Source: Salinicola corii
Lineage (GTDB): Bacteria > Pseudomonadota > Gammaproteobacteria > Pseudomonadales > Halomonadaceae
Length of the DNA stretch: 64,000 bases
Assembly (NCBI RefSeq): GCF_008298015.1
Contig: NZ_VTPX01000005.1
Location: 1-64,000, forward strand
Reading direction: 5' to 3'
The notes below the pieces were generated by a model. It saw only the letters and a program-made list of their open reading frames with translations, searched no databases and was not told the DNA's origin. Of the stretch, positions 1 to 64,000 are shown in pieces. The position numbers and the translations under genes are program-made. The stretch's first letter is position 1, and every line of letters starts with the position of its first letter.

Positions 1-96
1 CATTACATCCATTACTACAATCACGAACGCATCAAACTGACACTAAAAGGCCTGAGCCCTGTTCAGTACAGGGCCCAGGCCTTAAACGCCGGCTAA
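1..96 (+). pseudogene. IS3-family transposase (OrfB), C-terminal end only, cut by window edge
   Basis: An open frame enters from the left edge and ends at TAA 94-96. Its 31 residues (YNHERIKLTLKG, then SPVQYR) match the C-terminal end of IS3/IS150-group OrfB integrases, the DDE transposase of those elements. Only the tail is visible, so I cannot say whether the full transposase is intact. The window edge, not a mutation, truncates it here. Confidence 0.8.
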
Positions 97-127
97 GTGA
101 ATCGTCCAACTTTATGGGGTCAGTTCA
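1..127 (+). mobile_element. Right end of an IS3-family insertion sequence
   Basis: The transposase tail is followed within about 30 bp by GTCCAACTTTATGGGGTCAG and then TTCA, ending in CA near position 127. Read from outside this is TGAACTGACCCC, a typical IS3-family terminal inverted repeat starting with TG. The left end and target duplication are outside the window. Positions 128-323 hold no gene I can support. Confidence 0.65.
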
Positions 128-323
128 CTGGCTGCTTTGGGTCGATTGCAGTCATTCGCCCAGCTTGTCGCATTCACGCATCTCATCAGGCACCCATTAG
201 CCTTTCGCACCACCTTGTAACTCTAGGTAACCCAGATCCCGTCGTACCACAACCCCGCCAAAAGGCTGTCAGCGATCTCTTACAAGACCGCGTCGTTCAT
301 AATTTCCCCTTTCCACATCATTT

Positions 324-336
324 GTTATGTTATAAC
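324..336. promoter_or_regulatory. Probable Zur operator of the zinc uptake operon
   Basis: GTTATGTTATAAC closely resembles the gammaproteobacterial Zur palindrome GTTATAnTATAAC. It lies 26 bp before the first start codon of the znu operon, where zinc-bound Zur would block transcription. No zur gene is visible in the window. Confidence 0.7.
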
Positions 337-362
337 CTTTGCCTCCGTTTCAGGAGATCGTC

Positions 363-509
363 ATGTCACACCGTCACCGGCACCGCCCCGATGGGCCGTG
401 CCATTTTTCGTTGATGTCGCTGGGCGCCGGGCGGCGCGTGTTGCTGGCGCTGTTGCCGCTGGCCATGCTGTGGCTCGTCGCGGGCTGGGCTGCCGGGGTG
501 TTCGGTTGA
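363..509 (+). CDS. Small His-rich single-pass membrane protein of the znu operon
   Basis: A 48-residue frame begins at ATG 363 after a good ribosome-binding site (AGGAG, 352-356). Its N-terminus is MSHRHRHRPDGPCH, with four His and one Cys in the first 14 residues. A hydrophobic stretch (about residues 26-48, VLLALLPLAMLWLVAGWAAG) could span the membrane. The stop TGA overlaps the znuC ATG by one base (TGATG), so the two are translationally coupled, and the gene is the first after the Zur box. I do not recognise a named family. Metal binding or assembly with the ZnuB permease is inference from composition and position. Confidence 0.6.
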   Translation: MSHRHRHRPDGPCHFSLMSLGAGRRVLLALLPLAMLWLVAGWAAGVFG

Positions 510-1231
510 TGGGGCAGTGGAGAACAGAGGCGCTGGATGAGCCCAACACCCTGCTGACGCTGGAAGCGTTATCGCTGGCGCAGGGCAACCGCATGGTGCT
601 GGAGGGTATCGAGGGTCATTTCGAGGCCGGCACCATTACCGCGTTGGTGGGTGCCAACGGGGCCGGCAAGAGCACGCTGGTCCAGGGGATCATGGGCGAG
701 CTGCGCCCCGTCAGCGGTCGGGTTCACTGTCGGGTACCCAATGCCCGGCGCGCCTGGCTGCCGCAGCAGCTGGCGCTGGACCTGACCTTCCCGATGAGCG
801 TCGAGGAGCTGGTGATGAGCGGCTGCTGGCCGACCCACGGCAGTTTCAAGCGCTACGGCCCGACGGGGTACCGTCGCGGCCAGGCGGTGATGCAGCGCCT
901 GGGCCTGCAGGCGTTCGAACATCGCCCGCTGGGCGAGCTTTCCGGCGGCCAGCGCCAGCGCGCCCTGCTCGGCCGTACCTTGATGCAGGAAGCCCAGTTG
1001 CTGCTGCTGGACGAACCGTTCGCCAATGTCGATGCCGCCACCGTCGAGGTGCTGATCGAGGTACTGCAGGACATGGCGGCCAAGGGCGCGGCGATCATCA
1101 TCGTGCTGCACGATCACGATCAGATGACCCGGCTGGCCGATCGGATCCTACATCTGGAACGCGGGCATGGCACCTGGTCGACGCCCGCCCGGGTCGGCGG
1201 CTCCCCCTCCACGGCGGAGACGCTGGCATGA
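509..1231 (+). CDS. znuC: Zinc ABC transporter ATP-binding protein ZnuC
   Basis: Cytoplasmic ATPase that powers high-affinity zinc import through ZnuB. The 240-residue protein has Walker A (GANGAGKST), the ABC signature LSGGQRQR, Walker B with DEP (LLLLDEPF) and the switch His (VLHDHDQ). The frame is open further upstream, but ATG 509 overlaps the preceding small gene's stop and gives the usual ZnuC length. The last four bases overlap znuB. The genes znuC-znuB-znuA follow one Zur box, so zinc starvation should induce them together. Confidence 0.92.
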   Translation: MGQWRTEALDEPNTLLTLEALSLAQGNRMVLEGIEGHFEAGTITALVGANGAGKSTLVQGIMGELRPVSGRVHCRVPNARRAWLPQQLALDLTFPMSVEELVMSGCWPTHGSFKRYGPTGYRRGQAVMQRLGLQAFEHRPLGELSGGQRQRALLGRTLMQEAQLLLLDEPFANVDAATVEVLIEVLQDMAAKGAAIIIVLHDHDQMTRLADRILHLERGHGTWSTPARVGGSPSTAETLA

Positions 1232-2112
1232 TCGACTGGCTGTTCTCTCCGTTGATCGATTTCGGCTTCATGCGCCGCGCGCTGGTGGCCGGCCTGGCAC
1301 TGTCGCTGGTGGCGCCGCCGCTGGGGGTTTTCCTCACCCTGCGCGGCATGAGCCTGGTCGGCGACGCCATGGCCCACGCCGTGCTGCCCGGCGTGGCGGT
1401 GGGTTTCCTGCTGGCCGGGTTCTCGCTGCCGGCGATGAGCTTTGGCGGCCTGATCGCCGGGCTGTTGGTGGCAGGGCTGGCGGGCAGCGTGTCGCGCCTG
1501 ACCGGCCATCGCGAAGACTCCGCCATCGCCAGCTTCTACCTGATCTCGCTCGCCGCCGGGGTGATGTTGATCTCGATGCGCGGCAGCAGCGTCGATCTGA
1601 CCCACGTGCTGTTCGGCTCGATCCTGGCGGTGGACAGTACCGCGCTGTGGCTGATCGTCAGCGTGTCGAGCCTGACCCTGATCGTGCTCGCCGCGATCTT
1701 CCGCATCCTAGTGGTGGAGTGCCTCGACCCGCTGTTCCTGCGCGGCCAGGGCATTCGCGGCGGCGCCGTGCATGGCCTGTTCCTGGGCTTGATGGTGCTC
1801 AACCTGACGGCCGGCTTTCAGACGCTGGGTACCCTGATGGCGGTCGGCCTGATGATGCTGCCGGCAACGGCGGCGCGCTTCTGGTCGAAACGCCTCGAGG
1901 GCCTGATGGGGCTGGCCATCGCCATCGGCATGATCTCGAGCGTGGGAGGCCTGCTGCTCTCCTATCACGCCGGCCTGCCCTCCGGCCCCTGCATCATTCT
2001 GCTCGCCGGCATCATCTATCTGTTTTCCGCGCTGTTCGGGCGGTACCACAGCGTCTTTGCCCGCTGGCGCCGACGCGTGGAGCCGATACTGCCGCCGGAC
2101 GCCCACGGCTAA
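1228..2112 (+). CDS. znuB: Zinc ABC transporter permease ZnuB
   Basis: Inner-membrane channel of the zinc importer, 294 residues, ABC-3 family. It has repeated hydrophobic segments from residue 13 to about 275, and the family hallmark GDAMAHAVLPGVAVGF near residue 45. It begins with ATG overlapping the end of znuC by four bases (ATGA). The short cytoplasmic tail after the last helix is Arg-rich (RYHSVFARWRRRVEP). Function follows from family and its place between the ATPase and the binding protein. Confidence 0.92.
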   Translation: MIDWLFSPLIDFGFMRRALVAGLALSLVAPPLGVFLTLRGMSLVGDAMAHAVLPGVAVGFLLAGFSLPAMSFGGLIAGLLVAGLAGSVSRLTGHREDSAIASFYLISLAAGVMLISMRGSSVDLTHVLFGSILAVDSTALWLIVSVSSLTLIVLAAIFRILVVECLDPLFLRGQGIRGGAVHGLFLGLMVLNLTAGFQTLGTLMAVGLMMLPATAARFWSKRLEGLMGLAIAIGMISSVGGLLLSYHAGLPSGPCIILLAGIIYLFSALFGRYHSVFARWRRRVEPILPPDAHG

Positions 2113-2152
2113 CGCGGCACTCCACCCTTCAACTCCACACAAGGAATGCAAG

Positions 2153-3205
<1,053 letters not shown>

Positions 3206-3214
3206 CTCGGCGAA

Positions 3215-3240
3215 ACCGGCGGCACTTCGGCGCCGCCGGT
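3215..3240 (+). terminator. Hairpin after znuA, possible terminator
   Basis: ACCGGCGGC and GCCGCCGGT form a perfect 9-bp stem around an 8-base loop, ten bases after the znuA stop. There is no T-run after it, so termination is only suggested. Confidence 0.4.
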
Positions 3241-3315
3241 CGCTCCTCGCACTGGTCAATCACCGCCACCTGGACGACACTGCTCTCGAACCTTCGCCGA
3301 GACAGTGTCGTTTTC

Positions 3316-4572
3316 ATGCCGCCAGTGACTGCCCCACCCCACCGTCACCTCAGCCTCGCCCAGGCCCGGCGCCTCGCCCTGAAGGCCCAGGGATTCACCG
3401 CCTCCTCTCCCGATACCGTCAACCGCGGCCATCTCAATCGCCTGCTGGATCGGCTCGGCGTGCTGCAGATCGACTCCGTCAACGCCCTGGCCCGCTCCCA
3501 CTATCTTCCCGTATTTTCGCGCCTTGGCCCCTATCCGACCGAGCACCTCGACGAAGCCGCCTGGGCGCGCAATCGCTATCGGTCGCTATTCGAATACTGG
3601 GGGCACGAGGCCTCGCTGTTGCCGATTTCGCTCTACTCCGCGATGCGCTGGCGCATGCGACGCGCGCAGGACGGTATCGGTATCTACAAGCATCTGGCGC
3701 GATTCGGGCGTGAGCGACAGGACGTGATCGAGCGTGTACTAGACAGCGTGCGTGATCGCGGTCCGCTGGGCGCGGGAGCCTTGAACACGCGAGAAGGGCC
3801 TTCGGGACCATGGTGGGACTGGAGCGATGAAAAGCATGCGCTGGAGTGGCTGTTCGCCGCCGGCGAAGTCACCGTCGCCCGCCGCCGAGGCTTCGAACGG
3901 CTCTATGACCTGCCCGAGCGCGTCTTGCCCGCGACAATACTGAATCAGGCCGAACCCGACCGGCTCGAGGCCCATCGCCAGCTGTTGCGCCGATCCGCCC
4001 TGGCCCTTGGCGTCGCGACCGAAAAGGATCTGCGCGACTACTACCGGCTGGCGCCGCAGGATACCCGTGCCGCGCTGCAGACAATGATCGAGGACGGCAC
4101 CTTGACGCCGGTGTCGGTCGAAAGCTGGCGCCAGCCGGCCTATGTCATCGGCGAACCCCGAATTCCCCGCCAGATCGGCGCCTCTGCCCTGCTCTCACCG
4201 TTCGACTCATTGATCTGGTATCGCGAACGCACCGAGCGCCTGTTCGGCTTTCACTATCGCCTCGAGTTCTACGTGCCACCGGCCAAGCGGGTCTTTGGCT
4301 ACTACGTCATGCCGTTTCTCCACGGCGATCGGCTCATCGGACGGATCGATCTGCGTGCCCGCCGGGCCGACGGCGAATTGACGGTGCTGGCGGTTCACCC
4401 GGAGCCGGGCATCACCTTCGACGACTCACATCTCACCGCCCTGTCACGGCAGTTCGAGCAGCTGGCAGCGTGGCTGGGTCTGCCGCGCATCCATCTCGCC
4501 TGCGAACGCCCGCTGGCTCAGAGGCTCTCTAACCACTGGCCGGTCGATGTCAGGCGGCGGCGGGAGCTGTAA
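3316..4572 (+). CDS. YcaQ/AlkX-family winged-helix DNA glycosylase
   Basis: A 418-residue member of the HTH_42 (AlkZ-like) family. Characterised members unhook DNA interstrand crosslinks by cutting N-glycosidic bonds of alkylated purines. The catalytic QxD-type motif is visible as LQIDSVN near residue 53, followed by the family block RSHYLPVFSRLGPY. Other conserved parts are the FEYWGHEASLLP segment near residue 95 and SPFDSLIWYRERTERLF near residue 295. ATG 3316 is the first start in frame; the Shine-Dalgarno is weak. It stands alone, convergent with the amide operon, with only 11 bp between stops. The substrate is not deducible here. Confidence 0.85.
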   Translation: MPPVTAPPHRHLSLAQARRLALKAQGFTASSPDTVNRGHLNRLLDRLGVLQIDSVNALARSHYLPVFSRLGPYPTEHLDEAAWARNRYRSLFEYWGHEASLLPISLYSAMRWRMRRAQDGIGIYKHLARFGRERQDVIERVLDSVRDRGPLGAGALNTREGPSGPWWDWSDEKHALEWLFAAGEVTVARRRGFERLYDLPERVLPATILNQAEPDRLEAHRQLLRRSALALGVATEKDLRDYYRLAPQDTRAALQTMIEDGTLTPVSVESWRQPAYVIGEPRIPRQIGASALLSPFDSLIWYRERTERLFGFHYRLEFYVPPAKRVFGYYVMPFLHGDRLIGRIDLRARRADGELTVLAVHPEPGITFDDSHLTALSRQFEQLAAWLGLPRIHLACERPLAQRLSNHWPVDVRRRREL

Positions 4573-4583
4573 CCCAGGCAAGG

Positions 4584-6347
<1,764 letters not shown>

Positions 6348-6355
6348 GTTGGCGG

Positions 6356-7306
6356 TTACTCGAAAACGATACGCGGGACATAGAACGACACGACCCAATT
6401 GGGTTGATCGACGATCTCGCTGATGCGCAGGTCTCCGCAGACCGAGCAGAGCATATAGGCCTGCTCGGCCGGCATATTGCGGGTCTTAATCAGCCATTCG
6501 ATCGCGCCTTCCAGGGCCTGACGTGCGCCGGTCATCAAGTCACTGCCGATGCCGGTGAAGACCTCGTAACCGGCGCCATCCAGATGTCGGGTGACCGGCC
6601 CCGGCGTCGAGAAGCGCGGCATCGCCAGCGGTGTCTGCTTGATCAAATTCAGGGTCAGCGTGACGTCCATCGCACTCTCGAGTGCGGTACCACAGACTTC
6701 GCCGTCGCCCTGGGCGGCATGGGTATCACCGATCGAGAACAGCGCCCCGGCCACCTCCACCGGCAGATAGAGCGTGCAACCTGCAGCGATGTCGCGCACG
6801 TCGAGATTGCCCCCCACCCGGCGCGGGGGAACGATCGAATGGAGACCCGGTGCCGCCGGTGCCACACCGAGGGTCCCGGCAAAAGGCTTTAGCGGAATCC
6901 TGGCGTGCTTGCCGAACGCTGCCGGCGTCATGGTCTGCGTGTCGTAGTGCCACAACGCCAGTGCCGGCTCGGTGAACTGATCCGACAGCAGCCCGAAACC
7001 GGGGATATTGGCCGTCCAGCCGAAGCCGGACGGGGTGAACTCCTCGATGGTTATCGCCAGTATGTCGCCAGGCTCGGCGCCGTCGACGAAGACGGGGCCG
7101 GTTACCGGGTTGATACGATCGAACGGCATGGACGCGACCGACTCCAGCGTCGAAGCCGCCGTGAAATGGCCACCGGACGAATCATTGCACTCGAAGCTGA
7201 CGGTCGTCCCCGGCGTGACCTGCATGACCGGAGTGTTGGCATTGTCCCAGCCCAGATGACTCTGATGGCCGTGGATGGTCTTGATCAGTCCGTGATCACA
7301 CATCAT
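6356..7306 (-). CDS. Acetamidase/formamidase family amidohydrolase
   Basis: A 316-residue FmdA/AmdA-family hydrolase, which releases ammonia from formamide or other short amides. Family features visible: an N-terminal HQSHLGWDN block, PGTTVSFECNDSSGG, GPVFVDGAEPGDILAI near residue 80, GDTHAAQGDGEVCGTALE near residue 200 (metal and active-site region) and the late ICSV-type segment MLCSVCGDLRISEIVD. The ATG at 7306 overlaps the stop of the binding-protein gene (ATGA); ATG 7303 is an alternative. Placement between the transporter genes and behind amiC/amiR implies it hydrolyses the imported amide. Confidence 0.85.
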   Translation of the reverse strand: MMCDHGLIKTIHGHQSHLGWDNANTPVMQVTPGTTVSFECNDSSGGHFTAASTLESVASMPFDRINPVTGPVFVDGAEPGDILAITIEEFTPSGFGWTANIPGFGLLSDQFTEPALALWHYDTQTMTPAAFGKHARIPLKPFAGTLGVAPAAPGLHSIVPPRRVGGNLDVRDIAAGCTLYLPVEVAGALFSIGDTHAAQGDGEVCGTALESAMDVTLTLNLIKQTPLAMPRFSTPGPVTRHLDGAGYEVFTGIGSDLMTGARQALEGAIEWLIKTRNMPAEQAYMLCSVCGDLRISEIVDQPNWVVSFYVPRIVFE

Positions 7307-8919
7307 TTCACCCAGATGTAGTCGTAATTGACCGGCACGTGCACCGGATCGACGTAGAGTGCGTCTTCTCCACCCATACGCGCGGAGTGCACGGTATAGC
7401 GCTGCTCGTTGAAGATCGGCACCCAAGGCGCATCGTCCATGGCCGTGGTAAAGATTTCCCCCCAGCGTTCGGCGCGCGCTTCCTGCTGGTCCGGCTTGAC
7501 CATCGCATTGGCCGCATCGGCCTCGGCATCGAGTTTCTCGTTGCAGTACCACGCCCAGTTCCAACCGCCCGGTACGGCGCCCTCACAGCCGAGAATCGGC
7601 CCCCAGAAATTGGAGGGGTCCGGAAAATCGGCGATCCACGCCATGCCGCCAGACCAGATCATCGGCGCCTGATCCTCCTCCCCCCCGGCGGCGATCACGT
7701 TGGCCTGCGCCAGCGACTTGATCTGCGCCCGAATGCCAATCTCCGACAGGTCCTGCTGGATGGCCTGGGCGATGCGTGGCTGGGGGTCGGTATTCATGAC
7801 GTAGAGCTCGGTATCGAAGCCATCGCCAAAGCCGGCCTCCTCGAGCAACGCCTTGGCTTTCTCCGGATCGTAGGGGTAGCCCTGATAATCCTTGTCGTAG
7901 CCGGGCATCGCCGGTGGAAGAGGTTGATTGGCAGGGGTCGCTCGGCCATTGATGACGCGCACGATGCGATCCTTGTTGATTGCCATGTTGATGGCCTGAC
8001 GCACCTTGAGGTTATCCAGCGGCGGCATGGTGACGTTCAACGTGACATAACCGGTATGCAACTGGTCGCCAACGACCATCAGCTTCTGGAAATCAGGATC
8101 GTTCTTGAACTGCAGGAACTGGGCAGGCGGTATGCCATCACCCGCGATATCGACTTCGCCTCGCTGCAGACGCAGCAGTGCCACGTTGGGGTCCTGCCCG
8201 ATCTGGAAATCGATCTGATCCAGATAGGGAATGCCCTGACGGTAGTAGTCGTCGTTCTTGACGAAGGTCAGATGTTGCCCCAGCGCCCAATCCTTCAGTT
8301 TGAAAGCGCCGGTACCCACCGGATGCTTGCCGAAGTCCGGCCCCCACTTTTCGACGGCCTCCTTGGGAACCACGGAGGCGAAGTTGAGCGCCATGACGTG
8401 CAGGAACGTCGCATCCGGCGCACTCAGCGTGATCTCCACCGTGTAGTCGTCCGGGGTGGAGATACCGCTCAAGGTAGTGGTGGCACCGCTCGATGCCTCA
8501 TCGAAACCGACGATCGAGGAAAAGAAGCCGGCGCCGGGGCTCTGGGTCTTGGGATTCACCGTTCGCTCGAGCGAATATTTGACGTCTGCAGCGGTCATTT
8601 CGCGACCGTTATGGAATTTGACGCCGTGCCGCAGATGGAATGTGTAGGTGAGACCATCGTCGGAAATCTCATAGCGCTCGGCGAGATCCGGCACCAGATT
8701 GGTGGTGCCCGGCTCATAATCCATCAGCCCATCGAAGAGCGACTTGATCATCGACCAGTTCTGCCAGTCATAGCCGATGGCGGGATCGAGCGTGGCGACG
8801 TCGTTCTGATACGTCACGATGACGTCTCCCCCGGGTTTCGGGGTGTCCTGCGCTTGAACCGCGCCGCTGATTGCGGCGGCCAATGCCGCCAGCGCAAATC
8901 CCTTGAGAATCTTTTGCAT
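7303..8919 (-). CDS. Peptide/nickel-type ABC transporter substrate-binding protein (SBP family 5)
   Basis: A 538-residue periplasmic protein with a signal peptide (MQKILKGFALAALAAAISGA, cleavage near VQAQD). It shows the SBP_bac_5 signature region around residues 85-107 (YTFHLRHGVKFHNGREMTAADV) and the late conserved GWIADFPDP-like segment (GGMAWIADFPDPSNFWGP) near residue 430. It delivers a ligand to the permeases at 9000-10775. Peptide-type binding proteins are unusual partners of AmiC/AmiR, which more often accompany amidase with UrtABCDE-like or AmiS transport, so an amide ligand is inferred only from context. Confidence 0.9.
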   Translation of the reverse strand: MQKILKGFALAALAAAISGAVQAQDTPKPGGDVIVTYQNDVATLDPAIGYDWQNWSMIKSLFDGLMDYEPGTTNLVPDLAERYEISDDGLTYTFHLRHGVKFHNGREMTAADVKYSLERTVNPKTQSPGAGFFSSIVGFDEASSGATTTLSGISTPDDYTVEITLSAPDATFLHVMALNFASVVPKEAVEKWGPDFGKHPVGTGAFKLKDWALGQHLTFVKNDDYYRQGIPYLDQIDFQIGQDPNVALLRLQRGEVDIAGDGIPPAQFLQFKNDPDFQKLMVVGDQLHTGYVTLNVTMPPLDNLKVRQAINMAINKDRIVRVINGRATPANQPLPPAMPGYDKDYQGYPYDPEKAKALLEEAGFGDGFDTELYVMNTDPQPRIAQAIQQDLSEIGIRAQIKSLAQANVIAAGGEEDQAPMIWSGGMAWIADFPDPSNFWGPILGCEGAVPGGWNWAWYCNEKLDAEADAANAMVKPDQQEARAERWGEIFTTAMDDAPWVPIFNEQRYTVHSARMGGEDALYVDPVHVPVNYDYIWVK

Positions 8920-8937
8920 GTCGATTTTTCCTTGTTG

Positions 8938-8964
8938 TACGAAGACTACGAAGACTACGAAGAC
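8938..8964. repeat. Three tandem copies of a 9-bp unit (TACGAAGAC)
   Basis: TACGAAGAC is repeated three times exactly, followed ten bases later by a degenerate copy (TATGAAGAC, 8972-8980). It lies in the 80-bp gap between the upstream permease gene and the binding-protein gene, just ahead of the latter's ribosome-binding site. Confidence 0.9.
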
Positions 8965-8999
8965 CCAGTGCTATGAAGACCGGTGCTACTAGACCACTA

Positions 9000-9926
9000 T
9001 CAGCTGTGCTTCACGTCGATGCGGGGATCGACGAAGAGCACGGCGATATCGGCAATCAGATTGCCCACCACGATGGCGACCGCCGAGAGTGTGGTCACGC
9101 CGACGATGATCGGAATGTCCACCTGCTGGATCGCCTGCCAGGCAAGCTGACCGATGCCTGGCCACCCAAAAACGGATTCCACCACCACCAGACCGCTCAT
9201 GAAGATGCCGATATCGATGCCGATCATCGGGATGACGGGAATGATGGCGTTGGGCAGGACGTGCCTCAGCAGAACGCGCACGCGTGTCAGCCCCTTGGCG
9301 CGCGCGGTGCGAATGAAGTCCTGGTGCAGCACGTCGATCATCGAAGAGCGCACCATGCGTGAATACCAGCCACTGCCCAGCACGCCCAGCGTGATGGCCG
9401 GCAGCAGCAGATGCTCGATGCCGCCATACCCTCCCAGCGGAAACCAGCCGAGTTTCACGGCAAAGAAATAGAGCGCGAGCATCGCCGCAATGAAGTGCGG
9501 CGACGAGACACCAATGAACGAGAACGCCATCAGCATCCGGTCCAGCGCCGAGTTGCGCTTGATTGCCGCCACGATGCCCAGCGTGATGCCGATCACGAGC
9601 TCGACCCCGATCCCCGCGGCCATCAATTGCAGCGTCGGCCCGATGCGCGCGGCCATCAGATCGGAAACCTGCGAACGCTGCACATAGGAGCGCCCCAGAT
9701 CACCCTGCAGCAGGTTGCCCAGATAGCGCAGGTATTGCTGATAGAACGGCAGGTCCAGCCCCAATTGATGGCGAATATTGGCGACGACTTCTACTGTCGC
9801 ACTGCGGCCCGCAATCTGACGCGCCGGATCCGCCGGAATCAGATACATCAGGAAATAGGTGATGAACGTCACCCCGAGCAGGATCAGCACCGCGTAGAAC
9901 AGTCGTTTGGTAACGTACCAGGCCAT
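9000..9926 (-). CDS. ABC transporter permease, DppB/OppB type
   Basis: A 308-residue inner-membrane permease with six predicted helices. The first helix, YAVLILLGVTFITYFLMYLIP, is typical of DppB. The C-terminal half has the EAA-loop region RTARAKGLTRVRVLLRHVLPNAIIPVI and the late GLVVVESVFGWPGIGQLA motif. It forms the channel with the DppC-type partner, whose stop directly abuts this gene's start (9927/9926). The tight spacing shows co-translation. Confidence 0.9.
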   Translation of the reverse strand: MAWYVTKRLFYAVLILLGVTFITYFLMYLIPADPARQIAGRSATVEVVANIRHQLGLDLPFYQQYLRYLGNLLQGDLGRSYVQRSQVSDLMAARIGPTLQLMAAGIGVELVIGITLGIVAAIKRNSALDRMLMAFSFIGVSSPHFIAAMLALYFFAVKLGWFPLGGYGGIEHLLLPAITLGVLGSGWYSRMVRSSMIDVLHQDFIRTARAKGLTRVRVLLRHVLPNAIIPVIPMIGIDIGIFMSGLVVVESVFGWPGIGQLAWQAIQQVDIPIIVGVTTLSAVAIVVGNLIADIAVLFVDPRIDVKHS

Positions 9927-10775
9927 TTACAGCCTCCCCTTCAACGTCGGATCGAGTTCGTCACGCAGCGCATCGCCGACCAGATTGAAGCTCAGCGACA
10001 GCGCAATGATGGCGACACCCGGAAACAGCACCAGCCACAGCGCCGACGTGAAGTAGGTTTGGCTCTCGAAAATGATGTTGCCCCAGCTTGGCATCGGCGG
10101 CTGCACGCCCACCCCCAGAAACGACAGCGTTGCCTCAAGCAGCACCGTGGTGGAGATGCCCAGCGTCGCCCAGACCAGAATGGTGGGCAGAAGATGCGGA
10201 AGCAGGTGAGAGAACAGAATGCGCAATGAGCTGGCACCGATCGTGCGCTCCACGGCGACGAAATCCTTAGCCGCGATGGAAATCGTCTCCGAATAGATCA
10301 CCCGCGCGATCTGCACCCAGTTCACCATGGCGATGACCAGCGCCACGATCCACAGACTGGGCCTGAGAATGGCGGCCAGGGCGATTGCCAATAACAGCGC
10401 CGGGAAGGACATCATCAGATCGGTGAAGCGCATCAGTAACGAGCCGGTCCAGCCGCGCACGAAGCCTGCCGTGACCCCAACCAATGTCCCGATGATCACG
10501 GCAATGCCATTGGAAACCACACCGATGATCAGAGACGTCCTTGCGCCATAGATAATGCGCGATAGCAGGTCTCGTCCCAGCAGATCCGTACCGAAGTAGA
10601 AATCGCTATTGGGCGGCAGCGGCGCACCTTCGATGGTCAGGCCATCGAAGAACTGTTCGGTGGGATCATAGGGGGCCAGCCACGGGGCGAACACTGCCGC
10701 TACCACCACGATCAGAATGAACAGCAGCGACAACGCAACACTCTTGCGCTTCAACAGGGCCATCAGCAGCGTCAT
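9927..10775 (-). CDS. ABC transporter permease, DppC/OppC type
   Basis: A 282-residue permease. The N-terminal helix is followed by the DppC hallmark FYFGTDLLGRDLLSRIIYGAR near residue 60. The EAA loop is AVERTIGASSLRILFSHLLPHLLPTILV, and the end carries EATLSFLGVGVQPPMPSWG. Its ATG overlaps the amiR stop by one base (TGATG), so transporter synthesis is coupled directly to the antiterminator gene. Confidence 0.9.
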   Translation of the reverse strand: MTLLMALLKRKSVALSLLFILIVVVAAVFAPWLAPYDPTEQFFDGLTIEGAPLPPNSDFYFGTDLLGRDLLSRIIYGARTSLIIGVVSNGIAVIIGTLVGVTAGFVRGWTGSLLMRFTDLMMSFPALLLAIALAAILRPSLWIVALVIAMVNWVQIARVIYSETISIAAKDFVAVERTIGASSLRILFSHLLPHLLPTILVWATLGISTTVLLEATLSFLGVGVQPPMPSWGNIIFESQTYFTSALWLVLFPGVAIIALSLSFNLVGDALRDELDPTLKGRL

Positions 10776-11362
10776 CAGGAATGCCCCCGCTGGCGCCAGC
10801 GTTCGCTGTCTGTCTGCAACAGCCGCTCGGCGGCGTGACCCAACGTCAATTGCTGTTCCATGGCGTGGCTGCGCAAGCGCTCGTAGGCCTGCGTCTCATC
10901 GCAGCTCAGCGTTACCATCAACCGAGCCACGGCGCGGGAGACCACTCCCTGGGATTCGAGACGTCGAGCCAGCTCATGGTTGGCCGTTTCCAGTGACTGC
11001 GTCTGTTGCCGCAACTCCTTGGCCATCGCCAGCGTGGTGTAGACCATGCTCTGGGTGATCGGCTTGTTGAGGATCGCCGTGGCGCCCAAACTTATGGCCC
11101 GCTGGATCTGGGACAGCGTCTGATGGTGCGTCATGGCGATGATCGGAATACCCGCACCGCGAACCCGCGCCAGAAGCCGGTCACTGTTGAAATGGTCAAG
11201 CTCGACGATCACGCCACTGACATTATCCAGTGCCGCGGGCGAATCCAGGTAAACCGTTTCCGAGCGCAGCCCCAGCCGATCGAGACTCTTCAACAACATT
11301 GCCAACGAGCGAGCCTCGCAATCGACCAGCAGAAGGTGCGGAGACAGCACGTGCGAATTCAT
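10775..11362 (-). CDS. amiR: AmiR-type ANTAR-domain transcription antiterminator
   Basis: A 195-residue protein with an N-terminal pseudo-receiver domain (LLVDCEARSLAMLLKSLDRLGL) that lacks a normal phosphorylation-site context. A coiled-coil linker follows (about residues 115-145), then a C-terminal ANTAR RNA-binding domain (residues 140-190; RLMVTLSCDETQAYERLRSHA). In Pseudomonas, AmiR is held inactive by AmiC and, when amides bind AmiC, prevents leader termination. Here amiR overlaps amiC by four bases. A leader terminator of the expected kind stands just before amiC (12508-12541), so this protein should control its own operon. Confidence 0.87.
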   Translation of the reverse strand: MNSHVLSPHLLLVDCEARSLAMLLKSLDRLGLRSETVYLDSPAALDNVSGVIVELDHFNSDRLLARVRGAGIPIIAMTHHQTLSQIQRAISLGATAILNKPITQSMVYTTLAMAKELRQQTQSLETANHELARRLESQGVVSRAVARLMVTLSCDETQAYERLRSHAMEQQLTLGHAAERLLQTDSERWRQRGHS

Positions 11363-12495
11363 TTCACCACCCTCAAGTTGGGCGCCGCCAATGGGGCCGC
11401 AAGCTCATGGAATTGCGCCAGTGGCGTGCGCGTCAGATAGGGATCGGCCTCGAGCGCCGCGGGTTGCCGATGGACGATATCGAATCGCCCGTCGCGCGCT
11501 TCGGCGATACAGTTGGGCAGCGTGAGATGATTGTTGTGAGGCTGAAGCGAGAGCGTTCCCAATGGCGTGGCCTGAGGCTGATTCTGCAACCAGGCCAGCA
11601 CGGCATCGGGATCGTCGTTACCGATGGCCTGGCAAGCCCGAGCCAGCATCGTGACGGCAGTGTAGGCGCAGGTATAACAACTGGAGAAGGTGCCCTCGAC
11701 GCCGCCGACACGCTGACTGGCGCTGAAGGCGTTACCGGCAACGTCGAACCAGGGGCCGCTCGAGAGCAACCGCAAGTGGTTCAGGTGGGGAATCGCCGGC
11801 AATTCGCACTCCGTGAAATTGCAACTGAGAACCGGCAGCCGACGACCGGCTCGGGCGCATGCCGTATTGAGCTGTTTCAGAAAGAAATAGGAAGATTCAC
11901 CCACCAGGTTGTTGAGCACGAAATCGGTATCGCTTTGCAGGATCTGCTCGGTCACGCTGGTAAAATCCGCATCGCCGAAGTGGAAATAACGCTCGGCGAC
12001 GATCTCTCCAGCCGCCGCACCAATCAGTTCGCGAGCGATGCGGTTGCTTTCCCAGCCCCAGACATAGTTCGAACCGACCAGCACACCACGTTTACCGTGC
12101 TCGCGCAGCACATAACCCAGCAGCGGCACGAGATTCTGATTGGGACTGCCGCCCAGGTAGACCACGTTCTCACTGCATTCGAACCCTTCGTAGGGGCTGG
12201 CGTACCAGAGCAGCGCCGCGGCACGCTCCAGATCAGGAACGATATCCTTCCGACTGGCGGACGTCGTGGTCCCCACGATATGACGCAGCCCTCGCTGCAG
12301 TAGCGATTCCACCCCTTGATGGTAAGCGTCGAGTTCGCCTCGAGGGTCGAACTCGTGCACCTCCAGCCGGATACCCTCCGCCTGGCGATTGATATCCTCG
12401 ACGGCCCGCAATGCCCCATTCCGCGCATGGTTGCTGATGCGCTGGTAGGTGCCTGAAGTCGAGTAGAGCACCCCGATGGGGAGCGTCAATGTCAT
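11359..12495 (-). CDS. amiC: AmiC-type amide-sensing negative regulator (periplasmic-binding-protein fold, cytoplasmic)
   Basis: A 378-residue Peripla_BP_6-type protein without a signal peptide. It starts MTLTLPIGVLYSTSGTYQRISNHARNG and matches AmiC/UrtA-like ligand sensors (STSGTY motif, ILVGTTTSASRKDI-like segment near residue 75). AmiC binds short amides and releases AmiR. ATG 12495 is chosen because the frame extending to 12552 would start inside the leader terminator hairpin. The Shine-Dalgarno is weak (GGGA, 9 bases upstream). As first gene of the operon, it is downstream of the attenuator, so its own level rises on induction. Confidence 0.87.
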   Translation of the reverse strand: MTLTLPIGVLYSTSGTYQRISNHARNGALRAVEDINRQAEGIRLEVHEFDPRGELDAYHQGVESLLQRGLRHIVGTTTSASRKDIVPDLERAAALLWYASPYEGFECSENVVYLGGSPNQNLVPLLGYVLREHGKRGVLVGSNYVWGWESNRIARELIGAAAGEIVAERYFHFGDADFTSVTEQILQSDTDFVLNNLVGESSYFFLKQLNTACARAGRRLPVLSCNFTECELPAIPHLNHLRLLSSGPWFDVAGNAFSASQRVGGVEGTFSSCYTCAYTAVTMLARACQAIGNDDPDAVLAWLQNQPQATPLGTLSLQPHNNHLTLPNCIAEARDGRFDIVHRQPAALEADPYLTRTPLAQFHELAAPLAAPNLRVVK

Positions 12496-12507
12496 AGTGA
12501 TTCCCAC

Positions 12508-12541
12508 AAAAAAAGCCCGGACGTCGAGAAGACATCCAGGC
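12508..12541 (-). terminator. Intrinsic leader terminator (attenuator) ahead of amiC
   Basis: On the minus strand GCCTGGATGTC and GACGTCCGGGC pair in an 11-bp stem with two G-U pairs and a 5-base loop (TTCTC), followed directly by seven T. It ends 12 bases before the amiC ATG. A strong terminator here would stop the whole operon unless antitermination occurs, which fits the downstream AmiR gene. Confidence 0.88.
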
Positions 12542-12550
12542 TTCATTGCC
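12539..12550 (-). promoter_or_regulatory. Candidate ANTAR antiterminator hairpin with hexaloop AATGAA
   Basis: GGC-AATGAA-GCC forms a small stem with a six-base loop having A at position 1 and G at position 4, the two loop bases conserved in ANTAR target RNAs. Weak pairs (U-G, C-G) extend the stem after a U-U mismatch. Its 3' GCC is the first part of the terminator's 5' arm, so forming it would disrupt the terminator. A 14-base palindrome GCGCCGATCGGCGC lies about four bases upstream (12555-12568). The expected second hexaloop hairpin (P1) is not clear. Confidence 0.55.
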
Positions 12551-12568
12551 AAGCGCCGATCGGCGCAC

Positions 12569-12898
12569 TGTTCTGTTCAAGATTTACAGGCGTTACGCCA
12601 CACTTGCCGAATCAGGTCATAGAAAAATCGCGCCACTTTTCACATTAATCTTAAAAAACAGATTATTAATCGAACTCTCCATAGTCTGTAAGACGAACCC
12701 TTTCTTCGGCAACGTGGCCAGAATGCACCGTTTTGGCTTACCTAGTTGGCGATGCGCACCACGACGGATCATGCAAAGAATACCTTGCGACAAATAACCA
12801 CATTAAGTATGTGGTTATTCAGACGTAGGCTAATGTCGATGCCACGGTCTGCGTCGATCGCGGCAAGTCCACCAAGGGTTGATAAGGGAACGCCACTC
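12569..12898. other. Intergenic region: amiC leader/promoter and ompW upstream region
   Basis: This divergent gap separates the amide operon (minus) from ompW (plus). It holds an AT-rich stretch at about 12628-12672, likely containing the amide-operon promoter, and the inverted repeat at 12793-12819 nearer ompW. I see no gene in it. Confidence 0.5.
12793..12819. promoter_or_regulatory. Perfect 11-bp inverted repeat upstream of ompW
   Basis: AATAACCACAT and ATGTGGTTATT are perfect inverse copies separated by five bases, about 80 bp before the ompW start. With no T-run after it, it looks like an operator for a dimeric regulator rather than a terminator. The regulator is unknown. Confidence 0.6.
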
Positions 12899-13534
12899 AT
12901 GAACACGATCCTACGCCGCTTGAGCATCGCCGGACTGGCGGTCGCCACAACGCTCGGCGCCAGCAGCGCCTTCGCCTACGGTGCCGGCGACTGGTTCACC
13001 CACTTCGGTATCGCCAAGGTCTCGCCCAAGAGCGACAACGGTAACTTCGATGCCATCGGCGTCGACAAGATCGACGTCGACGACGAGAGCGGCTTCGCTT
13101 TCACGCTCGGTTATCGCTTTCTGGACCACTGGGGCGTCGAACTGCTGGCCGCCCAGCGCTTCGAGCACGACATCACTCTGGATGGCACCCAGATGGCTTC
13201 CACCAAACATCTGCCGCCGACCCTGACACTGCAGTACTACCCGCTCGGCGGCACCGACTCCCGGGTTCAGCCCTATGTCGGCGCCGGCCTGAACTACACC
13301 CACTTCTCCGACGAGAAGGTCGACAGCGGCAGTCTGGACATGGACGACTCCTGGGGCGCCGCGGCGCAACTGGGCGTCGACCTGCTGATCGACGATCACT
13401 GGTCGTTGAATGCGGCGGCCTGGTACCTGGATATCGACTCCGACACCACCGCCACGATCAGTGGCGAATCCTACGACACCACGGTACATATCGACCCCGT
13501 CGTGGTCATGGGCGGCATCGGCTATCGCTTCTGA
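12899..13534 (+). CDS. OmpW-family outer membrane beta-barrel protein
   Basis: A 211-residue protein. ATG 12899 follows AAGGGA and begins a signal peptide (LRRLSIAGLAVATTLGASSAFA). The mature start YGAGDWFTHFGIAKVSPKSDNG is the OmpW signature, and the chain ends in GGIGYRF with terminal Phe, as outer-membrane barrels do. Alternating amphipathic strands fit an eight-stranded barrel. OmpW proteins form narrow hydrophobic channels and often respond to salt or oxygen. It appears monocistronic; upstream is a strong inverted repeat. Confidence 0.88.
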   Translation: MNTILRRLSIAGLAVATTLGASSAFAYGAGDWFTHFGIAKVSPKSDNGNFDAIGVDKIDVDDESGFAFTLGYRFLDHWGVELLAAQRFEHDITLDGTQMASTKHLPPTLTLQYYPLGGTDSRVQPYVGAGLNYTHFSDEKVDSGSLDMDDSWGAAAQLGVDLLIDDHWSLNAAAWYLDIDSDTTATISGESYDTTVHIDPVVVMGGIGYRF

Positions 13535-13564
13535 AGCGAGCCGCCGCCACGCGACCGGATCGTC

Positions 13565-13588
13565 CCTGGCCATCGTCCGGTGGCCAGG
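13565..13588 (+). terminator. Hairpin after ompW, weak terminator candidate
   Basis: CCTGGCCA and TGGCCAGG form a perfect 8-bp stem with an 8-base loop 30 bp after the ompW stop. No T-run follows. Confidence 0.35.
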
Positions 13589-13738
13589 CAATATGGCTCG
13601 CCGAATGGATAATCCCACCGAGATTTTTGCCCAAAACTCTAGACTTACGTCGAAGAGCATGTGATCATTCGCAGACTAACTTTTATTCCGCTTCACTACT
13701 GACCCATGGGTGACCGCTCTCATGGGCGCTGGTCATTC

Positions 13739-15820
13739 ATGATTCGAATCCCCGCCGATCACTGGCTACTGGCGTTGCGAACGGTACTGGCCGTCTGGCT
13801 GGCCCTGTTCCTGGCCATGCGCCTCGATCTCTATCAACCCGCCTGGGCGATTCTGGCGGTCATGATCGTGACACTGCAGCCGGTGATGTTTACCGGGGGC
13901 ACGCCGCCGATCGGCATCATCATCGGGCGCAGCATTGCCCGCCTGTTCGGCACCCTGTTTGGGGCGATCGTCGGGTTGGTGCTGATTGCTCTGTTCGGCC
14001 AGCAGCCCATGCTTTATCTGCTGTTTGCCGGTGGTTGGCTCGCCTTCTGCATGTATTGGGTTATTCTCGAGCAGGACGAATACGTCGGCTATGTGATGAT
14101 GCTCAGCGGTTACACCTCGACGCTTGTGTCGCTGACCGCGATCGGGACCGGCGTCGAGAATATCTGGTCGGTAGCCCAGGGGCGTTTCAGCGAAACGGCG
14201 CTGGGCATTGGTTGCGGCCTGCTGATGCACGTGATCATCGCGCCGCGCTTCGGCAGCCGCGCGCTCCCGGGCGCGCTCTCCGGGTTTCTCTCGCAGGCCG
14301 CGACCGAAACACTGGCAACGCTGGCCGAGCCCCGCCCTCGCGAAAGCCGCGACGCGCAGTTGAAAGTGCTATTCCAAAGTTACCAGCAGTTCGAGAAGCT
14401 GCGCGGCCTGGCACGATTGGAAACCCGACGCCTGAGCCAGTTCATTCCCGCGCTGGATCGATTTGCCAGTGATGGCCTGGCGCTGATCACTGCCGTGCGG
14501 GAGCTGGAGACGGCACTGGACTATCTCCGCGCCTGTGAGGGCGGCGAGCGCTGGCTGGATGAGTTGAGCCAGCAGGCGCTCCCCCTGCTTAGAGCGGTCG
14601 AGGCCAAACCGGAGGGCCAACCCAGCGAGCGTCTTCTGCTGGCCGACTTCGACTGGAACGAAGCAACGGTGGAGCCCCGCACCCGTGCCCGGGCGGAGCT
14701 GGTCCGTCAGCGCCTGGGAGAGGTCCTCGGGCTGCTGCAGCATGGACGTCGGCTGCGCAACGCGCTCAACGATCCGACCTCGTCGAAGGTCAAGACGCTA
14801 CCTCGCGAGCGCCGCGAACGTACCCAGCACAACGAACACTTCGTCGCCCGTTTCAACGCCCTTCGTGTGTTCATCGCCTTCGAACTGCTGGGTCAACTCT
14901 GGATTCACAGCGGCTGGCAGTCCGGCTATCTGGCCATGATGTTGCTCGGGGTCTTTACCATGCTGTTTGCCAAGGCACCGAACCCGGCAGCCGTCGTCTA
15001 CCAGTTCCTGTGGGGGTCGATCGCTGCGGTCATTCTGGGGGGGATTCTGCTCTTCCTGGTGTTACCCGTGATCAGCGGTTTCCCGCTGCTGGCAATTGCT
15101 CTTGGCATCCCCGTCGCCATTGGTACGCTGATGACCCCCCATCCGCGCTGGTCGCTGATCGGGCTGGCAGGCGCGATCACCATGATGACGCTGCTGAACC
15201 TGCACTCGACCTACACGTTTTCTCCCTCGAGCTATATCAACGGCGGTCTGGCCTCCATCATCGGCACCATCGCTGCCATGATCACCTATTCGCTGTTTCG
15301 CCAGCGCTCTCCCGGCGAGCGTATCGAGACGCTGATGGCCGCTTACTGGCACGGCCTGAGTCGGCTTCTTCGGAAGAAGTCGCTCCCCAATCGGGCGCGC
15401 CTGGAAAGTCGGCTATACGATCGCCTGGGCCGGCTGGTCGCACTGGGCGGCAGTGATCGCGCCGTGCGCGAGGCCATCGAACTGAACGCCCTGGCACTCT
15501 GTGTGTGGCGAATCCGGCGTCTACGCGGTGCCCTTGGCCCCCATCGTGCAGAGATCGAGGCCTGGCTCGAGGGTATCGGCACCCGCGTGATCGCGCGCCG
15601 GCGACACGATCCCGTCGTCTGGCGCCAACTCGCGGACGAGGCCATCGCCTGGGTCGAGCGTCTCTATCACGAAGCCCACCTGCCGATTGCCAGTATCGGC
15701 GAAATCGCCATGCTGGGTCATCTGATGCGGGACGCACCGGGTGTCGAGCTGGAAGCCCGCGCCAGTGATGATCTCGCTACGGCTGCGGCAACGACCGGAG
15801 ACACCCGACATGCTGACTGA
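13739..15820 (+). CDS. FUSC-family inner membrane protein, AaeB/fusaric-acid-resistance type efflux pump
   Basis: A 693-residue protein with two sets of about five or six membrane helices (residues about 10-150 and 360-510), separated by a helical cytoplasmic domain, the layout of AaeB and FUSC proteins. These export aromatic carboxylic acids together with a HlyD-type periplasmic adaptor. The N-terminal LRTVLAVWLALFLAMRLDLYQPAWAILAV is the family start. ATG 13739 gives the normal start; ATG 13706 in the same frame would add 11 residues, and neither has a good Shine-Dalgarno. The following DUF1656 gene overlaps its 3' end by 11 bases. Confidence 0.85.
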   Translation: MIRIPADHWLLALRTVLAVWLALFLAMRLDLYQPAWAILAVMIVTLQPVMFTGGTPPIGIIIGRSIARLFGTLFGAIVGLVLIALFGQQPMLYLLFAGGWLAFCMYWVILEQDEYVGYVMMLSGYTSTLVSLTAIGTGVENIWSVAQGRFSETALGIGCGLLMHVIIAPRFGSRALPGALSGFLSQAATETLATLAEPRPRESRDAQLKVLFQSYQQFEKLRGLARLETRRLSQFIPALDRFASDGLALITAVRELETALDYLRACEGGERWLDELSQQALPLLRAVEAKPEGQPSERLLLADFDWNEATVEPRTRARAELVRQRLGEVLGLLQHGRRLRNALNDPTSSKVKTLPRERRERTQHNEHFVARFNALRVFIAFELLGQLWIHSGWQSGYLAMMLLGVFTMLFAKAPNPAAVVYQFLWGSIAAVILGGILLFLVLPVISGFPLLAIALGIPVAIGTLMTPHPRWSLIGLAGAITMMTLLNLHSTYTFSPSSYINGGLASIIGTIAAMITYSLFRQRSPGERIETLMAAYWHGLSRLLRKKSLPNRARLESRLYDRLGRLVALGGSDRAVREAIELNALALCVWRIRRLRGALGPHRAEIEAWLEGIGTRVIARRRHDPVVWRQLADEAIAWVERLYHEAHLPIASIGEIAMLGHLMRDAPGVELEARASDDLATAAATTGDTRHAD

Positions 15821-16025
15821 ATGGTCATTCCTGGGGTTCCTGATACCCCCGTTGACGATACCCATACTGGTGGCGCTGGGACTCTACCTGATCCTGCGGC
15901 GCGTGTTCGTGCGCCTCGGGCTCTATCACTGGTTCTGGCAACCGGTGCTCGCGGACATCGCGATTTACGCTCTGCTGTTGTGGTCGGTACTCGCCCTGAC
16001 AGGCTCACTGCCGATCGCTGAATGA
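15810..16025 (+). CDS. DUF1656 (AaeX-like) small membrane protein
   Basis: A 71-residue protein with two hydrophobic segments (residues 6-26 and 47-65) separated by RRVFVRLGLYHWFWQP. DUF1656/AaeX proteins are nearly always encoded between the FUSC pump and its HlyD adaptor, as here, but their role is not established. ATG 15810 overlaps the pump gene by 11 bases, and the adaptor gene starts 13 bases after its stop. Confidence 0.85.
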   Translation: MLTEWSFLGFLIPPLTIPILVALGLYLILRRVFVRLGLYHWFWQPVLADIAIYALLLWSVLALTGSLPIAE

Positions 16026-16038
16026 GGAAACAACCTTG

Positions 16039-16983
16039 ATGAATTGGCCTATCGGACTCCGCAAGACTTTACGCGCGCTGTTGACCGCGGTGCTGGTCAT
16101 CGCCGCGATCGTCGCCATTGCCCAGCTCTGGGACCACTACATGCACGACCCGTGGACCCGCGACGGCCGTGTCCGTGCCGATGTGGTCAATCTAGGTACC
16201 GATGTCGCCGGACTCGTCGACAGCCTCGAGGTGCACGATAACCAGTTGGTGGAGAAAGGCGATGTGCTGTTCACCATCGATCAGCAACGCTACCGATTGG
16301 CGCTGGACGATGCCAAGGCCAGCCTCAACCAGTTGGAACAGGAGCGCGACGAAGCGCAGGCGGCCAATGGCCGTCGCCAGCGTCTGAAGAACTACGTGTC
16401 CCAGGAGGACAAGGACAACGCCCGCTTTGCGCTGAACACCGCGCAGGCCGCGGTCGAGCAGGCCAAGGTCGAAGTCAACCAGGCCAAGCTGGATCTGGAA
16501 CGTGCCACCGTACGCGCCCCGGTCGACGGTTACGTCACCAACCTGCTGTTGCGCCCCGGCCAGTACGTGACCGTGGGCACCGATGCCATGACACTGGTCG
16601 ATGCTCACAGTTTCTACGTGCTGGGTTACTTCGAAGAGACCAAGCTCGACAGCATCGATGTCGGCGCTCCGGTGCGTGTCCAGTTGCTCTCCAGCGAAAA
16701 GGCCATCTGGGGTCATGTCGACAGCTTCGCTCGCGGTATCAGCGACAGTAGTCTGAGCAGCCAGGAAAACGGCCTTGCCTCGGTCAACGCCTCGTTCGAC
16801 TGGGTACGCCTCTCCCAGCGGATCCCCGTGCGCATCGCGCTGGATGACATTCCCGAAGGCACCAAGCTCTCCGCCGGCCTCACCGCCACCGTCTACCTCG
16901 ACAGCGACCGTCAGGGCCGCGAGGAAGCGCCCGACTGGTGGAAGCCGATCCGCCAATGGTGGGAAGGTTTGATCAGTATCTAG
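16039..16983 (+). CDS. HlyD/AaeA-family periplasmic adaptor (membrane fusion protein)
   Basis: A 314-residue adaptor with one N-terminal membrane anchor (residues 9-31). A biotinyl-lipoyl-like half motif follows (VAGLVDSLEVHDNQLVEKGDVLFTID), then a coiled-coil hairpin (about 80-145) and the second half (RATVRAPVDGYVTNLLLRPGQYV). It would link the FUSC pump to an outer membrane channel or discharge to the periplasm. ATG 16039 lies nine bases after GAGGAAA; a TTG directly before it is a possible but less likely start. A strong terminator follows at 17023. Confidence 0.9.
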   Translation: MNWPIGLRKTLRALLTAVLVIAAIVAIAQLWDHYMHDPWTRDGRVRADVVNLGTDVAGLVDSLEVHDNQLVEKGDVLFTIDQQRYRLALDDAKASLNQLEQERDEAQAANGRRQRLKNYVSQEDKDNARFALNTAQAAVEQAKVEVNQAKLDLERATVRAPVDGYVTNLLLRPGQYVTVGTDAMTLVDAHSFYVLGYFEETKLDSIDVGAPVRVQLLSSEKAIWGHVDSFARGISDSSLSSQENGLASVNASFDWVRLSQRIPVRIALDDIPEGTKLSAGLTATVYLDSDRQGREEAPDWWKPIRQWWEGLISI

Positions 16984-17022
16984 AGGGGGCAAAAGAGCCA
17001 GCAGGATCCCTGACGATCGACG

Positions 17023-17057
17023 AGCGGGGCGGCAGAAGATTCTGCCGCCCCGCTTTC
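17023..17057 (+). terminator. Strong intrinsic terminator after the efflux operon
   Basis: AGCGGGGCGGCAGAA and its exact complement TTCTGCCGCCCCGCT form a 15-bp stem with a two-base nominal gap, then TTT. It sits between convergent genes. The same GCGGGGCGGC core recurs in the terminator at 34198. Confidence 0.85.
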
Positions 17058-17104
17058 GTGAGTACCGAGATCCCCCTACCTCTGGAGATCGCTGTCGTCC
17101 GTGC

Positions 17105-18307
17105 TTATTGCAGCGCCAGACACGCCTCGTCGATCCGGCGACACGCTTCCAGCAGGCGCTCGGTGTCGGAGGCGAACGAGATACGGAAATGCCCCGGCAA
17201 ACCGAACGCGCTGCCCGGCACCACCGCGACCCGGGCGGTGGTGAGCAGATACCGCGCCAGCGCCTTATCGTCGTCGATCGTCTCGCCGGTCGGCGTCCGG
17301 CGACCCAGCAGCCCTTCGCAGTTGGGGAACAGATAGAACGCCCCTTCCGGCATCCGGCACGTCAACCCGCGGGTAGCGTTGAGCGCGTCGAAACAGAGGC
17401 CGCGACGCTCGGCAAAGATCACGTTGCGGGCGCGAATATCGTCGAGCGGCTGACCCAATGCGACGACCGCCGCCGCCTGGGAGACGGACGCCGGGTTGGA
17501 CGTGGTCTGAGACTGCATCACCGCCATGGCCTTGATCAGATCCGCCGGCCCGGCGCCGAAGCCGATCCGCCAGCCGGTCATCGCATGGCCCTTGGAGACG
17601 CCGTTGATGGTCAACGTACGCGACTTCAGGCGCGGTTCGACCTCGGCCAAGGTGCAGAACTCGAAATCGTCGTAGACGAGATATTCGTAGATGTCGTCGG
17701 TCAGCACGACGATATCGGGATGATCCAGCAGCACCGCCGCCAGCACGACGAGTTCGTCACGGGTATAACCGGCACCGCTGGGGTTTCCGGGGGAATTGAG
17801 GATCAGCACACGCGTTCTCGGCGTGATCGCGTCCTCGAGCTTCGCGGGCGTCAGCTTGAAGCCACTCTCCGCCGGACATCGAATCGCCACTGGCGTACCG
17901 CCGGCCAGACGCACCATGTCGGGATACGAGACCCAGTGTGGTGCGGCGAAAATGACCTCGTCGCCCGGATCGACCAGCGCCATCAATGCATTAAAGATCA
18001 CCTGCTTGCCGCCTGCGCCGACACTGATTTCGTCGGTTCGATACGCGAGCCCGTTATCGCGGCGGAACTTCTCGACGATCGCCTGCTTGAGCGCCGGGGT
18101 ACCGTCAACGTCGGTGTAGCGAGTCGCGCCGGCGTCGAGCGCCGCCTTGGCAGCTTCGCGAATGGCGGCGGGGGTCTCGAAATCCGGCTCGCCCTGGGAA
18201 AGCGAGATCACATCGATACCCTCTGCGCGCATCTTCGCGGCAAGACCGCTGATTTCGATGGACGCCGAGGGCTGAACGACGGACAAACGCTGGGCCAATC
18301 TGGTCAT
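17105..18307 (-). CDS. Class I PLP-dependent aminotransferase (aspartate/aromatic type, subgroup I-gamma)
   Basis: A 400-residue enzyme starting MTRLAQRLSVVQPSASIEISGLAAK, typical of thermophile-type aspartate aminotransferases. Visible residues: LSQGEPDFETP, NSPGNPSGAGYTRDE (NPSG cofactor loop), DDIYEYL (Asp-x-x-Tyr), the Schiff-base lysine in NGVSKGHAMTGWRIGF, and the substrate Arg in FRISFASD near the end. It overlaps pxpA by four bases, so it is co-translated with 5-oxoprolinase. It may transaminate glutamate released from 5-oxoproline, or a related amino acid (inference). Confidence 0.87.
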   Translation of the reverse strand: MTRLAQRLSVVQPSASIEISGLAAKMRAEGIDVISLSQGEPDFETPAAIREAAKAALDAGATRYTDVDGTPALKQAIVEKFRRDNGLAYRTDEISVGAGGKQVIFNALMALVDPGDEVIFAAPHWVSYPDMVRLAGGTPVAIRCPAESGFKLTPAKLEDAITPRTRVLILNSPGNPSGAGYTRDELVVLAAVLLDHPDIVVLTDDIYEYLVYDDFEFCTLAEVEPRLKSRTLTINGVSKGHAMTGWRIGFGAGPADLIKAMAVMQSQTTSNPASVSQAAAVVALGQPLDDIRARNVIFAERRGLCFDALNATRGLTCRMPEGAFYLFPNCEGLLGRRTPTGETIDDDKALARYLLTTARVAVVPGSAFGLPGHFRISFASDTERLLEACRRIDEACLALQ

Positions 18308-19107
18308 TGCTGAATTCCTGACGATGCACGCGACGCGACGATGTCGGCCATCGGTCGAATCTCGATACCGGCAGTCTCGAGCCGACGCCGAAGTACTGCC
18401 GCCATCTCGACGGCGCCGGGCGTGTCGCCATGCACGCAGACACTGTCGATGGCGAGCGCGATGCGCTTACCGGAAACCGTGGTGACGGCTTGCTCTTCGA
18501 TCATGCGCAGTACGCGGTCGGCCGCCATTTCGGGATCGTGAATCACCGCGCCAGGCAACTTGCGCGAGAGCAGGTTGCCATTGTCGGCATAGGCGCGGTC
18601 GGCGAAGACTTCGTTACCCACCCTGAGCCCCAGTTCCTGGGCGGCGAGCGAGGTCTGCATGCCCGGCATGGCAAGATGAATCAGACCAGGATCGACCGCG
18701 GCGATCGCCCGCGAGACGGCAAGCGACATCTCCCGATCCTCGGCCGCCATGTTGCCGAGCGCCCCATGTGTCTTGACGTGGCGAATGGGGTGACCCACGA
18801 CCTCGGCCATGGTGCGGATGGCGCCGATCTGGTAGATCAGCTGCTTTTCCAGGTCCGCCAGGCTTTCGCCCTCGATGCGGCGGCGTCCGAACCCGACCAG
18901 ATCCATGAAACTCGGATGCGCGCCGACCTGCACGCCTCGTTCTCGGGCCTGACTCAATGTTTCGTGCATCACCATCGGGTCGCCGGCATGAAAGCCGCAG
19001 GCGATATTGGCGGTGGTCACGATATCGAGCATCGCGAGATCGTCGCCCATACGCCAGGCGGCGAAGCTCTCGCCCATGTCACAGTTCAAATCCACGCAGG
19101 TACTCAT
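18304..19107 (-). CDS. pxpA: 5-oxoprolinase subunit A (LamB/YcsF family)
   Basis: A 267-residue LamB/YcsF protein. With PxpB and PxpC it hydrolyses 5-oxo-L-proline to glutamate using ATP. The N-terminus MSTCVDLNCDMGESF and the run NIACGFHAGDP, VGAHPSFMDLVGFGRR and VKTHGALGN are family hallmarks. It is separated by 3.3 kb from pxpC and pxpB, which lie in the TRAP operon. It leads the two-gene unit pxpA-aminotransferase, with the possible GntR operator 73 bp upstream of its start. Confidence 0.9.
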   Translation of the reverse strand: MSTCVDLNCDMGESFAAWRMGDDLAMLDIVTTANIACGFHAGDPMVMHETLSQARERGVQVGAHPSFMDLVGFGRRRIEGESLADLEKQLIYQIGAIRTMAEVVGHPIRHVKTHGALGNMAAEDREMSLAVSRAIAAVDPGLIHLAMPGMQTSLAAQELGLRVGNEVFADRAYADNGNLLSRKLPGAVIHDPEMAADRVLRMIEEQAVTTVSGKRIALAIDSVCVHGDTPGAVEMAAVLRRRLETAGIEIRPMADIVASRASSGIQQ

Positions 19108-19179
19108 CTCGCTCTCCGGATATTGTTATGGAAAGGGCACCACACCAGTTCTTCACGCAGGTATCGAGTGGCCTCATCC

Positions 19180-19189
19180 CGTGGTATAC
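19180..19189. promoter_or_regulatory. Palindrome TGGTATACCA, candidate GntR/FCD operator
   Basis: A perfect 10-bp palindrome between the divergent pxpA and dehydrogenase genes. Its arm ATACCAA reappears in the palindrome at 27140-27153 before dctP. FCD-type GntR proteins commonly bind TnGTATACnA-like sites, and such a regulator is encoded at 21638-22315. Confidence 0.5.
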
Positions 19190-19291
19190 CAATAGTATGC
19201 ACTACGTTCATACTGGGATAAACGTCATCGTGGAATCGGGATTCGCGCTGTTGCGTTTCGATTCGTCCAATAACAATTCGAGGAGTTTCGC

Positions 19292-20275
19292 TTGACCGCC
19301 TTTACTTGCCTCATCGCCCAGCCCATCCATCGAGATGGTATCGAGCTACTGCACGAAGCGGGTATTTCCGTGATCGATGCACCCGCCGCTGATCCGGCGA
19401 CGCTGAGCGCGATCCTGGGTGACGCCGATGCGCTGATCGTGCGTGGCGCCGAGGTCAACCGCGCGATGCTAGACCAGGCGCCGAGACTCGGCGTTATCGG
19501 CGTGCATGGTGTCGGGGTCAACGCGATCGACATCGCCGCCGCCACCGATCACGGCGTAATCGTCGCCAACACGCCCGGAAGCAATGCCCAGGCCGTCGCC
19601 GAGCAAGCCATCGCGCTGATGTTCGCCGTTGCCAGACGTGTCCCGCTGGCCGATCGAACCGTGCGCGAAGGCGATTTCTTCGCGTTCAAGTACAGCGTAC
19701 CGATGATCGAGCTGGCCGGACTGACGTTCGGCGTGGTCGGTTTCGGCAATATCGGCCGACGTGCCGCGCGAATGGCCAAGGGTCTGGGCATGCGCGTGAT
19801 CACCTACTCCCCCAACGCGCCGGACGCTGCGCTCGCCGACGTCGATGCCGAGCGAGTCGACTCTCTGGAAGCGCTACTGACTCGCGCGGATGTCGTCTCG
19901 GTGCACGTCGGCCTCAACGAAAGAACCCGCAACCTGATCGGGCGCGAGGCGCTGGCTCGGATGAAACCCTCGGCGCTATTGATCAATACCGGGCGCGGTG
20001 GCACGGTCGACGAGACCGCCCTGGCCGAAGCTCTGGCCGAAGGCCGGCTGGCCGGGGCCGGGTTGGATGTCTTTGCCCAAGAGCCGATGCCTTACGATCA
20101 TCCGCTGCTGACGCTCGACAGTGTGGTGGTCTCGCCTCACAACGGCGGTTCCACCGCCGCCAGCATGTCGCGCACGGCGCGTGCCGTGGCTAGGCATATC
20201 ATCGATGTCAGCCGTGGACAGACCCCGGCTCAGGTGCTCAACCCCGCGGCATGGACCACCAAGGTGAACTCATGA
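19292..20275 (+). CDS. D-isomer-specific 2-hydroxyacid dehydrogenase (SerA-like)
   Basis: A 327-residue NAD-dependent dehydrogenase. The nucleotide fold motif is VVGFGNIGRRAARMAKGLG (near 150), the substrate Arg lies in LLINTGRGGTVDETALAEAL, the Glu in the DVFAQEPMP region and the catalytic His in VVSPHNGGST. The start is TTG 19292, supported by AGGAG seven bases before it. It is divergent from pxpA and followed 49 bp later by the M20-type hydrolase gene, probably one unit. The substrate is unknown; a 2-keto or 2-hydroxy acid derived from an amino acid fits the setting. Confidence 0.85.
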   Translation: MTAFTCLIAQPIHRDGIELLHEAGISVIDAPAADPATLSAILGDADALIVRGAEVNRAMLDQAPRLGVIGVHGVGVNAIDIAAATDHGVIVANTPGSNAQAVAEQAIALMFAVARRVPLADRTVREGDFFAFKYSVPMIELAGLTFGVVGFGNIGRRAARMAKGLGMRVITYSPNAPDAALADVDAERVDSLEALLTRADVVSVHVGLNERTRNLIGREALARMKPSALLINTGRGGTVDETALAEALAEGRLAGAGLDVFAQEPMPYDHPLLTLDSVVVSPHNGGSTAASMSRTARAVARHIIDVSRGQTPAQVLNPAAWTTKVNS

Positions 20276-20324
20276 GCCGAGACGATCTTCCGAACCACGG
20301 CGCTCCCAACGGCCGAAGCGTCCC

Positions 20325-21593
20325 ATGAAACAGACACCGATCTCTGTGGACGTTGCCGATATGGCACTGGCCGAACGGCTGTTTGCCGATCTGGCCGCGC
20401 CCTATGCCGACGAGGTCGGAATCACGCGCGATGCGTACGGGCCCGGCGAACAGCGCGCTCATGAACGGTTCATCGAAGCCGCGAAGTCGTTGGGGCTCGA
20501 ACTTCACCAGGATGCCGCCGGCAATCACTTCGCACGTCTCCCCGGCAGCGATCCGACGCTACCTGCGTGGCTGATCGGCTCGCATCTCGACTCCGTGCCT
20601 CAAGGCGGCAACTATGATGGCGCCGCCGGTGTGATCGCCGGGCTGACGGTCGTCTCCAGACTCAAAGCGACCGGCATCACGCCCCGGCGAGACATGATCG
20701 TCGCGGCCTTTCGCGCCGAGGAGAGCACCTGGTTTCCGGCCTCCTACATCGGTAGCCGCGCCGCTCTGGGTCGTCTCGATACAACGACGCTATCATTACC
20801 GCGAGCGGATACCGGACGTTCGCTGGCCGAACACCTGCGCGACTGCGGTGGCGATCCCGAGGCCGTGGCGGCGGGCGATGCCTGGCTCGATCTCGACAGG
20901 CTTCATGCCATGCTCGAGTTGCATATCGAACAGGGACCGACGCTCGAACACGCCGGAATCCCCATCGGTATCGTCACCGGCATTGCAGGTAGTTTCCGCT
21001 ATCGCCAGGCGCGCTGTCTCGGCGAGTGGGGACACTCCGGCGCCGTTGCCAGGACGCATCGCCATGACGCACTGATGGCATTCTGCGCGCTGGCGACAGC
21101 GCTGGAACACGAGTGGAGCGAGCTGGAAGCCGAGGGCTTCTCGGCGACCGTCACCGTGGGCCAGATCGCGACGCCACCGGATCAGCATGCGTTCAGCAAG
21201 ATTCCCGGCGAGATCGGCTTCTGTCTCGATGTCCGCAGCGAATGCCCGCAAACCCTCGAACGCCTGGAGCATCGGCTGTTCGCCAGCGCCAGGCATCTTG
21301 AAGCCGAGCGCGGCGTGCGCTTCGACTTCGGCGTCCGAACTGGCAGCACCCCGGCGCCCATGAGCCCAGCCTTGACCGAACGCTGCCAGATTCTGGCCGA
21401 GGCAATCGATCTGGCGCACATGACGCTGCCGAGCGGCGCCGGCCACGACGCCGCCACCTTCGCCAATGCCGGCGTGCCTGCGCAGATGCTGTTCGTTCGT
21501 AACCAGAACGGCAGCCACAACCCGAACGAAGCGATGCGACTGGAGGATTTCGCCGAGGGCGTACGCCTGCTCGTGGCGTTGGTTCAGGAGTGA
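20325..21593 (+). CDS. M20-family amidohydrolase (N-carbamoyl-L-amino-acid hydrolase/allantoate amidohydrolase type)
   Basis: A 422-residue Zn-dependent hydrolase of the hydantoinase/carbamoylase branch. Metal ligands appear in GSHLDSVPQGGNYDGAAG (His and Asp), FRAEESTWFP (Glu pair), LELHIEQGPTLE (His) and PSGAGHDAATFA (His). A dimerisation domain occupies about residues 215-325. Such enzymes cut N-carbamoyl or related amide bonds of amino acids. With 5-oxoprolinase nearby, N-carbamoyl-glutamate or another acylated amino acid is a reasonable but unproven substrate. Confidence 0.85.
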   Translation: MKQTPISVDVADMALAERLFADLAAPYADEVGITRDAYGPGEQRAHERFIEAAKSLGLELHQDAAGNHFARLPGSDPTLPAWLIGSHLDSVPQGGNYDGAAGVIAGLTVVSRLKATGITPRRDMIVAAFRAEESTWFPASYIGSRAALGRLDTTTLSLPRADTGRSLAEHLRDCGGDPEAVAAGDAWLDLDRLHAMLELHIEQGPTLEHAGIPIGIVTGIAGSFRYRQARCLGEWGHSGAVARTHRHDALMAFCALATALEHEWSELEAEGFSATVTVGQIATPPDQHAFSKIPGEIGFCLDVRSECPQTLERLEHRLFASARHLEAERGVRFDFGVRTGSTPAPMSPALTERCQILAEAIDLAHMTLPSGAGHDAATFANAGVPAQMLFVRNQNGSHNPNEAMRLEDFAEGVRLLVALVQE

Positions 21594-21616
21594 CTGTTGG
21601 TGTCGGCGCCACTATT

Positions 21617-21647
21617 CGGTTCAGATATGCACTCGGTTCAGATATGC
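21617..21647. repeat. Short tandem duplication (14-bp identical copies, 17-bp period)
   Basis: CGGTTCAGATATGC occurs at 21617-21630 and again at 21634-21647. The second copy includes the last codons and stop of the GntR gene on the minus strand, so the gene end appears duplicated just beyond its stop. Confidence 0.85.
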
Positions 21648-22315
21648 GCCAGGCGATTGATGATGCTCTGCCGCACATTATCGATGTGCGTCTCCATCGC
21701 CTTCCTGGCGCCCTGACCATCTCGCTCGTGCAGCCGGTCGAGAATGGCGAGGTGTTCGCGACAACCTGGCTCGAAGCGCTCGGGTACCTGCGCCAGATCG
21801 AATACCCGTGTCTTCAGGCGCAGGTCGGCGACCATCCGGGCGAGCAACTGATTGTCACTGGCCAGGGCAATGCCGTTGTGCAGCGCGTCGTCGACACGAT
21901 GCAACTGCTCCGAGGTACGCGCCTCGGCCGGCGTTTCCAGCAGCGCCGTCACTTGCTGCGTGAGCACCTCGATGGCTTCGGTTCCAAGGCGTTGTGCGGC
22001 GTGCCAGGCCGATTCGCCTTCGAGCAGCGCACGCACGCGCAATATCTCCATGTACTCATGAATCGACGGCGCCTTGACCGCCAGTTGGCCTCGCGCCACG
22101 CGGATCGCAAAGCCCTCGTGCTCCAGCCGGCTCAGCGCTTCTCGCACCGGTGTACGAGAAATGTTCAGCGCCTCCGCCAGACTGCGCTCCTGGAGTAGCG
22201 TGCCGGCAGGCAGACGCCCTAGCTGGATCATCTCGAACAGCTGCTGATACGCTTGCCCCGCCAGACTCTGTATGCGCGTTCCCTGCAGTATGCGGTCGAT
22301 ATCCAGCGTTTGCAT
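21638..22315 (-). CDS. GntR-family transcriptional regulator, FCD subfamily
   Basis: A 225-residue regulator with an N-terminal winged helix (about 20-80; LLQERSLAEALNISRTPVREALSRLEHEGF is the GntR signature). An all-helical FCD ligand-binding domain follows, with the expected metal/ligand residues in the RALLEGESAWHAA and DALHNGIALASDN segments. It lies between the hydrolase and pxpC, the natural candidate to sense a carboxylate such as 5-oxoproline and to bind the palindromes at 19180 and 27140. Confidence 0.9.
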   Translation of the reverse strand: MQTLDIDRILQGTRIQSLAGQAYQQLFEMIQLGRLPAGTLLQERSLAEALNISRTPVREALSRLEHEGFAIRVARGQLAVKAPSIHEYMEILRVRALLEGESAWHAAQRLGTEAIEVLTQQVTALLETPAEARTSEQLHRVDDALHNGIALASDNQLLARMVADLRLKTRVFDLAQVPERFEPGCREHLAILDRLHERDGQGARKAMETHIDNVRQSIINRLAHI

Positions 22316-22372
22316 TGCCGCGATTCCCTGCCAGTGAATGGTTAACGTCGTTGAGGTTCGAGTATACGTAAC

Positions 22373-23356
22373 TCAGATCGCAAGTCGCGCCAAGTAGGCT
22401 CGAAATGCCTCCTGCCGTCCGCGCCACAAGTGTTCGGCATGAGCGGGATCGATCGCTTCGAACCGTAGCCGATCTCCCGGTTTCATCTGGCCGAGCCGGG
22501 CCATATCCGCCCGAATCACCGTGGCAATCTTGGGATAACCGCCGGTCGTGCCACGATCGTTCATGGCAATGATCGGTTGACCGTCGCCGGGAATCTGAAC
22601 ACTGCCAGTCATCAGCGCATCGGAGACGATATTATGACCACGAGCGCTGGCGAGCACGGGGCCCGTCAGGCGATAGCCCATGCGATCAGCGAGTGTAGAG
22701 ATCGTCCACTCGGCCGAGAAGAAGCGGGCGATCTTGGCACGGCTGAAGAAGTCTGACTGGGGGCCGAGCCCGACGCGAATCGGCCGCTTTTCACGTTGAG
22801 GAAGATGCGGCTCCCCCACCCGCCCCGCACACTCCTGACCGCGGGCAGCGTTACGTAGCGGCAGCCGATCACCGGCCCTTAGAGCGCGGCCATCGAAGCC
22901 GCCGACACCGGCCCGCGCCAACGTCGATACGCTACCGAGGAACGGCGTCGCGGCAAAGCCACCGCCCACCGCCAGATAGGCTCTGGCGCCGGAGAGCACG
23001 CGGTGGATCTGCAACTCGTCACCCTCGCGCAGTGCTAGCGCTCGAAACGTTTCGACAGGGCGATCGTTGACCGTGATTTCCGCGTCCCCGGTGATCGCGA
23101 CCACGCAGTCGCCACCCACGAGCCGCAATCGCGGCCCCATCAAGGTGATCTCCAGCGCACCGAACGCCTGGAGGGCGTCCTCCGAAACGTTGCCTACCAG
23201 CGCGTTGGCCAGCCCCAGGCTCATGGTATCGAGCGCTCCCGACGGGGGTACGCCCAGGTGCCCCTGACCATGGCGCCCGCCGTCCTGCAATGTGGTCATC
23301 ATCCCGGGTGACGCGACCCGAAACGCCACGTCAGTATTATCGCGATCGTCACTCAT
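22373..23356 (-). CDS. pxpC: 5-oxoprolinase subunit C (KipA/biotin-dependent carboxyltransferase-like family)
   Basis: A 327-residue KipA-type protein. Motifs: SPGMMTTLQDGGRHGQGHLGVPPSGALD at the start, ALEITLMGP, and late RGTTGGYPKIATVIRADMARLGQ. It is the partner of PxpB in ATP-dependent 5-oxoproline ring opening. It overlaps pxpB by four bases and ends the dctPQM-pxpBC transcript. Confidence 0.9.
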   Translation of the reverse strand: MSDDRDNTDVAFRVASPGMMTTLQDGGRHGQGHLGVPPSGALDTMSLGLANALVGNVSEDALQAFGALEITLMGPRLRLVGGDCVVAITGDAEITVNDRPVETFRALALREGDELQIHRVLSGARAYLAVGGGFAATPFLGSVSTLARAGVGGFDGRALRAGDRLPLRNAARGQECAGRVGEPHLPQREKRPIRVGLGPQSDFFSRAKIARFFSAEWTISTLADRMGYRLTGPVLASARGHNIVSDALMTGSVQIPGDGQPIIAMNDRGTTGGYPKIATVIRADMARLGQMKPGDRLRFEAIDPAHAEHLWRGRQEAFRAYLARLAI

Positions 23357-24087
23357 GGGCTCGGCCTGCCGTCATCGATCCACTCCCACTCGGGCAGCCA
23401 GTCGCGGTCGTTCCGAAGTGCCGTGAAGCGCTCACTGTCGATGGGTTCGAAGCGGATACTGTCCCCCGCTTCCATGAGTACCGGGGTCTGCCGCTCTGGA
23501 GCGAAGGTACGAACCGGGGTGCGGCCCAGAAGATGCCAGCCGCTTGGCGCTTCGACGGAAGAGACGGCTGTCTGCTGTCCGCCGACGCTGACACTGCCGG
23601 CGGGCGTTTGCGTGCGGGGTGAGTCGCGGCGCGGTGTGTGGAGGCGGGCATTCAGGCCCCCCAGATAAGCGAAGCCGGGCATGAAGCCAATCATGAAGAT
23701 GCGGTAATCCGGCGCCGTGTGCAGCGCGATGAGTGCCTCGCGGTCGAGACCGTGACGCCGCGCGAAATCGTCGAAGTCGATGCCGAATTCGCCACCATAG
23801 GTCACCGGAATCCGCCAACGCCGGCAGCGCCGATGGCTCACGCGCAACGCGCCGACGAGTTGTCCGAGCCGGGATATCAGCTCGCGCTGGGTGACCATCA
23901 CGCTGTCGTACTCGATCGCCAGCGAGCGGTAAGTCGGCACGATGCCGGTGATCCCGTCGATTCCGGCGACACGCACGGCGCGCGCCGCCGCGTCGATCCA
24001 GCGGTTGATCTCGATGTCGATGGTTTCGCCACAGTCGATCAACACGCCCTGATCGGCCAGCGGAACGATTTGATAGGTTGGCGTCAC
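23353..24087 (-). CDS. pxpB: 5-oxoprolinase subunit B (KipI family)
   Basis: A 244-residue KipI-type protein. Conserved parts are YGGEFGIDFDDFARRHGL, the FMIGFMPGFAYLGGL block, and GGQQTAVSSVEAPSGWHLLGRTP near the C-terminus. It begins 38 bp after the TRAP large permease gene. Together with PxpA and PxpC it should convert imported 5-oxoproline to glutamate. Confidence 0.9.
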   Translation of the reverse strand: MTPTYQIVPLADQGVLIDCGETIDIEINRWIDAAARAVRVAGIDGITGIVPTYRSLAIEYDSVMVTQRELISRLGQLVGALRVSHRRCRRWRIPVTYGGEFGIDFDDFARRHGLDREALIALHTAPDYRIFMIGFMPGFAYLGGLNARLHTPRRDSPRTQTPAGSVSVGGQQTAVSSVEAPSGWHLLGRTPVRTFAPERQTPVLMEAGDSIRFEPIDSERFTALRNDRDWLPEWEWIDDGRPSP

Positions 24088-24125
24088 GATTTCAGCTCGT
24101 TGTTAGCGCAATCGAAGATCTGTTC

Positions 24126-25430
24126 TCAACCGCGTGTCTGTAGATGATCCGGCAACCACGTCACGATCTCCGGCACCAAGGCCAGCAGCAGCGTGAACGC
24201 GACCATGATCAGGAAGAATGGCAGCACGGCTCGTGCAATCTGGCCAATCTTCATCCCCGTGATACCGTTGATCACGAACAGGTTGAAGCCGACCGGCGGT
24301 GTAATCTGCGCCATCTCCACCACCAGTACCAGAAACACGCCAAACCAGATCGGATCGAATCCCGCCTGAATGATCAGCGGCAGCGTGATCGGCAGCGTCA
24401 TGACGATGATCGACATGCCTTCGAGCAGCATGCCCAGCACCACGTAGAAGACCAGCAGCATCGCCACCAGCGCCAGCGGGGACAGCCCCAGCGAGCCGAT
24501 CGCATCGGCGATGGTGCGCGGCACGTTGAGAAAACCCATGGCCACAGACAGAAACATGGCACCGACGATGATCAGACCGATCATCGAGGTGATCTGGGCC
24601 GCGCCCATCAGCGCGCTCCACAGACTTTTCCAATTCAGGCAGCGCTGCAGCACGCAGACGATCAGCGCGCCCAGTACCCCGACGGCACCCGCCTCGGTCG
24701 GCGTTGCCATACCGGTGAGCATGCTGCCGATGACAAACGCGATCAGCAGCGCCACCGGACCCAGCTGGGTCAGAGCCCGCAAGTAGTCCTGCCATTCGAG
24801 ACCGCGCTGCCGCGGCGGCAACTGGCCTGGGCGAGACAGCGCGTAGACTCCCAGATAACTCATGAACGCCAAGGCCAGCAGCAGACCCGGCACGATCCCC
24901 GCGATGAACATCTTGAGGATCGACACCTGCGCCAGCACGCCGTAAATGATCATGATGGTACTGGGCGGGATCAGAAAGCCGAGCGTCCCCGCTCCCGCCA
25001 ATGACCCAGCCGCGATACGCGCATCGTAGCCACGCCGCATCAGCTCGTTCGAGGTGATGCGGCCGACCGTCGCCGTGGTTGCCGCGGAGGAGCCGGAGAT
25101 CGCCGCGAACAGCGTGCAGCCCAGCACGTTGGTGTGTAAAAGCCGGCCGGGAATACGATCGACCCAAGGAGCCAACCCATCGAACAGCAGTTGCGTGAGG
25201 CGACTTCGAAACAGCAGTTCTCCCATCAGGATGAACAGCGGCAGCGCCACCAGCTCTGCACTGGTGGCGGCGTTCCAGACCGTCTGCGCGAGCAGTTTCT
25301 CCACCGGCATGAAGCCACGAAACGTCTCCAGCGAAACGATCCCGACGCCCGCCAGCCCGAGCCCGACCCAGACACCACTGGCCAGCAGCGCCACCAGCAG
25401 TGTGAACGCTGTCAACATGATCGCGGTCAT
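24126..25430 (-). CDS. TRAP transporter large permease (DctM type)
   Basis: A 434-residue membrane protein with about twelve helices. DctM features include FRGFMPVEKLLAQTVWNAATS, ISGSSAATTATVGRITSNELMRRGYD and LVVEMAQITPPVGFNLFVINGI. It uses the sodium or proton gradient to import a carboxylate presented by the DctP-type protein. It overlaps dctQ by four bases and is followed by pxpB, hence 5-oxoproline is the probable substrate. Confidence 0.92.
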   Translation of the reverse strand: MTAIMLTAFTLLVALLASGVWVGLGLAGVGIVSLETFRGFMPVEKLLAQTVWNAATSAELVALPLFILMGELLFRSRLTQLLFDGLAPWVDRIPGRLLHTNVLGCTLFAAISGSSAATTATVGRITSNELMRRGYDARIAAGSLAGAGTLGFLIPPSTIMIIYGVLAQVSILKMFIAGIVPGLLLALAFMSYLGVYALSRPGQLPPRQRGLEWQDYLRALTQLGPVALLIAFVIGSMLTGMATPTEAGAVGVLGALIVCVLQRCLNWKSLWSALMGAAQITSMIGLIIVGAMFLSVAMGFLNVPRTIADAIGSLGLSPLALVAMLLVFYVVLGMLLEGMSIIVMTLPITLPLIIQAGFDPIWFGVFLVLVVEMAQITPPVGFNLFVINGITGMKIGQIARAVLPFFLIMVAFTLLLALVPEIVTWLPDHLQTRG

Positions 25431-25966
25431 GGCTCACCTTCCATCGGCATCGCCGAATCCTCGGGGGTGTGCTCCAACAATCCGGGGGCAGCGATCAGCA
25501 CCAGCGCCCGCACGATCAGTGTCAGCGTGAAGACGACCAGCCCCAACGCCATCAGCGCGCGCGGATAGATCAACGGAATTTGCTGCGGCGTGCTGGAAAC
25601 CGTGCCGCTGTGCCAGGTCTGCAGACAGAAGCCGACGAACGCCGCGGTGAAAAAGCCGACGATGACCACGCCGATGAGCGTCGCCAGCAGATCCAGCCAG
25701 CGCATGCCGCCGTTCGGCAAGTGCTCGCGCAGCAGAGTAATTCGAATGTGCTTGTCGGTACGCAGCGTCCAACTGCTCGCCATGAAGATGATCAGACCGA
25801 GCAGATAGCCGCTGACTTCCCAGGTGAACCCAAGGCTTTTACCCAACAGGTTCCGGGAGACGATTTCCGCCAGCATCAGAATGAACAGCAGCGCCATGGC
25901 CAGCGCGGAAAACGCCGCAGCCGCCCAGGTGAGGCGGTCGCTCAGGCGCAACAAACGAGAGATCAT
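25427..25966 (-). CDS. TRAP transporter small permease (DctQ type)
   Basis: A 179-residue four-helix membrane protein. The start at 25966 (MISRLLRLSDRLTW) follows a GGGGG-rich site and gives the family N-terminus; a longer frame to 26011 lacks support. The LAEIVSRNLLGKSLGFTWEVSGYLLGL block (residues about 31-60) is the DctQ signature. It pairs with the downstream DctM. Confidence 0.88.
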   Translation of the reverse strand: MISRLLRLSDRLTWAAAAFSALAMALLFILMLAEIVSRNLLGKSLGFTWEVSGYLLGLIIFMASSWTLRTDKHIRITLLREHLPNGGMRWLDLLATLIGVVIVGFFTAAFVGFCLQTWHSGTVSSTPQQIPLIYPRALMALGLVVFTLTLIVRALVLIAAPGLLEHTPEDSAMPMEGEP

Positions 25967-26044
25967 GGGACGAAACCCCCAGAGAGAACGGACGTCCCCG
26001 GCGGGCGGCAATACCGCCCCCCGCCGGTCATGACGAAAGTGGCG

Positions 26045-27046
26045 TTATTTCGCGTCGCGCGCCTCGAGATAGCGCGTCATCAGCTCGTCGGCCTGGGGGC
26101 CGGCCGATTCGCGAAATTGTTGCCACTGAGGTTGCGCGGCCTCGGTGAGCTGCCGGGAGAGTTCATCGCTGGGGGCAGATATGTGAATGCCGTGATCGGC
26201 GAGAATCTGGGCGTTGCGCTTGTCCTCGTCCTGAGAAATCTGCTGGAACTCGGGTTCCATTTCTTGCGCCAGCGACTCTATCGTTTGCTGCTGCTCGTCC
26301 GTCAGCGAGTTCCAGACATCGAGATTGAGGGAGACGACGTCAGGCGCCAGTTGCCAATCGAGCTTGTTGAAGTAGTCGGTGAACTCCCAGAAGCTGCCAT
26401 CGACCCCGGAAGGCGTCGACGTGGTCACGCCATCGATCGCACCAGAGGCCAGCGCGGGAACCACCTCGCCCCACGGCATCTGTATCGGAGACGCGCCCAG
26501 CGCCTTGAAGAACTCGGTGCCGTTCTTGTCGACCGTTCTCAGCTTGACGCCCTGAAGATCCTCCACGGTCGCTACCGGCGCCTGCGTGAAGACGCCCTGC
26601 CCCGGCCAGGGCACGGTGTAGAGGAACTTCTGGTTGTACTCGGCGGCGATGGCCTCGTAGTACGGCCAGGCAGTGTCTCGCAACAACGCCGCGTCGTCGG
26701 CATTACGGGTAAGATACGGTACCGATTCGATGCCCAGCAGTGGCGCTTCACCGACCTGTTGCGTCAGCAGCATGTCGGCACCCTGGACGATGCCATCGCG
26801 CACTGCCGAAAGCAGCTCCGGGCCTTTCAGGCCGAGATCGCCACCGGAGTGGATATCCAGCTCGACTTCACCATCGGTCGCTTGCTTCACCGCCTCGGCA
26901 AACTGGTTAAGCGTCTTGACCTGAAAATTTCCTTCCGGCCAGGGCGTGACGATCATCAGCTGGGTTGCAGCTTGAGCGCCAAGTGCATTGGCACCGAGAA
27001 CGGCTGCCGTGCAGAGCGCGGCGAGATGAGAACGGGTCGGTTTCAT
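26045..27046 (-). CDS. TRAP transporter substrate-binding protein (DctP type)
   Basis: A 333-residue periplasmic protein. ATG 27046 follows AGGAG and opens a signal peptide (LAALCTAAVLGANALGAQA). DctP features: the TPWPEGNFQVKTLNQFAEAV start, GVFTQAPVATVEDLQGVKLRT near residue 160 including the carboxylate-binding Arg, and GAIDGVTTS. It is first in the operon dctP-dctQ-dctM-pxpB-pxpC, with an inverted repeat about 95 bp upstream. Confidence 0.9.
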   Translation of the reverse strand: MKPTRSHLAALCTAAVLGANALGAQAATQLMIVTPWPEGNFQVKTLNQFAEAVKQATDGEVELDIHSGGDLGLKGPELLSAVRDGIVQGADMLLTQQVGEAPLLGIESVPYLTRNADDAALLRDTAWPYYEAIAAEYNQKFLYTVPWPGQGVFTQAPVATVEDLQGVKLRTVDKNGTEFFKALGASPIQMPWGEVVPALASGAIDGVTTSTPSGVDGSFWEFTDYFNKLDWQLAPDVVSLNLDVWNSLTDEQQQTIESLAQEMEPEFQQISQDEDKRNAQILADHGIHISAPSDELSRQLTEAAQPQWQQFRESAGPQADELMTRYLEARDAK

Positions 27047-27139
27047 GCTCGACTCCTGAGTTGTTGTTGTCGGCGACTGCTCGGGGCAGTTTCCTGGATC
27101 GAAGCGACTGGTTGTATTGTGGCGTCGCGCTGGAATATC

Positions 27140-27153
27140 TTTGGCATACCAAA
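27140..27153. promoter_or_regulatory. Palindrome TTTGGCATACCAAA upstream of the TRAP-pxpBC operon
   Basis: An imperfect 14-bp palindrome in the 398-bp region ahead of dctP, sharing ATACCAA with the site at 19180. It is probably the operator of the GntR/FCD regulator at 21638. The rest of the gap (27154-27398) contains no gene I can support. Confidence 0.5.
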
Positions 27154-27398
27154 CCAGACAAGTCAATTCATCGATTGCAATTAGGCTTTGGTCTACGACG
27201 GTATCACGCTTCGGTTTGACCCGGCCCCGCCGACGACAGAAGCACCATGTTCGGGACAGGAAGCGAACCACTTCCGGCAGGAAACGCAGTGCCTGGCCGG
27301 AAGCGGTTTCTCGGGACTCAGTTCAGGCCGGCCCCCAGTCGATCGCTGCCTGGAAGCGGTTGACGCAACGACGTGCGCACTTTCGTGCATGTTGCGCG

Positions 27399-27434
27399 AA
27401 AAGCCGGCCCGAGCCCTATAGGGCCCGGGCCGGC
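27399..27434 (-). terminator. Intrinsic terminator after the M42 peptidase gene
   Basis: On the minus strand a 14-bp stem (GCCGGCCCGGGCCC with GGGCTCGGGCCGGC) around TATA is followed by TTTT, starting 11 bases after the peptidase stop. Confidence 0.85.
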
Positions 27435-27444
27435 GTCACGAGAC

Positions 27445-28590
27445 TCAATCGAAGTAGCTGAAGGTCTCGCCGGGTTTGATTTCGACCAAGGTGTGGTAGA
27501 TCAGTTCGATCACGTTCTCGACGTCCTGCTTGTGCACCATCTCGACGGTGGTGTGCATGTAACGCAGCGGCAGCGAGATCAACGCCGAGGCGACGCCGGA
27601 ATTGCTGTAGGCGAAGGCATCGGTATCGGTGCCGGTGGCTCGCGAACGTGGCAAGCGCTGAAACGGGATTTTCTGCTCGGTCGCGACCTTGATCAGACGT
27701 TCGCGCAGCTTGTTCTGGATCGCCGGGGCATAGCAGATCACCGGGCCGTCGCCGATCTTGTTGGCCCCTTCGCGCTTGGGTTCGATCATCGGCGTCGAGG
27801 TGTCGTGGCTGACATCGGTGACGATGGCGACGTTGGGGTTCAGACGCTCGGCGATCATCTCCGCACCGCGCAGGCCCACTTCTTCCTGCACCGCGTTGAC
27901 GATATACAGGCCGAAATCGAGCTTCTGCTTGCGCGCCTTCAGCAGCCGCGCCACTTCCGCGATCATGAAACCGCCGATGCGGTTGTCGATCGCGCGGCAG
28001 ACAAGCTTGTCGCCGTTGAGTACGAAGAATTCGTCGGGATAGGTGATCACGCAGCCGACGTGAACGCCCAGCGCCTCGACCTCGTCCTTCGAGCTGGCAC
28101 CGACATCAATGAAGATATTGTCGAGCTCGGGCGGTTTTTCCTTCGGCCCCTGGCGGCGGGTATGGATCGCCGGCCAGCCGAATACCCCCTGGACGATACC
28201 GTTGTCGGTATGGATATTGACACGCTTCGAGGGGGCGATCTGATGATCGCTGCCGCCATTGCGGATGACGTAGATCAGGCCGTTGTCGGTGATGTAATTG
28301 ACGTACCAGGAGATCTCGTCGGCGTGGCCTTCGATCACCACCTTGTACTCGGCATTCGGGTTGATTACGCCGACGGCGGTGCCATAGGTATCGGTGATGA
28401 ATTCATCCACGTAAGGACGCAGATACTCCATCCACAGCTTCTGGCCCTCCCACTCGTAGCCAGTCGGCGAGGCATTGTTGAGATAGCGCTCCAGAAACGT
28501 CATCGCGTCCGCATTGAGCGGCGCGGTACCACGCCTTGTCGTCTTGGTGGTTTTGGCAGACTTGGAGTTCTTGTCGGTGCTTTTACTCAT
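27445..28590 (-). CDS. M42-family metallopeptidase (FrvX/YsdC-like)
   Basis: A 381-residue dinuclear metal aminopeptidase-like protein. Metal-site segments: VIEGHADEISWYV (His-Ala-Asp), GCVITYPDEF..KLVCRAIDNRIGG (Asp), VNAVQEEVGLRGAE (Glu-Glu base and ligand), VTDVSHDTSTP (Asp) and LRYMHTTVEMVHKQD (His). The N-terminus (about 25 residues) is Lys/Ser/Thr-rich and poorly conserved. It is a single gene with its own terminator. The peptide substrate is unknown. Confidence 0.88.
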   Translation of the reverse strand: MSKSTDKNSKSAKTTKTTRRGTAPLNADAMTFLERYLNNASPTGYEWEGQKLWMEYLRPYVDEFITDTYGTAVGVINPNAEYKVVIEGHADEISWYVNYITDNGLIYVIRNGGSDHQIAPSKRVNIHTDNGIVQGVFGWPAIHTRRQGPKEKPPELDNIFIDVGASSKDEVEALGVHVGCVITYPDEFFVLNGDKLVCRAIDNRIGGFMIAEVARLLKARKQKLDFGLYIVNAVQEEVGLRGAEMIAERLNPNVAIVTDVSHDTSTPMIEPKREGANKIGDGPVICYAPAIQNKLRERLIKVATEQKIPFQRLPRSRATGTDTDAFAYSNSGVASALISLPLRYMHTTVEMVHKQDVENVIELIYHTLVEIKPGETFSYFD

Positions 28591-28687
28591 CCATCTTTCC
28601 TAACGCGTCATGAAGGTGACTCTAGCTTAGCAGCCTATGAAGCCTGGATGCTCGCATCGGTGCGGGCCGGCGCCGTCACACCAAACG

Positions 28688-30049
28688 TCAGAGGATCATC
28701 GCGGCGATCCAGCCGAACACCAGCAGCGGCACGTTGTAGTGCAGAAAGGTAGGTACCACGCTGTCCCAGATATGGTCATGCTGGCCGTCGGCATTGAGTC
28801 CGGCGGTGGGGCCCAGCGTGGAATCCGAGGCTGGCGAGCCGGCGTCGCCCAGCGCGGCCGCCGTTCCCACCAGCGCGGTCGTCGCCAACGGCGAGAAGCC
28901 GAAGCTCAGCGCCAGCGGCACATAGAGCGAGGCGATGATCGGGATGGTGGAAAACGACGAGCCGATGCCCATGGTGATGAACAGCCCCACGAGCAGCATG
29001 ATCAGTGCGGCCAGCCCTTTGTGATCGCCGATCATCGCCGCGGAGCTGGTCACCAGGCTATCCACCGAGCCGGTCGCCTGCATCACCCCGGCGAAACCCG
29101 CAGCCGCAATCATGATGAAACCGACCTGGGCCATCATCCGCATGCCTTCGGTAAAGACGTCGTCCTGCGCACGCCAGCGAAACACCCCGCTGACCGACAG
29201 CAGCGCGAAACCGAACAGTCCGCCCAGCACCATCGAGTCGGTCAACAGCTGAACGACCACCGTGCCGGCCAGTGACGCCGCCAGCACGATCTTCTGCCAG
29301 CCACGGAGACCGGCGTCTTCATCGAAGTCCGTCGCGGGCTGCTCGTCATCTCGCTGCCCCACCAGCGCCCGGTCGTCATAATGTCGTCGACGGCGATAGC
29401 TGAAAAACACGGCTACCAGCAACCCCACCGCCATGCCGCCAATCGGCATCGCCATGGCCAGCGGCACCTGGGCCGCCTCGACCTGAAGACCCAACTCCGC
29501 ACCGCTGGTGTTGAGGTTGTTGAGCAGGATGTCGTTGAGAAAGATGGCCCCGAATCCCACCGGCAACAGCATGTAAGGGGCGGTGATGCCGAAGGTGATC
29601 ACACAGGCCACGGCGCGGCGATCGAGTTCGAGCCGGTTCATCAGCGTTAGCAGTGGCGGCACCAGGATCGGAATGAAGGCGATATGCACCGGAATCAGAT
29701 TCTGCGAACTGATCGCCGCCAGCAGCAGGCAGCCCAGCAGCGCCAGTACCACGCGACGCGGGCGAGCGCCGGCGCCCTCGAGATGGAATCGCTGGACGGC
29801 GCGCCGGGCCAGACCCTGGGTGATACCCGAACGCGAGAGCGCTACCGCGAAAGCCCCCAGCACCGCATAGGAGATCGCTACCGTCGCCCCGTTGCCCAGG
29901 CCGCCGTTGAAGGCCTCCAGAATGGCATCGAGCGGCATGCCCGCATAAAGCCCGCCCGCGATGGCGGCAACGATCAGCGCGAACACGACCGACACCCGCG
30001 CCAGACTCAACGTGACCATGATCAGGATGGCCAGCACCACAGCATTCAT
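28688..30049 (-). CDS. Na+/H+ antiporter family membrane transporter (YuiF/NhaC-like)
   Basis: A 453-residue membrane protein with about twelve helices. The layout and motifs (ISYAVLGAFAVALSRSG, MGIGSSFSTIPIIASLYVPLALSFGFSP, GDAGSPASDSTLGPTAGLNADGQHDHIWD) match the Na+/H+ antiporter-like family that includes Bacillus YuiF. Members may exchange sodium for protons or carry amino acids. A cytoplasmic loop near residues 215-245 is rich in charged residues. It lies 97 bp upstream of the M42 gene on the same strand. Confidence 0.8.
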   Translation of the reverse strand: MNAVVLAILIMVTLSLARVSVVFALIVAAIAGGLYAGMPLDAILEAFNGGLGNGATVAISYAVLGAFAVALSRSGITQGLARRAVQRFHLEGAGARPRRVVLALLGCLLLAAISSQNLIPVHIAFIPILVPPLLTLMNRLELDRRAVACVITFGITAPYMLLPVGFGAIFLNDILLNNLNTSGAELGLQVEAAQVPLAMAMPIGGMAVGLLVAVFFSYRRRRHYDDRALVGQRDDEQPATDFDEDAGLRGWQKIVLAASLAGTVVVQLLTDSMVLGGLFGFALLSVSGVFRWRAQDDVFTEGMRMMAQVGFIMIAAAGFAGVMQATGSVDSLVTSSAAMIGDHKGLAALIMLLVGLFITMGIGSSFSTIPIIASLYVPLALSFGFSPLATTALVGTAAALGDAGSPASDSTLGPTAGLNADGQHDHIWDSVVPTFLHYNVPLLVFGWIAAMIL

Positions 30050-30411
30050 GCATCGCCTCTTTTCGAACCGTGAAAGGTGCCCATCGAACGCTGCCGACGG
30101 ACGAAGCCGACGATGATATCGACCCAGTCACTGAACGCCAGAAAAATCCGAGCAGAGCGATGTACCCTCGCCGCCAGGTCTGGCAGGGAGACGAGTCCGC
30201 GAGTTACCGGACTCACCGCCGGTTACCAAACGCCCCAATATCGGTAAACCCGCTGACAAAAAACCTCATTCATTTTCGACCCGGGCCCCTTAAGCTCGAT
30301 TGACGATAACGACCGGCGCAGGAAGCGTCGGCGGGGATGGCTCACCGGTGGAACGCCGGGAGACTCCGGGGTGATTGAAGGGGCTGATTCAGCAACTTCA
30401 GGAACGGCGAC
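30050..30411. other. Intergenic region without recognised gene
   Basis: A 362-bp divergent gap between the antiporter gene and the sulfotransferase cluster. No convincing coding frame or RNA gene was seen. It must hold both promoters. AGGAACGG at 30400-30407 serves the downstream ATG. Confidence 0.5.
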
Positions 30412-31749
30412 ATGCACAATGCGGATCGTGCCGGCTTCGCCATCTTCTGCGTGGCGATTGCCTTCATGGCTTTCATCGGGGGCGCCTTCGTCATTCTGAC
30501 GAAATCGTTCCCCTACACCTATCTCGACGATGCCCACAAGGCGGCGGTTGCCGTCATCGCGCAGCAGTCCGACAACGACCTCTATACCGATACCGACCTG
30601 TGGCGCGACGCCCGTCGGGACGACAGAGGCACCACCATCGACGATCCGGCCAAGGCCTACGAGGGCCTGACCCTCTACACCTCGGGGGACGGCACCTACG
30701 CCAACCTGGTCGACATGCGGGGAAACGTCGTGCACCGCTGGGAATTGCCCTACAGCGACGTCTGGGACACCAGCCCGACCGGCCGCGCCCCCCGCCCCGA
30801 CGATCGCATGTACTGGCGCAAGGCCAAACTCCTGCCCAATGGCGATCTGGTAGCCATGTACATCGCCGACAACGACACCCCGTGGGGATACGGCATCGTC
30901 AAACTCGATCCCGATTCACGGGTCATCTGGAAGTATCACGCCAGTACGCATCATGACCTGGATATCACCCCGGACGGCGATGTGATCACGCTGACCCACG
31001 AGTTCACTCAGCGGAAGGTGCCCGACTTCCAGGCGCTCTCCTACCCGTGGCTCGACGATTACCTGGTCAGGCTGGACGGGGAGACGGGCGAGGAGATCAG
31101 CAAGGTGTCGCTGGGCGACGCCTTCATCGACTCCCCTTTCGCCGGCCTCTTCTACTCGGTGCCGAGCTTCGCCACGGAAGATCCACTCCACACCAACAGC
31201 GTTCAGTATCTGGACGACGAACTGACCCGCAATTTCGCGCCGGCCGACGGCCGCAGCGGCCAGATCATGCTGTCGTTCCGGCACCCCGGGGCCGTGGCGC
31301 TGGTCGATCCGGACTCGGGGGAGATGACCTGGGCCATGAAAGGGCCATGGCTGGGCCAGCATTCGGCCCGTGTCCAGCCCAACGGCCACTTCACGCTGTT
31401 CGACAACCTTGGCAATTTCGAGCGGGGCAATCGCACCCGCATCCTGGAAGTGAACCCGAACGACGATGCGATTGTCGCAAGCTATAGCGGCAATGATGAA
31501 CATCCCTTCGACAGCGGCCTGCGCGGTGCCGCGCAAACGCTGCCCAACGGCAACCGGCTGATCACTGAATCCGATGGCGGCCGGCTGTTCGAGACGACTC
31601 CACAGGGGGAGATCGCCTGGGAGTTCATCAATCCCGCTCGCGGGGGTGACAAGGAGCAGTACGTCCCCGTGGTCTCATCGGGCCAGCGCATCGCCATTGC
31701 AAACCTCGACGCGGATTTCCGCGCCGATCTCGACACCACTGGGAGGTGA
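30412..31749 (+). CDS. Arylsulfotransferase (ASST) family beta-propeller protein, membrane-anchored
   Basis: A 445-residue protein with one N-terminal membrane segment (about residues 8-30), then a large domain with repeated propeller strands: LYTSGDGTYANLVDMRGNVVHRW, AKLLPNGDLVAMY, SSARVQPNGHFTLFDN-like and AQTLPNGNRLITESDGGRLFETT. These match the Arylsulfotran_2 family. Classical members transfer sulfate between phenols without PAPS in the periplasm. The substrate here is unknown and the catalytic His is not assigned. It heads a cluster ending in a PAPS-type sulfotransferase, so a sulfated product is plausible. Confidence 0.75.
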   Translation: MHNADRAGFAIFCVAIAFMAFIGGAFVILTKSFPYTYLDDAHKAAVAVIAQQSDNDLYTDTDLWRDARRDDRGTTIDDPAKAYEGLTLYTSGDGTYANLVDMRGNVVHRWELPYSDVWDTSPTGRAPRPDDRMYWRKAKLLPNGDLVAMYIADNDTPWGYGIVKLDPDSRVIWKYHASTHHDLDITPDGDVITLTHEFTQRKVPDFQALSYPWLDDYLVRLDGETGEEISKVSLGDAFIDSPFAGLFYSVPSFATEDPLHTNSVQYLDDELTRNFAPADGRSGQIMLSFRHPGAVALVDPDSGEMTWAMKGPWLGQHSARVQPNGHFTLFDNLGNFERGNRTRILEVNPNDDAIVASYSGNDEHPFDSGLRGAAQTLPNGNRLITESDGGRLFETTPQGEIAWEFINPARGGDKEQYVPVVSSGQRIAIANLDADFRADLDTTGR

Positions 31750-31754
31750 TCGTC

Positions 31755-32102
31755 ATGACGCGTTTGACCAAGCGATACGACAAGTTCCTGCCGACGGGCG
31801 TGCTGGCCGTCGGCGCCATTCTGCCGCTCACGGCCGAGGCCTACGTCGGCCCGGGCGCCGGCCTGAGCCTTCTCACGGCCCTATGGGGCATCATCGCCGC
31901 CGTCGGCATGGCTCTGTTCTTCGTCATCATGTGGCCGATCCGTCGCATGCGCCGCCGCCGCAAGGCCGAAGCCGCCGCGGCCTCGACGGGCGATTCATCC
32001 ACGGCTCAGGCCCGCACCGCTCAGGATCCCGAGTCGCCGCCGACCACCACCCGCGTCGAACACGCGCAGCGCGAGACGCCGCAAACCGACCACCGCTCGT
32101 GA
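31755..32102 (+). CDS. Small membrane protein with AYVGPGAG motif
   Basis: A 115-residue protein starting at ATG 31755, eight bases after GGGAGG. It has a signal-like segment (FLPTGVLAVGAILPLTAEA), then AYVGPGAGLSLL and a membrane helix (LLTALWGIIAAVGMALFFVIMWP). A basic stop (RRMRRRRK) and a low-complexity Ala/Thr/Gln tail follow. Similar YVGPGAG proteins occur next to sulfotransferase and envelope genes, but the function is unknown. It starts five bases after the ASST stop. Confidence 0.75.
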   Translation: MTRLTKRYDKFLPTGVLAVGAILPLTAEAYVGPGAGLSLLTALWGIIAAVGMALFFVIMWPIRRMRRRRKAEAAAASTGDSSTAQARTAQDPESPPTTTRVEHAQRETPQTDHRS

Positions 32103-32239
32103 ATTCGGGGTGACGGGTCGGGACCTCCCGGCTCGTCCCGATCATCGGTCGCGACGCGCGCAACCCTTCGCCATGAAACGTCACCACTCTCTTCGGCGCC
32201 GGACAACGCGCCGAAGACGGGCTCGTGTCAGGAGGACAC

Positions 32240-32956
32240 ATGGGTTTACTGAATCTGCCGGATCCGATCTTCGGCGCCATCGATGGCGGGATGGAGTCTT
32301 TCCTGCCGGCGACCGTGCGCTTGATCGTATGGGCGACGATCGCCGGCATCGGCACGCTGTTCCTGTATCGACTGGTATCGCCGCAAAGCAGGATCGGCAA
32401 CGCCAAACGCGAGGCCCGCGCCGCACGCCAGCGGCTCAACGAGTTCGACGGTGAGTTCAGCGACGCCGGTCCCCTGATCCGCAACCAGTTCCTCAGCGCC
32501 TTCAAGCATCTCGGACTGGTCTTTCTGCCCACGCTCGTCTCGATCCTGCCCCTCCTGGCGCTCCTGACCTGGCTGGAGAGCTACTACGCCCACGCGATGC
32601 CGGCGGATGGCGCTACACCGACCGTGCAGGTCACGCCGGATACCTACGACGCGCAGTGGGTCCAGCAGAACGATGCTCCCCACGTGATCGTCAACGACAG
32701 CGATAGCGAGTTGGCCAACGTCGCCATGACGGCGCCGATCCCGGTGATCGAGCAACGCCAATGGTGGAACTGGCTGGCCGCCAACCCATTGGGTTATCTG
32801 TCCGCGGAAAGCGGTATAGAGCGGATCGTCTTCGATCTGCCGGAACCCGAGTACCTTCCGTTCGGGCCGGGCTGGATGCGCCACTGGCTGGCGGTCTTCT
32901 TTCCGATCATGACGATCGTCTCTCTCATCACCTATCGCTGGGCGAAAATCGAATGA
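32240..32956 (+). CDS. Membrane protein with EMC3/DUF106-like layout, unknown function
   Basis: A 238-residue protein starting at ATG 32240 after AGGAGG. Segments: helix at about 22-44, a charged helical stretch (NAKREARAARQRLNEFDGEF), a Q/F-rich helix entering the membrane pair LGLVFLPTLVSILPLLALLTWLESYY, a periplasmic domain (about 120-200) and a final helix near 215-232. The order helix, coiled segment, hydrophobic pair resembles DUF106/EMC3 relatives of YidC. This is by eye only. Its stop overlaps the sulfotransferase ATG by four bases. Confidence 0.7.
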   Translation: MGLLNLPDPIFGAIDGGMESFLPATVRLIVWATIAGIGTLFLYRLVSPQSRIGNAKREARAARQRLNEFDGEFSDAGPLIRNQFLSAFKHLGLVFLPTLVSILPLLALLTWLESYYAHAMPADGATPTVQVTPDTYDAQWVQQNDAPHVIVNDSDSELANVAMTAPIPVIEQRQWWNWLAANPLGYLSAESGIERIVFDLPEPEYLPFGPGWMRHWLAVFFPIMTIVSLITYRWAKIE

Positions 32957-34134
32957 GCCACTTTGATTCCGACGATTCGACGCCCCGAGCTGCCAGGGCA
33001 GGCAACGCCAAAAACGACGCGGCCGCCAGCGGAGACATCAGCGATCCGGGCTTCGTGGTCCCCGGCTGGATGCACTGGCTGGGTGGCTGGATTCACCGCA
33101 AGCCCGGGACCTGGATCAAGCTCGGCAATCTGGAAACGCGAGCGGTGCAGGATGCGATCGCCGACAAGCGCGTCGACCGCCCCGTCTACGTCGCCGGCCT
33201 GGCACGCTCGGGCACGACGATTCTGCTCGAGCACCTGGCCTCGCACCCGGACGTCGCGACCCACCGCTACGTCGACTTCCCTCCCCTGCTGACGCCCTAC
33301 TGGTGGAACCGCTGGCTCGCTCGAGTCCCCAATTCCCAGGAGCAAGCCCAGGAGCGCGCCCACAAGGACGGTATCGAAGTGACATCGCAGAGCCCGGAGG
33401 CGTTCGAGGAGATGCTGTGGATGGCCTTCTTCCCCGATATCCACGACCCGACCCAGAGCTCGGTGAAAGGACGCGATGCCGAGCATCCCGCCTTCGAGCG
33501 CTTCTACGACGACCACGTGCGCAAGCTGCTTGCCATACGTGAGCGCCAGCGCTACGTCGCCAAGGGCAACTACAACCTGGTGCGACTGGGCTATCTGCAC
33601 CGACTCTATCCGCGGGCGAAATTCATCCTGGTGATTCGCGACCCGGTCTGGCACATCGCCTCGCTGATGAAGCAGCAGAAGCTGTTCGTCGCCGGCGAGA
33701 CCAGCGAACCGCGAGCGCTGGAGCACATGCGCCGGGTGGGACATTACGAGTTCGGCCTCGACCGGCGGGCGATCAACGTGGGCAACGACGAGGAGACCCG
33801 ACACATTACCACGCTGTGGGAATCCGACAACGAAGTCGAGGGTTGGGCTCGCTACTGGGCAGCAATCTACGCCCACGTCGCCGATACGCTGGATGCCGAT
33901 CCCGAGTTGAAAAAGGCGTGCCTGATCGTGCGTTACGAAGCGCTCTGCGGCCAGCCCCATGACAAGCTGCAGGCCGTCTTCGATCACGCCGAACTGACCC
34001 TCGACCCCGAGACGCTGGCCGAAGCCGCCAGCGGCCTGCACGCGCCAACCTATTACCAACCCGGGTTCAATGAGGCGGAACTGGCCATGATCGCAGAGAT
34101 TACCGGCCCCGTGGCGACGCGATTCGGGTACTAG
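32953..34134 (+). CDS. Sulfotransferase family protein (PAPS-dependent type)
   Basis: A 393-residue cytoplasmic enzyme. The 5'-phosphosulfate loop is VYVAGLARSGTTILLEHLASHP near residue 80. The 3'-phosphate-binding segment is YPRAKFILVIRDPVWHIASLMKQQ near residue 220. An acidic catalytic region and a C-terminal YEALCGQPHDKLQAVFDHAEL block follow, as in Sulfotransfer_3 proteins. ATG 32953 overlaps the previous stop. It ends the four-gene cluster 30412-34134 and is followed by a bidirectional terminator. The acceptor is unknown. Confidence 0.85.
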   Translation: MSHFDSDDSTPRAARAGNAKNDAAASGDISDPGFVVPGWMHWLGGWIHRKPGTWIKLGNLETRAVQDAIADKRVDRPVYVAGLARSGTTILLEHLASHPDVATHRYVDFPPLLTPYWWNRWLARVPNSQEQAQERAHKDGIEVTSQSPEAFEEMLWMAFFPDIHDPTQSSVKGRDAEHPAFERFYDDHVRKLLAIRERQRYVAKGNYNLVRLGYLHRLYPRAKFILVIRDPVWHIASLMKQQKLFVAGETSEPRALEHMRRVGHYEFGLDRRAINVGNDEETRHITTLWESDNEVEGWARYWAAIYAHVADTLDADPELKKACLIVRYEALCGQPHDKLQAVFDHAELTLDPETLAEAASGLHAPTYYQPGFNEAELAMIAEITGPVATRFGY

Positions 34135-34197
34135 TGGCGGGCGATCAGCCGCGAGCTGCACGAGGGTAGCCGGTATCAGAATGGCGCTGAAATTCTG

Positions 34198-34232
34198 AAA
34201 AAGCGGGGCGGCCCAAGGCCGCCCCGCTTTCT
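34198..34232. terminator. Bidirectional intrinsic terminator
   Basis: AAGCGGGGCGGCC and GGCCGCCCCGCTT form a 13-bp perfect stem with loop CAA. TTTCTTCTT follows on the plus side and five T on the minus side, between convergent sulfotransferase and opgD genes. Confidence 0.9.
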
Positions 34233-34253
34233 TCTTGCAACTCGTTGACCGGC

Positions 34254-35906
34254 CTAGACTGCCGCGGGATGTGCCGGATACTCCCGCTCGTCCGGCGGAG
34301 TCGGGAAGTACTGGAAGAGCCAGGTTTCACTCACCGTGTTGCCGTCGGCGGAGAGGTTCAGTCGCATATTGATCGGGTCGGTGGAATCACTGGTCGGATA
34401 CCAGTCGAACTGTATGCGGAAACCCTGAATCTCTTCGATCCACAGGATGTCGAGCTGCTTGACGTCGCCCTCCGGCACATCGAGCTGGGTCTTGATGTCG
34501 ATGCCATTATCGTAGAAGTGCTTGAGCTCGCCACCGGTGAAATCCACCGCGATGCGTTTGGCCCAGACTTTCGGATAGTGCTCGCCCGGTGCCCAACCCT
34601 CGGGGAAACCGCCGATACCGGTGAACGTCTTGCGTACACGGGCCAGGTCGGGCTTCACCGGCGGCTGCGCGCTCCAGTAGAGCTTGTAACCATAATTGAG
34701 TTCCTGCCCCGGCTCGATTGCCTTCTCGGGCTTCCAGAACGCCACCACGTTGTCCATGGTCTCGCCGGTGGTAGGGATCTCCAGCATCTGGATCTCGCCC
34801 TTGCCCCACTGCCCCTTGGGCTCGACCCACAGACTCGGACGCTTGTGGTAGTTGGCGACGATGTCTTCGTAATGGCTGAAATCGTGATCGGTCTGCAGCA
34901 GCCCGAAGCCCCTGGGGTTGTCATCGCCGAAGGTGTTGAACTGGACCCGCGGCGGATTGTTGAGGGGGCGGCAGACCCATTCGCCGTTGCCGAGCCACAT
35001 CGACAGCCGGTCGGAGTCGTGAATCTGCGGATGGAAGGTCAGGCACATGTCGCGCTGCTGGGTACCGCAACTGAACATGCTGGTCATCGGGGTGATGCCG
35101 AGCTGGGCGATCGACTTGCGCGGGTAGAGATGCTTGTCGATATCCATGACTACACGCTCGTCCTCGCAATGGATGACGAAGCGATAGGCACCGGCCAGGC
35201 TCGGGGCATCCAGCAGCGCATAGGCGGTAAAGGTCGTCGCACCGGGCTTGGGCGTCTCGAACCAGAAACGGGTAAAGGCCGGAAACTCCTCGGTCTTGCC
35301 GTCGCTGTAAGTGTTGACCGTCACGCCGCGGGCGGACAGACCGTACTGATAGGTGTCATCGACGGCACGGAAGTAGCTGGCTCCCAGAAACGAGACGATA
35401 TCGCGCTCGGTCAGCGACGGCTCCTTGAACACGCGGAAACCGGCGAAGCCGAGGTCGCCCTGCCCCTCGAGCTGGGAGACATCGACGTCGGCCCGGGAGT
35501 AATCGAACAGGTCTGGCCGGAAATGGATCTCCTTGGCCTGCTGAGTCTGCGGATCGATGGAGTACATCCGAACCGGCTGGTTGAATCCCATGCCAACGTG
35601 AAAGAACTGGATATCGAGCGGACCGTTCATGCTGTTCCACAGCGAATGAGCGGGATCGTAGCCGATGGCGTTGTACTTCTGCGGTGTGAGGTTGGCCAAG
35701 GTCGGAGGTAGCTGCTCGACGGTGCTCTGATAAGCCTTGGCGGCCAGCTCCCGGGCAAATCCCTGCAGCCACTCGAAACTGAAAGAAGAAGCCTCGCCAT
35801 CGGCGATATCACTGGTGGCGCGCGCCGCCGCGAACAGCGGCGCCGAAGGCAACCCATACCAGGCAGCCAGGGCAATCGCGCTTTTCAGCACACTTCTACG
35901 ATCCAT
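34254..35906 (-). CDS. opgD: Periplasmic glucan biosynthesis protein OpgD (MdoD)
   Basis: A 550-residue OpgD-family protein, acting in the periplasm on osmoregulated periplasmic glucans. The start at 35906 ([16 protein letters not shown]) gives a twin-arginine signal ending near FAAARA; a GTG two codons upstream is possible. The body has the MdoG fold features: [18 protein letters not shown] near residue 85, [34 protein letters not shown] and [23 protein letters not shown]-type residues. A Tat signal is normal for OpgD and not for OpgG. It stands alone. Confidence 0.9.
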
Positions 35907-36116
35907 GAACACCCCATCCTTTGTCTGTCGGCAGTCGAACTGAGAGCATACCCGATCGTCTCGGATCAGGCCGCATCGGAGAAAATCCCTCTTCAGACGC
36001 CAATGCCATCCGAGGGTTCCCCGGCGGCAAGCCGGCCTGGCCCCATCCCGCGCACCGGTATTCGCCAGCCCCGTCGACTCGCCGTTGGTGGCATCGTCGA
36101 CCCATGGTTGGCGTGC

Positions 36117-36275
36117 TAGGGTTTCGTACGAAAAGTCGGCGAGCGATGACCAGACAAGGCAAAAAACAGCGAAGACGGACCGGGCTGGCGCACCAGTTTA
36201 CGGGGTGTAAATGAGTACTTTGAGCTGTTTTTTAACGCCGTATGGCCGAGCGCAGGCAGTTTTCGTACAAAGCCT
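36117..36275. mobile_element. 159-bp foldback MITE-like element or IS remnant
   Basis: The ends are inverse copies: GGGTTTCGTACGAAAAGT at left, and at right (inverted) GGCTTTGTACGAAAACT. TA flanks both ends. Internal parts are also inversely related (GGCAAAAAACAGC at 36158-36170 and GCTGTTTTTTAACGCC near 36224-36239), so the whole element can fold. It has no transposase gene. It lies in the 411-bp gap between opgD and the FMN dehydrogenase; nothing else was seen there. Confidence 0.65.
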
Positions 36276-36317
36276 AACGTCGATTCCATCACTGTTCTGC
36301 CAACATCGAGAGACCCC

Positions 36318-37574
36318 GTGAAACGACGCTACTCCTCGCACTATGCCTGGCGCCGCGCCCAGAGCACCGATGAACTCGCCTGGATGGCACGCCAACGTCT
36401 TCCAGCCTTCGCCTGGGAGTATGTTCACGGCGGCTCGGAAGACGAGATCACGCTCGGCGACAACCGCCATGCCTTCGCTGCCTGGGGTTGGCAGCCGCGT
36501 ACGCTGATCGACGTCGAAGCCAGAGACAGCCGCACCCAGTTGCTGAATGGCCCTGCCGAACTGCCGTTGGCGATTGCCCCGACCGGCTACAACGGCATGC
36601 TGTGGCGCGATGGCGATATCGCGCTGGCCCGTGCGGCCGCCAGCCGAGGTATACCGTTCACCCTGAGCACCGTCTCCTGCACGAGCCTCGAAGACCTCAG
36701 GAAAGCGGTACCGGACGTACGACTGTGGTTTCAGCTCTACGTGCTGGATGATGAAGCCGTTCGCAACGACATGCTCGAGCGGGCGAAGAACGTCGGCGTC
36801 GAAACGCTGATGGTCACGACGGACACCGTGGTGCTGGGGCGTCGCGAATGGGATTCGAGAAGCTACCTCAATCCCCGGCGCCTGGCGCTGCCCTATCTGC
36901 TGGATGCCGGCCTGCATCCGCAATGGGCCTATCGCGCGCTCTGGCCTCGAGGGCTGCCGACGCTGGGCAACCTGATGAAGTATCTACCCAGGGAACAGCA
37001 GAGTGCGGGCAGCGCGGCTGGCTACATCAACCAGCGCATGACGCGCCGACTGACCTGGGAGGTGCTGGCCGACATTCGCCAGCGCTGGCCCGGCAAGCTG
37101 CTGGTCAAGGGGATTCTCAATGCCGAGGACGCACTCGAGGCCAGGCGCATCGGTGCCGACGGCGTGATCGTCACCAACCACGGCGGCCGCCAGCTCGACG
37201 GCGCGCCGGCGACGCTGGATGCGCTGCCCGAGGTCGTCGACGCGGTGGGAGATTCGATGCACGTGCTGCTCGACAGCGGCATTCGCCGCGGTAGCGACAT
37301 CGCCAAGGCCGTGGCGCTGGGCGCCGAAGGCGTGCTCTGCGGCCGCGCCACGCTCTACGGCCTGGCGCTGGGCGGAGAGGCCGGGGCGGCCCATGCCATC
37401 GACCTGCTCAAGGATCAGTTGCACAACCTGATGGCGCAGCTGGGACGGCCATCCCTCGAGCAGATCGACCGCCGCTGCCTGCGGCGCTCCCCCTATGCAT
37501 CGACCCGGGGCGATCTACCCCAACGCCCTAGCGACACCCTGCCGGGTGGAGAGACGCCGGGGGACGTGCCTTGA
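36318..37574 (+). CDS. FMN-dependent alpha-hydroxy-acid dehydrogenase (LldD/MdlB-like)
   Basis: A 418-residue flavoenzyme oxidising an L-2-hydroxy acid such as lactate or mandelate. Visible residues: the AWEYVHGGSEDEITL N-terminal block, LAIAPTGYNGMLW, FTLSTVSCTSLEDL, WFQLYVLDDE (Gln and Tyr), LLVKGILNAEDA (Lys), the catalytic His in VTNHGGRQLDGAPATLDALPEV, and DSGIRRGSDIAKAVALGAEGVLCGR. The start is GTG 36318 with a weak Shine-Dalgarno. The last 30 residues are low complexity. The exact substrate is not deducible. Confidence 0.87.
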   Translation: MKRRYSSHYAWRRAQSTDELAWMARQRLPAFAWEYVHGGSEDEITLGDNRHAFAAWGWQPRTLIDVEARDSRTQLLNGPAELPLAIAPTGYNGMLWRDGDIALARAAASRGIPFTLSTVSCTSLEDLRKAVPDVRLWFQLYVLDDEAVRNDMLERAKNVGVETLMVTTDTVVLGRREWDSRSYLNPRRLALPYLLDAGLHPQWAYRALWPRGLPTLGNLMKYLPREQQSAGSAAGYINQRMTRRLTWEVLADIRQRWPGKLLVKGILNAEDALEARRIGADGVIVTNHGGRQLDGAPATLDALPEVVDAVGDSMHVLLDSGIRRGSDIAKAVALGAEGVLCGRATLYGLALGGEAGAAHAIDLLKDQLHNLMAQLGRPSLEQIDRRCLRRSPYASTRGDLPQRPSDTLPGGETPGDVP

Positions 37575-37631
37575 GCGCCATCCGCGCATTCGATGGCGAG
37601 CAATCCTGTAGAGCGGTATCGGATGTTCGGC

Positions 37632-39014
37632 TCATAACAGAGCCGTCAACGCTGGCACGGTCAATACGGCGATGTAGAACCCCATGAACTGCACCCCGAT
37701 ATTGAAGCCCAACAGACGTGACAGGAATCCGCCTACCAGCCCCACCGTGACGACGACCAGCAAACCCAACAGGCCACCCTCCCAGAGACCGATCACCAAT
37801 ATGAGCCCGACGAAGGTGCCGATGATCGCTTCGTGGCTGATGTTGCGGGATACGAAGGAGGCAGCACGGCGGGCGTAGTTCATCGAGAAGGGGTAGGCGA
37901 TCAGCAGCGCCAGCACGACCGCCAGTAGCCCGTAGATCAGAAACTCCCAAGTCCCGAGCAGATTGTGCAGGTTGTTCACCTGGCCGCTGGCGCTATCCAC
38001 GGTGAAACGGGGTGGCGCGTTGAACAGCGGCGCCGCCGGACCCGCAGCGACCGGACTCAATGGCAGGCCGAATGCCATCAAAGGAATGAGGGCCTCGGCG
38101 ATATAGGTCGACTCGGTCACGCCATTGCGAACCGCCAGCGTCGTCGTCAAGCGGTGATAGACATGTCGAATGCGGCTTGATACCACCTCACCCATGATGA
38201 CAGTCATGGCTACCGGGCTGAACACGAAGGTGAGACTGGAGGCCACGGCAGTGCCTATCGTCCAACTCGCCTGGCGGGAATCCAGGACCTTGAGGGGGTT
38301 GGGGAAGTAACCGCTCCAGCGTTTGACGTCGGGTGCCAGCGAAAACCGGGCAGGTCGATCCCGTTTCCGCCGGGCTCGCTCGGCAGGCGACAATACCAGA
38401 AACAGGTCGGAAATCAGCGGCCCGATGGCAATGCCCAGGAAATAGCTGACGCCCAACTTGACGCCGTGGGCGGCGGTGAGATTCTGCAGCGCGACGATTA
38501 TCAGCACGAACGGCCCCAACGCCAGTACCGCTGCCCAGCGACCAGGAGAAAAGTAGGCGATGGCCAGTGCGGCGATCAAGAAGAGGTAGGGCGCGGTGTG
38601 CTGCACGAAGCCACCGAAAGGCGCCAGCAGGAGCGCGAAGACCACGGTCACCGGTACCGCGATCAGGGCAGCGATGACGCCACCGGAGATCATCTTGCGC
38701 AAAGCGATGTGCGGCACACCCAGCTGACGCAAATAGTTCGCCTCGCGCATCATTGGCGTGGCCATGGTGTCGCCGGGAATCCCCAGCAGTGCGGTGGGTA
38801 CGGCATGGGTCATGTGTTTGGATACCGCACCTGCCAGGAAGAAAGTGTACACACCGGCGGGCGGAACGCCGATCAGCACGACCAGTAACGTCAAGGGCGC
38901 GATGGTCGTGGTCTCGTCACTGCCGGAGATGAGACCTATCGCTGAAAATACCACGGCCCCGATGATGCCCATGCCCAATGCGACGGGAAGCTGTGCCAAC
39001 AAGGCATCCATCAT
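37632..39014 (-). CDS. Tripartite tricarboxylate transporter permease, TctA family
   Basis: A 460-residue protein, somewhat shorter than typical TctA (about 500). Family features: GTPTALLGIPGDTMATPMMRE (residues near 75-95), GALSPGR-like FSPGRWAAVLALGPF, and ITESTYIAEALIPLMAFGLPLSPVAAGPA near residue 305. It shares an operon with HMG-CoA reductase and lyase, suggesting uptake of mevalonate or a related hydroxyacid (inference). No TctC binding-protein gene is nearby, unlike usual tripartite systems. It overlaps the small upstream gene by four bases. Confidence 0.85.
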   Translation of the reverse strand: MMDALLAQLPVALGMGIIGAVVFSAIGLISGSDETTTIAPLTLLVVLIGVPPAGVYTFFLAGAVSKHMTHAVPTALLGIPGDTMATPMMREANYLRQLGVPHIALRKMISGGVIAALIAVPVTVVFALLLAPFGGFVQHTAPYLFLIAALAIAYFSPGRWAAVLALGPFVLIIVALQNLTAAHGVKLGVSYFLGIAIGPLISDLFLVLSPAERARRKRDRPARFSLAPDVKRWSGYFPNPLKVLDSRQASWTIGTAVASSLTFVFSPVAMTVIMGEVVSSRIRHVYHRLTTTLAVRNGVTESTYIAEALIPLMAFGLPLSPVAAGPAAPLFNAPPRFTVDSASGQVNNLHNLLGTWEFLIYGLLAVVLALLIAYPFSMNYARRAASFVSRNISHEAIIGTFVGLILVIGLWEGGLLGLLVVVTVGLVGGFLSRLLGFNIGVQFMGFYIAVLTVPALTALL

Positions 39015-39484
39015 GACTTCACTCCTTCCCGACCCGCCCGCCCGAGGTCATGCTCGGCCAGCGCAACGGCGTCGCCTTGGACATGATCACGCTCATAGAC
39101 CAGAAAGGCCTCTTCCAATTCGAGCTCCCTCAACTCCGATCGGACGGCCTCCGGTAAATCCTCCACGCCGCCCCTGCTGCCGTAATCGGCGTAGAGTGCA
39201 GCCAGCACCCCTTGCAGGTTTTCCGTGTCGACGGTGTCTTCGACGACTTCCCGCTTGGGCCGGAAGAGGCATGCGCAAATCGCGCCGCCTACCACGCAAC
39301 CGATGATGCCGAACAGCATGGCGTAGGTCCGCGCCATTCGAGGGTCATCGATGAACATGCCAAGCAGCCACTCGGCCGCCTGAAAAGCGCCCAAGCTGAC
39401 CGCCCCACCGATGATCAGCGAGCCGATCAGGTGATGACCATCCACCGTGTCATTCCAGACCTCGAGCAATCGGTCATTTCTCAT
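39011..39484 (-). CDS. Small two-helix membrane protein in TctB position
   Basis: A 157-residue protein with two membrane helices (LIGSLIIGGAVSLGAFQAAEWLL and YAMLFGIIGCVVGGAICACLF). A long acidic cytoplasmic tail (about 75-157, rich in Glu/Asp) follows. Usual TctB proteins have four helices and no such tail, so this is a divergent partner or a new type. ATG 39484 is chosen from GAGGAGG about nine bases upstream; ATG 39490 is an alternative. It overlaps the HMG-CoA lyase gene's end by 11 bases and TctA by four. Confidence 0.7.
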   Translation of the reverse strand: MRNDRLLEVWNDTVDGHHLIGSLIIGGAVSLGAFQAAEWLLGMFIDDPRMARTYAMLFGIIGCVVGGAICACLFRPKREVVEDTVDTENLQGVLAALYADYGSRGGVEDLPEAVRSELRELELEEAFLVYERDHVQGDAVALAEHDLGRAGREGVKS

Positions 39485-40430
39485 TGTCATAACCCTCCTC
39501 TTGCTGGTTGCCGCGATGGTCGCCTCGACCACGATTGGCGCGGATGGCCCTGGCCACGGGTGAAGGCATGCGCCGTGACAGCTTGCGGTCGACCCACTCG
39601 GCAACATCGACCAAACGCTCCAGGTCGATGCCGGTATCGAACCCCTGACTCTCGAGCAGGCGTACCAGGGATTCGGTCGCCACGTTACCCGTGGCACCCG
39701 GTGCGTAGGGACAGCCCCCCAGAGCCGAGACCGAACCATCGAAGACCCGCACGCCGGCCTCCAGCGCAGCCTGCACGTTGGCGACGGCCATTCCCCAGGT
39801 ATCGTGGAAATGCCCCGCCAAGGCGCCGACGGGCAGCTGCCGTGCACAAGCCTCGATCAATTCACGAGTGCGGCGTGGTGTGCCGATGCCAGTCGTGTCC
39901 CCGAGACTGACCTCGTAGCAACCCATGTCGAATAGCTGCCGGGCAATCGTCGCCACTTTCCGCGGGTCGACATCGCCGGCGTAGGGACAACCCAGCACAC
40001 AGGAGATGTAACCCCGGACGCGGATGCCGGCCTGCGCAGCCAGCGGCATGATGGGCTCGAACCGCGCCAGGCTCTCGGCGATGGAACAGTTGATATTGTG
40101 ATGGGCAAAGGCTTCGGAAGCCGCCGTGAATACCGCGACCTCGTCGACCCCCGCGGCCCGTGCAGATTCGAACCCTCTCGAATTGGGTACCAGTACGGAG
40201 TAGGTAATGTCCGGTCGCCGATTCAGCCGGCCGAGCACCTCCCGAGTCTGCTGCATCTGGGGTACCCAGCGCGGGGAGACGAAGGCACCGGCTTCCAGAT
40301 GGCGAAAGCCCGTATCGGCCAAGCGTTCGAGCAGTTCGACCCGCATCGCGACAGGCAGCACCTCCGACTCGTTCTGGAGGCCATCTCGGGCGGCAACCTC
40401 GACGAGTCGCACCGGCTCCCCGGTCGTCAT
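39474..40430 (-). CDS. mvaB: Hydroxymethylglutaryl-CoA lyase
   Basis: A 318-residue HMGL-like TIM barrel cleaving HMG-CoA to acetoacetate and acetyl-CoA. Motifs: [14 protein letters not shown] (catalytic Arg, metal Asp), [46 protein letters not shown] (metal His pair) and the active Cys in [19 protein letters not shown]. The C-terminal tail is extended and basic. It overlaps the HMG-CoA reductase gene by four bases. The pair matches the mvaAB mevalonate degradation operon known from Pseudomonas. Confidence 0.9.
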
Positions 40431-41716
40431 GAGATCGTTCCGCGCTGCTGCCGCAGCAGTTCCGAAGCACGATCTGCGCTGACGCGCCCCTCCTCGACCA
40501 TTCGCCGCACGATGAGGTCGAGCTCGCCCCCCGTCGCGCCGGCTGTCAGCGCGATATTGCGTGCATGCAGCGCCATGTGTCCTTTTTGAATGCCCTCCGT
40601 CGACAACGCCCGGAGGGCGGCCAGGTTCTGAGCCAGGCCCACTGCCGCCGCGATTTCGCCCAGCTCGCTGGCGGTTTCGACACCCATGAGCTTCAGCGAC
40701 AGCTGCGCGAGCGGATGCGTACGGGTCGCGCCGCCGACCAATCCCACCGGCATGGGTATTTCGAGCGTCCCCACCAGATCACCTTGGGTATTCTTCTCCC
40801 AGGTCGATAGCGAGCCGTAATGTCCATGGCGGCTGGCAAAGGCATGCGCCCCGGCTTCGACGGCGCGCCAGTCGTTACCGGTAGCGATGATCAGGGGATC
40901 GATGCCGTTCATGATGCCCTTGTTGTGGGTCGCCGCCCGGTAGGGGTCGATCGCCGCGAGCCGGTATGCCTCGACGATTCCCTCGATCACGGCTTTGCCG
41001 TCGAATCTCGAGGTGGTCAGCTGGTCAGCGGAGAGCCTGACCTGGGCTCTCGCCAACCGGAGATCGGCCAGGTTGGAGAGGATACGCAGGCAGGCGCGAC
41101 CGCCGCTCAGGCTTTCGACAAGAGGGGCGACGGCTTCCGCCATGGTATTGACCGCATTGGCTCCCATGGCGTCCCGAACATCCACGATCAGATGCGCCAC
41201 CACCATCGGCCCGCTGGCCGTATGGGGAAAAACATGAACCTCGACGTCCCTGCACCCCCCGCCCAGTCGATTGAGCAGGCCATCGCAGGCGTTGGCCTTG
41301 TCGATGATCTCCTGCTTGTTGGCGAGAATACTCAGTCGAGCGTTATGCGGGTCGGGAATGTCCAGCAGCTGGATTTGTGCTCGCATCAACGGCTCGCTAC
41401 AGGACGTGGTGAAGCCGCCGCTATCTCGGGCCAGCCTGGCCATATAGGAGGCCGCAGCAACGACCGAGGGCTCTTCCACGGCAAGGGGAATCAATACTTC
41501 TCGACCATTGACGATGAAATTGGTGGCGACTCCCACCGGCAACTCGAAAGTCCCGATGACGTTCTCGATCATGCCATTGGCTGTCTCGAGCCCCAGGACG
41601 CCGGGACTCATCAACTTTGTCGCCTCGTCATCTGACAAAGCCTCTATTTCCACGAGCTTCTGGAGGCGATCACGAGGTGAAAGATTGCGGAAATCAGCGA
41701 TACGCGAGCAGGTCAT
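40427..41716 (-). CDS. mvaA: Hydroxymethylglutaryl-CoA reductase, class II (degradative type)
   Basis: A 429-residue class II reductase with catalytic residues visible: Glu in [14 protein letters not shown], Lys in [10 protein letters not shown], Asp in TGNDWRAVE and His in [10 protein letters not shown] near the C-terminus. [15 protein letters not shown] is the dinucleotide-binding part. In bacteria growing on mevalonate, this enzyme runs oxidatively, converting mevalonate to HMG-CoA. No other mevalonate-pathway gene is present, and the lyase directly follows, so a catabolic role is favoured. Confidence 0.92.
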
Positions 41717-41772
41717 GGCGACAACTCTGTGGTGAACGAATAGCGCCAGACTAACGGAACATCACCACCCCA

Positions 41773-41812
41773 CATACTGTACCTATGTCTTGGTAACAGT
41801 ATGATGGGTACA
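41773..41812. promoter_or_regulatory. Inverted and direct GGTA(A)CA repeats between mvaA and mocR
   Basis: CATACTGTACC at 41773 faces GGTAACAGTATG ending at 41803, a near-perfect inverted repeat. Another GGTACA follows at 41807-41812. Located between divergent genes, this is the probable operator of the MocR protein. Confidence 0.55.
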
Positions 41813-41891
41813 CTCCTGTCGACGGAATGAACAAGGCTGGAGAAGGAGCGGTGTCGAGGATATTCCTGCTACTTTCGACGAGGATAACGCT

Positions 41892-43298
41892 TTGTCAGTG
41901 CGTCAAAAACAGACTCTTACCGAACGCGCCATTGAGATCGTTCGCCGTCAGATCGCCAGCGGATCGTTACACAAGGGCGACCGCTTACCCTCGATTCGGG
42001 AATTCATGGCGCTACATCGAATGGCGAAAAACACGGTGCTCAACGCTTATGGCCGGTTGGTGAAGGAGGGGCTGATCGAAAGCCGCCACGGCGCTGGCTT
42101 CTTCGTTACCGGCCTTGCCACCCAACGTATCGATGACAGTGACACACCTCGCGAACTCGACCGGGCCATGGACAATATCTGGCTAATGCGGGAACAGCTG
42201 GTGAGAAATCCCGGTCCCTCACGACTGGGAGAAGGATTTCCGCCCGCGCACTGGCTCAAGGAGATCGCGCTGGAGCGACATTACCGGAAAGCCATCAGTG
42301 GAGGATCGCTTTCCGCCATTCGCTATGGTTATCACGGCGGTTATCCACCACTACGAGAGCAGTTGGCACAGAAGCTGGCGGATCACGAAATCGATGCCTC
42401 TCCAGACAATATCTTGACCACGTCCGGTGTCAATTCGGCACTGGACCTGATCATCCGCTTTTCGCTGGCCCCCGGTGATAGCGTCATGATCGACGATCCG
42501 GGCTACTACTTGCTTTTCGGAAAGCTCCGGTTGGGCAATGTCAGAATGCTTCCGGTTCCACGCCTGGCCGATGGTCCAGACCTGGATGCGGTTTCTCGGT
42601 GGGCGACACAGGAAAGGCCGAAGTTATTCTTCACCCAGTCGGTCTCTCACAATCCAACGGGGTCCACGACATCTCCATCGAAGTCCAGGACCTTGCTGGC
42701 ACTGGCAAGAAAACACAACTTCACCATCGTGGAGAACGACGCCCTGGCAGAATTCGGTCCGCCTGAGAGCCGGAGAGTAGCGTCGCTGGGCGGGTTCAGC
42801 CACTGCATCTACGTAGGCAGCTTTTCGAAATCGATATCTGCAGGTTTACGCTCGGGATTCATTGCCTGCGATCGCACGTTGGCCGAAGGCTTGGCAGACC
42901 TGAATATGCTCATCAACGCCAGCACTTCGGAAATCTCCGAGCGAACTCTGGCATTGATTCTGGAGGAGGGAAGTTTTCGCAGACACGCCCTGCACCTGGC
43001 CGAGCATGCCACCCGTGCAGTCAAGCATGGTCTCGCCAAGTTCGATGAAATGGGTGCCGAAGTGTTTTGCAGACCGGAAACCAGCCTCTACCTCTGGGCT
43101 CGTTTTCCCGGCATCGACGATGCCGATGCCCTTGCCCGTTACATGCTGGAGCAAAATTTCGTCCTGGCTCCCGGTTCGATCTTCTCTGTCGCTCTCCGGG
43201 AGCCAGTCGCCTGGTCACGCTTCAATGTCGCTTATGTGGACAACCCTGATTTCCGAAGAATGATCGAAAGTTATCGTGACCAGGGCGGTGAAGCATGA
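41892..43298 (+). CDS. MocR-type GntR/aminotransferase-fold transcriptional regulator
   Basis: A 468-residue regulator. The N-terminal winged helix (about 5-75) contains GDRLPSIREFMALHRMAKNTVLNAYGRL. The rest is a class I aminotransferase-like domain with GYHGGYPPLREQLAQ, DDPGYYLLFGK, SHNPTGSTTSPSK and the PLP lysine in GSFSKSISAGLRSGF. The start is TTG 41892, seven bases after AGGA. It is divergent from the mvaA operon and probably activates or represses it. The inducer is unknown. Confidence 0.9.
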   Translation: MSVRQKQTLTERAIEIVRRQIASGSLHKGDRLPSIREFMALHRMAKNTVLNAYGRLVKEGLIESRHGAGFFVTGLATQRIDDSDTPRELDRAMDNIWLMREQLVRNPGPSRLGEGFPPAHWLKEIALERHYRKAISGGSLSAIRYGYHGGYPPLREQLAQKLADHEIDASPDNILTTSGVNSALDLIIRFSLAPGDSVMIDDPGYYLLFGKLRLGNVRMLPVPRLADGPDLDAVSRWATQERPKLFFTQSVSHNPTGSTTSPSKSRTLLALARKHNFTIVENDALAEFGPPESRRVASLGGFSHCIYVGSFSKSISAGLRSGFIACDRTLAEGLADLNMLINASTSEISERTLALILEEGSFRRHALHLAEHATRAVKHGLAKFDEMGAEVFCRPETSLYLWARFPGIDDADALARYMLEQNFVLAPGSIFSVALREPVAWSRFNVAYVDNPDFRRMIESYRDQGGEA

Positions 43299-43398
43299 CC
43301 TGCTTGGTTTGAACTGGATTCGGTAACTACTCGAATCGGGAGCATGACCAGGATCAAACTTGTCGTTTCCACGTTCACGGAGTCCCGATCTTCAAGGC

Positions 43399-43962
43399 TC
43401 AAGCGCTTCGCGACACCGCCGCTCCCGAATCTCGTCCCAGCCCTTTCGACAGAGAGGGCTGCACGACTTCGATCCAGTAACCGTCGGGGTCCTTGACGAA
43501 AATCACGTTCTTCATCTTGCCTTGATCCGAGCGTTTCTTGAACTCGACATTGTGGGTGTCGAACCACTGCTCCGCTGCTACGAGATCCGGTACCGAAAAA
43601 CAGATGTGCCCGAAACCCTGCGGCTCGGCATTGCCGTCGTGATACTGAAGCTCAGCATCGTTCTCGCTGCCCCAGTTATGCGTCAGCTCCAGCACGCCCT
43701 TCTGCGAAAAGGTATAGGCAGTGCGCTCGCCGTCGTCTTCGGGAATGGCGCTCACATCGTCGACCCGCGCGAGGAAGTAGAGCGTGAACTGCATCTCGGG
43801 GAAATCGAGCTTGCGCAGCAGACGCATGCCGAACACCCGTGTGTAGAAGGAAAGCGAAACCTCGGGGTCCTTGGCACGCAGCATGGTGTGGTTGAGCACG
43901 AACCCGTGGGTTTCCGCCGGGGCGCTGTGTACGCCGGGGACCCGATCTTCGGCGATGGCCAT
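43399..43962 (-). CDS. gloA: Lactoylglutathione lyase (glyoxalase I)
   Basis: A 187-residue glyoxalase I detoxifying methylglyoxal-glutathione adduct. Metal ligands are visible: His in VLNHTMLRAKDP, Glu in GVLELTHNWG, His in GFGHICFSVPD and Glu in GYWIEVVQP. The sequence is of the longer type similar to eukaryotic and Pseudomonas GloA with VSLSFYTRVFGMRLLRKLDFPEM. The N-terminal 20 residues precede the domain. It is the last gene before a convergent MocR gene. Confidence 0.92.
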   Translation of the reverse strand: MAIAEDRVPGVHSAPAETHGFVLNHTMLRAKDPEVSLSFYTRVFGMRLLRKLDFPEMQFTLYFLARVDDVSAIPEDDGERTAYTFSQKGVLELTHNWGSENDAELQYHDGNAEPQGFGHICFSVPDLVAAEQWFDTHNVEFKKRSDQGKMKNVIFVKDPDGYWIEVVQPSLSKGLGRDSGAAVSRSA

Positions 43963-44076
43963 GAAAGGCTCCTGATGGAAGGTGAATGGAATCGGAAAAC
44001 GTTATCAGACAGTGGGGGCAGAGGCTGCCCGGCACAAGCTGCCGAGCAGCCGGAAGAGATGCCGGACATCTTTCGA

Positions 44077-44880
44077 TCAGGAAAACTGGATACCCCCGTC
44101 GATCATCACCGACTGTCCGGTCATGTAGTCCGAATCCGGCGAGGCAAGATAGGAGACGTAGCTCGCGACATCTTCCGGCACCGAGACACGCCCCAACGCA
44201 ATCGCGCCCGAGTAGGTCTTGAGCGCCTCGCCCTTCTGCCAACCCTCCTCGGCAGCGAGCTTTTCGTCGATCAACTCCCACATGTCAGTACCGACGATAC
44301 CCGGGCAGTAAGCATTGACCGTGATACCGTGCCTGGCCCACTCCATCGCCGCCGCCTGCGTCAGGCCGCGCACCCCCCATTTGGAGGCCGAGTAGGGCCC
44401 GAGCAGCGCGAACGGACGATAGGCGACGATCGAGGCCGCGCCGATGATCTTGCCGCCGTTGCCCTGCTTGATCATCTGCTTGGCCGCGGTCTGGTAGCAG
44501 AGAAAGACACCACGCAGGTTGACCGACATCACCTTGTCCCAGTCGTCGGCGTCGAGTTCCAATAGCGACTGCACGTGCGCGATACCGGCGTTGGCGATCA
44601 TCACGTCCAGCGAGCCGAGATCGGCGACGGTTTGGGTCACCATGTCCTCCACTTCACCCTGTTGGGATACATCCGCGATCGCCGCCGAGCTCCTGCGTCC
44701 CTGGTCGCGAATCTCGCCGACGAGTCCCTGCAAGGCATCGCGATTGGCGGACACATCGTTGACCGCCACATTGTGGCCATCCTCGGCCAGACGCAGGGCG
44801 ATGGCGCGACCGATGCCACGAGCGGCGCCGGTCACCAGTACGTTGCGGGGTTTCTCTTGATTTTTCGTGGGGGTAGCCAT
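44077..44880 (-). CDS. Short-chain dehydrogenase/reductase
   Basis: A 267-residue classical SDR. The cofactor motif is VTGAARGIGRAIALRLAEDG (NAD-type, followed by an Asp at VNDVS), with the NAG motif (IANAGIAH) and the catalytic set Ser in GAASIVAY and YxxxK (YSASK). The C-terminal half resembles acetoin/butanediol or sugar-alcohol dehydrogenases. It lies 154 bp downstream of the GMC oxidoreductase gene on the same strand and may share its pathway. The substrate is unknown. Confidence 0.88.
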   Translation of the reverse strand: MATPTKNQEKPRNVLVTGAARGIGRAIALRLAEDGHNVAVNDVSANRDALQGLVGEIRDQGRRSSAAIADVSQQGEVEDMVTQTVADLGSLDVMIANAGIAHVQSLLELDADDWDKVMSVNLRGVFLCYQTAAKQMIKQGNGGKIIGAASIVAYRPFALLGPYSASKWGVRGLTQAAAMEWARHGITVNAYCPGIVGTDMWELIDEKLAAEEGWQKGEALKTYSGAIALGRVSVPEDVASYVSYLASPDSDYMTGQSVMIDGGIQFS

Positions 44881-45034
44881 GTCGTCTCTCCTGTTGCTGG
44901 TGGTTCCTGCACTCGATATCCGCCCCTTTGCCGGGCGGAGAAGTCGATGAATCTCGCATTCCCGTTGTGGTGTTCTGCACCTCGTGTTTTTCGTCGCGAT
45001 TCTTGGGCTTCGGGCGTTCGCTCGCGGCTACCGC

Positions 45035-46618
45035 CTATATGGTCCTAGACTTCATCTGCTCTCCGATATGTTCTGCCTGCCGCATCGCCATCGCGATAAT
45101 CGTCAGTGTCGGATTTTCCGCCGCGGAGGTGGTGAACTGGCTGCCGTCGGCGATGAACAAGTTGTTCACTTCGTGGGTCTGGCCGAAGCCGTTGCAGACA
45201 CCGTCTTCCGGCTTCTCGCTCATGCGGCAGGTACCGAGGTTATGGGTCGAGGGATAGGGCGGCACTTCATAGACGTCCACGGCGCCAGCAGCGCGGTAGA
45301 CATCGCTGCCCTGCCGGTAGGCGTGGTTGCGCATGGCGACGTCGTTGTCGTGATCGTCGTAGTGGACGTTGGCGACGGGCAGGCCGTGCTGATCGCGTAC
45401 CTCCTGGTTGAGCGTGACTCGGTTGGTGTCGCGCGGCATGTCCTCGCCGACCAGCCACATCGCGGCGAGGTGGTCGTACTGGTCGATCATGCGGGTGAAG
45501 TCGCGCCCCCAGGCGCCTGGATTGAGGAACGCCGCCGCCAGCGGCAAGCCCAGCGCGATGGTTTCCATCTCGTAGCCGCCGGCGAACCCCCGGCTGTCGT
45601 CATGACGCGATTCGTCGGGAATGATTCCTGCCATCACGGTGCCGCGATACATGTGCACCGGCTGTTCGAAAGCGGCGTAGACCGAGCCGGTCATGTGGCG
45701 CATGTAGTGCTTGCCGACGTGGCCGCTGCCGTTGGCCAGGCCGTCCGGAAATAGCGTCGAAGCTGAATTGAGCAGCAGTCGCGGCGTCTCGATCGAGTTG
45801 CCGGCGACCGCCACCACGCGGGCCTTTTGATGGCGTAGCTCTGCGTTACCGTCGAAGTAGCTGACACCGGTTACCTTGCCACTGGCGTCATGGGTGATTT
45901 CGGCGACGTGTGCACGGGTACGCATCTCGCAATTGCCGGTCGCCAGCGCCTCGGGGATCTCGGTGTTGAGCGTCGACCACTTCGCACCGGAGCGGCAGCC
46001 CTGGAAACAGAAGCCTCGCTGCTGGCAAGGATCGCGGCCATCCGCCTGACGGCTATTGATCGCCATACGTCCGGTATTGCACTCGTAGCCGAGCTTCCGG
46101 GCGCCGGCGTACATCACCTTGAAGTTGTTGTTGCCCGGCAGACCCGGAATATCGTTGGTGCGGGTCACGTTGAGCCGCCTTTCGGCACGATCATAGTACG
46201 GTGCCAGATCGTCGTAGCCGATCGGCCAATCGAGCAGTGTCGTCCCTTCGATCGCGCCATACCGAGTGCGCGCTTCGAATTCGTGAGGTTGAATACGCAG
46301 ACTGCAGGCGCTCCAGTGGCTGGTGGAGCCTCCCACCGTCTTGCAGATCCATGCCGGCAGATTGGGGAAATCCTGCGCCACGCGCCAACTGCCCGATGTA
46401 GTGCGCGGATCGAGCCAGGAGAGTTGCTCGTAGGCACGCCACTCGTCGGTATGGAAATCGGTGCGGGTGTGCAGGCCGCCGGCCTCCAGAAGCACCACCT
46501 TGATCCCCTGCCGGGCGAGCCCGTTGGCCAGCGTGCCACCACCGGCACCGGAACCGATGACCACCACGACGCCATCGTCGTCATGGTCGAAAACGCGTTG
46601 ATTGGTGTAGTCCGTCAC
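45035..46618 (-). CDS. GMC-family oxidoreductase (FAD), gluconate-2-dehydrogenase large-subunit type
   Basis: A 527-residue FAD enzyme. It has the dinucleotide motif VVVIGSGAGGGTLANGLARQG, GGSTSHWSACSLR, a Cys-rich block (RDPCQQRGFCFQGCRSGAKWST), typical of the gluconate and sorbitol dehydrogenase branch, and the C-terminal YPSTHNLGTCRMSEKPEDGV with the active His. The start is GTG 46618, well placed after AGAGGAGA; the longer frame has no such support. It is preceded by the small Tat-exported subunit gene. A cytochrome c subunit gene is not nearby. Confidence 0.87.
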   Translation of the reverse strand: MTDYTNQRVFDHDDDGVVVVIGSGAGGGTLANGLARQGIKVVLLEAGGLHTRTDFHTDEWRAYEQLSWLDPRTTSGSWRVAQDFPNLPAWICKTVGGSTSHWSACSLRIQPHEFEARTRYGAIEGTTLLDWPIGYDDLAPYYDRAERRLNVTRTNDIPGLPGNNNFKVMYAGARKLGYECNTGRMAINSRQADGRDPCQQRGFCFQGCRSGAKWSTLNTEIPEALATGNCEMRTRAHVAEITHDASGKVTGVSYFDGNAELRHQKARVVAVAGNSIETPRLLLNSASTLFPDGLANGSGHVGKHYMRHMTGSVYAAFEQPVHMYRGTVMAGIIPDESRHDDSRGFAGGYEMETIALGLPLAAAFLNPGAWGRDFTRMIDQYDHLAAMWLVGEDMPRDTNRVTLNQEVRDQHGLPVANVHYDDHDNDVAMRNHAYRQGSDVYRAAGAVDVYEVPPYPSTHNLGTCRMSEKPEDGVCNGFGQTHEVNNLFIADGSQFTTSAAENPTLTIIAMAMRQAEHIGEQMKSRTI

Positions 46619-46655
46619 GCCGTTTCTCCTCTTCGTGATTAGCGCCGCCCCGAGG

Positions 46656-47225
46656 TCAGGCCGAGGTCGAGTCAGCGGGAAGCGTCCCGCTCGCCGCGTT
46701 GGGCGGCTCCGGTAACCAGGCGATATCGTCAAAGCCGCGATGCAGATAGCCCGAGTCATCCACGCCGCCGCCGTAGCCGAAGTGGGCGAATGCCAAAGGG
46801 TTGTTGTAGAGCGCGACGATGGCGCTCCCGTGAACGGTCTTGAAGAACGGCGAGCCGACGATTGCCTCTACCTGATCCTGGCGAGCGCCCTCGTCCAGCG
46901 AGAGCCATTCGCCATTGGACTGGCGGTCCAGCGTGGCGATGCCGTGGGTGAGTTGCTGGCGCATCTCCGGGTCGGCGGCCTGGCGATCGAGATCCTTGAC
47001 CACCAGCGCATAGACTGCGTCCTCGAGCTTGTCGTGGGGCAGCAGATGGCGAGTGAAAACGAGCAATGTGCGGGCCTGATGATCGTCGAACTGTTCCGTG
47101 ATCACCGCCCAACTTCGCTCAGGTGCCAGCATGGCGATGGCGCCGTTGGTATACGCCAGCGTACCGACCAGGGTTCCACCACTGGCTTTCAAGAAAACGC
47201 GACGCGAGAGAGAGGGGGTTGTCAT
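46656..47225 (-). CDS. Gluconate 2-dehydrogenase subunit 3 family protein (Tat-exported)
   Basis: A 189-residue protein starting at 47225 after AGGAG. It has a twin-arginine signal (SRRVFLKASGG, then a hydrophobic stretch) and a helical domain with LLVFTRHLLPHDKLEDAVYALVV. The end is a conserved NNPLAFAHFGYGG..GYLHRGFDDIAWLPEPP. Such small subunits escort the GMC flavoprotein to the periplasm, as the large subunit has no signal of its own. The two genes are 37 bp apart. Confidence 0.83.
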   Translation of the reverse strand: MTTPSLSRRVFLKASGGTLVGTLAYTNGAIAMLAPERSWAVITEQFDDHQARTLLVFTRHLLPHDKLEDAVYALVVKDLDRQAADPEMRQQLTHGIATLDRQSNGEWLSLDEGARQDQVEAIVGSPFFKTVHGSAIVALYNNPLAFAHFGYGGGVDDSGYLHRGFDDIAWLPEPPNAASGTLPADSTSA

Positions 47226-47456
47226 GGCGCACTCCTGTCTGACTGGAATCGTCACCGTCGACGATCTGGACTCAGAGTAAGCAACGCCGCTGGCACGTGG
47301 GTATTAGCGGACTACTACTGCGGCTAAGGTGGTAGACAGAGATCACGATACGATCGTCATGGGCGACTCAAGTCGCATGGTCAAGCGGGCGTTTAGACGG
47401 CTAACTTTGATCACTCGCGTGACGGCTATCGTCGCGCATCGCCACAGGAGGTCGTT

Positions 47457-47759
47457 ATGTGTCATCTCTACGCCAGTACCGACACACGGCGCTATGACAA
47501 CATCACCCGCTCTGTTCGTCTGCAGGGTTGCGTGACGAGCGTGCGACTGGAGAACGAATTCTGGGAGATTCTCGATGCCTTGGCTGCGAGCCAGCAGCTC
47601 TCCACGGCGCGCTTCATTAGCCAGCTCTACAGCGAAGTCATTGCCGAAAAAGGCGAGGTCAGCAACCTTGCATCGCTATTGCGCGTGGTCTGTGCGGTAC
47701 ATCTACAGCAGCGCCAGGCAATGATGCCGGCTCCTTTGCCGCGTTCGGTCTGTCTCTGA
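47457..47759 (+). CDS. Ribbon-helix-helix domain protein (RHH_4 type)
   Basis: A 100-residue protein starting at ATG 47457 after AGGAGG. The stretch RSVRLQGCVTSVRLENEFWEILDALAASQQLSTARFISQLYSEV fits the RHH_4 family, with a strand followed by two helices. RHH proteins bind DNA as dimers, but this group is often called only a domain protein. No adjacent toxin gene was seen. The target is unknown. Confidence 0.75.
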   Translation: MCHLYASTDTRRYDNITRSVRLQGCVTSVRLENEFWEILDALAASQQLSTARFISQLYSEVIAEKGEVSNLASLLRVVCAVHLQQRQAMMPAPLPRSVCL

Positions 47760-47883
47760 GCGTGGTCACTTCCTCGCTTTTACGCCAAGGCCATCCAGGC
47801 TAGACATAGTCCCCGACAACGACTTTGCAGCCTCGAGGCCCTGCTCTACACTCGAGTGAAACCGGTAGACAGGGCCCACGGGC

Positions 47884-48453
47884 ATGGCGACAGGCACGAC
47901 CCCATACCTTTTCACTCGATGCGCCATCGCGCGACACCCCCCTCGCCCCGGCGTTTGCCGACTGCTGCCTCTTTCTCGTCTGAGTCTGTTGTGTATTGGT
48001 CTGTTGCTGCTTCTGCTGGCGGGCTGCAGTTCGCAGAAAACGATCGCCACTCGCGACGACGGGCCTGCCATCGATGGCAACAACCTCTCCATCGATCGCA
48101 TTCTGGTGATGTCCGCCGCCAAGGATGCACTGGGCACGCCCTATCGCTGGGGTGGGAGCACGCCTGCCGGTTACGACTGTTCGGGACTGGTTCAGATGGC
48201 CTACGGCAAGATCGGGATTTCACTGCCGCGAACCTCCAACGATCAGTTCCACGCCCTCGACGAGATCGACGTCGCCCGCCCCGGCGACCTGCTGTTCTTC
48301 GGTTCCGGCAGCCGGGCCACCCATGTGGGTATCTACATGGGCGATCGCCAGATGATCCATGCTCCGGGTAGCGGCCGCACGGTGACCGTCTCTTCGCTGG
48401 ATATCCGCTACTGGCGTCAGCACTATCTGGGGGCCGCCGCGCCCGCCAACTAG
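47884..48453 (+). CDS. NlpC/P60-family lipoprotein peptidase
   Basis: A 189-residue cell-wall peptidase. Around residues 30-50 there is a lipoprotein signal ending in the lipobox LLAGCSS. ATG 47884 leaves a long 30-residue pre-region; a later non-ATG start is possible. The catalytic domain has the nucleophile in PAGYDCSGLVQMAY, the His in RATHVGIYMGD and the third polar residue His in MIHAPGSGR. It should cut peptidoglycan stem peptides in the periplasm, anchored to a membrane. Confidence 0.88.
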   Translation: MATGTTPYLFTRCAIARHPPRPGVCRLLPLSRLSLLCIGLLLLLLAGCSSQKTIATRDDGPAIDGNNLSIDRILVMSAAKDALGTPYRWGGSTPAGYDCSGLVQMAYGKIGISLPRTSNDQFHALDEIDVARPGDLLFFGSGSRATHVGIYMGDRQMIHAPGSGRTVTVSSLDIRYWRQHYLGAAAPAN

Positions 48454-48659
48454 TGACGCTCTATCCTAAAAGCCCCTTGAGAAAACCGCTGCCGGCTACC
48501 ACGTTGAGAGTAGGATACGGCGGCGGCCTTTCGCGAAACGAATGGAATGGCATGTCGTTAGCGCGATCCATTGTTTCACAACCCCGCTTCGACTCGTCAT
48601 GATGAGAGTCAATCTCAAAGGCTCCGACTGGGAGCCGCCACGGACTACAGGAGAAAGTC

Positions 48660-49295
48660 ATGGCTTTGCAACTCGGCGATATCGCTCCCGATTTCACCCA
48701 GGAAAGCACCGACGGACCGATCAACTTCCACGAGTGGGCCGGCGACAGCTGGGTCATCCTGTTTTCTCATCCCGCCGATTTCACGCCGGTCTGCACCACC
48801 GAGCTGGGCGAAGTTTCACGTCTCAAGCCGGAATTCGAGCGCCGCAACACCAAGGCGATCGGCCTCTCCGTCGACCCACTGGACGATCACACGCGCTGGG
48901 TCGGCGATATCGAAGAGACCCAGGGCTGTGGGCTCAACTTCCCGTTGCTGGCCGACGCCGATCGGTCGGTGAGCGAGGCCTACGGCATGATCCATCCCAA
49001 CGCCAGCGGCACCAACACCGTGCGTTCAGTATTCATCATCGACCCGGCCAGGAAGGTCCGCCTGACCATCACCTATCCGCCCAGCACCGGCCGCAACTTC
49101 GCCGAGATCCTGCGCGTGCTCGACAGCCTGCAGCTGACCGACAGCCACAAGGTCGCCACGCCGGTCAACTGGCAGGATGGCGACGACGTGATCATCGTGC
49201 CTTCGATCGACAACGAGAAGGCCAAGGAACTCTTCCCCAACGGCTGGGACGAGAAGAAGCCTTACCTGCGCGTCACCAAGCAGCCGAATAAATAA
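48660..49295 (+). CDS. Peroxiredoxin, Prx6 (1-Cys) type
   Basis: A 211-residue peroxide reductase with the peroxidatic Cys45 in HPADFTPVCTTELG and the Arg partner in SVFIIDPARKVRLT. The C-terminal extension (residues 165-211, NWQDGDDVIIVPSI, then LRVTKQPNK) is typical of Prx6. ATG 48660 follows AGGAG. A second Cys (QGCGLNFP) is not at the usual resolving position. The gene is monocistronic. Confidence 0.92.
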   Translation: MALQLGDIAPDFTQESTDGPINFHEWAGDSWVILFSHPADFTPVCTTELGEVSRLKPEFERRNTKAIGLSVDPLDDHTRWVGDIEETQGCGLNFPLLADADRSVSEAYGMIHPNASGTNTVRSVFIIDPARKVRLTITYPPSTGRNFAEILRVLDSLQLTDSHKVATPVNWQDGDDVIIVPSIDNEKAKELFPNGWDEKKPYLRVTKQPNK

Positions 49296-49320
49296 CGGCT
49301 ACGGCATCACCTCGGCGATG

Positions 49321-49372
49321 CCGGTCAAAAACCGGATATCATTGTTTATCGAGGAGCATCATATGATGCTCC
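49321..49372. terminator. Two hairpins between convergent genes, including a perfect 20-bp palindrome
   Basis: CCGGT-CAAAA-ACCGG (49321-49335) and the palindrome GGAGCATCATATGATGCTCC (49353-49372) lie between the peroxiredoxin gene and the oppositely directed ABC ATPase gene. They probably end transcription from either side. The palindrome lacks a T-run and could instead be a protein site. Confidence 0.45.
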
Positions 49373-49403
49373 ATTCCTTAGACATTGCCCGTGTTGCGAC
49401 CTT

Positions 49404-50357
49404 TCATGCTTCCGTGACTTCATATTGAGCAGAGAGGACGCGCTCACGAGGGAGATAGCCGACTCTACCACCGTCAGCGCCAACGATATCCAAACCATCG
49501 AGCCGCTCCGCCAGTATCAGCGAAAGCGCCGCGTGGAGGTTGGCTTCCTCAGAGATCGAGCGAGTCACACCGACATTTCGGGGAGGTTCCATCATCTGTC
49601 TGACGTTGATCAGCGCCAGGCGCTTGATCGCCCTGTCCTGACCCAGAAAACTTTCCACGAAGTCATTGGCAGGATTGGCGAGGATGGCTTCCGGCGTGTC
49701 GTACTGCAATAGTCGACCGTCGCGCATGATAGCAATGCGGTCGCCCATCTTGATCGCTTCATCGAGGTCGTGGGTCACGATGACCACCGTTTTACTCACC
49801 TTCCGCAGAATCTGTCGGAATTCATCCTGGAGACGCACCCGGGTGATCGGGTCAATGGCACCGAAGGGCTCGTCCATCAACATGATGTCGGGATCCGCTG
49901 CCAGCGCGCGGGCGAATCCTACGCGCTGACGCTGACCGCCCGACAGCTCATGCGGAAGACGCTTTCGCATGACGTCCGGGTCGAGCCCGACGAGGTCCAG
50001 GAGTTCATCGATCCGGCGTTCGGTTTCCGCCCTTTCCCAGCCCAGCAGACGTGGCACCGTAGCGATATTCCTTTCGATCGACATGTGGGGAAACAACCCC
50101 ACTTGCTGGATGACGTAACCGATCGTTCTGCGTAGCGCCTTCGGGTCGACGTGCGCAATATCGTGACCGTCGACCAGAACCCTGCCACGGGACGGCGTCT
50201 CCAGACGGTTGATCATGCGCATAGTGGTAGTCTTGCCACAACCGGAGGGACCGATCATGGTAACCGTGGAGCCGCTTTCGATCTCCAGATCAAGATTTTC
50301 TACGGCATACTGATCGCTGCCAGGATAGACCTTGGTGATATGTTCGAGCTTGATCAT
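49404..50357 (-). CDS. Quaternary-amine ABC transporter ATPase (OpuCA/OsmV type)
   Basis: A 317-residue ATPase with Walker A GPSGCGKTTT, signature LSGGQRQRVGFARAL, Walker B IMLMDEPFGAID and a C-terminal partial CBS-like regulatory part (about 250-317). It is the OpuC/OsmU type, which imports glycine betaine, choline, carnitine or other trimethylammonium compounds; EgtU-type relatives carry ergothioneine. It is last in the seven-gene minus-strand operon beginning with the MIO-less lyase at 56044. Confidence 0.88.
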   Translation of the reverse strand: MIKLEHITKVYPGSDQYAVENLDLEIESGSTVTMIGPSGCGKTTTMRMINRLETPSRGRVLVDGHDIAHVDPKALRRTIGYVIQQVGLFPHMSIERNIATVPRLLGWERAETERRIDELLDLVGLDPDVMRKRLPHELSGGQRQRVGFARALAADPDIMLMDEPFGAIDPITRVRLQDEFRQILRKVSKTVVIVTHDLDEAIKMGDRIAIMRDGRLLQYDTPEAILANPANDFVESFLGQDRAIKRLALINVRQMMEPPRNVGVTRSISEEANLHAALSLILAERLDGLDIVGADGGRVGYLPRERVLSAQYEVTEA

Positions 50358-50374
50358 CGGATGGTAATCCTTGT

Positions 50375-51010
50375 CTATCGTTTTTGTGTGAAGCGACGTT
50401 CAAGCCAACCGAAAAGTATCTCGGCGACAATCGCCAGCAGCGCGATGGGTAGAGCACCTACCAGCAAGCGAGGCATGTTCATGAGCGCGATGCCGGCGTT
50501 GACGAAGTCGCCGAGCCCGCCGCCACCGATGAACGAGGCCAGTGCCGCACCGCCGATAACCTGGATCGCACTGGTTCTCACACCCGTAATGATCGAGGGC
50601 ATGGCCAGCGGCAATTCGATCTGCCACAGGATCTCTCGCCGCCCCATCCCCATGCCTTTGGCCGCATTGAGTACCGCCGGATCGATTTCACGGATACCGA
50701 GAATTGTGTTGAGCAGCAATGGCGGAATGGCGAGCACGATGAGGGCAACCAGCGAAGGCAGGAGCCCTATGCCGAGAAACGGCATGGTGGCGGCAAGTAT
50801 CGCCAAGCTGGGAATCGAGCGCAGCGAACCAGCGGTGTTGACCGAAACGAATGCGGCTCTCGGCGAGCGCGCGACCATGAATCCCGTTGGGATAGAGATG
50901 AGTGCAGCAAGGCCCAGCGAGATGACACACATCAGCATGTGCCGGTTGAAGGCGACCATGAACGTGGAGCGATTGTCCAGAATCCAGGTAATGGCATCGG
51001 TGACTATCAT
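50375..51010 (-). CDS. Quaternary-amine ABC transporter permease (OpuCB/OpuCD type)
   Basis: A 211-residue permease with about five helices. The conserved RSPRAAFVSVNTAGSLRSIPSLAILA start, GIREIDPAVLNAAKGMGMGRREILWQIELPLAMPSIITGVRTSAIQVIGGAALASFIGGGGLG-type EAA block is typical of BPD transporters for betaines. It overlaps the second permease by four bases and lies 17 bp ahead of the ATPase gene. Confidence 0.88.
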   Translation of the reverse strand: MIVTDAITWILDNRSTFMVAFNRHMLMCVISLGLAALISIPTGFMVARSPRAAFVSVNTAGSLRSIPSLAILAATMPFLGIGLLPSLVALIVLAIPPLLLNTILGIREIDPAVLNAAKGMGMGRREILWQIELPLAMPSIITGVRTSAIQVIGGAALASFIGGGGLGDFVNAGIALMNMPRLLVGALPIALLAIVAEILFGWLERRFTQKR

Positions 51011-51639
51011 CGAGCCTCCCTCCCAGAACGACGGCGTAAGCGGTCTTCGAGAGCGGAGAGCAGATAGTCGGTAGACAACGCCAGCAGCGCAGTCAGCACG
51101 CCACTGGCAATGATCTTCTCGGAGAACCGTTGGTTGATGCCTTCGAAGATGATCTCGCCAATCCCGCCGGCGTTGATGTAGGCCGCTACAGTGGCAATAC
51201 CGATCAGGGTCACCGTGGCAATGCGAATGCCACCGACAATGAAAGGTAGTGCCAATGGCAGCTCCACCTCACAGATACGTCGCCAGGTCCCATAACCCAT
51301 GCCATGAGCAGCCTCGAGCACTTCTCGGGGGATGGACTGAAAGCCAAGGCCGATGTTGCGTACCAGAATCATCAGCGAATACGCCGCCAGTCCGATGATG
51401 GCTGGTGCCTTGCCGATACCGAGCACAGGAATAAATAGCGCGAACAGCGCCAGGCTCGGGATAGCGAACAGGATCCCGGTGATGATCACGGTGACGTTGA
51501 AAGCACGCGGACGCCGTGCGACCCAGATACCCACGGTCAGGGAAATGATGAGGGCAATGGCAATCGAGGAGAACACCAGATAGAGATGTTCGATCAACGC
51601 TTCGAGCAATCGGTCGAGATTGTTGGGAACCCATTTCAT
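51007..51639 (-). CDS. Quaternary-amine ABC transporter permease, second subunit
   Basis: A 210-residue permease starting at 51639 (MKWVPNNLDRLLEALIEHLYLV); the frame extends upstream without support. The EAA region is IPREVLEAAHGMGYGTWRRICEVELPLALPFIVGGIRI and the following helix ATVAAYINAGGIGEIIFEGINQ matches the paired permease. Two different permeases with one ATPase and a separate binding protein is the OpuC/OsmU layout. Confidence 0.86.
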   Translation of the reverse strand: MKWVPNNLDRLLEALIEHLYLVFSSIAIALIISLTVGIWVARRPRAFNVTVIITGILFAIPSLALFALFIPVLGIGKAPAIIGLAAYSLMILVRNIGLGFQSIPREVLEAAHGMGYGTWRRICEVELPLALPFIVGGIRIATVTLIGIATVAAYINAGGIGEIIFEGINQRFSEKIIASGVLTALLALSTDYLLSALEDRLRRRSGREAR

Positions 51640-51682
51640 CGCATAAGCTCTTGTTGTTCGGGAGAATAGTCCAGCCAGCGTC

Positions 51683-52504
51683 TCACCAGCTACCGCCGAG
51701 TTGGCAAGTGGCGATCTCGGCTCGGGCCGATAGCTCACGGATTGCCGCCATATCAGGCAACTCGAATCGACGAATGCCGAGCGCTGCCATACGCCTCCGC
51801 CCCTCGCGATCCTCGTGAGCCATCAGTAACGACTGTCTCAACGCATCGACGACCTCATCCGGCTGCGACCGCGATGCCACCAATGGTGGAAAAGGCGCCG
51901 GACGGGTGATATCGAGAATGGCGAGCGAAGCCAGGATGTCGGGATCGTGACGCCGCAGGAGCTCATAACCGAAGGCATCGACGGCACCGATATCGACGAC
52001 GCCACGGTGAATGGCATCGATCATGCCCCGAGGGTTGAGTAGCGGGCCATGCGCCGCAGGCCCCGGCATCCGCCCACAGGTCAGGGCCAGATACTCGCGA
52101 GGGGCATGGTAGCCGGACTGGGAATCCGTCACCGTCCAGCCCCATCGTAAAGCGGTCAGATCGGCAGACGAGATATTCCCGCCAGCCCGCGTCACCAGAT
52201 AACTGGCATACTGCGCCCGACCCTCGCTCCACTCGGCGTTGGGGACGGCCGACACGAGCGCATGCGGTTGTTCCTCTTCCGGCAATTGGGAATAGGGGTA
52301 ACCACACATGAACGCCATGCCGAGATCCGTGCGCTGCCACAACGCCGACAGCGATGCCGGGGCCGCGTGACCGATAATCTCCAGCGCCACCCCACTGACA
52401 GCGGCAAGCCAATGGAACAGTTCATCCCAGCACTGGCGGCTCAGCGGACTGACGTTGTACATGCGGGAACAGGCGACGACCGCCCCGCGACTGACGGTAG
52501 CCAT
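51683..52504 (-). CDS. PhnD-like periplasmic-binding-fold protein lacking a signal peptide
   Basis: A 273-residue protein with PhnD/transferrin-type features: SRMYNVSPLSRQCWDELFHWLAA, LWQRTDLGMAFMCGYPYSQL, the Ala-Ser-Tyr strand AQYASYLVTRAG and GVVDIGAVDAFGYELLRRHDP. The N-terminus MATVSRGAVVACS has no signal peptide, so it probably stays in the cytoplasm. It starts where the preceding gene stops (TGATG). The operon also has a true exported binding protein, so this one may sense or process a ligand instead of transporting it. Confidence 0.72.
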   Translation of the reverse strand: MATVSRGAVVACSRMYNVSPLSRQCWDELFHWLAAVSGVALEIIGHAAPASLSALWQRTDLGMAFMCGYPYSQLPEEEQPHALVSAVPNAEWSEGRAQYASYLVTRAGGNISSADLTALRWGWTVTDSQSGYHAPREYLALTCGRMPGPAAHGPLLNPRGMIDAIHRGVVDIGAVDAFGYELLRRHDPDILASLAILDITRPAPFPPLVASRSQPDEVVDALRQSLLMAHEDREGRRRMAALGIRRFELPDMAAIRELSARAEIATCQLGGSW

Positions 52505-53508
52505 CAGGCGAAGCGAATCTTCTGACCGAGGTTCATCGACTTCGCCTTGTCGAGCATCGCCACGCCCAGCGCGATATCGCTCGTACTGAGTCCACGGTGC
52601 CAGAACAAGAGGGTCTCGTCGTCGCTCTCGCGCCCCGGCCTTAGACCGGCGACGATCTGGCCGATTTCGGCATGCAAGGACTTCTCGGTCACCTTGCCAC
52701 TGTCGACATGGTAACGCAGGGCTCCGTAGGGTCGCCCCGGGGCACACTGTCCCCAGTCGTCGACGACCACCTTGTCCATGACATCGGTAATGTCGTTCTC
52801 CAACGCGCTCATAGTGCCGTAGGGGATGACCAGCGCGCCCTTCTTGATCCACTCGGTCTTGAACAGCGGCGTAGGCTCCGGCAAGCGGCTGGCCTCCAGC
52901 ATGATGTCGGCCCCGTCGAGACAGTCCTGCCAGTTATCGGTCACAACGATCTTCTTGCCGAGATCGGCTTCCAGACGTTCGGCAAACATCGTGCGACTCT
53001 CTTCCCGGCGCGAGTGAACGCGAATCTCATCGAAATCGAACAGATGGTCGAGCAGGCGCACGTTCCAGTAGGAAGTGCCTCTAGCTCCAACATGACCGAG
53101 TATCCGGCTGTCGCTGCGAGCGAGGTATTTGGCTCCCAGTGCGGTCAGGGCACCAGTGCGCATATCGGTGATGGCAGTCGCATCCACGATGGCACGTGGC
53201 ATCCCGGTCTCCGGATCGAACAGGTTCAGCACCGCCATCTCTGACGGAAGCCCCTTCTTGTAGTTGTCCACGAAGTCGCCGACGATTTTGACCCCGGCCA
53301 CTCCCAACGGCTTGATGTAGCCCCGCAACACATTGAAATGGCCTTTGTCGGAACTCTCGGGCACTAGATGGACCCGAGGTTCGATCACCGTTTCACGACG
53401 GCCTTGCGCAGCCAGGGAAGCCTCGACTGCCGAGAGAATCTCATCGTTGGTTAGATCGAGCGCGGCGGTGTCGAGGGCATTGAGGTAGTCGATCCAGATT
53501 TCCTGCAT
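52504..53508 (-). CDS. Ornithine cyclodeaminase/mu-crystallin family protein
   Basis: A 334-residue NAD-binding enzyme-like protein. The family pattern is visible: Arg/His in EPRVHLVPE, Lys in VKIVGDFVDNYKKGLPS, LFDPETGMPRAIVDATAITDMRTGALTALGAKYLAR, and the nucleotide fold ILGHVGARGTSYWNVRLLDHL. Members include ornithine cyclodeaminase, imine reductases and opine-type enzymes, and close relatives are sometimes labelled tyramine oxidase subunit B. The start 53508 is an ATG after GGGAA. A role in processing the imported amino-acid derivative is likely; the reaction is unknown. Confidence 0.72.
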   Translation of the reverse strand: MQEIWIDYLNALDTAALDLTNDEILSAVEASLAAQGRRETVIEPRVHLVPESSDKGHFNVLRGYIKPLGVAGVKIVGDFVDNYKKGLPSEMAVLNLFDPETGMPRAIVDATAITDMRTGALTALGAKYLARSDSRILGHVGARGTSYWNVRLLDHLFDFDEIRVHSRREESRTMFAERLEADLGKKIVVTDNWQDCLDGADIMLEASRLPEPTPLFKTEWIKKGALVIPYGTMSALENDITDVMDKVVVDDWGQCAPGRPYGALRYHVDSGKVTEKSLHAEIGQIVAGLRPGRESDDETLLFWHRGLSTSDIALGVAMLDKAKSMNLGQKIRFA

Positions 53509-53576
53509 GTTGTTGTTCCCGAGGTTCTTAAAGATAGTGGCTTGAAAATGGATGCTCTGTCGGAAGCCGAAACCGG

Positions 53577-54464
53577 TCAATCGACGAGACCTTCCTCATG
53601 CAGGAAATCAGCGACGATATCGGCCGGTTCCTCATGATCCCGTTCGAATTTCGCGTTGAGTCGACGCATGATGGAGTTATCGAGATGGGAACCGACCGAC
53701 TCCAGAATTTCCTGGATGTCCGGATGCGCATCGAGCACCTCCTGACGCACTACCGGCGCCACGTAATAAGGAGGGAACAGTCCTTTGTCGTCATTCAGTA
53801 CCTTGAGATCGCCGCTGTCGAGTTGCCAGTCGGTGGCATAACCGTTGGAGACGTCGATATCTCCCTGGTTCAGAGCGTCATAACGTAAGCCAAGATTGGT
53901 GAATTGCCGGAATTCCTTGAACGTAGCGCCATAGACCCGCTCGAGCCCGGGAAGGCCATCGGCGCGCTCGGGGAACTCCGGCCCCCCACCGAACACCATG
54001 TCGCCAGCGACGCTGGCCAGATCCGATAGAGACTCGAGGCCGTCTTTCTTCGCTGTTTCATCACGCATGATGATCACATAGCCATTATTGATCCCGGTCG
54101 GCGCAAGCCAGCGCAGGTTCAATTGGTCCGCGTAGTAGTCGCTAACCTCGTCGTAAACCACCTGCTCGTCGGTCGAGATGGTGCCATGGACCACCGATGT
54201 CAGCGCGGTTCCGGTATACTCCGGGTAGAGATCGATGCCCCCCGAGGTGATGGCTTGGTGGGCAATCAGCGTACCGCCAAGATTGATCTTCCTTTCGACC
54301 TCATAGCCGGCATTCTCGAGTAGCTCGGCATAGATTTCGGCGAGAATGTACTGTTCCGAGAAGTTCTTGCTGCCGACCACGATCGGGTCTGCCATGGCCT
54401 GTGTCGTGGTCAGCGACGATGTCAAAGCCAATGCTGAAGCCATCGGAATAATGAATGTTTTCAT
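53577..54464 (-). CDS. Quaternary-amine-type substrate-binding protein (OpuCC/OsmX, OpuAC family)
   Basis: A 295-residue exported binding protein. Signal peptide: MKTFIIPMASALALTSSLTT, cleavage near AMADP. OpuAC-type motifs: IVVGSKNFSEQYILAEIYAELLENAGY, GGIDLYPEYTGTAL (tyrosines that often line a cation-binding cage), and NGYATDWQLDSGDLKVLNDDKGLFPPYYVAPVV. It serves the two permeases and ATPase downstream. The ligand is probably a trimethylammonium compound; residues are too divergent to name it. Confidence 0.85.
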   Translation of the reverse strand: MKTFIIPMASALALTSSLTTTQAMADPIVVGSKNFSEQYILAEIYAELLENAGYEVERKINLGGTLIAHQAITSGGIDLYPEYTGTALTSVVHGTISTDEQVVYDEVSDYYADQLNLRWLAPTGINNGYVIIMRDETAKKDGLESLSDLASVAGDMVFGGGPEFPERADGLPGLERVYGATFKEFRQFTNLGLRYDALNQGDIDVSNGYATDWQLDSGDLKVLNDDKGLFPPYYVAPVVRQEVLDAHPDIQEILESVGSHLDNSIMRRLNAKFERDHEEPADIVADFLHEEGLVD

Positions 54465-54508
54465 TGTTTTCCTCCTGGAGCGTTATTGTTGCTGTCGTGT
54501 GAGGTGAG

Positions 54509-56044
54509 TTATGGATCCAGATCAGCCGTCGGCGAAATTTGTTTTGTTATCAAACGATTGATCGTTTCGAAATCACAGTTGTGAGGTCTGTCTTCATGCA
54601 AGGCAGCGACATGTTCGCGCACGAAAGCCAAGGCTTTCCGGGTACCATGACCGAGGGCATTGGACGCACTACGCAAATCCACCGCCTGGGCGGAAACCAC
54701 CAACTCGATCGACACCAGCCAGCGCATGCGCTCGACGACTTCCGCGACGTTCGCCAACGTGCTGGGAGCAAGTGAGGCATGATCCTCGACTCCATCAGCG
54801 ACGGGGATGGCAGACATTGGCATAGGAGCGGCGAAGTGACGAATCTCCGCTTCGAGCATCGAGACGGTCTTCTGCACAGTGGCAAAACCGGTACGACTCT
54901 GACCCAACGGAGTGAGAAAACGCGGCAATCCGGAATCGTGCGGCGACATCAGCTTCATGATGCGATGAGCGGTGGCATTGGCACTTTGCGCTATGGCCAG
55001 AGCAAGCCGCGCCCAACTCAATGTAAAGGCTGTGGTATCGAAGTTGCCGTTCGGTAGCACCAGTGCCTCATCCGCCAGGATGACCGGGTTGTCACCGCCG
55101 CTTGCCAGCTCGATACGCGTCGCCTCGCGCGCTTCGTCGAGCGCGTGCATGACAGCGCCCAGAATCTGCGGCAGGCAACGATAACTGAGCGGGTCCTGAA
55201 GCTTCCTCGCAGTCCCTTCTGCCATCAGCTCACCACCGCGAAGATGAGCGAGTAATCGAGAGGCTGCCTGCCGCTGACCAAAGGCCGGGCGAACCGCCAT
55301 GGCCCGTTCATCGAAGGCATTGGTGTTGGCGCGGAAACCTTCGCAGTTCAGGGCGGCGGCAAGACAGGACCAATCCAGCAAACGCCCAATATCCGCCAGC
55401 CGCAAGCAGGCTTGGCCAACCGAGAAGCTGTTGGCAGCCACCAGGGCATGCCCATCCCGGGGGCCCAACTCCAGGGGTACGAGACCAGCGCGGGCGAGTG
55501 CCTCCCCGGCATCGAGCACCTGGCCCTGCCATTCCACTCGGCCATCCCCCATCAGCGCCCGGGTCATTTGCGCAAGCTGTGCCAGGTCCGCCGCCCCCAG
55601 CGAGCCGTGCCGAGGGATGACTGGATGAAAGCCCGCATTGATGGCGTCGATCAGTCGGGTCAGCACGATCGGAGAAACGCCACTGCCACCTGCCGCCAAC
55701 CCGCAGGCCCTTGCCACCATCATCGCTCTGACGGCTTCGCGTGGCACACTGTCACCAACAGCTACGGAACGTGCCAGGGGAACCCGGTTCTGGAATGCAA
55801 CCAAATCGTCGGCGTCCAGTGTCGTATCGACCCCAGCGCCCAAGCCGGTCGTCAATCCGTAGGTGGGTAACTGTTCCGCAACGCTGCGTTCGACGACCCA
55901 ACGCGCCGCCGCGAGTCTAGACTCGATCTCGGGAGAGACGGTCAACCAGGCTTTTCCGCAGGCGATAGCCGCGACATCGTCAACATCGAGTGGCAACGTA
56001 TCAGGGAGGAGCCGATACGAAGGAGCTGATGCAAAGGAACTCAT
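54509..56044 (-). CDS. HAL/PAL-family lyase lacking the MIO tripeptide (second paralogue)
   Basis: A 511-residue protein of the aromatic amino acid lyase family. The start at 56044 follows GGAGG. Tyr of the TYGLTTGLGAG loop (HutH Tyr53 position) is kept. The MIO site GSxGASGDL reads GSLGAADL (residues 147-154), one residue short and without the Ser needed for cofactor formation. The His of the usual SHAAGVG block is lost (LARSVAVGD), and QDPYSLR reads QDPLSYR. The late Glu-Asp-His (GVEDHAS) is kept. It heads the operon with the quaternary-amine transporter, so MIO-independent elimination of a trimethylamine group is a reasonable hypothesis. Confidence 0.85.
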   Translation of the reverse strand: MSSFASAPSYRLLPDTLPLDVDDVAAIACGKAWLTVSPEIESRLAAARWVVERSVAEQLPTYGLTTGLGAGVDTTLDADDLVAFQNRVPLARSVAVGDSVPREAVRAMMVARACGLAAGGSGVSPIVLTRLIDAINAGFHPVIPRHGSLGAADLAQLAQMTRALMGDGRVEWQGQVLDAGEALARAGLVPLELGPRDGHALVAANSFSVGQACLRLADIGRLLDWSCLAAALNCEGFRANTNAFDERAMAVRPAFGQRQAASRLLAHLRGGELMAEGTARKLQDPLSYRCLPQILGAVMHALDEAREATRIELASGGDNPVILADEALVLPNGNFDTTAFTLSWARLALAIAQSANATAHRIMKLMSPHDSGLPRFLTPLGQSRTGFATVQKTVSMLEAEIRHFAAPMPMSAIPVADGVEDHASLAPSTLANVAEVVERMRWLVSIELVVSAQAVDLRSASNALGHGTRKALAFVREHVAALHEDRPHNCDFETINRLITKQISPTADLDP

Positions 56045-56137
56045 GTAATGCTACCTCCATGTCGGCCACTCACTGCTGAGAGGTGCCGGCAATTTGATTA
56101 TTGTTGTCTTTGCGGTGGAGCTTCAACGCGACCACTA

Positions 56138-56147
56138 TGTATATACA
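56138..56147. promoter_or_regulatory. TGTATATACA operator upstream of the second lyase operon (site 1)
   Basis: A perfect palindrome 94 bp upstream of the lyase start, identical in core to the two sites in the hutU-hutF intergenic region and resembling HutC-type operators (TGTAnnTACA). It implies shared control with the hut genes. Confidence 0.65.
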
Positions 56148-56234
56148 ATCACTCTTTCAGTGGAGCTGCAACAGCAATCAAGCTGTCCTCGTAACGAGGT
56201 CATGGAGGTCATTGCATGAGTTCAATATTTGAGA

Positions 56235-56254
56235 TTATTTGTATATACAAATAA
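56235..56254. promoter_or_regulatory. TGTATATACA operator upstream of the second lyase operon (site 2)
   Basis: The core is extended to a perfect 20-bp palindrome, TTATTTGTAT and its inverse, the longest of the four sites. It lies 191 bp from the lyase start and 166 bp beyond the hutG stop. The gap 56045-56419 holds no gene apart from these sites. Confidence 0.65.
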
Positions 56255-56419
56255 AAACCATAACCCCTCACCGAGATTTCATTACATCGTCCAAGTATCG
56301 AGCCGTAGGGCTTACCAATGCCCAGTGCCGGCGCCGTCGTCAGGCGCGCGGGCGTTTTCATGGCCGACCCCAGCCATGAGAATGAACCGTCACGGGTTCC
56401 AGCCATCGTCAAACGAATG

Positions 56420-57244
56420 CTAGCACTGTGGCGGCCGCCACTGCGTCAAGGCGAGCAGCAGCCGCTCGAGCACCGGCTTAACACATCCGGCACGTGCCGC
56501 CCGATAAGGAAACAAAGATGCGGCGTCATACGCCTGATCGCTCTCGGGCTCGTCCATGTAGGTAGCCTGGGAAAGCTCGAGTTGTACCGCGTGCACGTAA
56601 TCGGCGGGATTGCCATAACAGCGCGTGATATAGCCACCCTTGAAGCGACCGTTGATCACCCAAGTGTAGTCATTCTGCCCCTTACAGATCGTCTGCAACT
56701 GCTCTGCCAGCGTCGGATCACAGCTGGCACCATCGAACGTGCCAAGGTTGATATCCGGTAGTTGTCCCTCGAACAGGCGTGGTACCCGCGAACGGATCGA
56801 GTGCGCATCGAACAGCACAACGTAGCCAAAGCGCTGCCTCAGTCGTTCGAGCTCGGCTCTCAGCGCTTGGTGATAAGGCCGCCAAACGTGTTCCAGCGCC
56901 CAGGCACGGGCCTCGGGAGAGGGTTCCCCTTGCCCCTGGTAGAGTGGCTGGCCGTCGAAGTCCGTCTCGGGGAACAAACCCGTGGTGGCACCAGCGTAGA
57001 GCGGGGTGTCATCCGCCGGTCGATTGAGATCGATCACGTAACGGGAGTATTCGGCCTGCAAGCGGCTGCAGCCCAGCGTTTCGACAAAATCGTAAAGCCT
57101 AGGGATATGCCAGTCCGTATCCAGCAGCGAACGTGCTCGCGCCTCCAGATTTCCTTCCATTCCTGGCGCCAGACGAACACCGGCATGTGGCATGGAGATC
57201 AGTAGCGGCGTGTCACCCCGAACAAGCCGATAACTCTGTGTCAT
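56420..57244 (-). CDS. hutG: N-formylglutamate deformylase
   Basis: A 274-residue N-formylglutamate amidohydrolase giving formate and glutamate, the last step of the HutF branch of histidine degradation. Features: the start [25 protein letters not shown], a metal/catalytic block [32 protein letters not shown], and [35 protein letters not shown] 57244 overlaps the hutI stop by four bases, so the two are coupled. It is the last gene of hutU-BCCT-lyase-hutI-hutG. Confidence 0.9.
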
Positions 57245-58446
57245 GACTGCACCTCCCGTCCTGCCTTGAACCGGGTCACCGGCAACTGTCCTCCCATCCA
57301 ATAAGCCAACTCGGCCGGCCCGGTCACGTCCCACGCCACTGCGTCGGCTACCTTGCCAACCTCGAGCGAACCGTGGGTCTCGTCTATACCCAGCGCCCTG
57401 GCAGCATTGAGTGTCACTCCCGCCAAGGCCTCCTCCGGCGTCAGGCGGAACAGCGTGCAAGCGAGATTCATCATCAGCCGCAGCGACAGCACCGGCGAGG
57501 TGCCGGGATTGAGGTCACTGGCCAGCGCTATGGCGACGCCGTGCTCGCGAAACGCCTCGATCGGCGGCACCCGGGTCTCCCGCAGCGTCAGAAACGCGCC
57601 GGGCAGCAGCACGGCGGTGGTGCCGCTGGCTGCCATGGCCCGTGCATCGTCGTCGTTGGCGTACTCGACGTGATCGGCCGACAGCGCGCCGAACTCGGCC
57701 GCCAGCTGGCAGCCCCCCAGGCGCGACAGTTGCTCGGCGTGCAGCTTGACCGGCAGGCCGAGCCGGCGTGCCGTCTCGAATACCCGCCGCATCTGTGCCG
57801 GAGAAAACGCAATGCCCTCGCAGAAGCCGTCGACGGCATCGATCAGCCCCTCTCCCGCCAGCGTCGGCAGGATCGTCTCGCACACCAGCTCGATGTAGTC
57901 ATCGCTGCGCTCGGCATACTCCGGCGGCAGGGCGTGGGCGGCGAGGCAAGTCGTCTTTACCGTCACGGGCAGGCGTTTGCCCAGTTCGCGGGCGACCTGC
58001 AGCATGCGCCGTTCGCTGTCGAGATCGAGACCGTAGCCGGACTTGATCTCGAGCGTGGTAACGCCTTCGGCCAGCAGCAGCCGCGCTCGCGCTTCGGCAC
58101 TCGCGTAGAGCGTCTCGAAGTCGGTCTCCCGGGTCGCTCTGACACTGCTGACGATCCCGCCGCCCTGACGTGCGATCGTCTCGTAGTCGACACCCTCCAG
58201 ACGCTGCTCGAACTCACCGCTGCGGTCGCCCCCGAACACGAGATGGGTGTGGCAGTCGATCAGCCCCGGCGTCAGCCAGCGACCACCGAGGTCGTGGATG
58301 GCATCGAACGCCTGCGCGGCCAGATCGTCGGCTTTGCCGATCCAGTCGATCCGCCCATCGACAATGACGAGAGCCGCGTCAGTGATGAGGGAGTAGCGGC
58401 CGTCAGCCATGGTGATGGCGTGACAGTGGTGCCAGAGCTGGGTCAT
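57241..58446 (-). CDS. hutI: Imidazolonepropionase
   Basis: A 401-residue amidohydrolase converting imidazolone-5-propionate to N-formimino-glutamate. Metal residues: His pair in [37 protein letters not shown]-type block (near 70-105), [12 protein letters not shown] (His) and [12 protein letters not shown] (Asp). These are exact HutI hallmarks. It starts 30 bp after the lyase stop. It confirms that the operon's product enters the urocanate route. Confidence 0.95.
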
Positions 58447-58476
58447 GGGCGATTGCCTCCATTCGGTCGGGGATGA

Positions 58477-60036
58477 TTACGTCAGGGTGAGGGCGCGCGT
58501 TTCCGGCGGACCACTCAGGGTCGTCGCCACGGCTTCTGGGATCGCGGCGGAGCGCATCGCCGAGAAGGCTCGCTCGATATCCCGGGAGAGCGGATGCTCC
58601 TCCTCGTAGATGTCGACCAGGGCGCGCAGCCATCGCCATGCCGCGCTGGTACCGGTCGCGAAGCGCTCGCTCGGCAGCAGATCGAAGGCCTGCGCCGCGC
58701 ACAGCCACTCGATGGCGATGATGCGAAAGGCGTTGTCCAGCGCGGCATCCAGCTTCAGCGCGGCGCTGTCGCCGAGGCTGAGGTGATCCTCCTGCAGTGC
58801 GGAAGTCAGGTAGTTGTCGATCACCGCCGGCTGCGCCAGGCGCTTGTTGTCGGCGGCGAGCGAAGCGGCCGTGTACTGCGCGATCATCAGCCCGGACTTC
58901 ATCCCGCTCTCGGCGGAGAGAAACGGCGGCAGGCCACTGTGAAGACCACTCACTTCGGGCGTCACGAGACGGTAGATGCGCCGCTCCGATATCGCGCTCC
59001 ATTCCGCCACCGCCATCGCCAACTGGTCGCAGGCCAGGGCGATCGACTCGCCATGGGGATTGGCTTGCGAAACGACCCGGTAGCCTTCGGCGTTCTTCAG
59101 CAGCAAAGGATTGTCGGTGGCGCTGTTCAACTCGCGGTCGATCTGTTGTGCCGCGTGTGCCAGCTGGTCGCGACAGGCGCCGTGGACCTGAGGGATGGCA
59201 CGCAGACTCAGGGCGTCCTGCAGATGCCCGCCGCGTCGAGCAGCGAGCCACGGACTATCGTGCAGAAGCTCGCGCAGGGTGGCGCCGCAGATCTGCATAC
59301 CCAGTTGGGGCTTGAGTGCGAGGACATCGGCATCGAACGCCGCCAGTTGACCACCCAGCGCATCGAAGCTCATCGCCGCGCCGACGTCCGCCCAAGCGCT
59401 CAAGCGATTGGCGCCATCCAGTGCCAGGCAGGCCAACCCCGTCATGGCCGGGGTGCCATTGACCAGACTCAAGCCGTCCTTGGCGCCCAAGGTCACCGGC
59501 GCCTTGCCGATCCGCGCCAGCGCTGCTTCGGCGCTCATGACGCCGCCCTCGTGGCGAACCTCGCCGATGCCGATCATCGCCAGGCCGATATGCGCCATGT
59601 GGGTGAGATACCCCACCGAGCCCTGTCCCGGCACCACCGGCGTCACCCCATGGTTGAGAAAGTCGAGGAGCCGCTCGACGATCTGGGGACTGATTCCCGA
59701 ATGACCGTGGCTGTAATTGACCACGGCGGTCGCCATGATCGCGCGGACCTGATCGTCGCGCAGGGGGGCACCGACGCAACAGGCGTGACTCATCAGGGTG
59801 TGGTAGGAGAGACGCTGGAGCTGGTCCGGCGCCAGGCGCACGTGGCAGAGCGCACCGAGGCCGGTATTGATGCCGTAATAACGCGTCTCCTCCCGAGCGA
59901 ACGCCTCCACGGCCTGGCGAGCCTCTCGGACCTTGGTCCAGCGCCCTTCATGGAGCGCCAACTGCGCGCCATGGCGGGCCACGTCGACGATGGCGCGCCA
60001 GGAAACTGTCTCGTTGCCAAGCGTGACGGTCTTCAT
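58477..60036 (-). CDS. HAL/PAL-family lyase lacking the MIO tripeptide, in hutH position
   Basis: A 519-residue HutH-like protein. The start at 60036 (MKTVTLGNETVSW) is four bases from the transporter stop; the frame extends upstream into it. Kept from HutH: Tyr in YYGINTGLGAL, SHACCVG with His84, Asn in SLVNGTPAM, Arg in SLRAIPQVHGA, and QEDHLSLG with Glu. The MIO region, normally GSVGASGDLAPLAHM, reads GSVGYLTHMAHI (residues 139-150): ASG is cleanly missing. The Tyr in QDPYSLR is Leu (QDALSLR). It cannot form MIO and is unlikely to be an ordinary histidine ammonia-lyase. Elimination of trimethylamine from histidine betaine fits better. Confidence 0.88.
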   Translation of the reverse strand: MKTVTLGNETVSWRAIVDVARHGAQLALHEGRWTKVREARQAVEAFAREETRYYGINTGLGALCHVRLAPDQLQRLSYHTLMSHACCVGAPLRDDQVRAIMATAVVNYSHGHSGISPQIVERLLDFLNHGVTPVVPGQGSVGYLTHMAHIGLAMIGIGEVRHEGGVMSAEAALARIGKAPVTLGAKDGLSLVNGTPAMTGLACLALDGANRLSAWADVGAAMSFDALGGQLAAFDADVLALKPQLGMQICGATLRELLHDSPWLAARRGGHLQDALSLRAIPQVHGACRDQLAHAAQQIDRELNSATDNPLLLKNAEGYRVVSQANPHGESIALACDQLAMAVAEWSAISERRIYRLVTPEVSGLHSGLPPFLSAESGMKSGLMIAQYTAASLAADNKRLAQPAVIDNYLTSALQEDHLSLGDSAALKLDAALDNAFRIIAIEWLCAAQAFDLLPSERFATGTSAAWRWLRALVDIYEEEHPLSRDIERAFSAMRSAAIPEAVATTLSGPPETRALTLT

Positions 60037-60040
60037 CGCC

Positions 60041-61642
60041 TCAACCCTCGATCGCCGTTGTGGAGCCGCTGGCCGCGTCCTCGGGCAGCGCCGTGGCGAT
60101 GGCGCTTTCACGTCCGTAGATCAGCGCCTTGACGCTCGCGGCGAGCACGAGAACGAACAGGAAGACCACGAAGAAGCCACCCGCCGCCGCGAGATACTTG
60201 ATGCCATCGACGCCCTGCTCACCACCCCCGAAGGCAACCATGACGTAGGCGATGACGCTGATCGACACGCCCCACAGAATCTTCTGGAAGGTGGGCGATT
60301 CATCCTCGGCGGTCATGCCACGAGTACAGATCGTGGCGATGGTCGCCGACATGGAATCCGCTGCCGTGGCGAACGACAGAATCAGCGCCAGAATCGTGGC
60401 CGGCACCAGCAACCAGGCTAGCGGCAGTTGATGCAGAAAGCCCCACAAGCCAGCCACGGCGCCATCCTGATCGATGATCGAGGCCAGATCGAGCGTGCCG
60501 TCCAATTGCCACTTGATCGCACTGCCGCCCCAGACCGTGAACCAGACGATGCCGAAGATCGCCGGCAGAACCCAGTTGATCATCAGAAATTCGCGCAGCG
60601 TCCTCCCGTAGGAGATGCGCGCCAGGAACAGGCCCATCAGCGGCGCGTAGGCGATCCAGATCGACCAGTCGTACATCGTCCACCAGGTCACCAGCGCTTC
60701 ACCGCCCAGCTCCTTGGTGTCGAAAGACCAGGTGAAGAAGTTGTTCAGCCAATATCCGATGCTGGTGGTGGACAGGTTCAGCATGTAGACCACCGGCCCG
60801 ATAATCAGCAACAGAGCCAGCATGCCGTAGTAGAGATAAGCGTTCAGCGAAGACAGGTAGCGGATGCCGCGCTTGAGCCCCGACACCGAGGAGGCAATGA
60901 AAATCACCGTGATGATGGCCACCAGCACCAGCCAGGTCGTCGGGCCAACGCTGATGCCGTATTCCTCCTGCACCCCTGAGCCAATCAGAGCGACGCCGGC
61001 ACCCAACGATGAAGCCAGACCGAGCGCAATCGCCAGTACCGAGACGATGTCGATGATGGCGGTGACCGTCGGTCGCCGATGATGATCACCGATGATCGGA
61101 GAGATCGCCGCGGATATCGAGAATCGCTGACGGCGGTTGTAGTGCATGTAGGCGATCATCATGCCGACCACGGCGTACATGGCGTAGGGAATGAAGCTCC
61201 AGTTGTGGAAGCTGCGTGCCAGCGCGAAAACCGCCGACTCGCCGCTACCCGGCGCGAAGCCCTGATTGTCGATTTCACCGTAGACATTACCCATGTAGAT
61301 AATGGGTTCGTTGACGGCGTAGGTCACGACCCCCGTCGCAATACCGCCGGTCAGCGCCATCGCGAAGGTCGACATCAGCGAGAATTTCGGCTTCGCATCC
61401 GGCCCGCCGAGACGAATATTGCCCACCTTCGAGCAGAAGACGTATCCGACCACGGCCAGAGCCGACACGGCGACCAGTTGATAGAGCCAGGCAAAGTCGG
61501 AAAGCGTCAGGTAGAAAATATCCTGTGTGACGTCGATCAGCAGTTCGTTATCGACCAGACCGATGATCGCAGCGACGGCAACGATCAAGAACGTCGGGAT
61601 GAACACGCTGAGCTTGATGCTTTTCGGTGCGGGTTTTGACAT
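60041..61642 (-). CDS. BCCT-family transporter (betaine/carnitine/choline type)
   Basis: A 533-residue membrane protein with twelve helices. The start at 61642 (MSKPAPKSIKLSVFIP) is preferred to the longer frame. The BCCT signature is WTMYDWSIWIAYAPLMGLFLARISYGRTLREF near residue 300. A Trp/Tyr-rich region, HNWSFIPYAMYAVVG, lies in helix 4. It resembles the CaiT branch more than BetP and lacks long terminal domains. BCCT proteins carry quaternary ammonium compounds, so finding one between hutU and the lyase suggests the substrate is a betaine such as histidine betaine. Confidence 0.9.
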   Translation of the reverse strand: MSKPAPKSIKLSVFIPTFLIVAVAAIIGLVDNELLIDVTQDIFYLTLSDFAWLYQLVAVSALAVVGYVFCSKVGNIRLGGPDAKPKFSLMSTFAMALTGGIATGVVTYAVNEPIIYMGNVYGEIDNQGFAPGSGESAVFALARSFHNWSFIPYAMYAVVGMMIAYMHYNRRQRFSISAAISPIIGDHHRRPTVTAIIDIVSVLAIALGLASSLGAGVALIGSGVQEEYGISVGPTTWLVLVAIITVIFIASSVSGLKRGIRYLSSLNAYLYYGMLALLLIIGPVVYMLNLSTTSIGYWLNNFFTWSFDTKELGGEALVTWWTMYDWSIWIAYAPLMGLFLARISYGRTLREFLMINWVLPAIFGIVWFTVWGGSAIKWQLDGTLDLASIIDQDGAVAGLWGFLHQLPLAWLLVPATILALILSFATAADSMSATIATICTRGMTAEDESPTFQKILWGVSISVIAYVMVAFGGGEQGVDGIKYLAAAGGFFVVFLFVLVLAASVKALIYGRESAIATALPEDAASGSTTAIEG

Positions 61643-61759
61643 TTTTATACCCTGAGATGAAGGTTTAGAACGGCGCGTAAGCCCACGACGAGTGGGTGAT
61701 ATCAGCAGTCGGGGTCTCGCGGAAACCGGCACCCCAATGCGGCTGCCGGCCCGAATGCG

Positions 61760-63427
61760 TTACTTGACCATTGGCAGGTCGAGACCCTGCTCCCTGGCGC
61801 AATCGATGGCGATGTCATAACCCGCGTCGGCATGACGCATGACGCCAGTGGCCGGGTCGTTGTGCAGAACGCGAGCGATACGCCGAGCCGCGTCGTCGCT
61901 GCCGTCACAGACGATCACCATGCCAGCGTGCTGAGAGAAGCCCATGCCGACGCCGCCACCATGATGGAGCGAGACCCAGGTGGCACCGCTGGCAGTGTTG
62001 AGCAGCGCGTTGAGCAGCGGCCAGTCGGAAACTGCGTCAGAGCCATCCTGCATGCTCTCGGTTTCTCGGTTGGGGCTGGCCACCGAACCGGAGTCGAGAT
62101 GGTCGCGACCGATGACCACTGGCGCGGAGAGCTCGCCGCTGCGCACCATTTCATTGAACGCCAGCCCCAGCTTCTCGCGCAGGCCCAGACCGACCCAGCA
62201 GATACGTGCCGGCAGCCCTTGGAAGCTGATGCGCTCTCGTGCCATGTCGAGCCAGCGATGCAGGTGCGCGTCATCGGGGATCAGTTCCTTCACCTTGGCA
62301 TCGGTCTTGTAGATGTCCTGCGGATCGCCGGACAGCGCGGCCCAGCGGAACGGGCCAATGCCCCGGCAGAACAGCGGCCGGATATAGGCGGGAACGAAGC
62401 CTGGGAAGTCGAAGGCGTTGGCAACGCCCTCCTCCTGCGCCATCTGGCGGATGTTGTTGCCGTAGTCGAAGGTGGGGATGCCCTGCTCGGCAAACGCCAG
62501 CATAGCGCGCACATGTTCGGCCATCGACGCCTTGGCCGCCTTGACCACCGCCTGCGGCTCGGTCTTGCCACGCGCGCGATAGTCCTCCCAGCGCCAACCG
62601 GCCGGCAGATAACCGTTGAGCGGATCGTGGGCACTGGTCTGGTCGGTGACCATGTCCGGGCGTGCGCCACGGCGTACCAGTTCAGGCAGAATTTCAGCCG
62701 CATTACCATGCAGGGCGATGGAAACCGCCTTGCCTTCGACGGTGTAGCGCTCTATCCGGGCCAGGGCATCGTCCAGATCTTCCGCCTGTTCGTCGACATA
62801 GCGTGTACGCAGGCGAAAGTCGATACGTGATTGCTGGCACTCGATGTTGAGCGAACAGGCGCCCGCCAACGTTGCCGCCAGCGGCTGCGCGCCGCCCATC
62901 CCGCCGAGCCCCGCCGTCAGGATCCAGCGCCCGGCGAGCTTGCCGTCGTAATGCTGGCGCCCCGCCTCGACGAACGTCTCGTAGGTCCCTTGAACGATGC
63001 CCTGGGAGCCGATGTAGATCCACGAGCCCGCGGTCATCTGGCCGTACATCATCAACCCCTTGGCATCGAGCTCGTTGAAATGCTCCCAGTCGGCCCAGTG
63101 TGGAACCAGGTTGGAGTTGGCAATCAGAACCCTCGGCGCATCGGCATGCGTCCTGAACACGCCGACCGGCTTACCCGACTGCACCAACAGCGTTTCATCC
63201 GTCTCGAGCGTTTTCAGCGTGGCAACGATCGCGTCGAAACATTCCCAATCGCGTGCCGCGCGGCCGATGCCGCCATAGACGACCAGTTCTTTCGGGTTCT
63301 CGGCCACGTCCGGGTCGAGGTTGTTCATCAGCATGCGCATCGGCGCCTCGGTCAACCAGCTCTTGGCAGTCAACGTCGAACCGTGAGGGGCGCGAATGTC
63401 GATATCACGAAAACGAGAATGAGTCAT
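61760..63427 (-). CDS. hutU: Urocanate hydratase
   Basis: A 555-residue urocanase, strongly Pseudomonas-like. It has the NAD-binding [18 protein letters not shown]-type motif ([14 protein letters not shown]), [31 protein letters not shown], the active Cys in [13 protein letters not shown], and [15 protein letters not shown] near the C-terminus. It hydrates urocanate to imidazolonepropionate. Being ordinary urocanase and not a thiourocanate hydratase, it implies that the lyase product is plain urocanate. It is first of the operon; operators lie 68 and 223 bp upstream. Confidence 0.96.
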
Positions 63428-63494
63428 GAGTACTCCGGGCAGTCGATAACGGGACGAGAACGTTGGCCGAGACGGCGAGCTCTACCATTGAATA

Positions 63495-63504
63495 TGTATA
63501 TACA
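63495..63504. promoter_or_regulatory. TGTATATACA operator near hutU
   Basis: A palindromic site (extended ATGTATATACAT) 68 bp upstream of the hutU ATG in the divergent hutU-hutF region. Same core as the sites at 56138, 56240 and 63650. Confidence 0.65.
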
Positions 63505-63649
63505 TTACCCTGTCAAATGTCGGCAGCCAAGTGTGTCATCAAAAATCGAGTAATTCCTGATTTCTCCAATTATGGTGCATAAATGGGCATTAACCGCACC
63601 AAAACAATGCAGATCGAGACGCTTGAATCCTGCCACCGGACACGCTATA

Positions 63650-63659
63650 TGTATATACA
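63650..63659. promoter_or_regulatory. TGTATATACA operator near hutF
   Basis: A palindromic site 26 bp upstream of the hutF ATG, well placed to block transcription of hutF. The probable regulator is a HutC-type GntR protein, not present in the window. Confidence 0.65.
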
Positions 63660-63684
63660 ATAAATTGCACCAAAGAGGCCCGGG

Positions 63685-64000
63685 ATGCCAAAGACCTACT
63701 TCGCTACTGCCGCACTGCTGCCCGACGGATGGCGACACGACGTACGGATCCGTGTCGATGACAGAGGGTTCATCGACAACGTGACCGCCGATGCCACTGC
63801 AGACGAGGCGGAACGCCTCGGCGGACCCGTGCTGCCCGGCATGCCCAACCTCCACTCTCACGCCTTTCAGCGCGCCATGGCCGGTGTCGCCGAGATCGCC
63901 TCTGACAAGGCGGACAGTTTCTGGAGCTGGCGTAACCACATGTATGGCCTGGTGGATCGCCTCACACCTGAAGACGTGGGCGTTATCGCACGCGCACTCT
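63685..64000 (+). CDS. hutF: Formimidoylglutamate deiminase, N-terminal part (cut by window edge)
   Basis: The first 105 residues of a HutF-type amidohydrolase, starting at ATG 63685 after AAAGAGG. The metal His pair appears in LPGMPNLHSHAFQRAMAGVAE, and the following SFWSWRNHMYGLVDRLTPED is a HutF hallmark. HutF converts N-formiminoglutamate to N-formylglutamate, the substrate of the hutG product at 56420. The rest lies beyond the window. Confidence 0.9.
   Translation, partial: MPKTYFATAALLPDGWRHDVRIRVDDRGFIDNVTADATADEAERLGGPVLPGMPNLHSHAFQRAMAGVAEIASDKADSFWSWRNHMYGLVDRLTPEDVGVIARAL

Follow-up and report, generated by a model that had tools for sequence, protein, structure and literature searches.

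Two MIO-free relatives of histidase in a hut region of Salinicola corii are probably betaine lyases acting on methylated histidines

The window, the whole 64,000-nucleotide stretch of DNA analyzed here, comprises positions 1-64,000 of contig NZ_VTPX01000005.1 of Salinicola corii (GCF_008298015.1; rated 100% complete, 30 contigs). It holds one gene unit around a histidase relative termed lyase A, a second around a further relative termed lyase B, and the start of a divergent hutF (Table 1). Lyase A begins 4 bases past the BCCT stop, and hutG overlaps the stop of hutI. As a preliminary description of this DNA had stated, hutU, hutI and hutG are of the ordinary type, each scoring above the cut-off of its model. 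HutU fell under the cut-offs for thiourocanate hydratase (682 versus 930 bits) and S-methylthiourocanate hydratase (704 versus 880 bits). The hutF gene listed in that description is real, but only its first 316 bases fall in the window and the gene runs on to contig base 65046. The single BCCT carrier and the OpuC-type substrate-binding protein (SBP) were likewise recovered. The lyase B unit contains the OpuC-type transporter noted earlier, together with two genes that had been omitted, those for an OCD protein, a common neighbor of lyase B, and a PhnD-like protein. Rhizobium has a PhnD-like gene at the corresponding position (46%, with the overlapping upstream frame included in the alignment).

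Table 1. Genes and operator-like sites of the two lyase units, in window coordinates
Feature	Position	Strand	Evidence and remarks
ABC ATPase, betaine/proline/choline type	49404..50357	-	TIGR01186 327.6 bits, cut-off 326.6
Second ABC permease, OpuC/ProW type	50375..51010	-	
ABC permease, OpuC/ProW type	51007..51639	-	ATG start assumed
PhnD-like protein, signal peptide not evident	51683..52504	-	PF12974 99 bits; ATG start assumed
OCD, ornithine cyclodeaminase/mu-crystallin-type	52504..53508	-	PF02423 175 bits; ATG start assumed
OpuC/ProX-type SBP (P0007), full aromatic cage	53577..54464	-	PF04069 224 bits; cage residues
Lyase B, ergothionase-clade, MIO loop one residue shorter	54509..56044	-	Best solved match 6s7j ergothionase, 268 bits
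HutC-type operator-like site TGTATATACA, before lyase B	56138..56147		
HutC-type operator-like site TGTATATACA, before lyase B	56240..56249		
hutG, N-formylglutamate deformylase	56420..57244	-	TIGR02017 352 bits, cut-off 279; ATG start assumed
hutI, imidazolonepropionase	57241..58446	-	TIGR01224 476 bits, cut-off 298
Lyase A, HutH1-type, MIO loop three residues shorter	58477..60036	-	ATG start assumed
BCCT transporter	60041..61642	-	PF02028 400 bits; ATG at 61642 assumed, ORF opens at 61732
hutU, urocanate hydratase, ordinary type	61760..63427	-	TIGR01228 1013 bits, cut-off 375
HutC-type operator-like site TGTATATACA, hutU side of divergent gap	63495..63504		
HutC-type operator-like site TGTATATACA, hutF side of divergent gap	63650..63659		
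hutF start, formimidoylglutamate deiminase	63685..64000	+	TIGR02022 642.8 bits for the complete gene

Both lyases matched the PF00221 profile (518 bits for lyase A and 433 bits for lyase B; cut-off 27.3), and neither reached the hutH equivalog cut-off of 539.15 (494.3 and 356.4 bits, respectively). The Ala-Ser-Gly MIO tripeptide is missing from both, as first described, although the deletions differ: by alignment, three residues of the MIO loop are gone from lyase A (GSVGY---L) and one from lyase B (GSLGA-ADL). HAL Tyr280 is replaced by Leu in the two proteins, and HAL Tyr53, Arg283 and Glu414 are kept despite the loop deletions. MIO and Tyr280 are central to histidase chemistry. Leu or Ile replaces Tyr280 in all MIO-free rows except one; this protein, L246, retains Tyr280, so that the residue is not always lost along with MIO. 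Lyase B has a Lys at HAL 386 that, among the aligned rows, is confined to the ergothionase clade (the comparison of the lyases with ergothionase covered Lys386 and Glu414). The shortened loops are conserved across whole clades, and dN/dS for lyase A was 0.085-0.125 in five Salinicola comparisons. Thus, the loops reflect neither sequencing errors nor decaying genes.

Phylogenetic analysis placed lyase A in a clade of 21 rows (support 100/99) that includes the extra HutH found after hutXWV in Pseudomonas-type hut operons, a label based on gene order and family code f21. Lyase A is 55-56% identical to two of these MIO-free paralogues following hutXWV; the link to the named HutH1 gene of SBW25 was made by gene order and not by that gene's own sequence. 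Judged by clade and identity, lyase A is a HutH1-type paralogue found in many hut operons, and the system is not special to this region. HutXWV has been reported to participate in histidine uptake, and HutH1 to be dispensable for growth on histidine; S. meliloti has a hutXWV-hutH2 arrangement. One Pseudomonas-type copy just misses the hutH cut-off (538.5 versus 539.15 bits) but passes that of a second histidine-ammonia-lyase model (550 versus 524 bits). Lyase B and the Treponema denticola ergothionase form one clade (100/100) at an identity of about 32%, and lyase A lies outside it. The suggested kinship with ergothionase therefore holds for lyase B, which is encoded beside an SBP with a quaternary-amine cage. 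AU tests did not reject that the three-residue deletion arose once (p 0.233), that all MIO-free rows share one origin (p 0.421), or that lyase A groups with ordinary HutH (p 0.144). Since none of the three topologies was rejected, no claim is made on one versus several losses of MIO.

The palindrome TGTATATACA occurs at four sites in the window, compared with 0.07 expected, and all of them lie at hutU/hutF or ahead of lyase B, where a gap of 375 bases contains two. The hutC gene is located just beyond the window edge (HutC 285.7 bits, cut-off 220). A HutC-type site and a hutC gene were also found at rhizobial lyase B operons. In family f230, 15 of 18 loci with a clade A lyase lack the exact TGTATATACA; the other three have it by hutI/hutF and not ahead of the lyase unit. 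The hutC gene and the palindrome shared by the promoters place both Salinicola units in a predicted HutC regulon, in which HutC would bind these sites.

In Salinicola, Rhizobium and Streptomyces, genes for an OCD protein and an OpuC transporter accompany lyase B. The rhizobial operons contain CoA-transferase, SDR and MaoC genes and no hutU, so that lyase B need not feed the Hut pathway, contrary to what the preliminary description had assumed. Cage and EgtU positions in the SBP were matched by hand from motifs, using an Archaeoglobus ProX sequence. All four cage Tyr residues, together with the Lys, Asn and Arg, are kept in P0007, while three of four cage Tyr are found in the rhizobial SBP and two of four in the streptomycete SBP. 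The EgtU determinants of ergothioneine binding, Gly244 and Phe293, are Phe and Tyr in P0007; EgtU-type import of ergothioneine by this protein was rejected, as the cage is present but both determinants are missing. The cage residues compared are those named in PMC9732360. A possible, if somewhat unlikely, alternative is that lyase B is a strict ergothionase, splitting ergothioneine into thiourocanate and trimethylamine, with the thiourocanate handled outside Hut. Its place in the ergothionase clade fits this reading, as does the combination in Rhizobium of a hutC gene, a HutC-type site and a CoA-ester set in place of hutU; the ordinary scores of the window HutU, the lack of the EgtU-specific Gly and Phe, and the modest identity to the Treponema enzyme argue against it.

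The order hutU-BCCT-lyase A-hutI was found in seven of the eight halomonad loci examined, with BCCT between hutU and lyase A, as expected from the proposed co-occurrence of the three genes. In G006, G010 and S. peritrichatus, hutI was not followed by a recognizable hutG. Amino-acid ABC genes in K. aurantia are on the same strand, directly ahead of the hutU-BCCT-lyase A run; a split of such importers from the lyase A unit, considered for K. aurantia and G026, holds for G026 only. Genes in unannotated stretches were named by BLAST matches to named genes. The best solved match of the window BCCT is BetP, and the protein belongs to PF02028 but fell short of the glycine-betaine model NF047988 (333 bits, cut-off 650). 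In family f230, 10 of the 18 loci have a PAAT-type importer next to the clade A lyase, and an OpuAC protein found next to a clade A lyase has one of the four cage Tyr. The predicted linkage with quaternary-amine transporters was supported by BCCT in halomonads, but several carriers in the wider clade do not appear specific for quaternary amines, and the transport evidence outside halomonads is mixed. No trimethylamine monooxygenase was evident in the genome, where FMO-type matches were weak, the strongest reaching 55 bits over a portion of a 609-amino-acid frame.

These carriers bear on a second alternative, in which lyase A acts on N-substituted histidines that still have an N-H, either N-alpha-methyl- or dimethylhistidine or an opine such as histopine, and yields urocanate plus an amine or amino acid. 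Two PAAT proteins by clade A lyases of Erwinia and Sinorhizobium had octopine- and nopaline-binding proteins as best solved matches (octopine-binding protein 214 and 193 bits versus 102 and 118 bits for histidine-binding protein). Consistent with the same alternative, 3 of the 18 family f230 loci (L174, L177 and L181) and two plasmids (L062 and L185; L185 copy 426 bits, cut-off 257) have an N-methyltryptophan-oxidase-type gene (solA) after lyase A. However, the halomonad BCCT carriers suit quaternary amines better, and alignments inspected by eye suggest that the Asp binding the alpha-ammonium group in amino-acid SBPs is retained in both PAAT proteins, unlike in opine binders. On balance, N-substituted histidines of this kind are unlikely substrates.

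The absence of an ordinary hutH, first noted for the window, was confirmed there and in the genome, in which a PF00221 search gave three loci in total. The third locus (C22) keeps Ala-Ser-Gly, but its hutH score of 378 bits is short of the 539 cut-off and its best match is a tyrosine ammonia-lyase model; a hidden ordinary HutH was thus rejected in favor of an aromatic-type paralogue. Across 18 Salinicola genomes, hutU was present in seven, six of which have lyase A and the seventh (G013) an ordinary HutH; the 11 genomes without hutU have neither. A loop pattern search across the class gave hits in 4 of 369 genomes; those in G000 and G026 are real, and the remaining two read YFTH. MIO-bearing HutH co-occurs with clade A in 27 of 32 whole genomes checked. 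Lyase A is therefore not simply the histidase. Those clade A genomes that fall outside families f1 and f230, seven in number, were drawn from a motif check of 29 loci (L069-L097) of the lyase B search. The five genomes without a MIO-bearing HutH are all Salinicola; their hutU is accompanied by lyase A as the sole HutH-type enzyme, as if the histidase had been replaced. This pattern, and the lack of a complete cage in importers elsewhere in the clade, would suit a MIO-independent histidine ammonia-lyase substituting for HutH in Salinicola, but the retention of MIO-bearing HutH in most clade A genomes, the reported growth on histidine without HutH1, and the importance of MIO and Tyr280 to histidase chemistry make this quite improbable. 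That both lyases are non-catalytic binders of histidine-like ligands, serving for instance in hut regulation or ligand buffering, would accord with loss of the catalytic electrophile but is very hard to credit given the retained Tyr53, Arg283 and Glu414, the strong purifying selection on lyase A, and the example of ergothionase, a working lyase without MIO.

Thus, the reading we prefer is that the two MIO-free histidase relatives are probably betaine lyases acting on methylated histidines. In its full form, to which we assign a probability of about 0.5, the locus is a HutC-controlled two-unit salvage island for N-methylated histidines, lyase A converting hercynine to urocanate and lyase B acting on a related betaine. 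In unit A, the BCCT carrier would import histidine betaine (hercynine), lyase A would expel whole trimethylamine by acid/base 1,2-elimination to give urocanate, and HutU, HutI, HutF and HutG would convert this to glutamate. The electrophilic MIO, used by ordinary HutH to expel ammonia, would be dispensable in lyase A because trimethylammonium is a good leaving group. In unit B, the OpuC-type ABC importer with its quaternary-amine cage would take up a second imidazole betaine, which may be ergothioneine, a ring-modified relative, or hercynine again, and lyase B would split it in the same manner. The product may join Hut in Salinicola, whereas in Rhizobium a hydratase and a dehydrogenase may process it as a CoA ester. 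PMC13405746 describes T. denticola ergothionase as a trimethylamine lyase without MIO.

More tentatively, and with confidence somewhat short of even, we suggest that the whole MIO-free branch filed as histidine ammonia-lyase in hut operons of pseudomonads, rhizobia and halomonads is made up of betaine lyases that produce urocanate from histidine betaine or a different N-methylated histidine, so that the HutC regulon would serve methylated-histidine salvage, and that a second, ergothionase-type unit of this regulon in rhizobia would send an imidazole acrylate through a non-textbook CoA-ester route. A search of the open literature by titles and abstract starts found no paper on a hercynine lyase or MIO-free HutH1. 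If true, this proposal would give a function to HutH1, a model-operon gene that growth on histidine reportedly does not require; account for a misannotation of such copies as histidine ammonia-lyase that is likely common; reveal bacteria as makers of trimethylamine from histidine betaine; and show a lyase shedding its built-in cofactor once the leaving group changes.

Among known systems, T. denticola ergothionase (PDB 6s7j/6s7q) has the HAL fold without MIO. Lyase B groups with it, has likewise lost a single loop residue, and carries the same Gln-Lys-Thr at HAL 385-387. In contrast, lyase A falls outside this clade, is shorter by three loop residues and lacks the Lys at HAL 386, and the window has an ordinary HutU in place of a thiourocanate hydratase. 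Both lyases resemble HutH in profile match, several active-site residues and operon context, but differ in the loss of Ala-Ser-Gly and Tyr280 and in scores under the hutH cut-off. The window SBP is of the same family as EgtUV and other OpuC/ProX systems and has the quaternary-amine cage, but differs at the positions of EgtU Gly244 and Phe293. Compared with the Pseudomonas-type HutH1, lyase A of Salinicola is paired with a BCCT carrier, and ordinary HutH is mostly absent.

When lyases A and B, the two MIO-free PF00221 proteins of the window, were aligned to P. putida HAL, the MIO loop read GSVGASGDL in HAL as against GSVGY---L in lyase A, from which the MIO serine and neighbouring residues were absent; the lyase B loop, GSLGA-ADL, had lost one residue. 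In both lyases HAL Tyr280 was replaced by Leu, and Tyr53, Arg283 and Glu414 (HAL numbering) were retained. Like Treponema denticola ergothionase, lyase B carried Lys at HAL position 386, a residue common within the alignment only to this enzyme and lyase B relatives. A PF00221 search of the whole genome returned three loci. Since the third, which keeps ASG, reached 378 bits, below the 539 cut-off of the hutH model, and matched a tyrosine ammonia-lyase model best, this search found no ordinary HutH in the genome. Loops and genome search thus agree with the preliminary description, which had noted two HAL-family proteins without the MIO tripeptide and no ordinary hutH; that observation is real and extends further than was seen at the time.

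Positions of the features discussed
Feature	Position	Strand	Context
Window	1-64000		contig C26 (NZ_VTPX01000005.1); genome 4.66 Mb
hutF	start 63685		divergent; end outside window
hutU		minus	unit A, first
BCCT gene		minus	unit A, second
Lyase A	58477-60036	minus	unit A, third
hutI		minus	unit A, fourth
hutG		minus	unit A, fifth
Lyase B	54509-56044	minus	unit B, first
OpuC-type substrate-binding protein (SBP)		minus	unit B, second
Ornithine-cyclodeaminase-type protein (OCD)	52504-53508	minus	unit B, third
PhnD-like protein	51683-52504	minus	unit B, fourth
Two permeases		minus	unit B, fifth and sixth
ATPase		minus	unit B, seventh
HutC-type site	L004 7873 (contig 67873)		between hutD and choline-type SBP gene
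Choline-type SBP gene	L004 7965-8831 (contig 67965-68831)		divergent to hutD
PhnD-like SBP, Rhizobium	L061 12573-13391
MIO-free lyase, Klebsiella pneumoniae	L107 6920-8452		plasmid pKPN-065
Lyase and CoA genes, Sodalis	L108 6872-11272
Lyase and CoA genes, Agrobacterium	L110 7971-12436
Aromatic-type HAL paralogue, Salinicola G013	G013:C1:2122987-2124368		broken by TGA

In a tree of 56 rows, from which the loop and two trait columns were left out (a first tree had 44), lyase A fell in a clade of 21 rows (clade A; support 100/99), lyase B grouped with ergothionase (100/100) and the ordinary HutH rows formed a separate clade (98/98). Tree tests did not tell a single MIO loss from repeated ones. 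Other MIO-free groups were a set from plasmids of Klebsiella, Sodalis and Agrobacterium, a protein of a Priestia plasmid and locus L246 of genome G473, whose HAL relative reads GSVGYLGPEG and retains Tyr280. The pKPN-065 lyase (GSVGYLIATAH), annotated as an aromatic amino acid ammonia-lyase, sits in a small hut island with hutU, hutF, hutC, hutD and an OpuAC transporter; it was the one Klebsiella record inspected, out of 190 and 164 in two tblastn tallies of HAL relatives. Downstream of lyases of this group, Sodalis and Agrobacterium have genes for a CoA-transferase, a 3-hydroxyacyl-CoA dehydrogenase and an enoyl-CoA hydratase, another gene set of the acrylate-by-CoA kind with no adjacent hutU.

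The order hutU-BCCT-lyase A-hutI was present in seven of eight halomonad loci (Salinicola G000, G002, G006, G010 and G011, Kushneria aurantia and genome G026), bearing out for lyase A the conserved co-occurrence of lyase, BCCT and hutU proposed as a check; in the eighth, S. peritrichatus, BCCT was absent between hutU and lyase A. The gene hutG followed hutI in G000 (the window genome), G002, G011, K. aurantia and G026, but no hutG was recognised after hutI in G006, G010 or S. peritrichatus. In G026, amino-acid ABC genes lie a few kb from the ordinary HutH on its strand, which suggests that importers are split between the HutH and lyase A units. The split is not clean in K. aurantia, because the amino-acid ABC genes between HutH and hutU are on the hutU strand.

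Outside the halomonads, six genomes of f21, a family of the same order, had hutU, a permease, hutX, hutW, hutV and an MIO-free lyase, then hutI and hutG. The ordinary HutH directly followed this lyase in three (L217-L219) and lay on the other strand within 10 kb in three (L220-L222). An insert of five genes of this kind between hutU and hutH is described for Pseudomonas in an excerpt of a review. Lyase A, in one clade with these lyases, is assignable to the HutH1 type, the extra HutH of Pseudomonas-type hut operons; in P. fluorescens SBW25, HutH1 is putatively linked to this type by gene order. Clade A was also found in 18 of 121 sampled genomes of family f230, that of G654. All 18 lyases had lost the three loop residues, each of the retrieved stretches held a hut gene, and an importer adjoined 17 of the lyases (one gene intervening at L178; none at L183): PAAT in 10, HutXWV-type in 5 (SBP read in 4) and OpuAC in 2. 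No hut genes were seen near the clade A lyase of G428 (L223), outside both families.

The lyase B unit occurs in the same order as in the window on Rhizobium plasmids and in G654, where it is preceded by CoA-transferase, SDR, MaoC and hutC genes (called by annotation for L061, L063 and L186 and by sequence match for L098). In Streptomyces chartreusis, OCD (68% identity) and the lyase (44%) are grouped with an OpuC-type transporter. At E 1e-90 or better, the 121 genomes held lyase B at eight loci in seven genomes and OCD at eight loci in eight; OCD adjoined lyase B at six of the eight lyase B loci (an SBP intervening in G654). Lyase B lacked OCD in G462:C56 and G800, and OCD lacked lyase B in G733 and G808. 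The OCD and relatives read have GARGT/GARAT in the dinucleotide loop as against GCGTQ of alanine dehydrogenase 1omo, and NAD binding may be altered. By eye, the PhnD-like SBPs of Salinicola and Rhizobium lack an evident signal peptide, which is odd for a periplasmic protein. In four genomes of genus g376 (L102, L103, L104, L105), lyase B relatives (41-44% identical) with OCD lie beside a sugar-type ABC/DUF4432/isomerase region, and no hut genes were recognised.

In the window, where 375 bases separate hutG from lyase B and hutC lies beyond hutF, outside the window, TGTANNTACA occurred four times in 64 kb versus 0.07 expected. All four copies read TGTATATACA, two in the hutU/hutF gap and two upstream of lyase B. 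S. peritrichatus has a pair before lyase B too, 102 bases apart as in the window, and further sites in each of its two hutU/hutF gaps and upstream of its ordinary HutH. The sole site was just upstream of the CoA-transferase gene at four rhizobial lyase B loci and upstream of the PAAT-lyase A operon in Erwinia. Counting against this pattern, the exact string was absent from 15 of 18 f230 clade A loci and lay by hutI/hutF in the other three. Because of the shared putative sites, and since the hutC products of both the window contig and the rhizobial operon exceeded the HutC model cut-off, units A and B both look like HutC regulon members in Salinicola. A further HutC-type site lies beside the choline-type SBP gene; similar SBPs occur by hutC/hutD in four other Salinicola.

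The window SBP has all four Tyr of a quaternary-amine cage, and it shares Lys, Asn, Thr, Glu and Arg with related betaine binders. With positions matched by hand, Gly244 and Phe293 of EgtU (residues from an excerpt of PMC9732360) correspond to Phe and Tyr in this SBP. Elsewhere the cage Tyr numbered three of four in the rhizobial SBP, two in the streptomycete one and one in Aureimonas-type and plasmid-clade SBPs. Mainly because this transport picture is mixed, we give salvage of N-methylated histidines under HutC control a probability of only about 0.5.

Hercynine is the substrate from which lyase A would yield urocanate for an ordinary HutU. Ergothionase, in a partial account, expels trimethylamine from a HAL fold without MIO, and the occurrence of histidine betaine in a cyanobacterium is reported in an excerpt of PMC3826126; with the ordinary HutU, these make hercynine the favoured candidate for lyase A and a related betaine that for lyase B. 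The preliminary proposal of imported betaines split into trimethylamine and urocanate or an analogue is plausible for lyase A in halomonads and half right for lyase B. A rival reading takes N-methylhistidines as lyase substrates; an N-methyl-amino-acid-oxidase-type gene follows the lyase A type in 3 of 18 f230 loci and two plasmid loci. Another takes opines, and two PAAT proteins tested matched opine binders best. The last is an MIO-free histidase; against it, an MIO-bearing HutH, its loop read, was also present in 27 of 32 whole clade A genomes checked (S. peritrichatus G012, G026, 18 of f230 and seven others), and the five without one, which speak for it, were all Salinicola (G000, G002, G006, G010, G011). 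Among 18 Salinicola genomes, seven had hutU, six with lyase A and one (G013) with ordinary HutH only, and 11 had no hutU and at most an aromatic-type HAL paralogue; no formal probability is attached to these counts because the genomes are related.

HAL-fold lyases free of MIO are a kind already known, and the Salinicola pair is a new variant of it.
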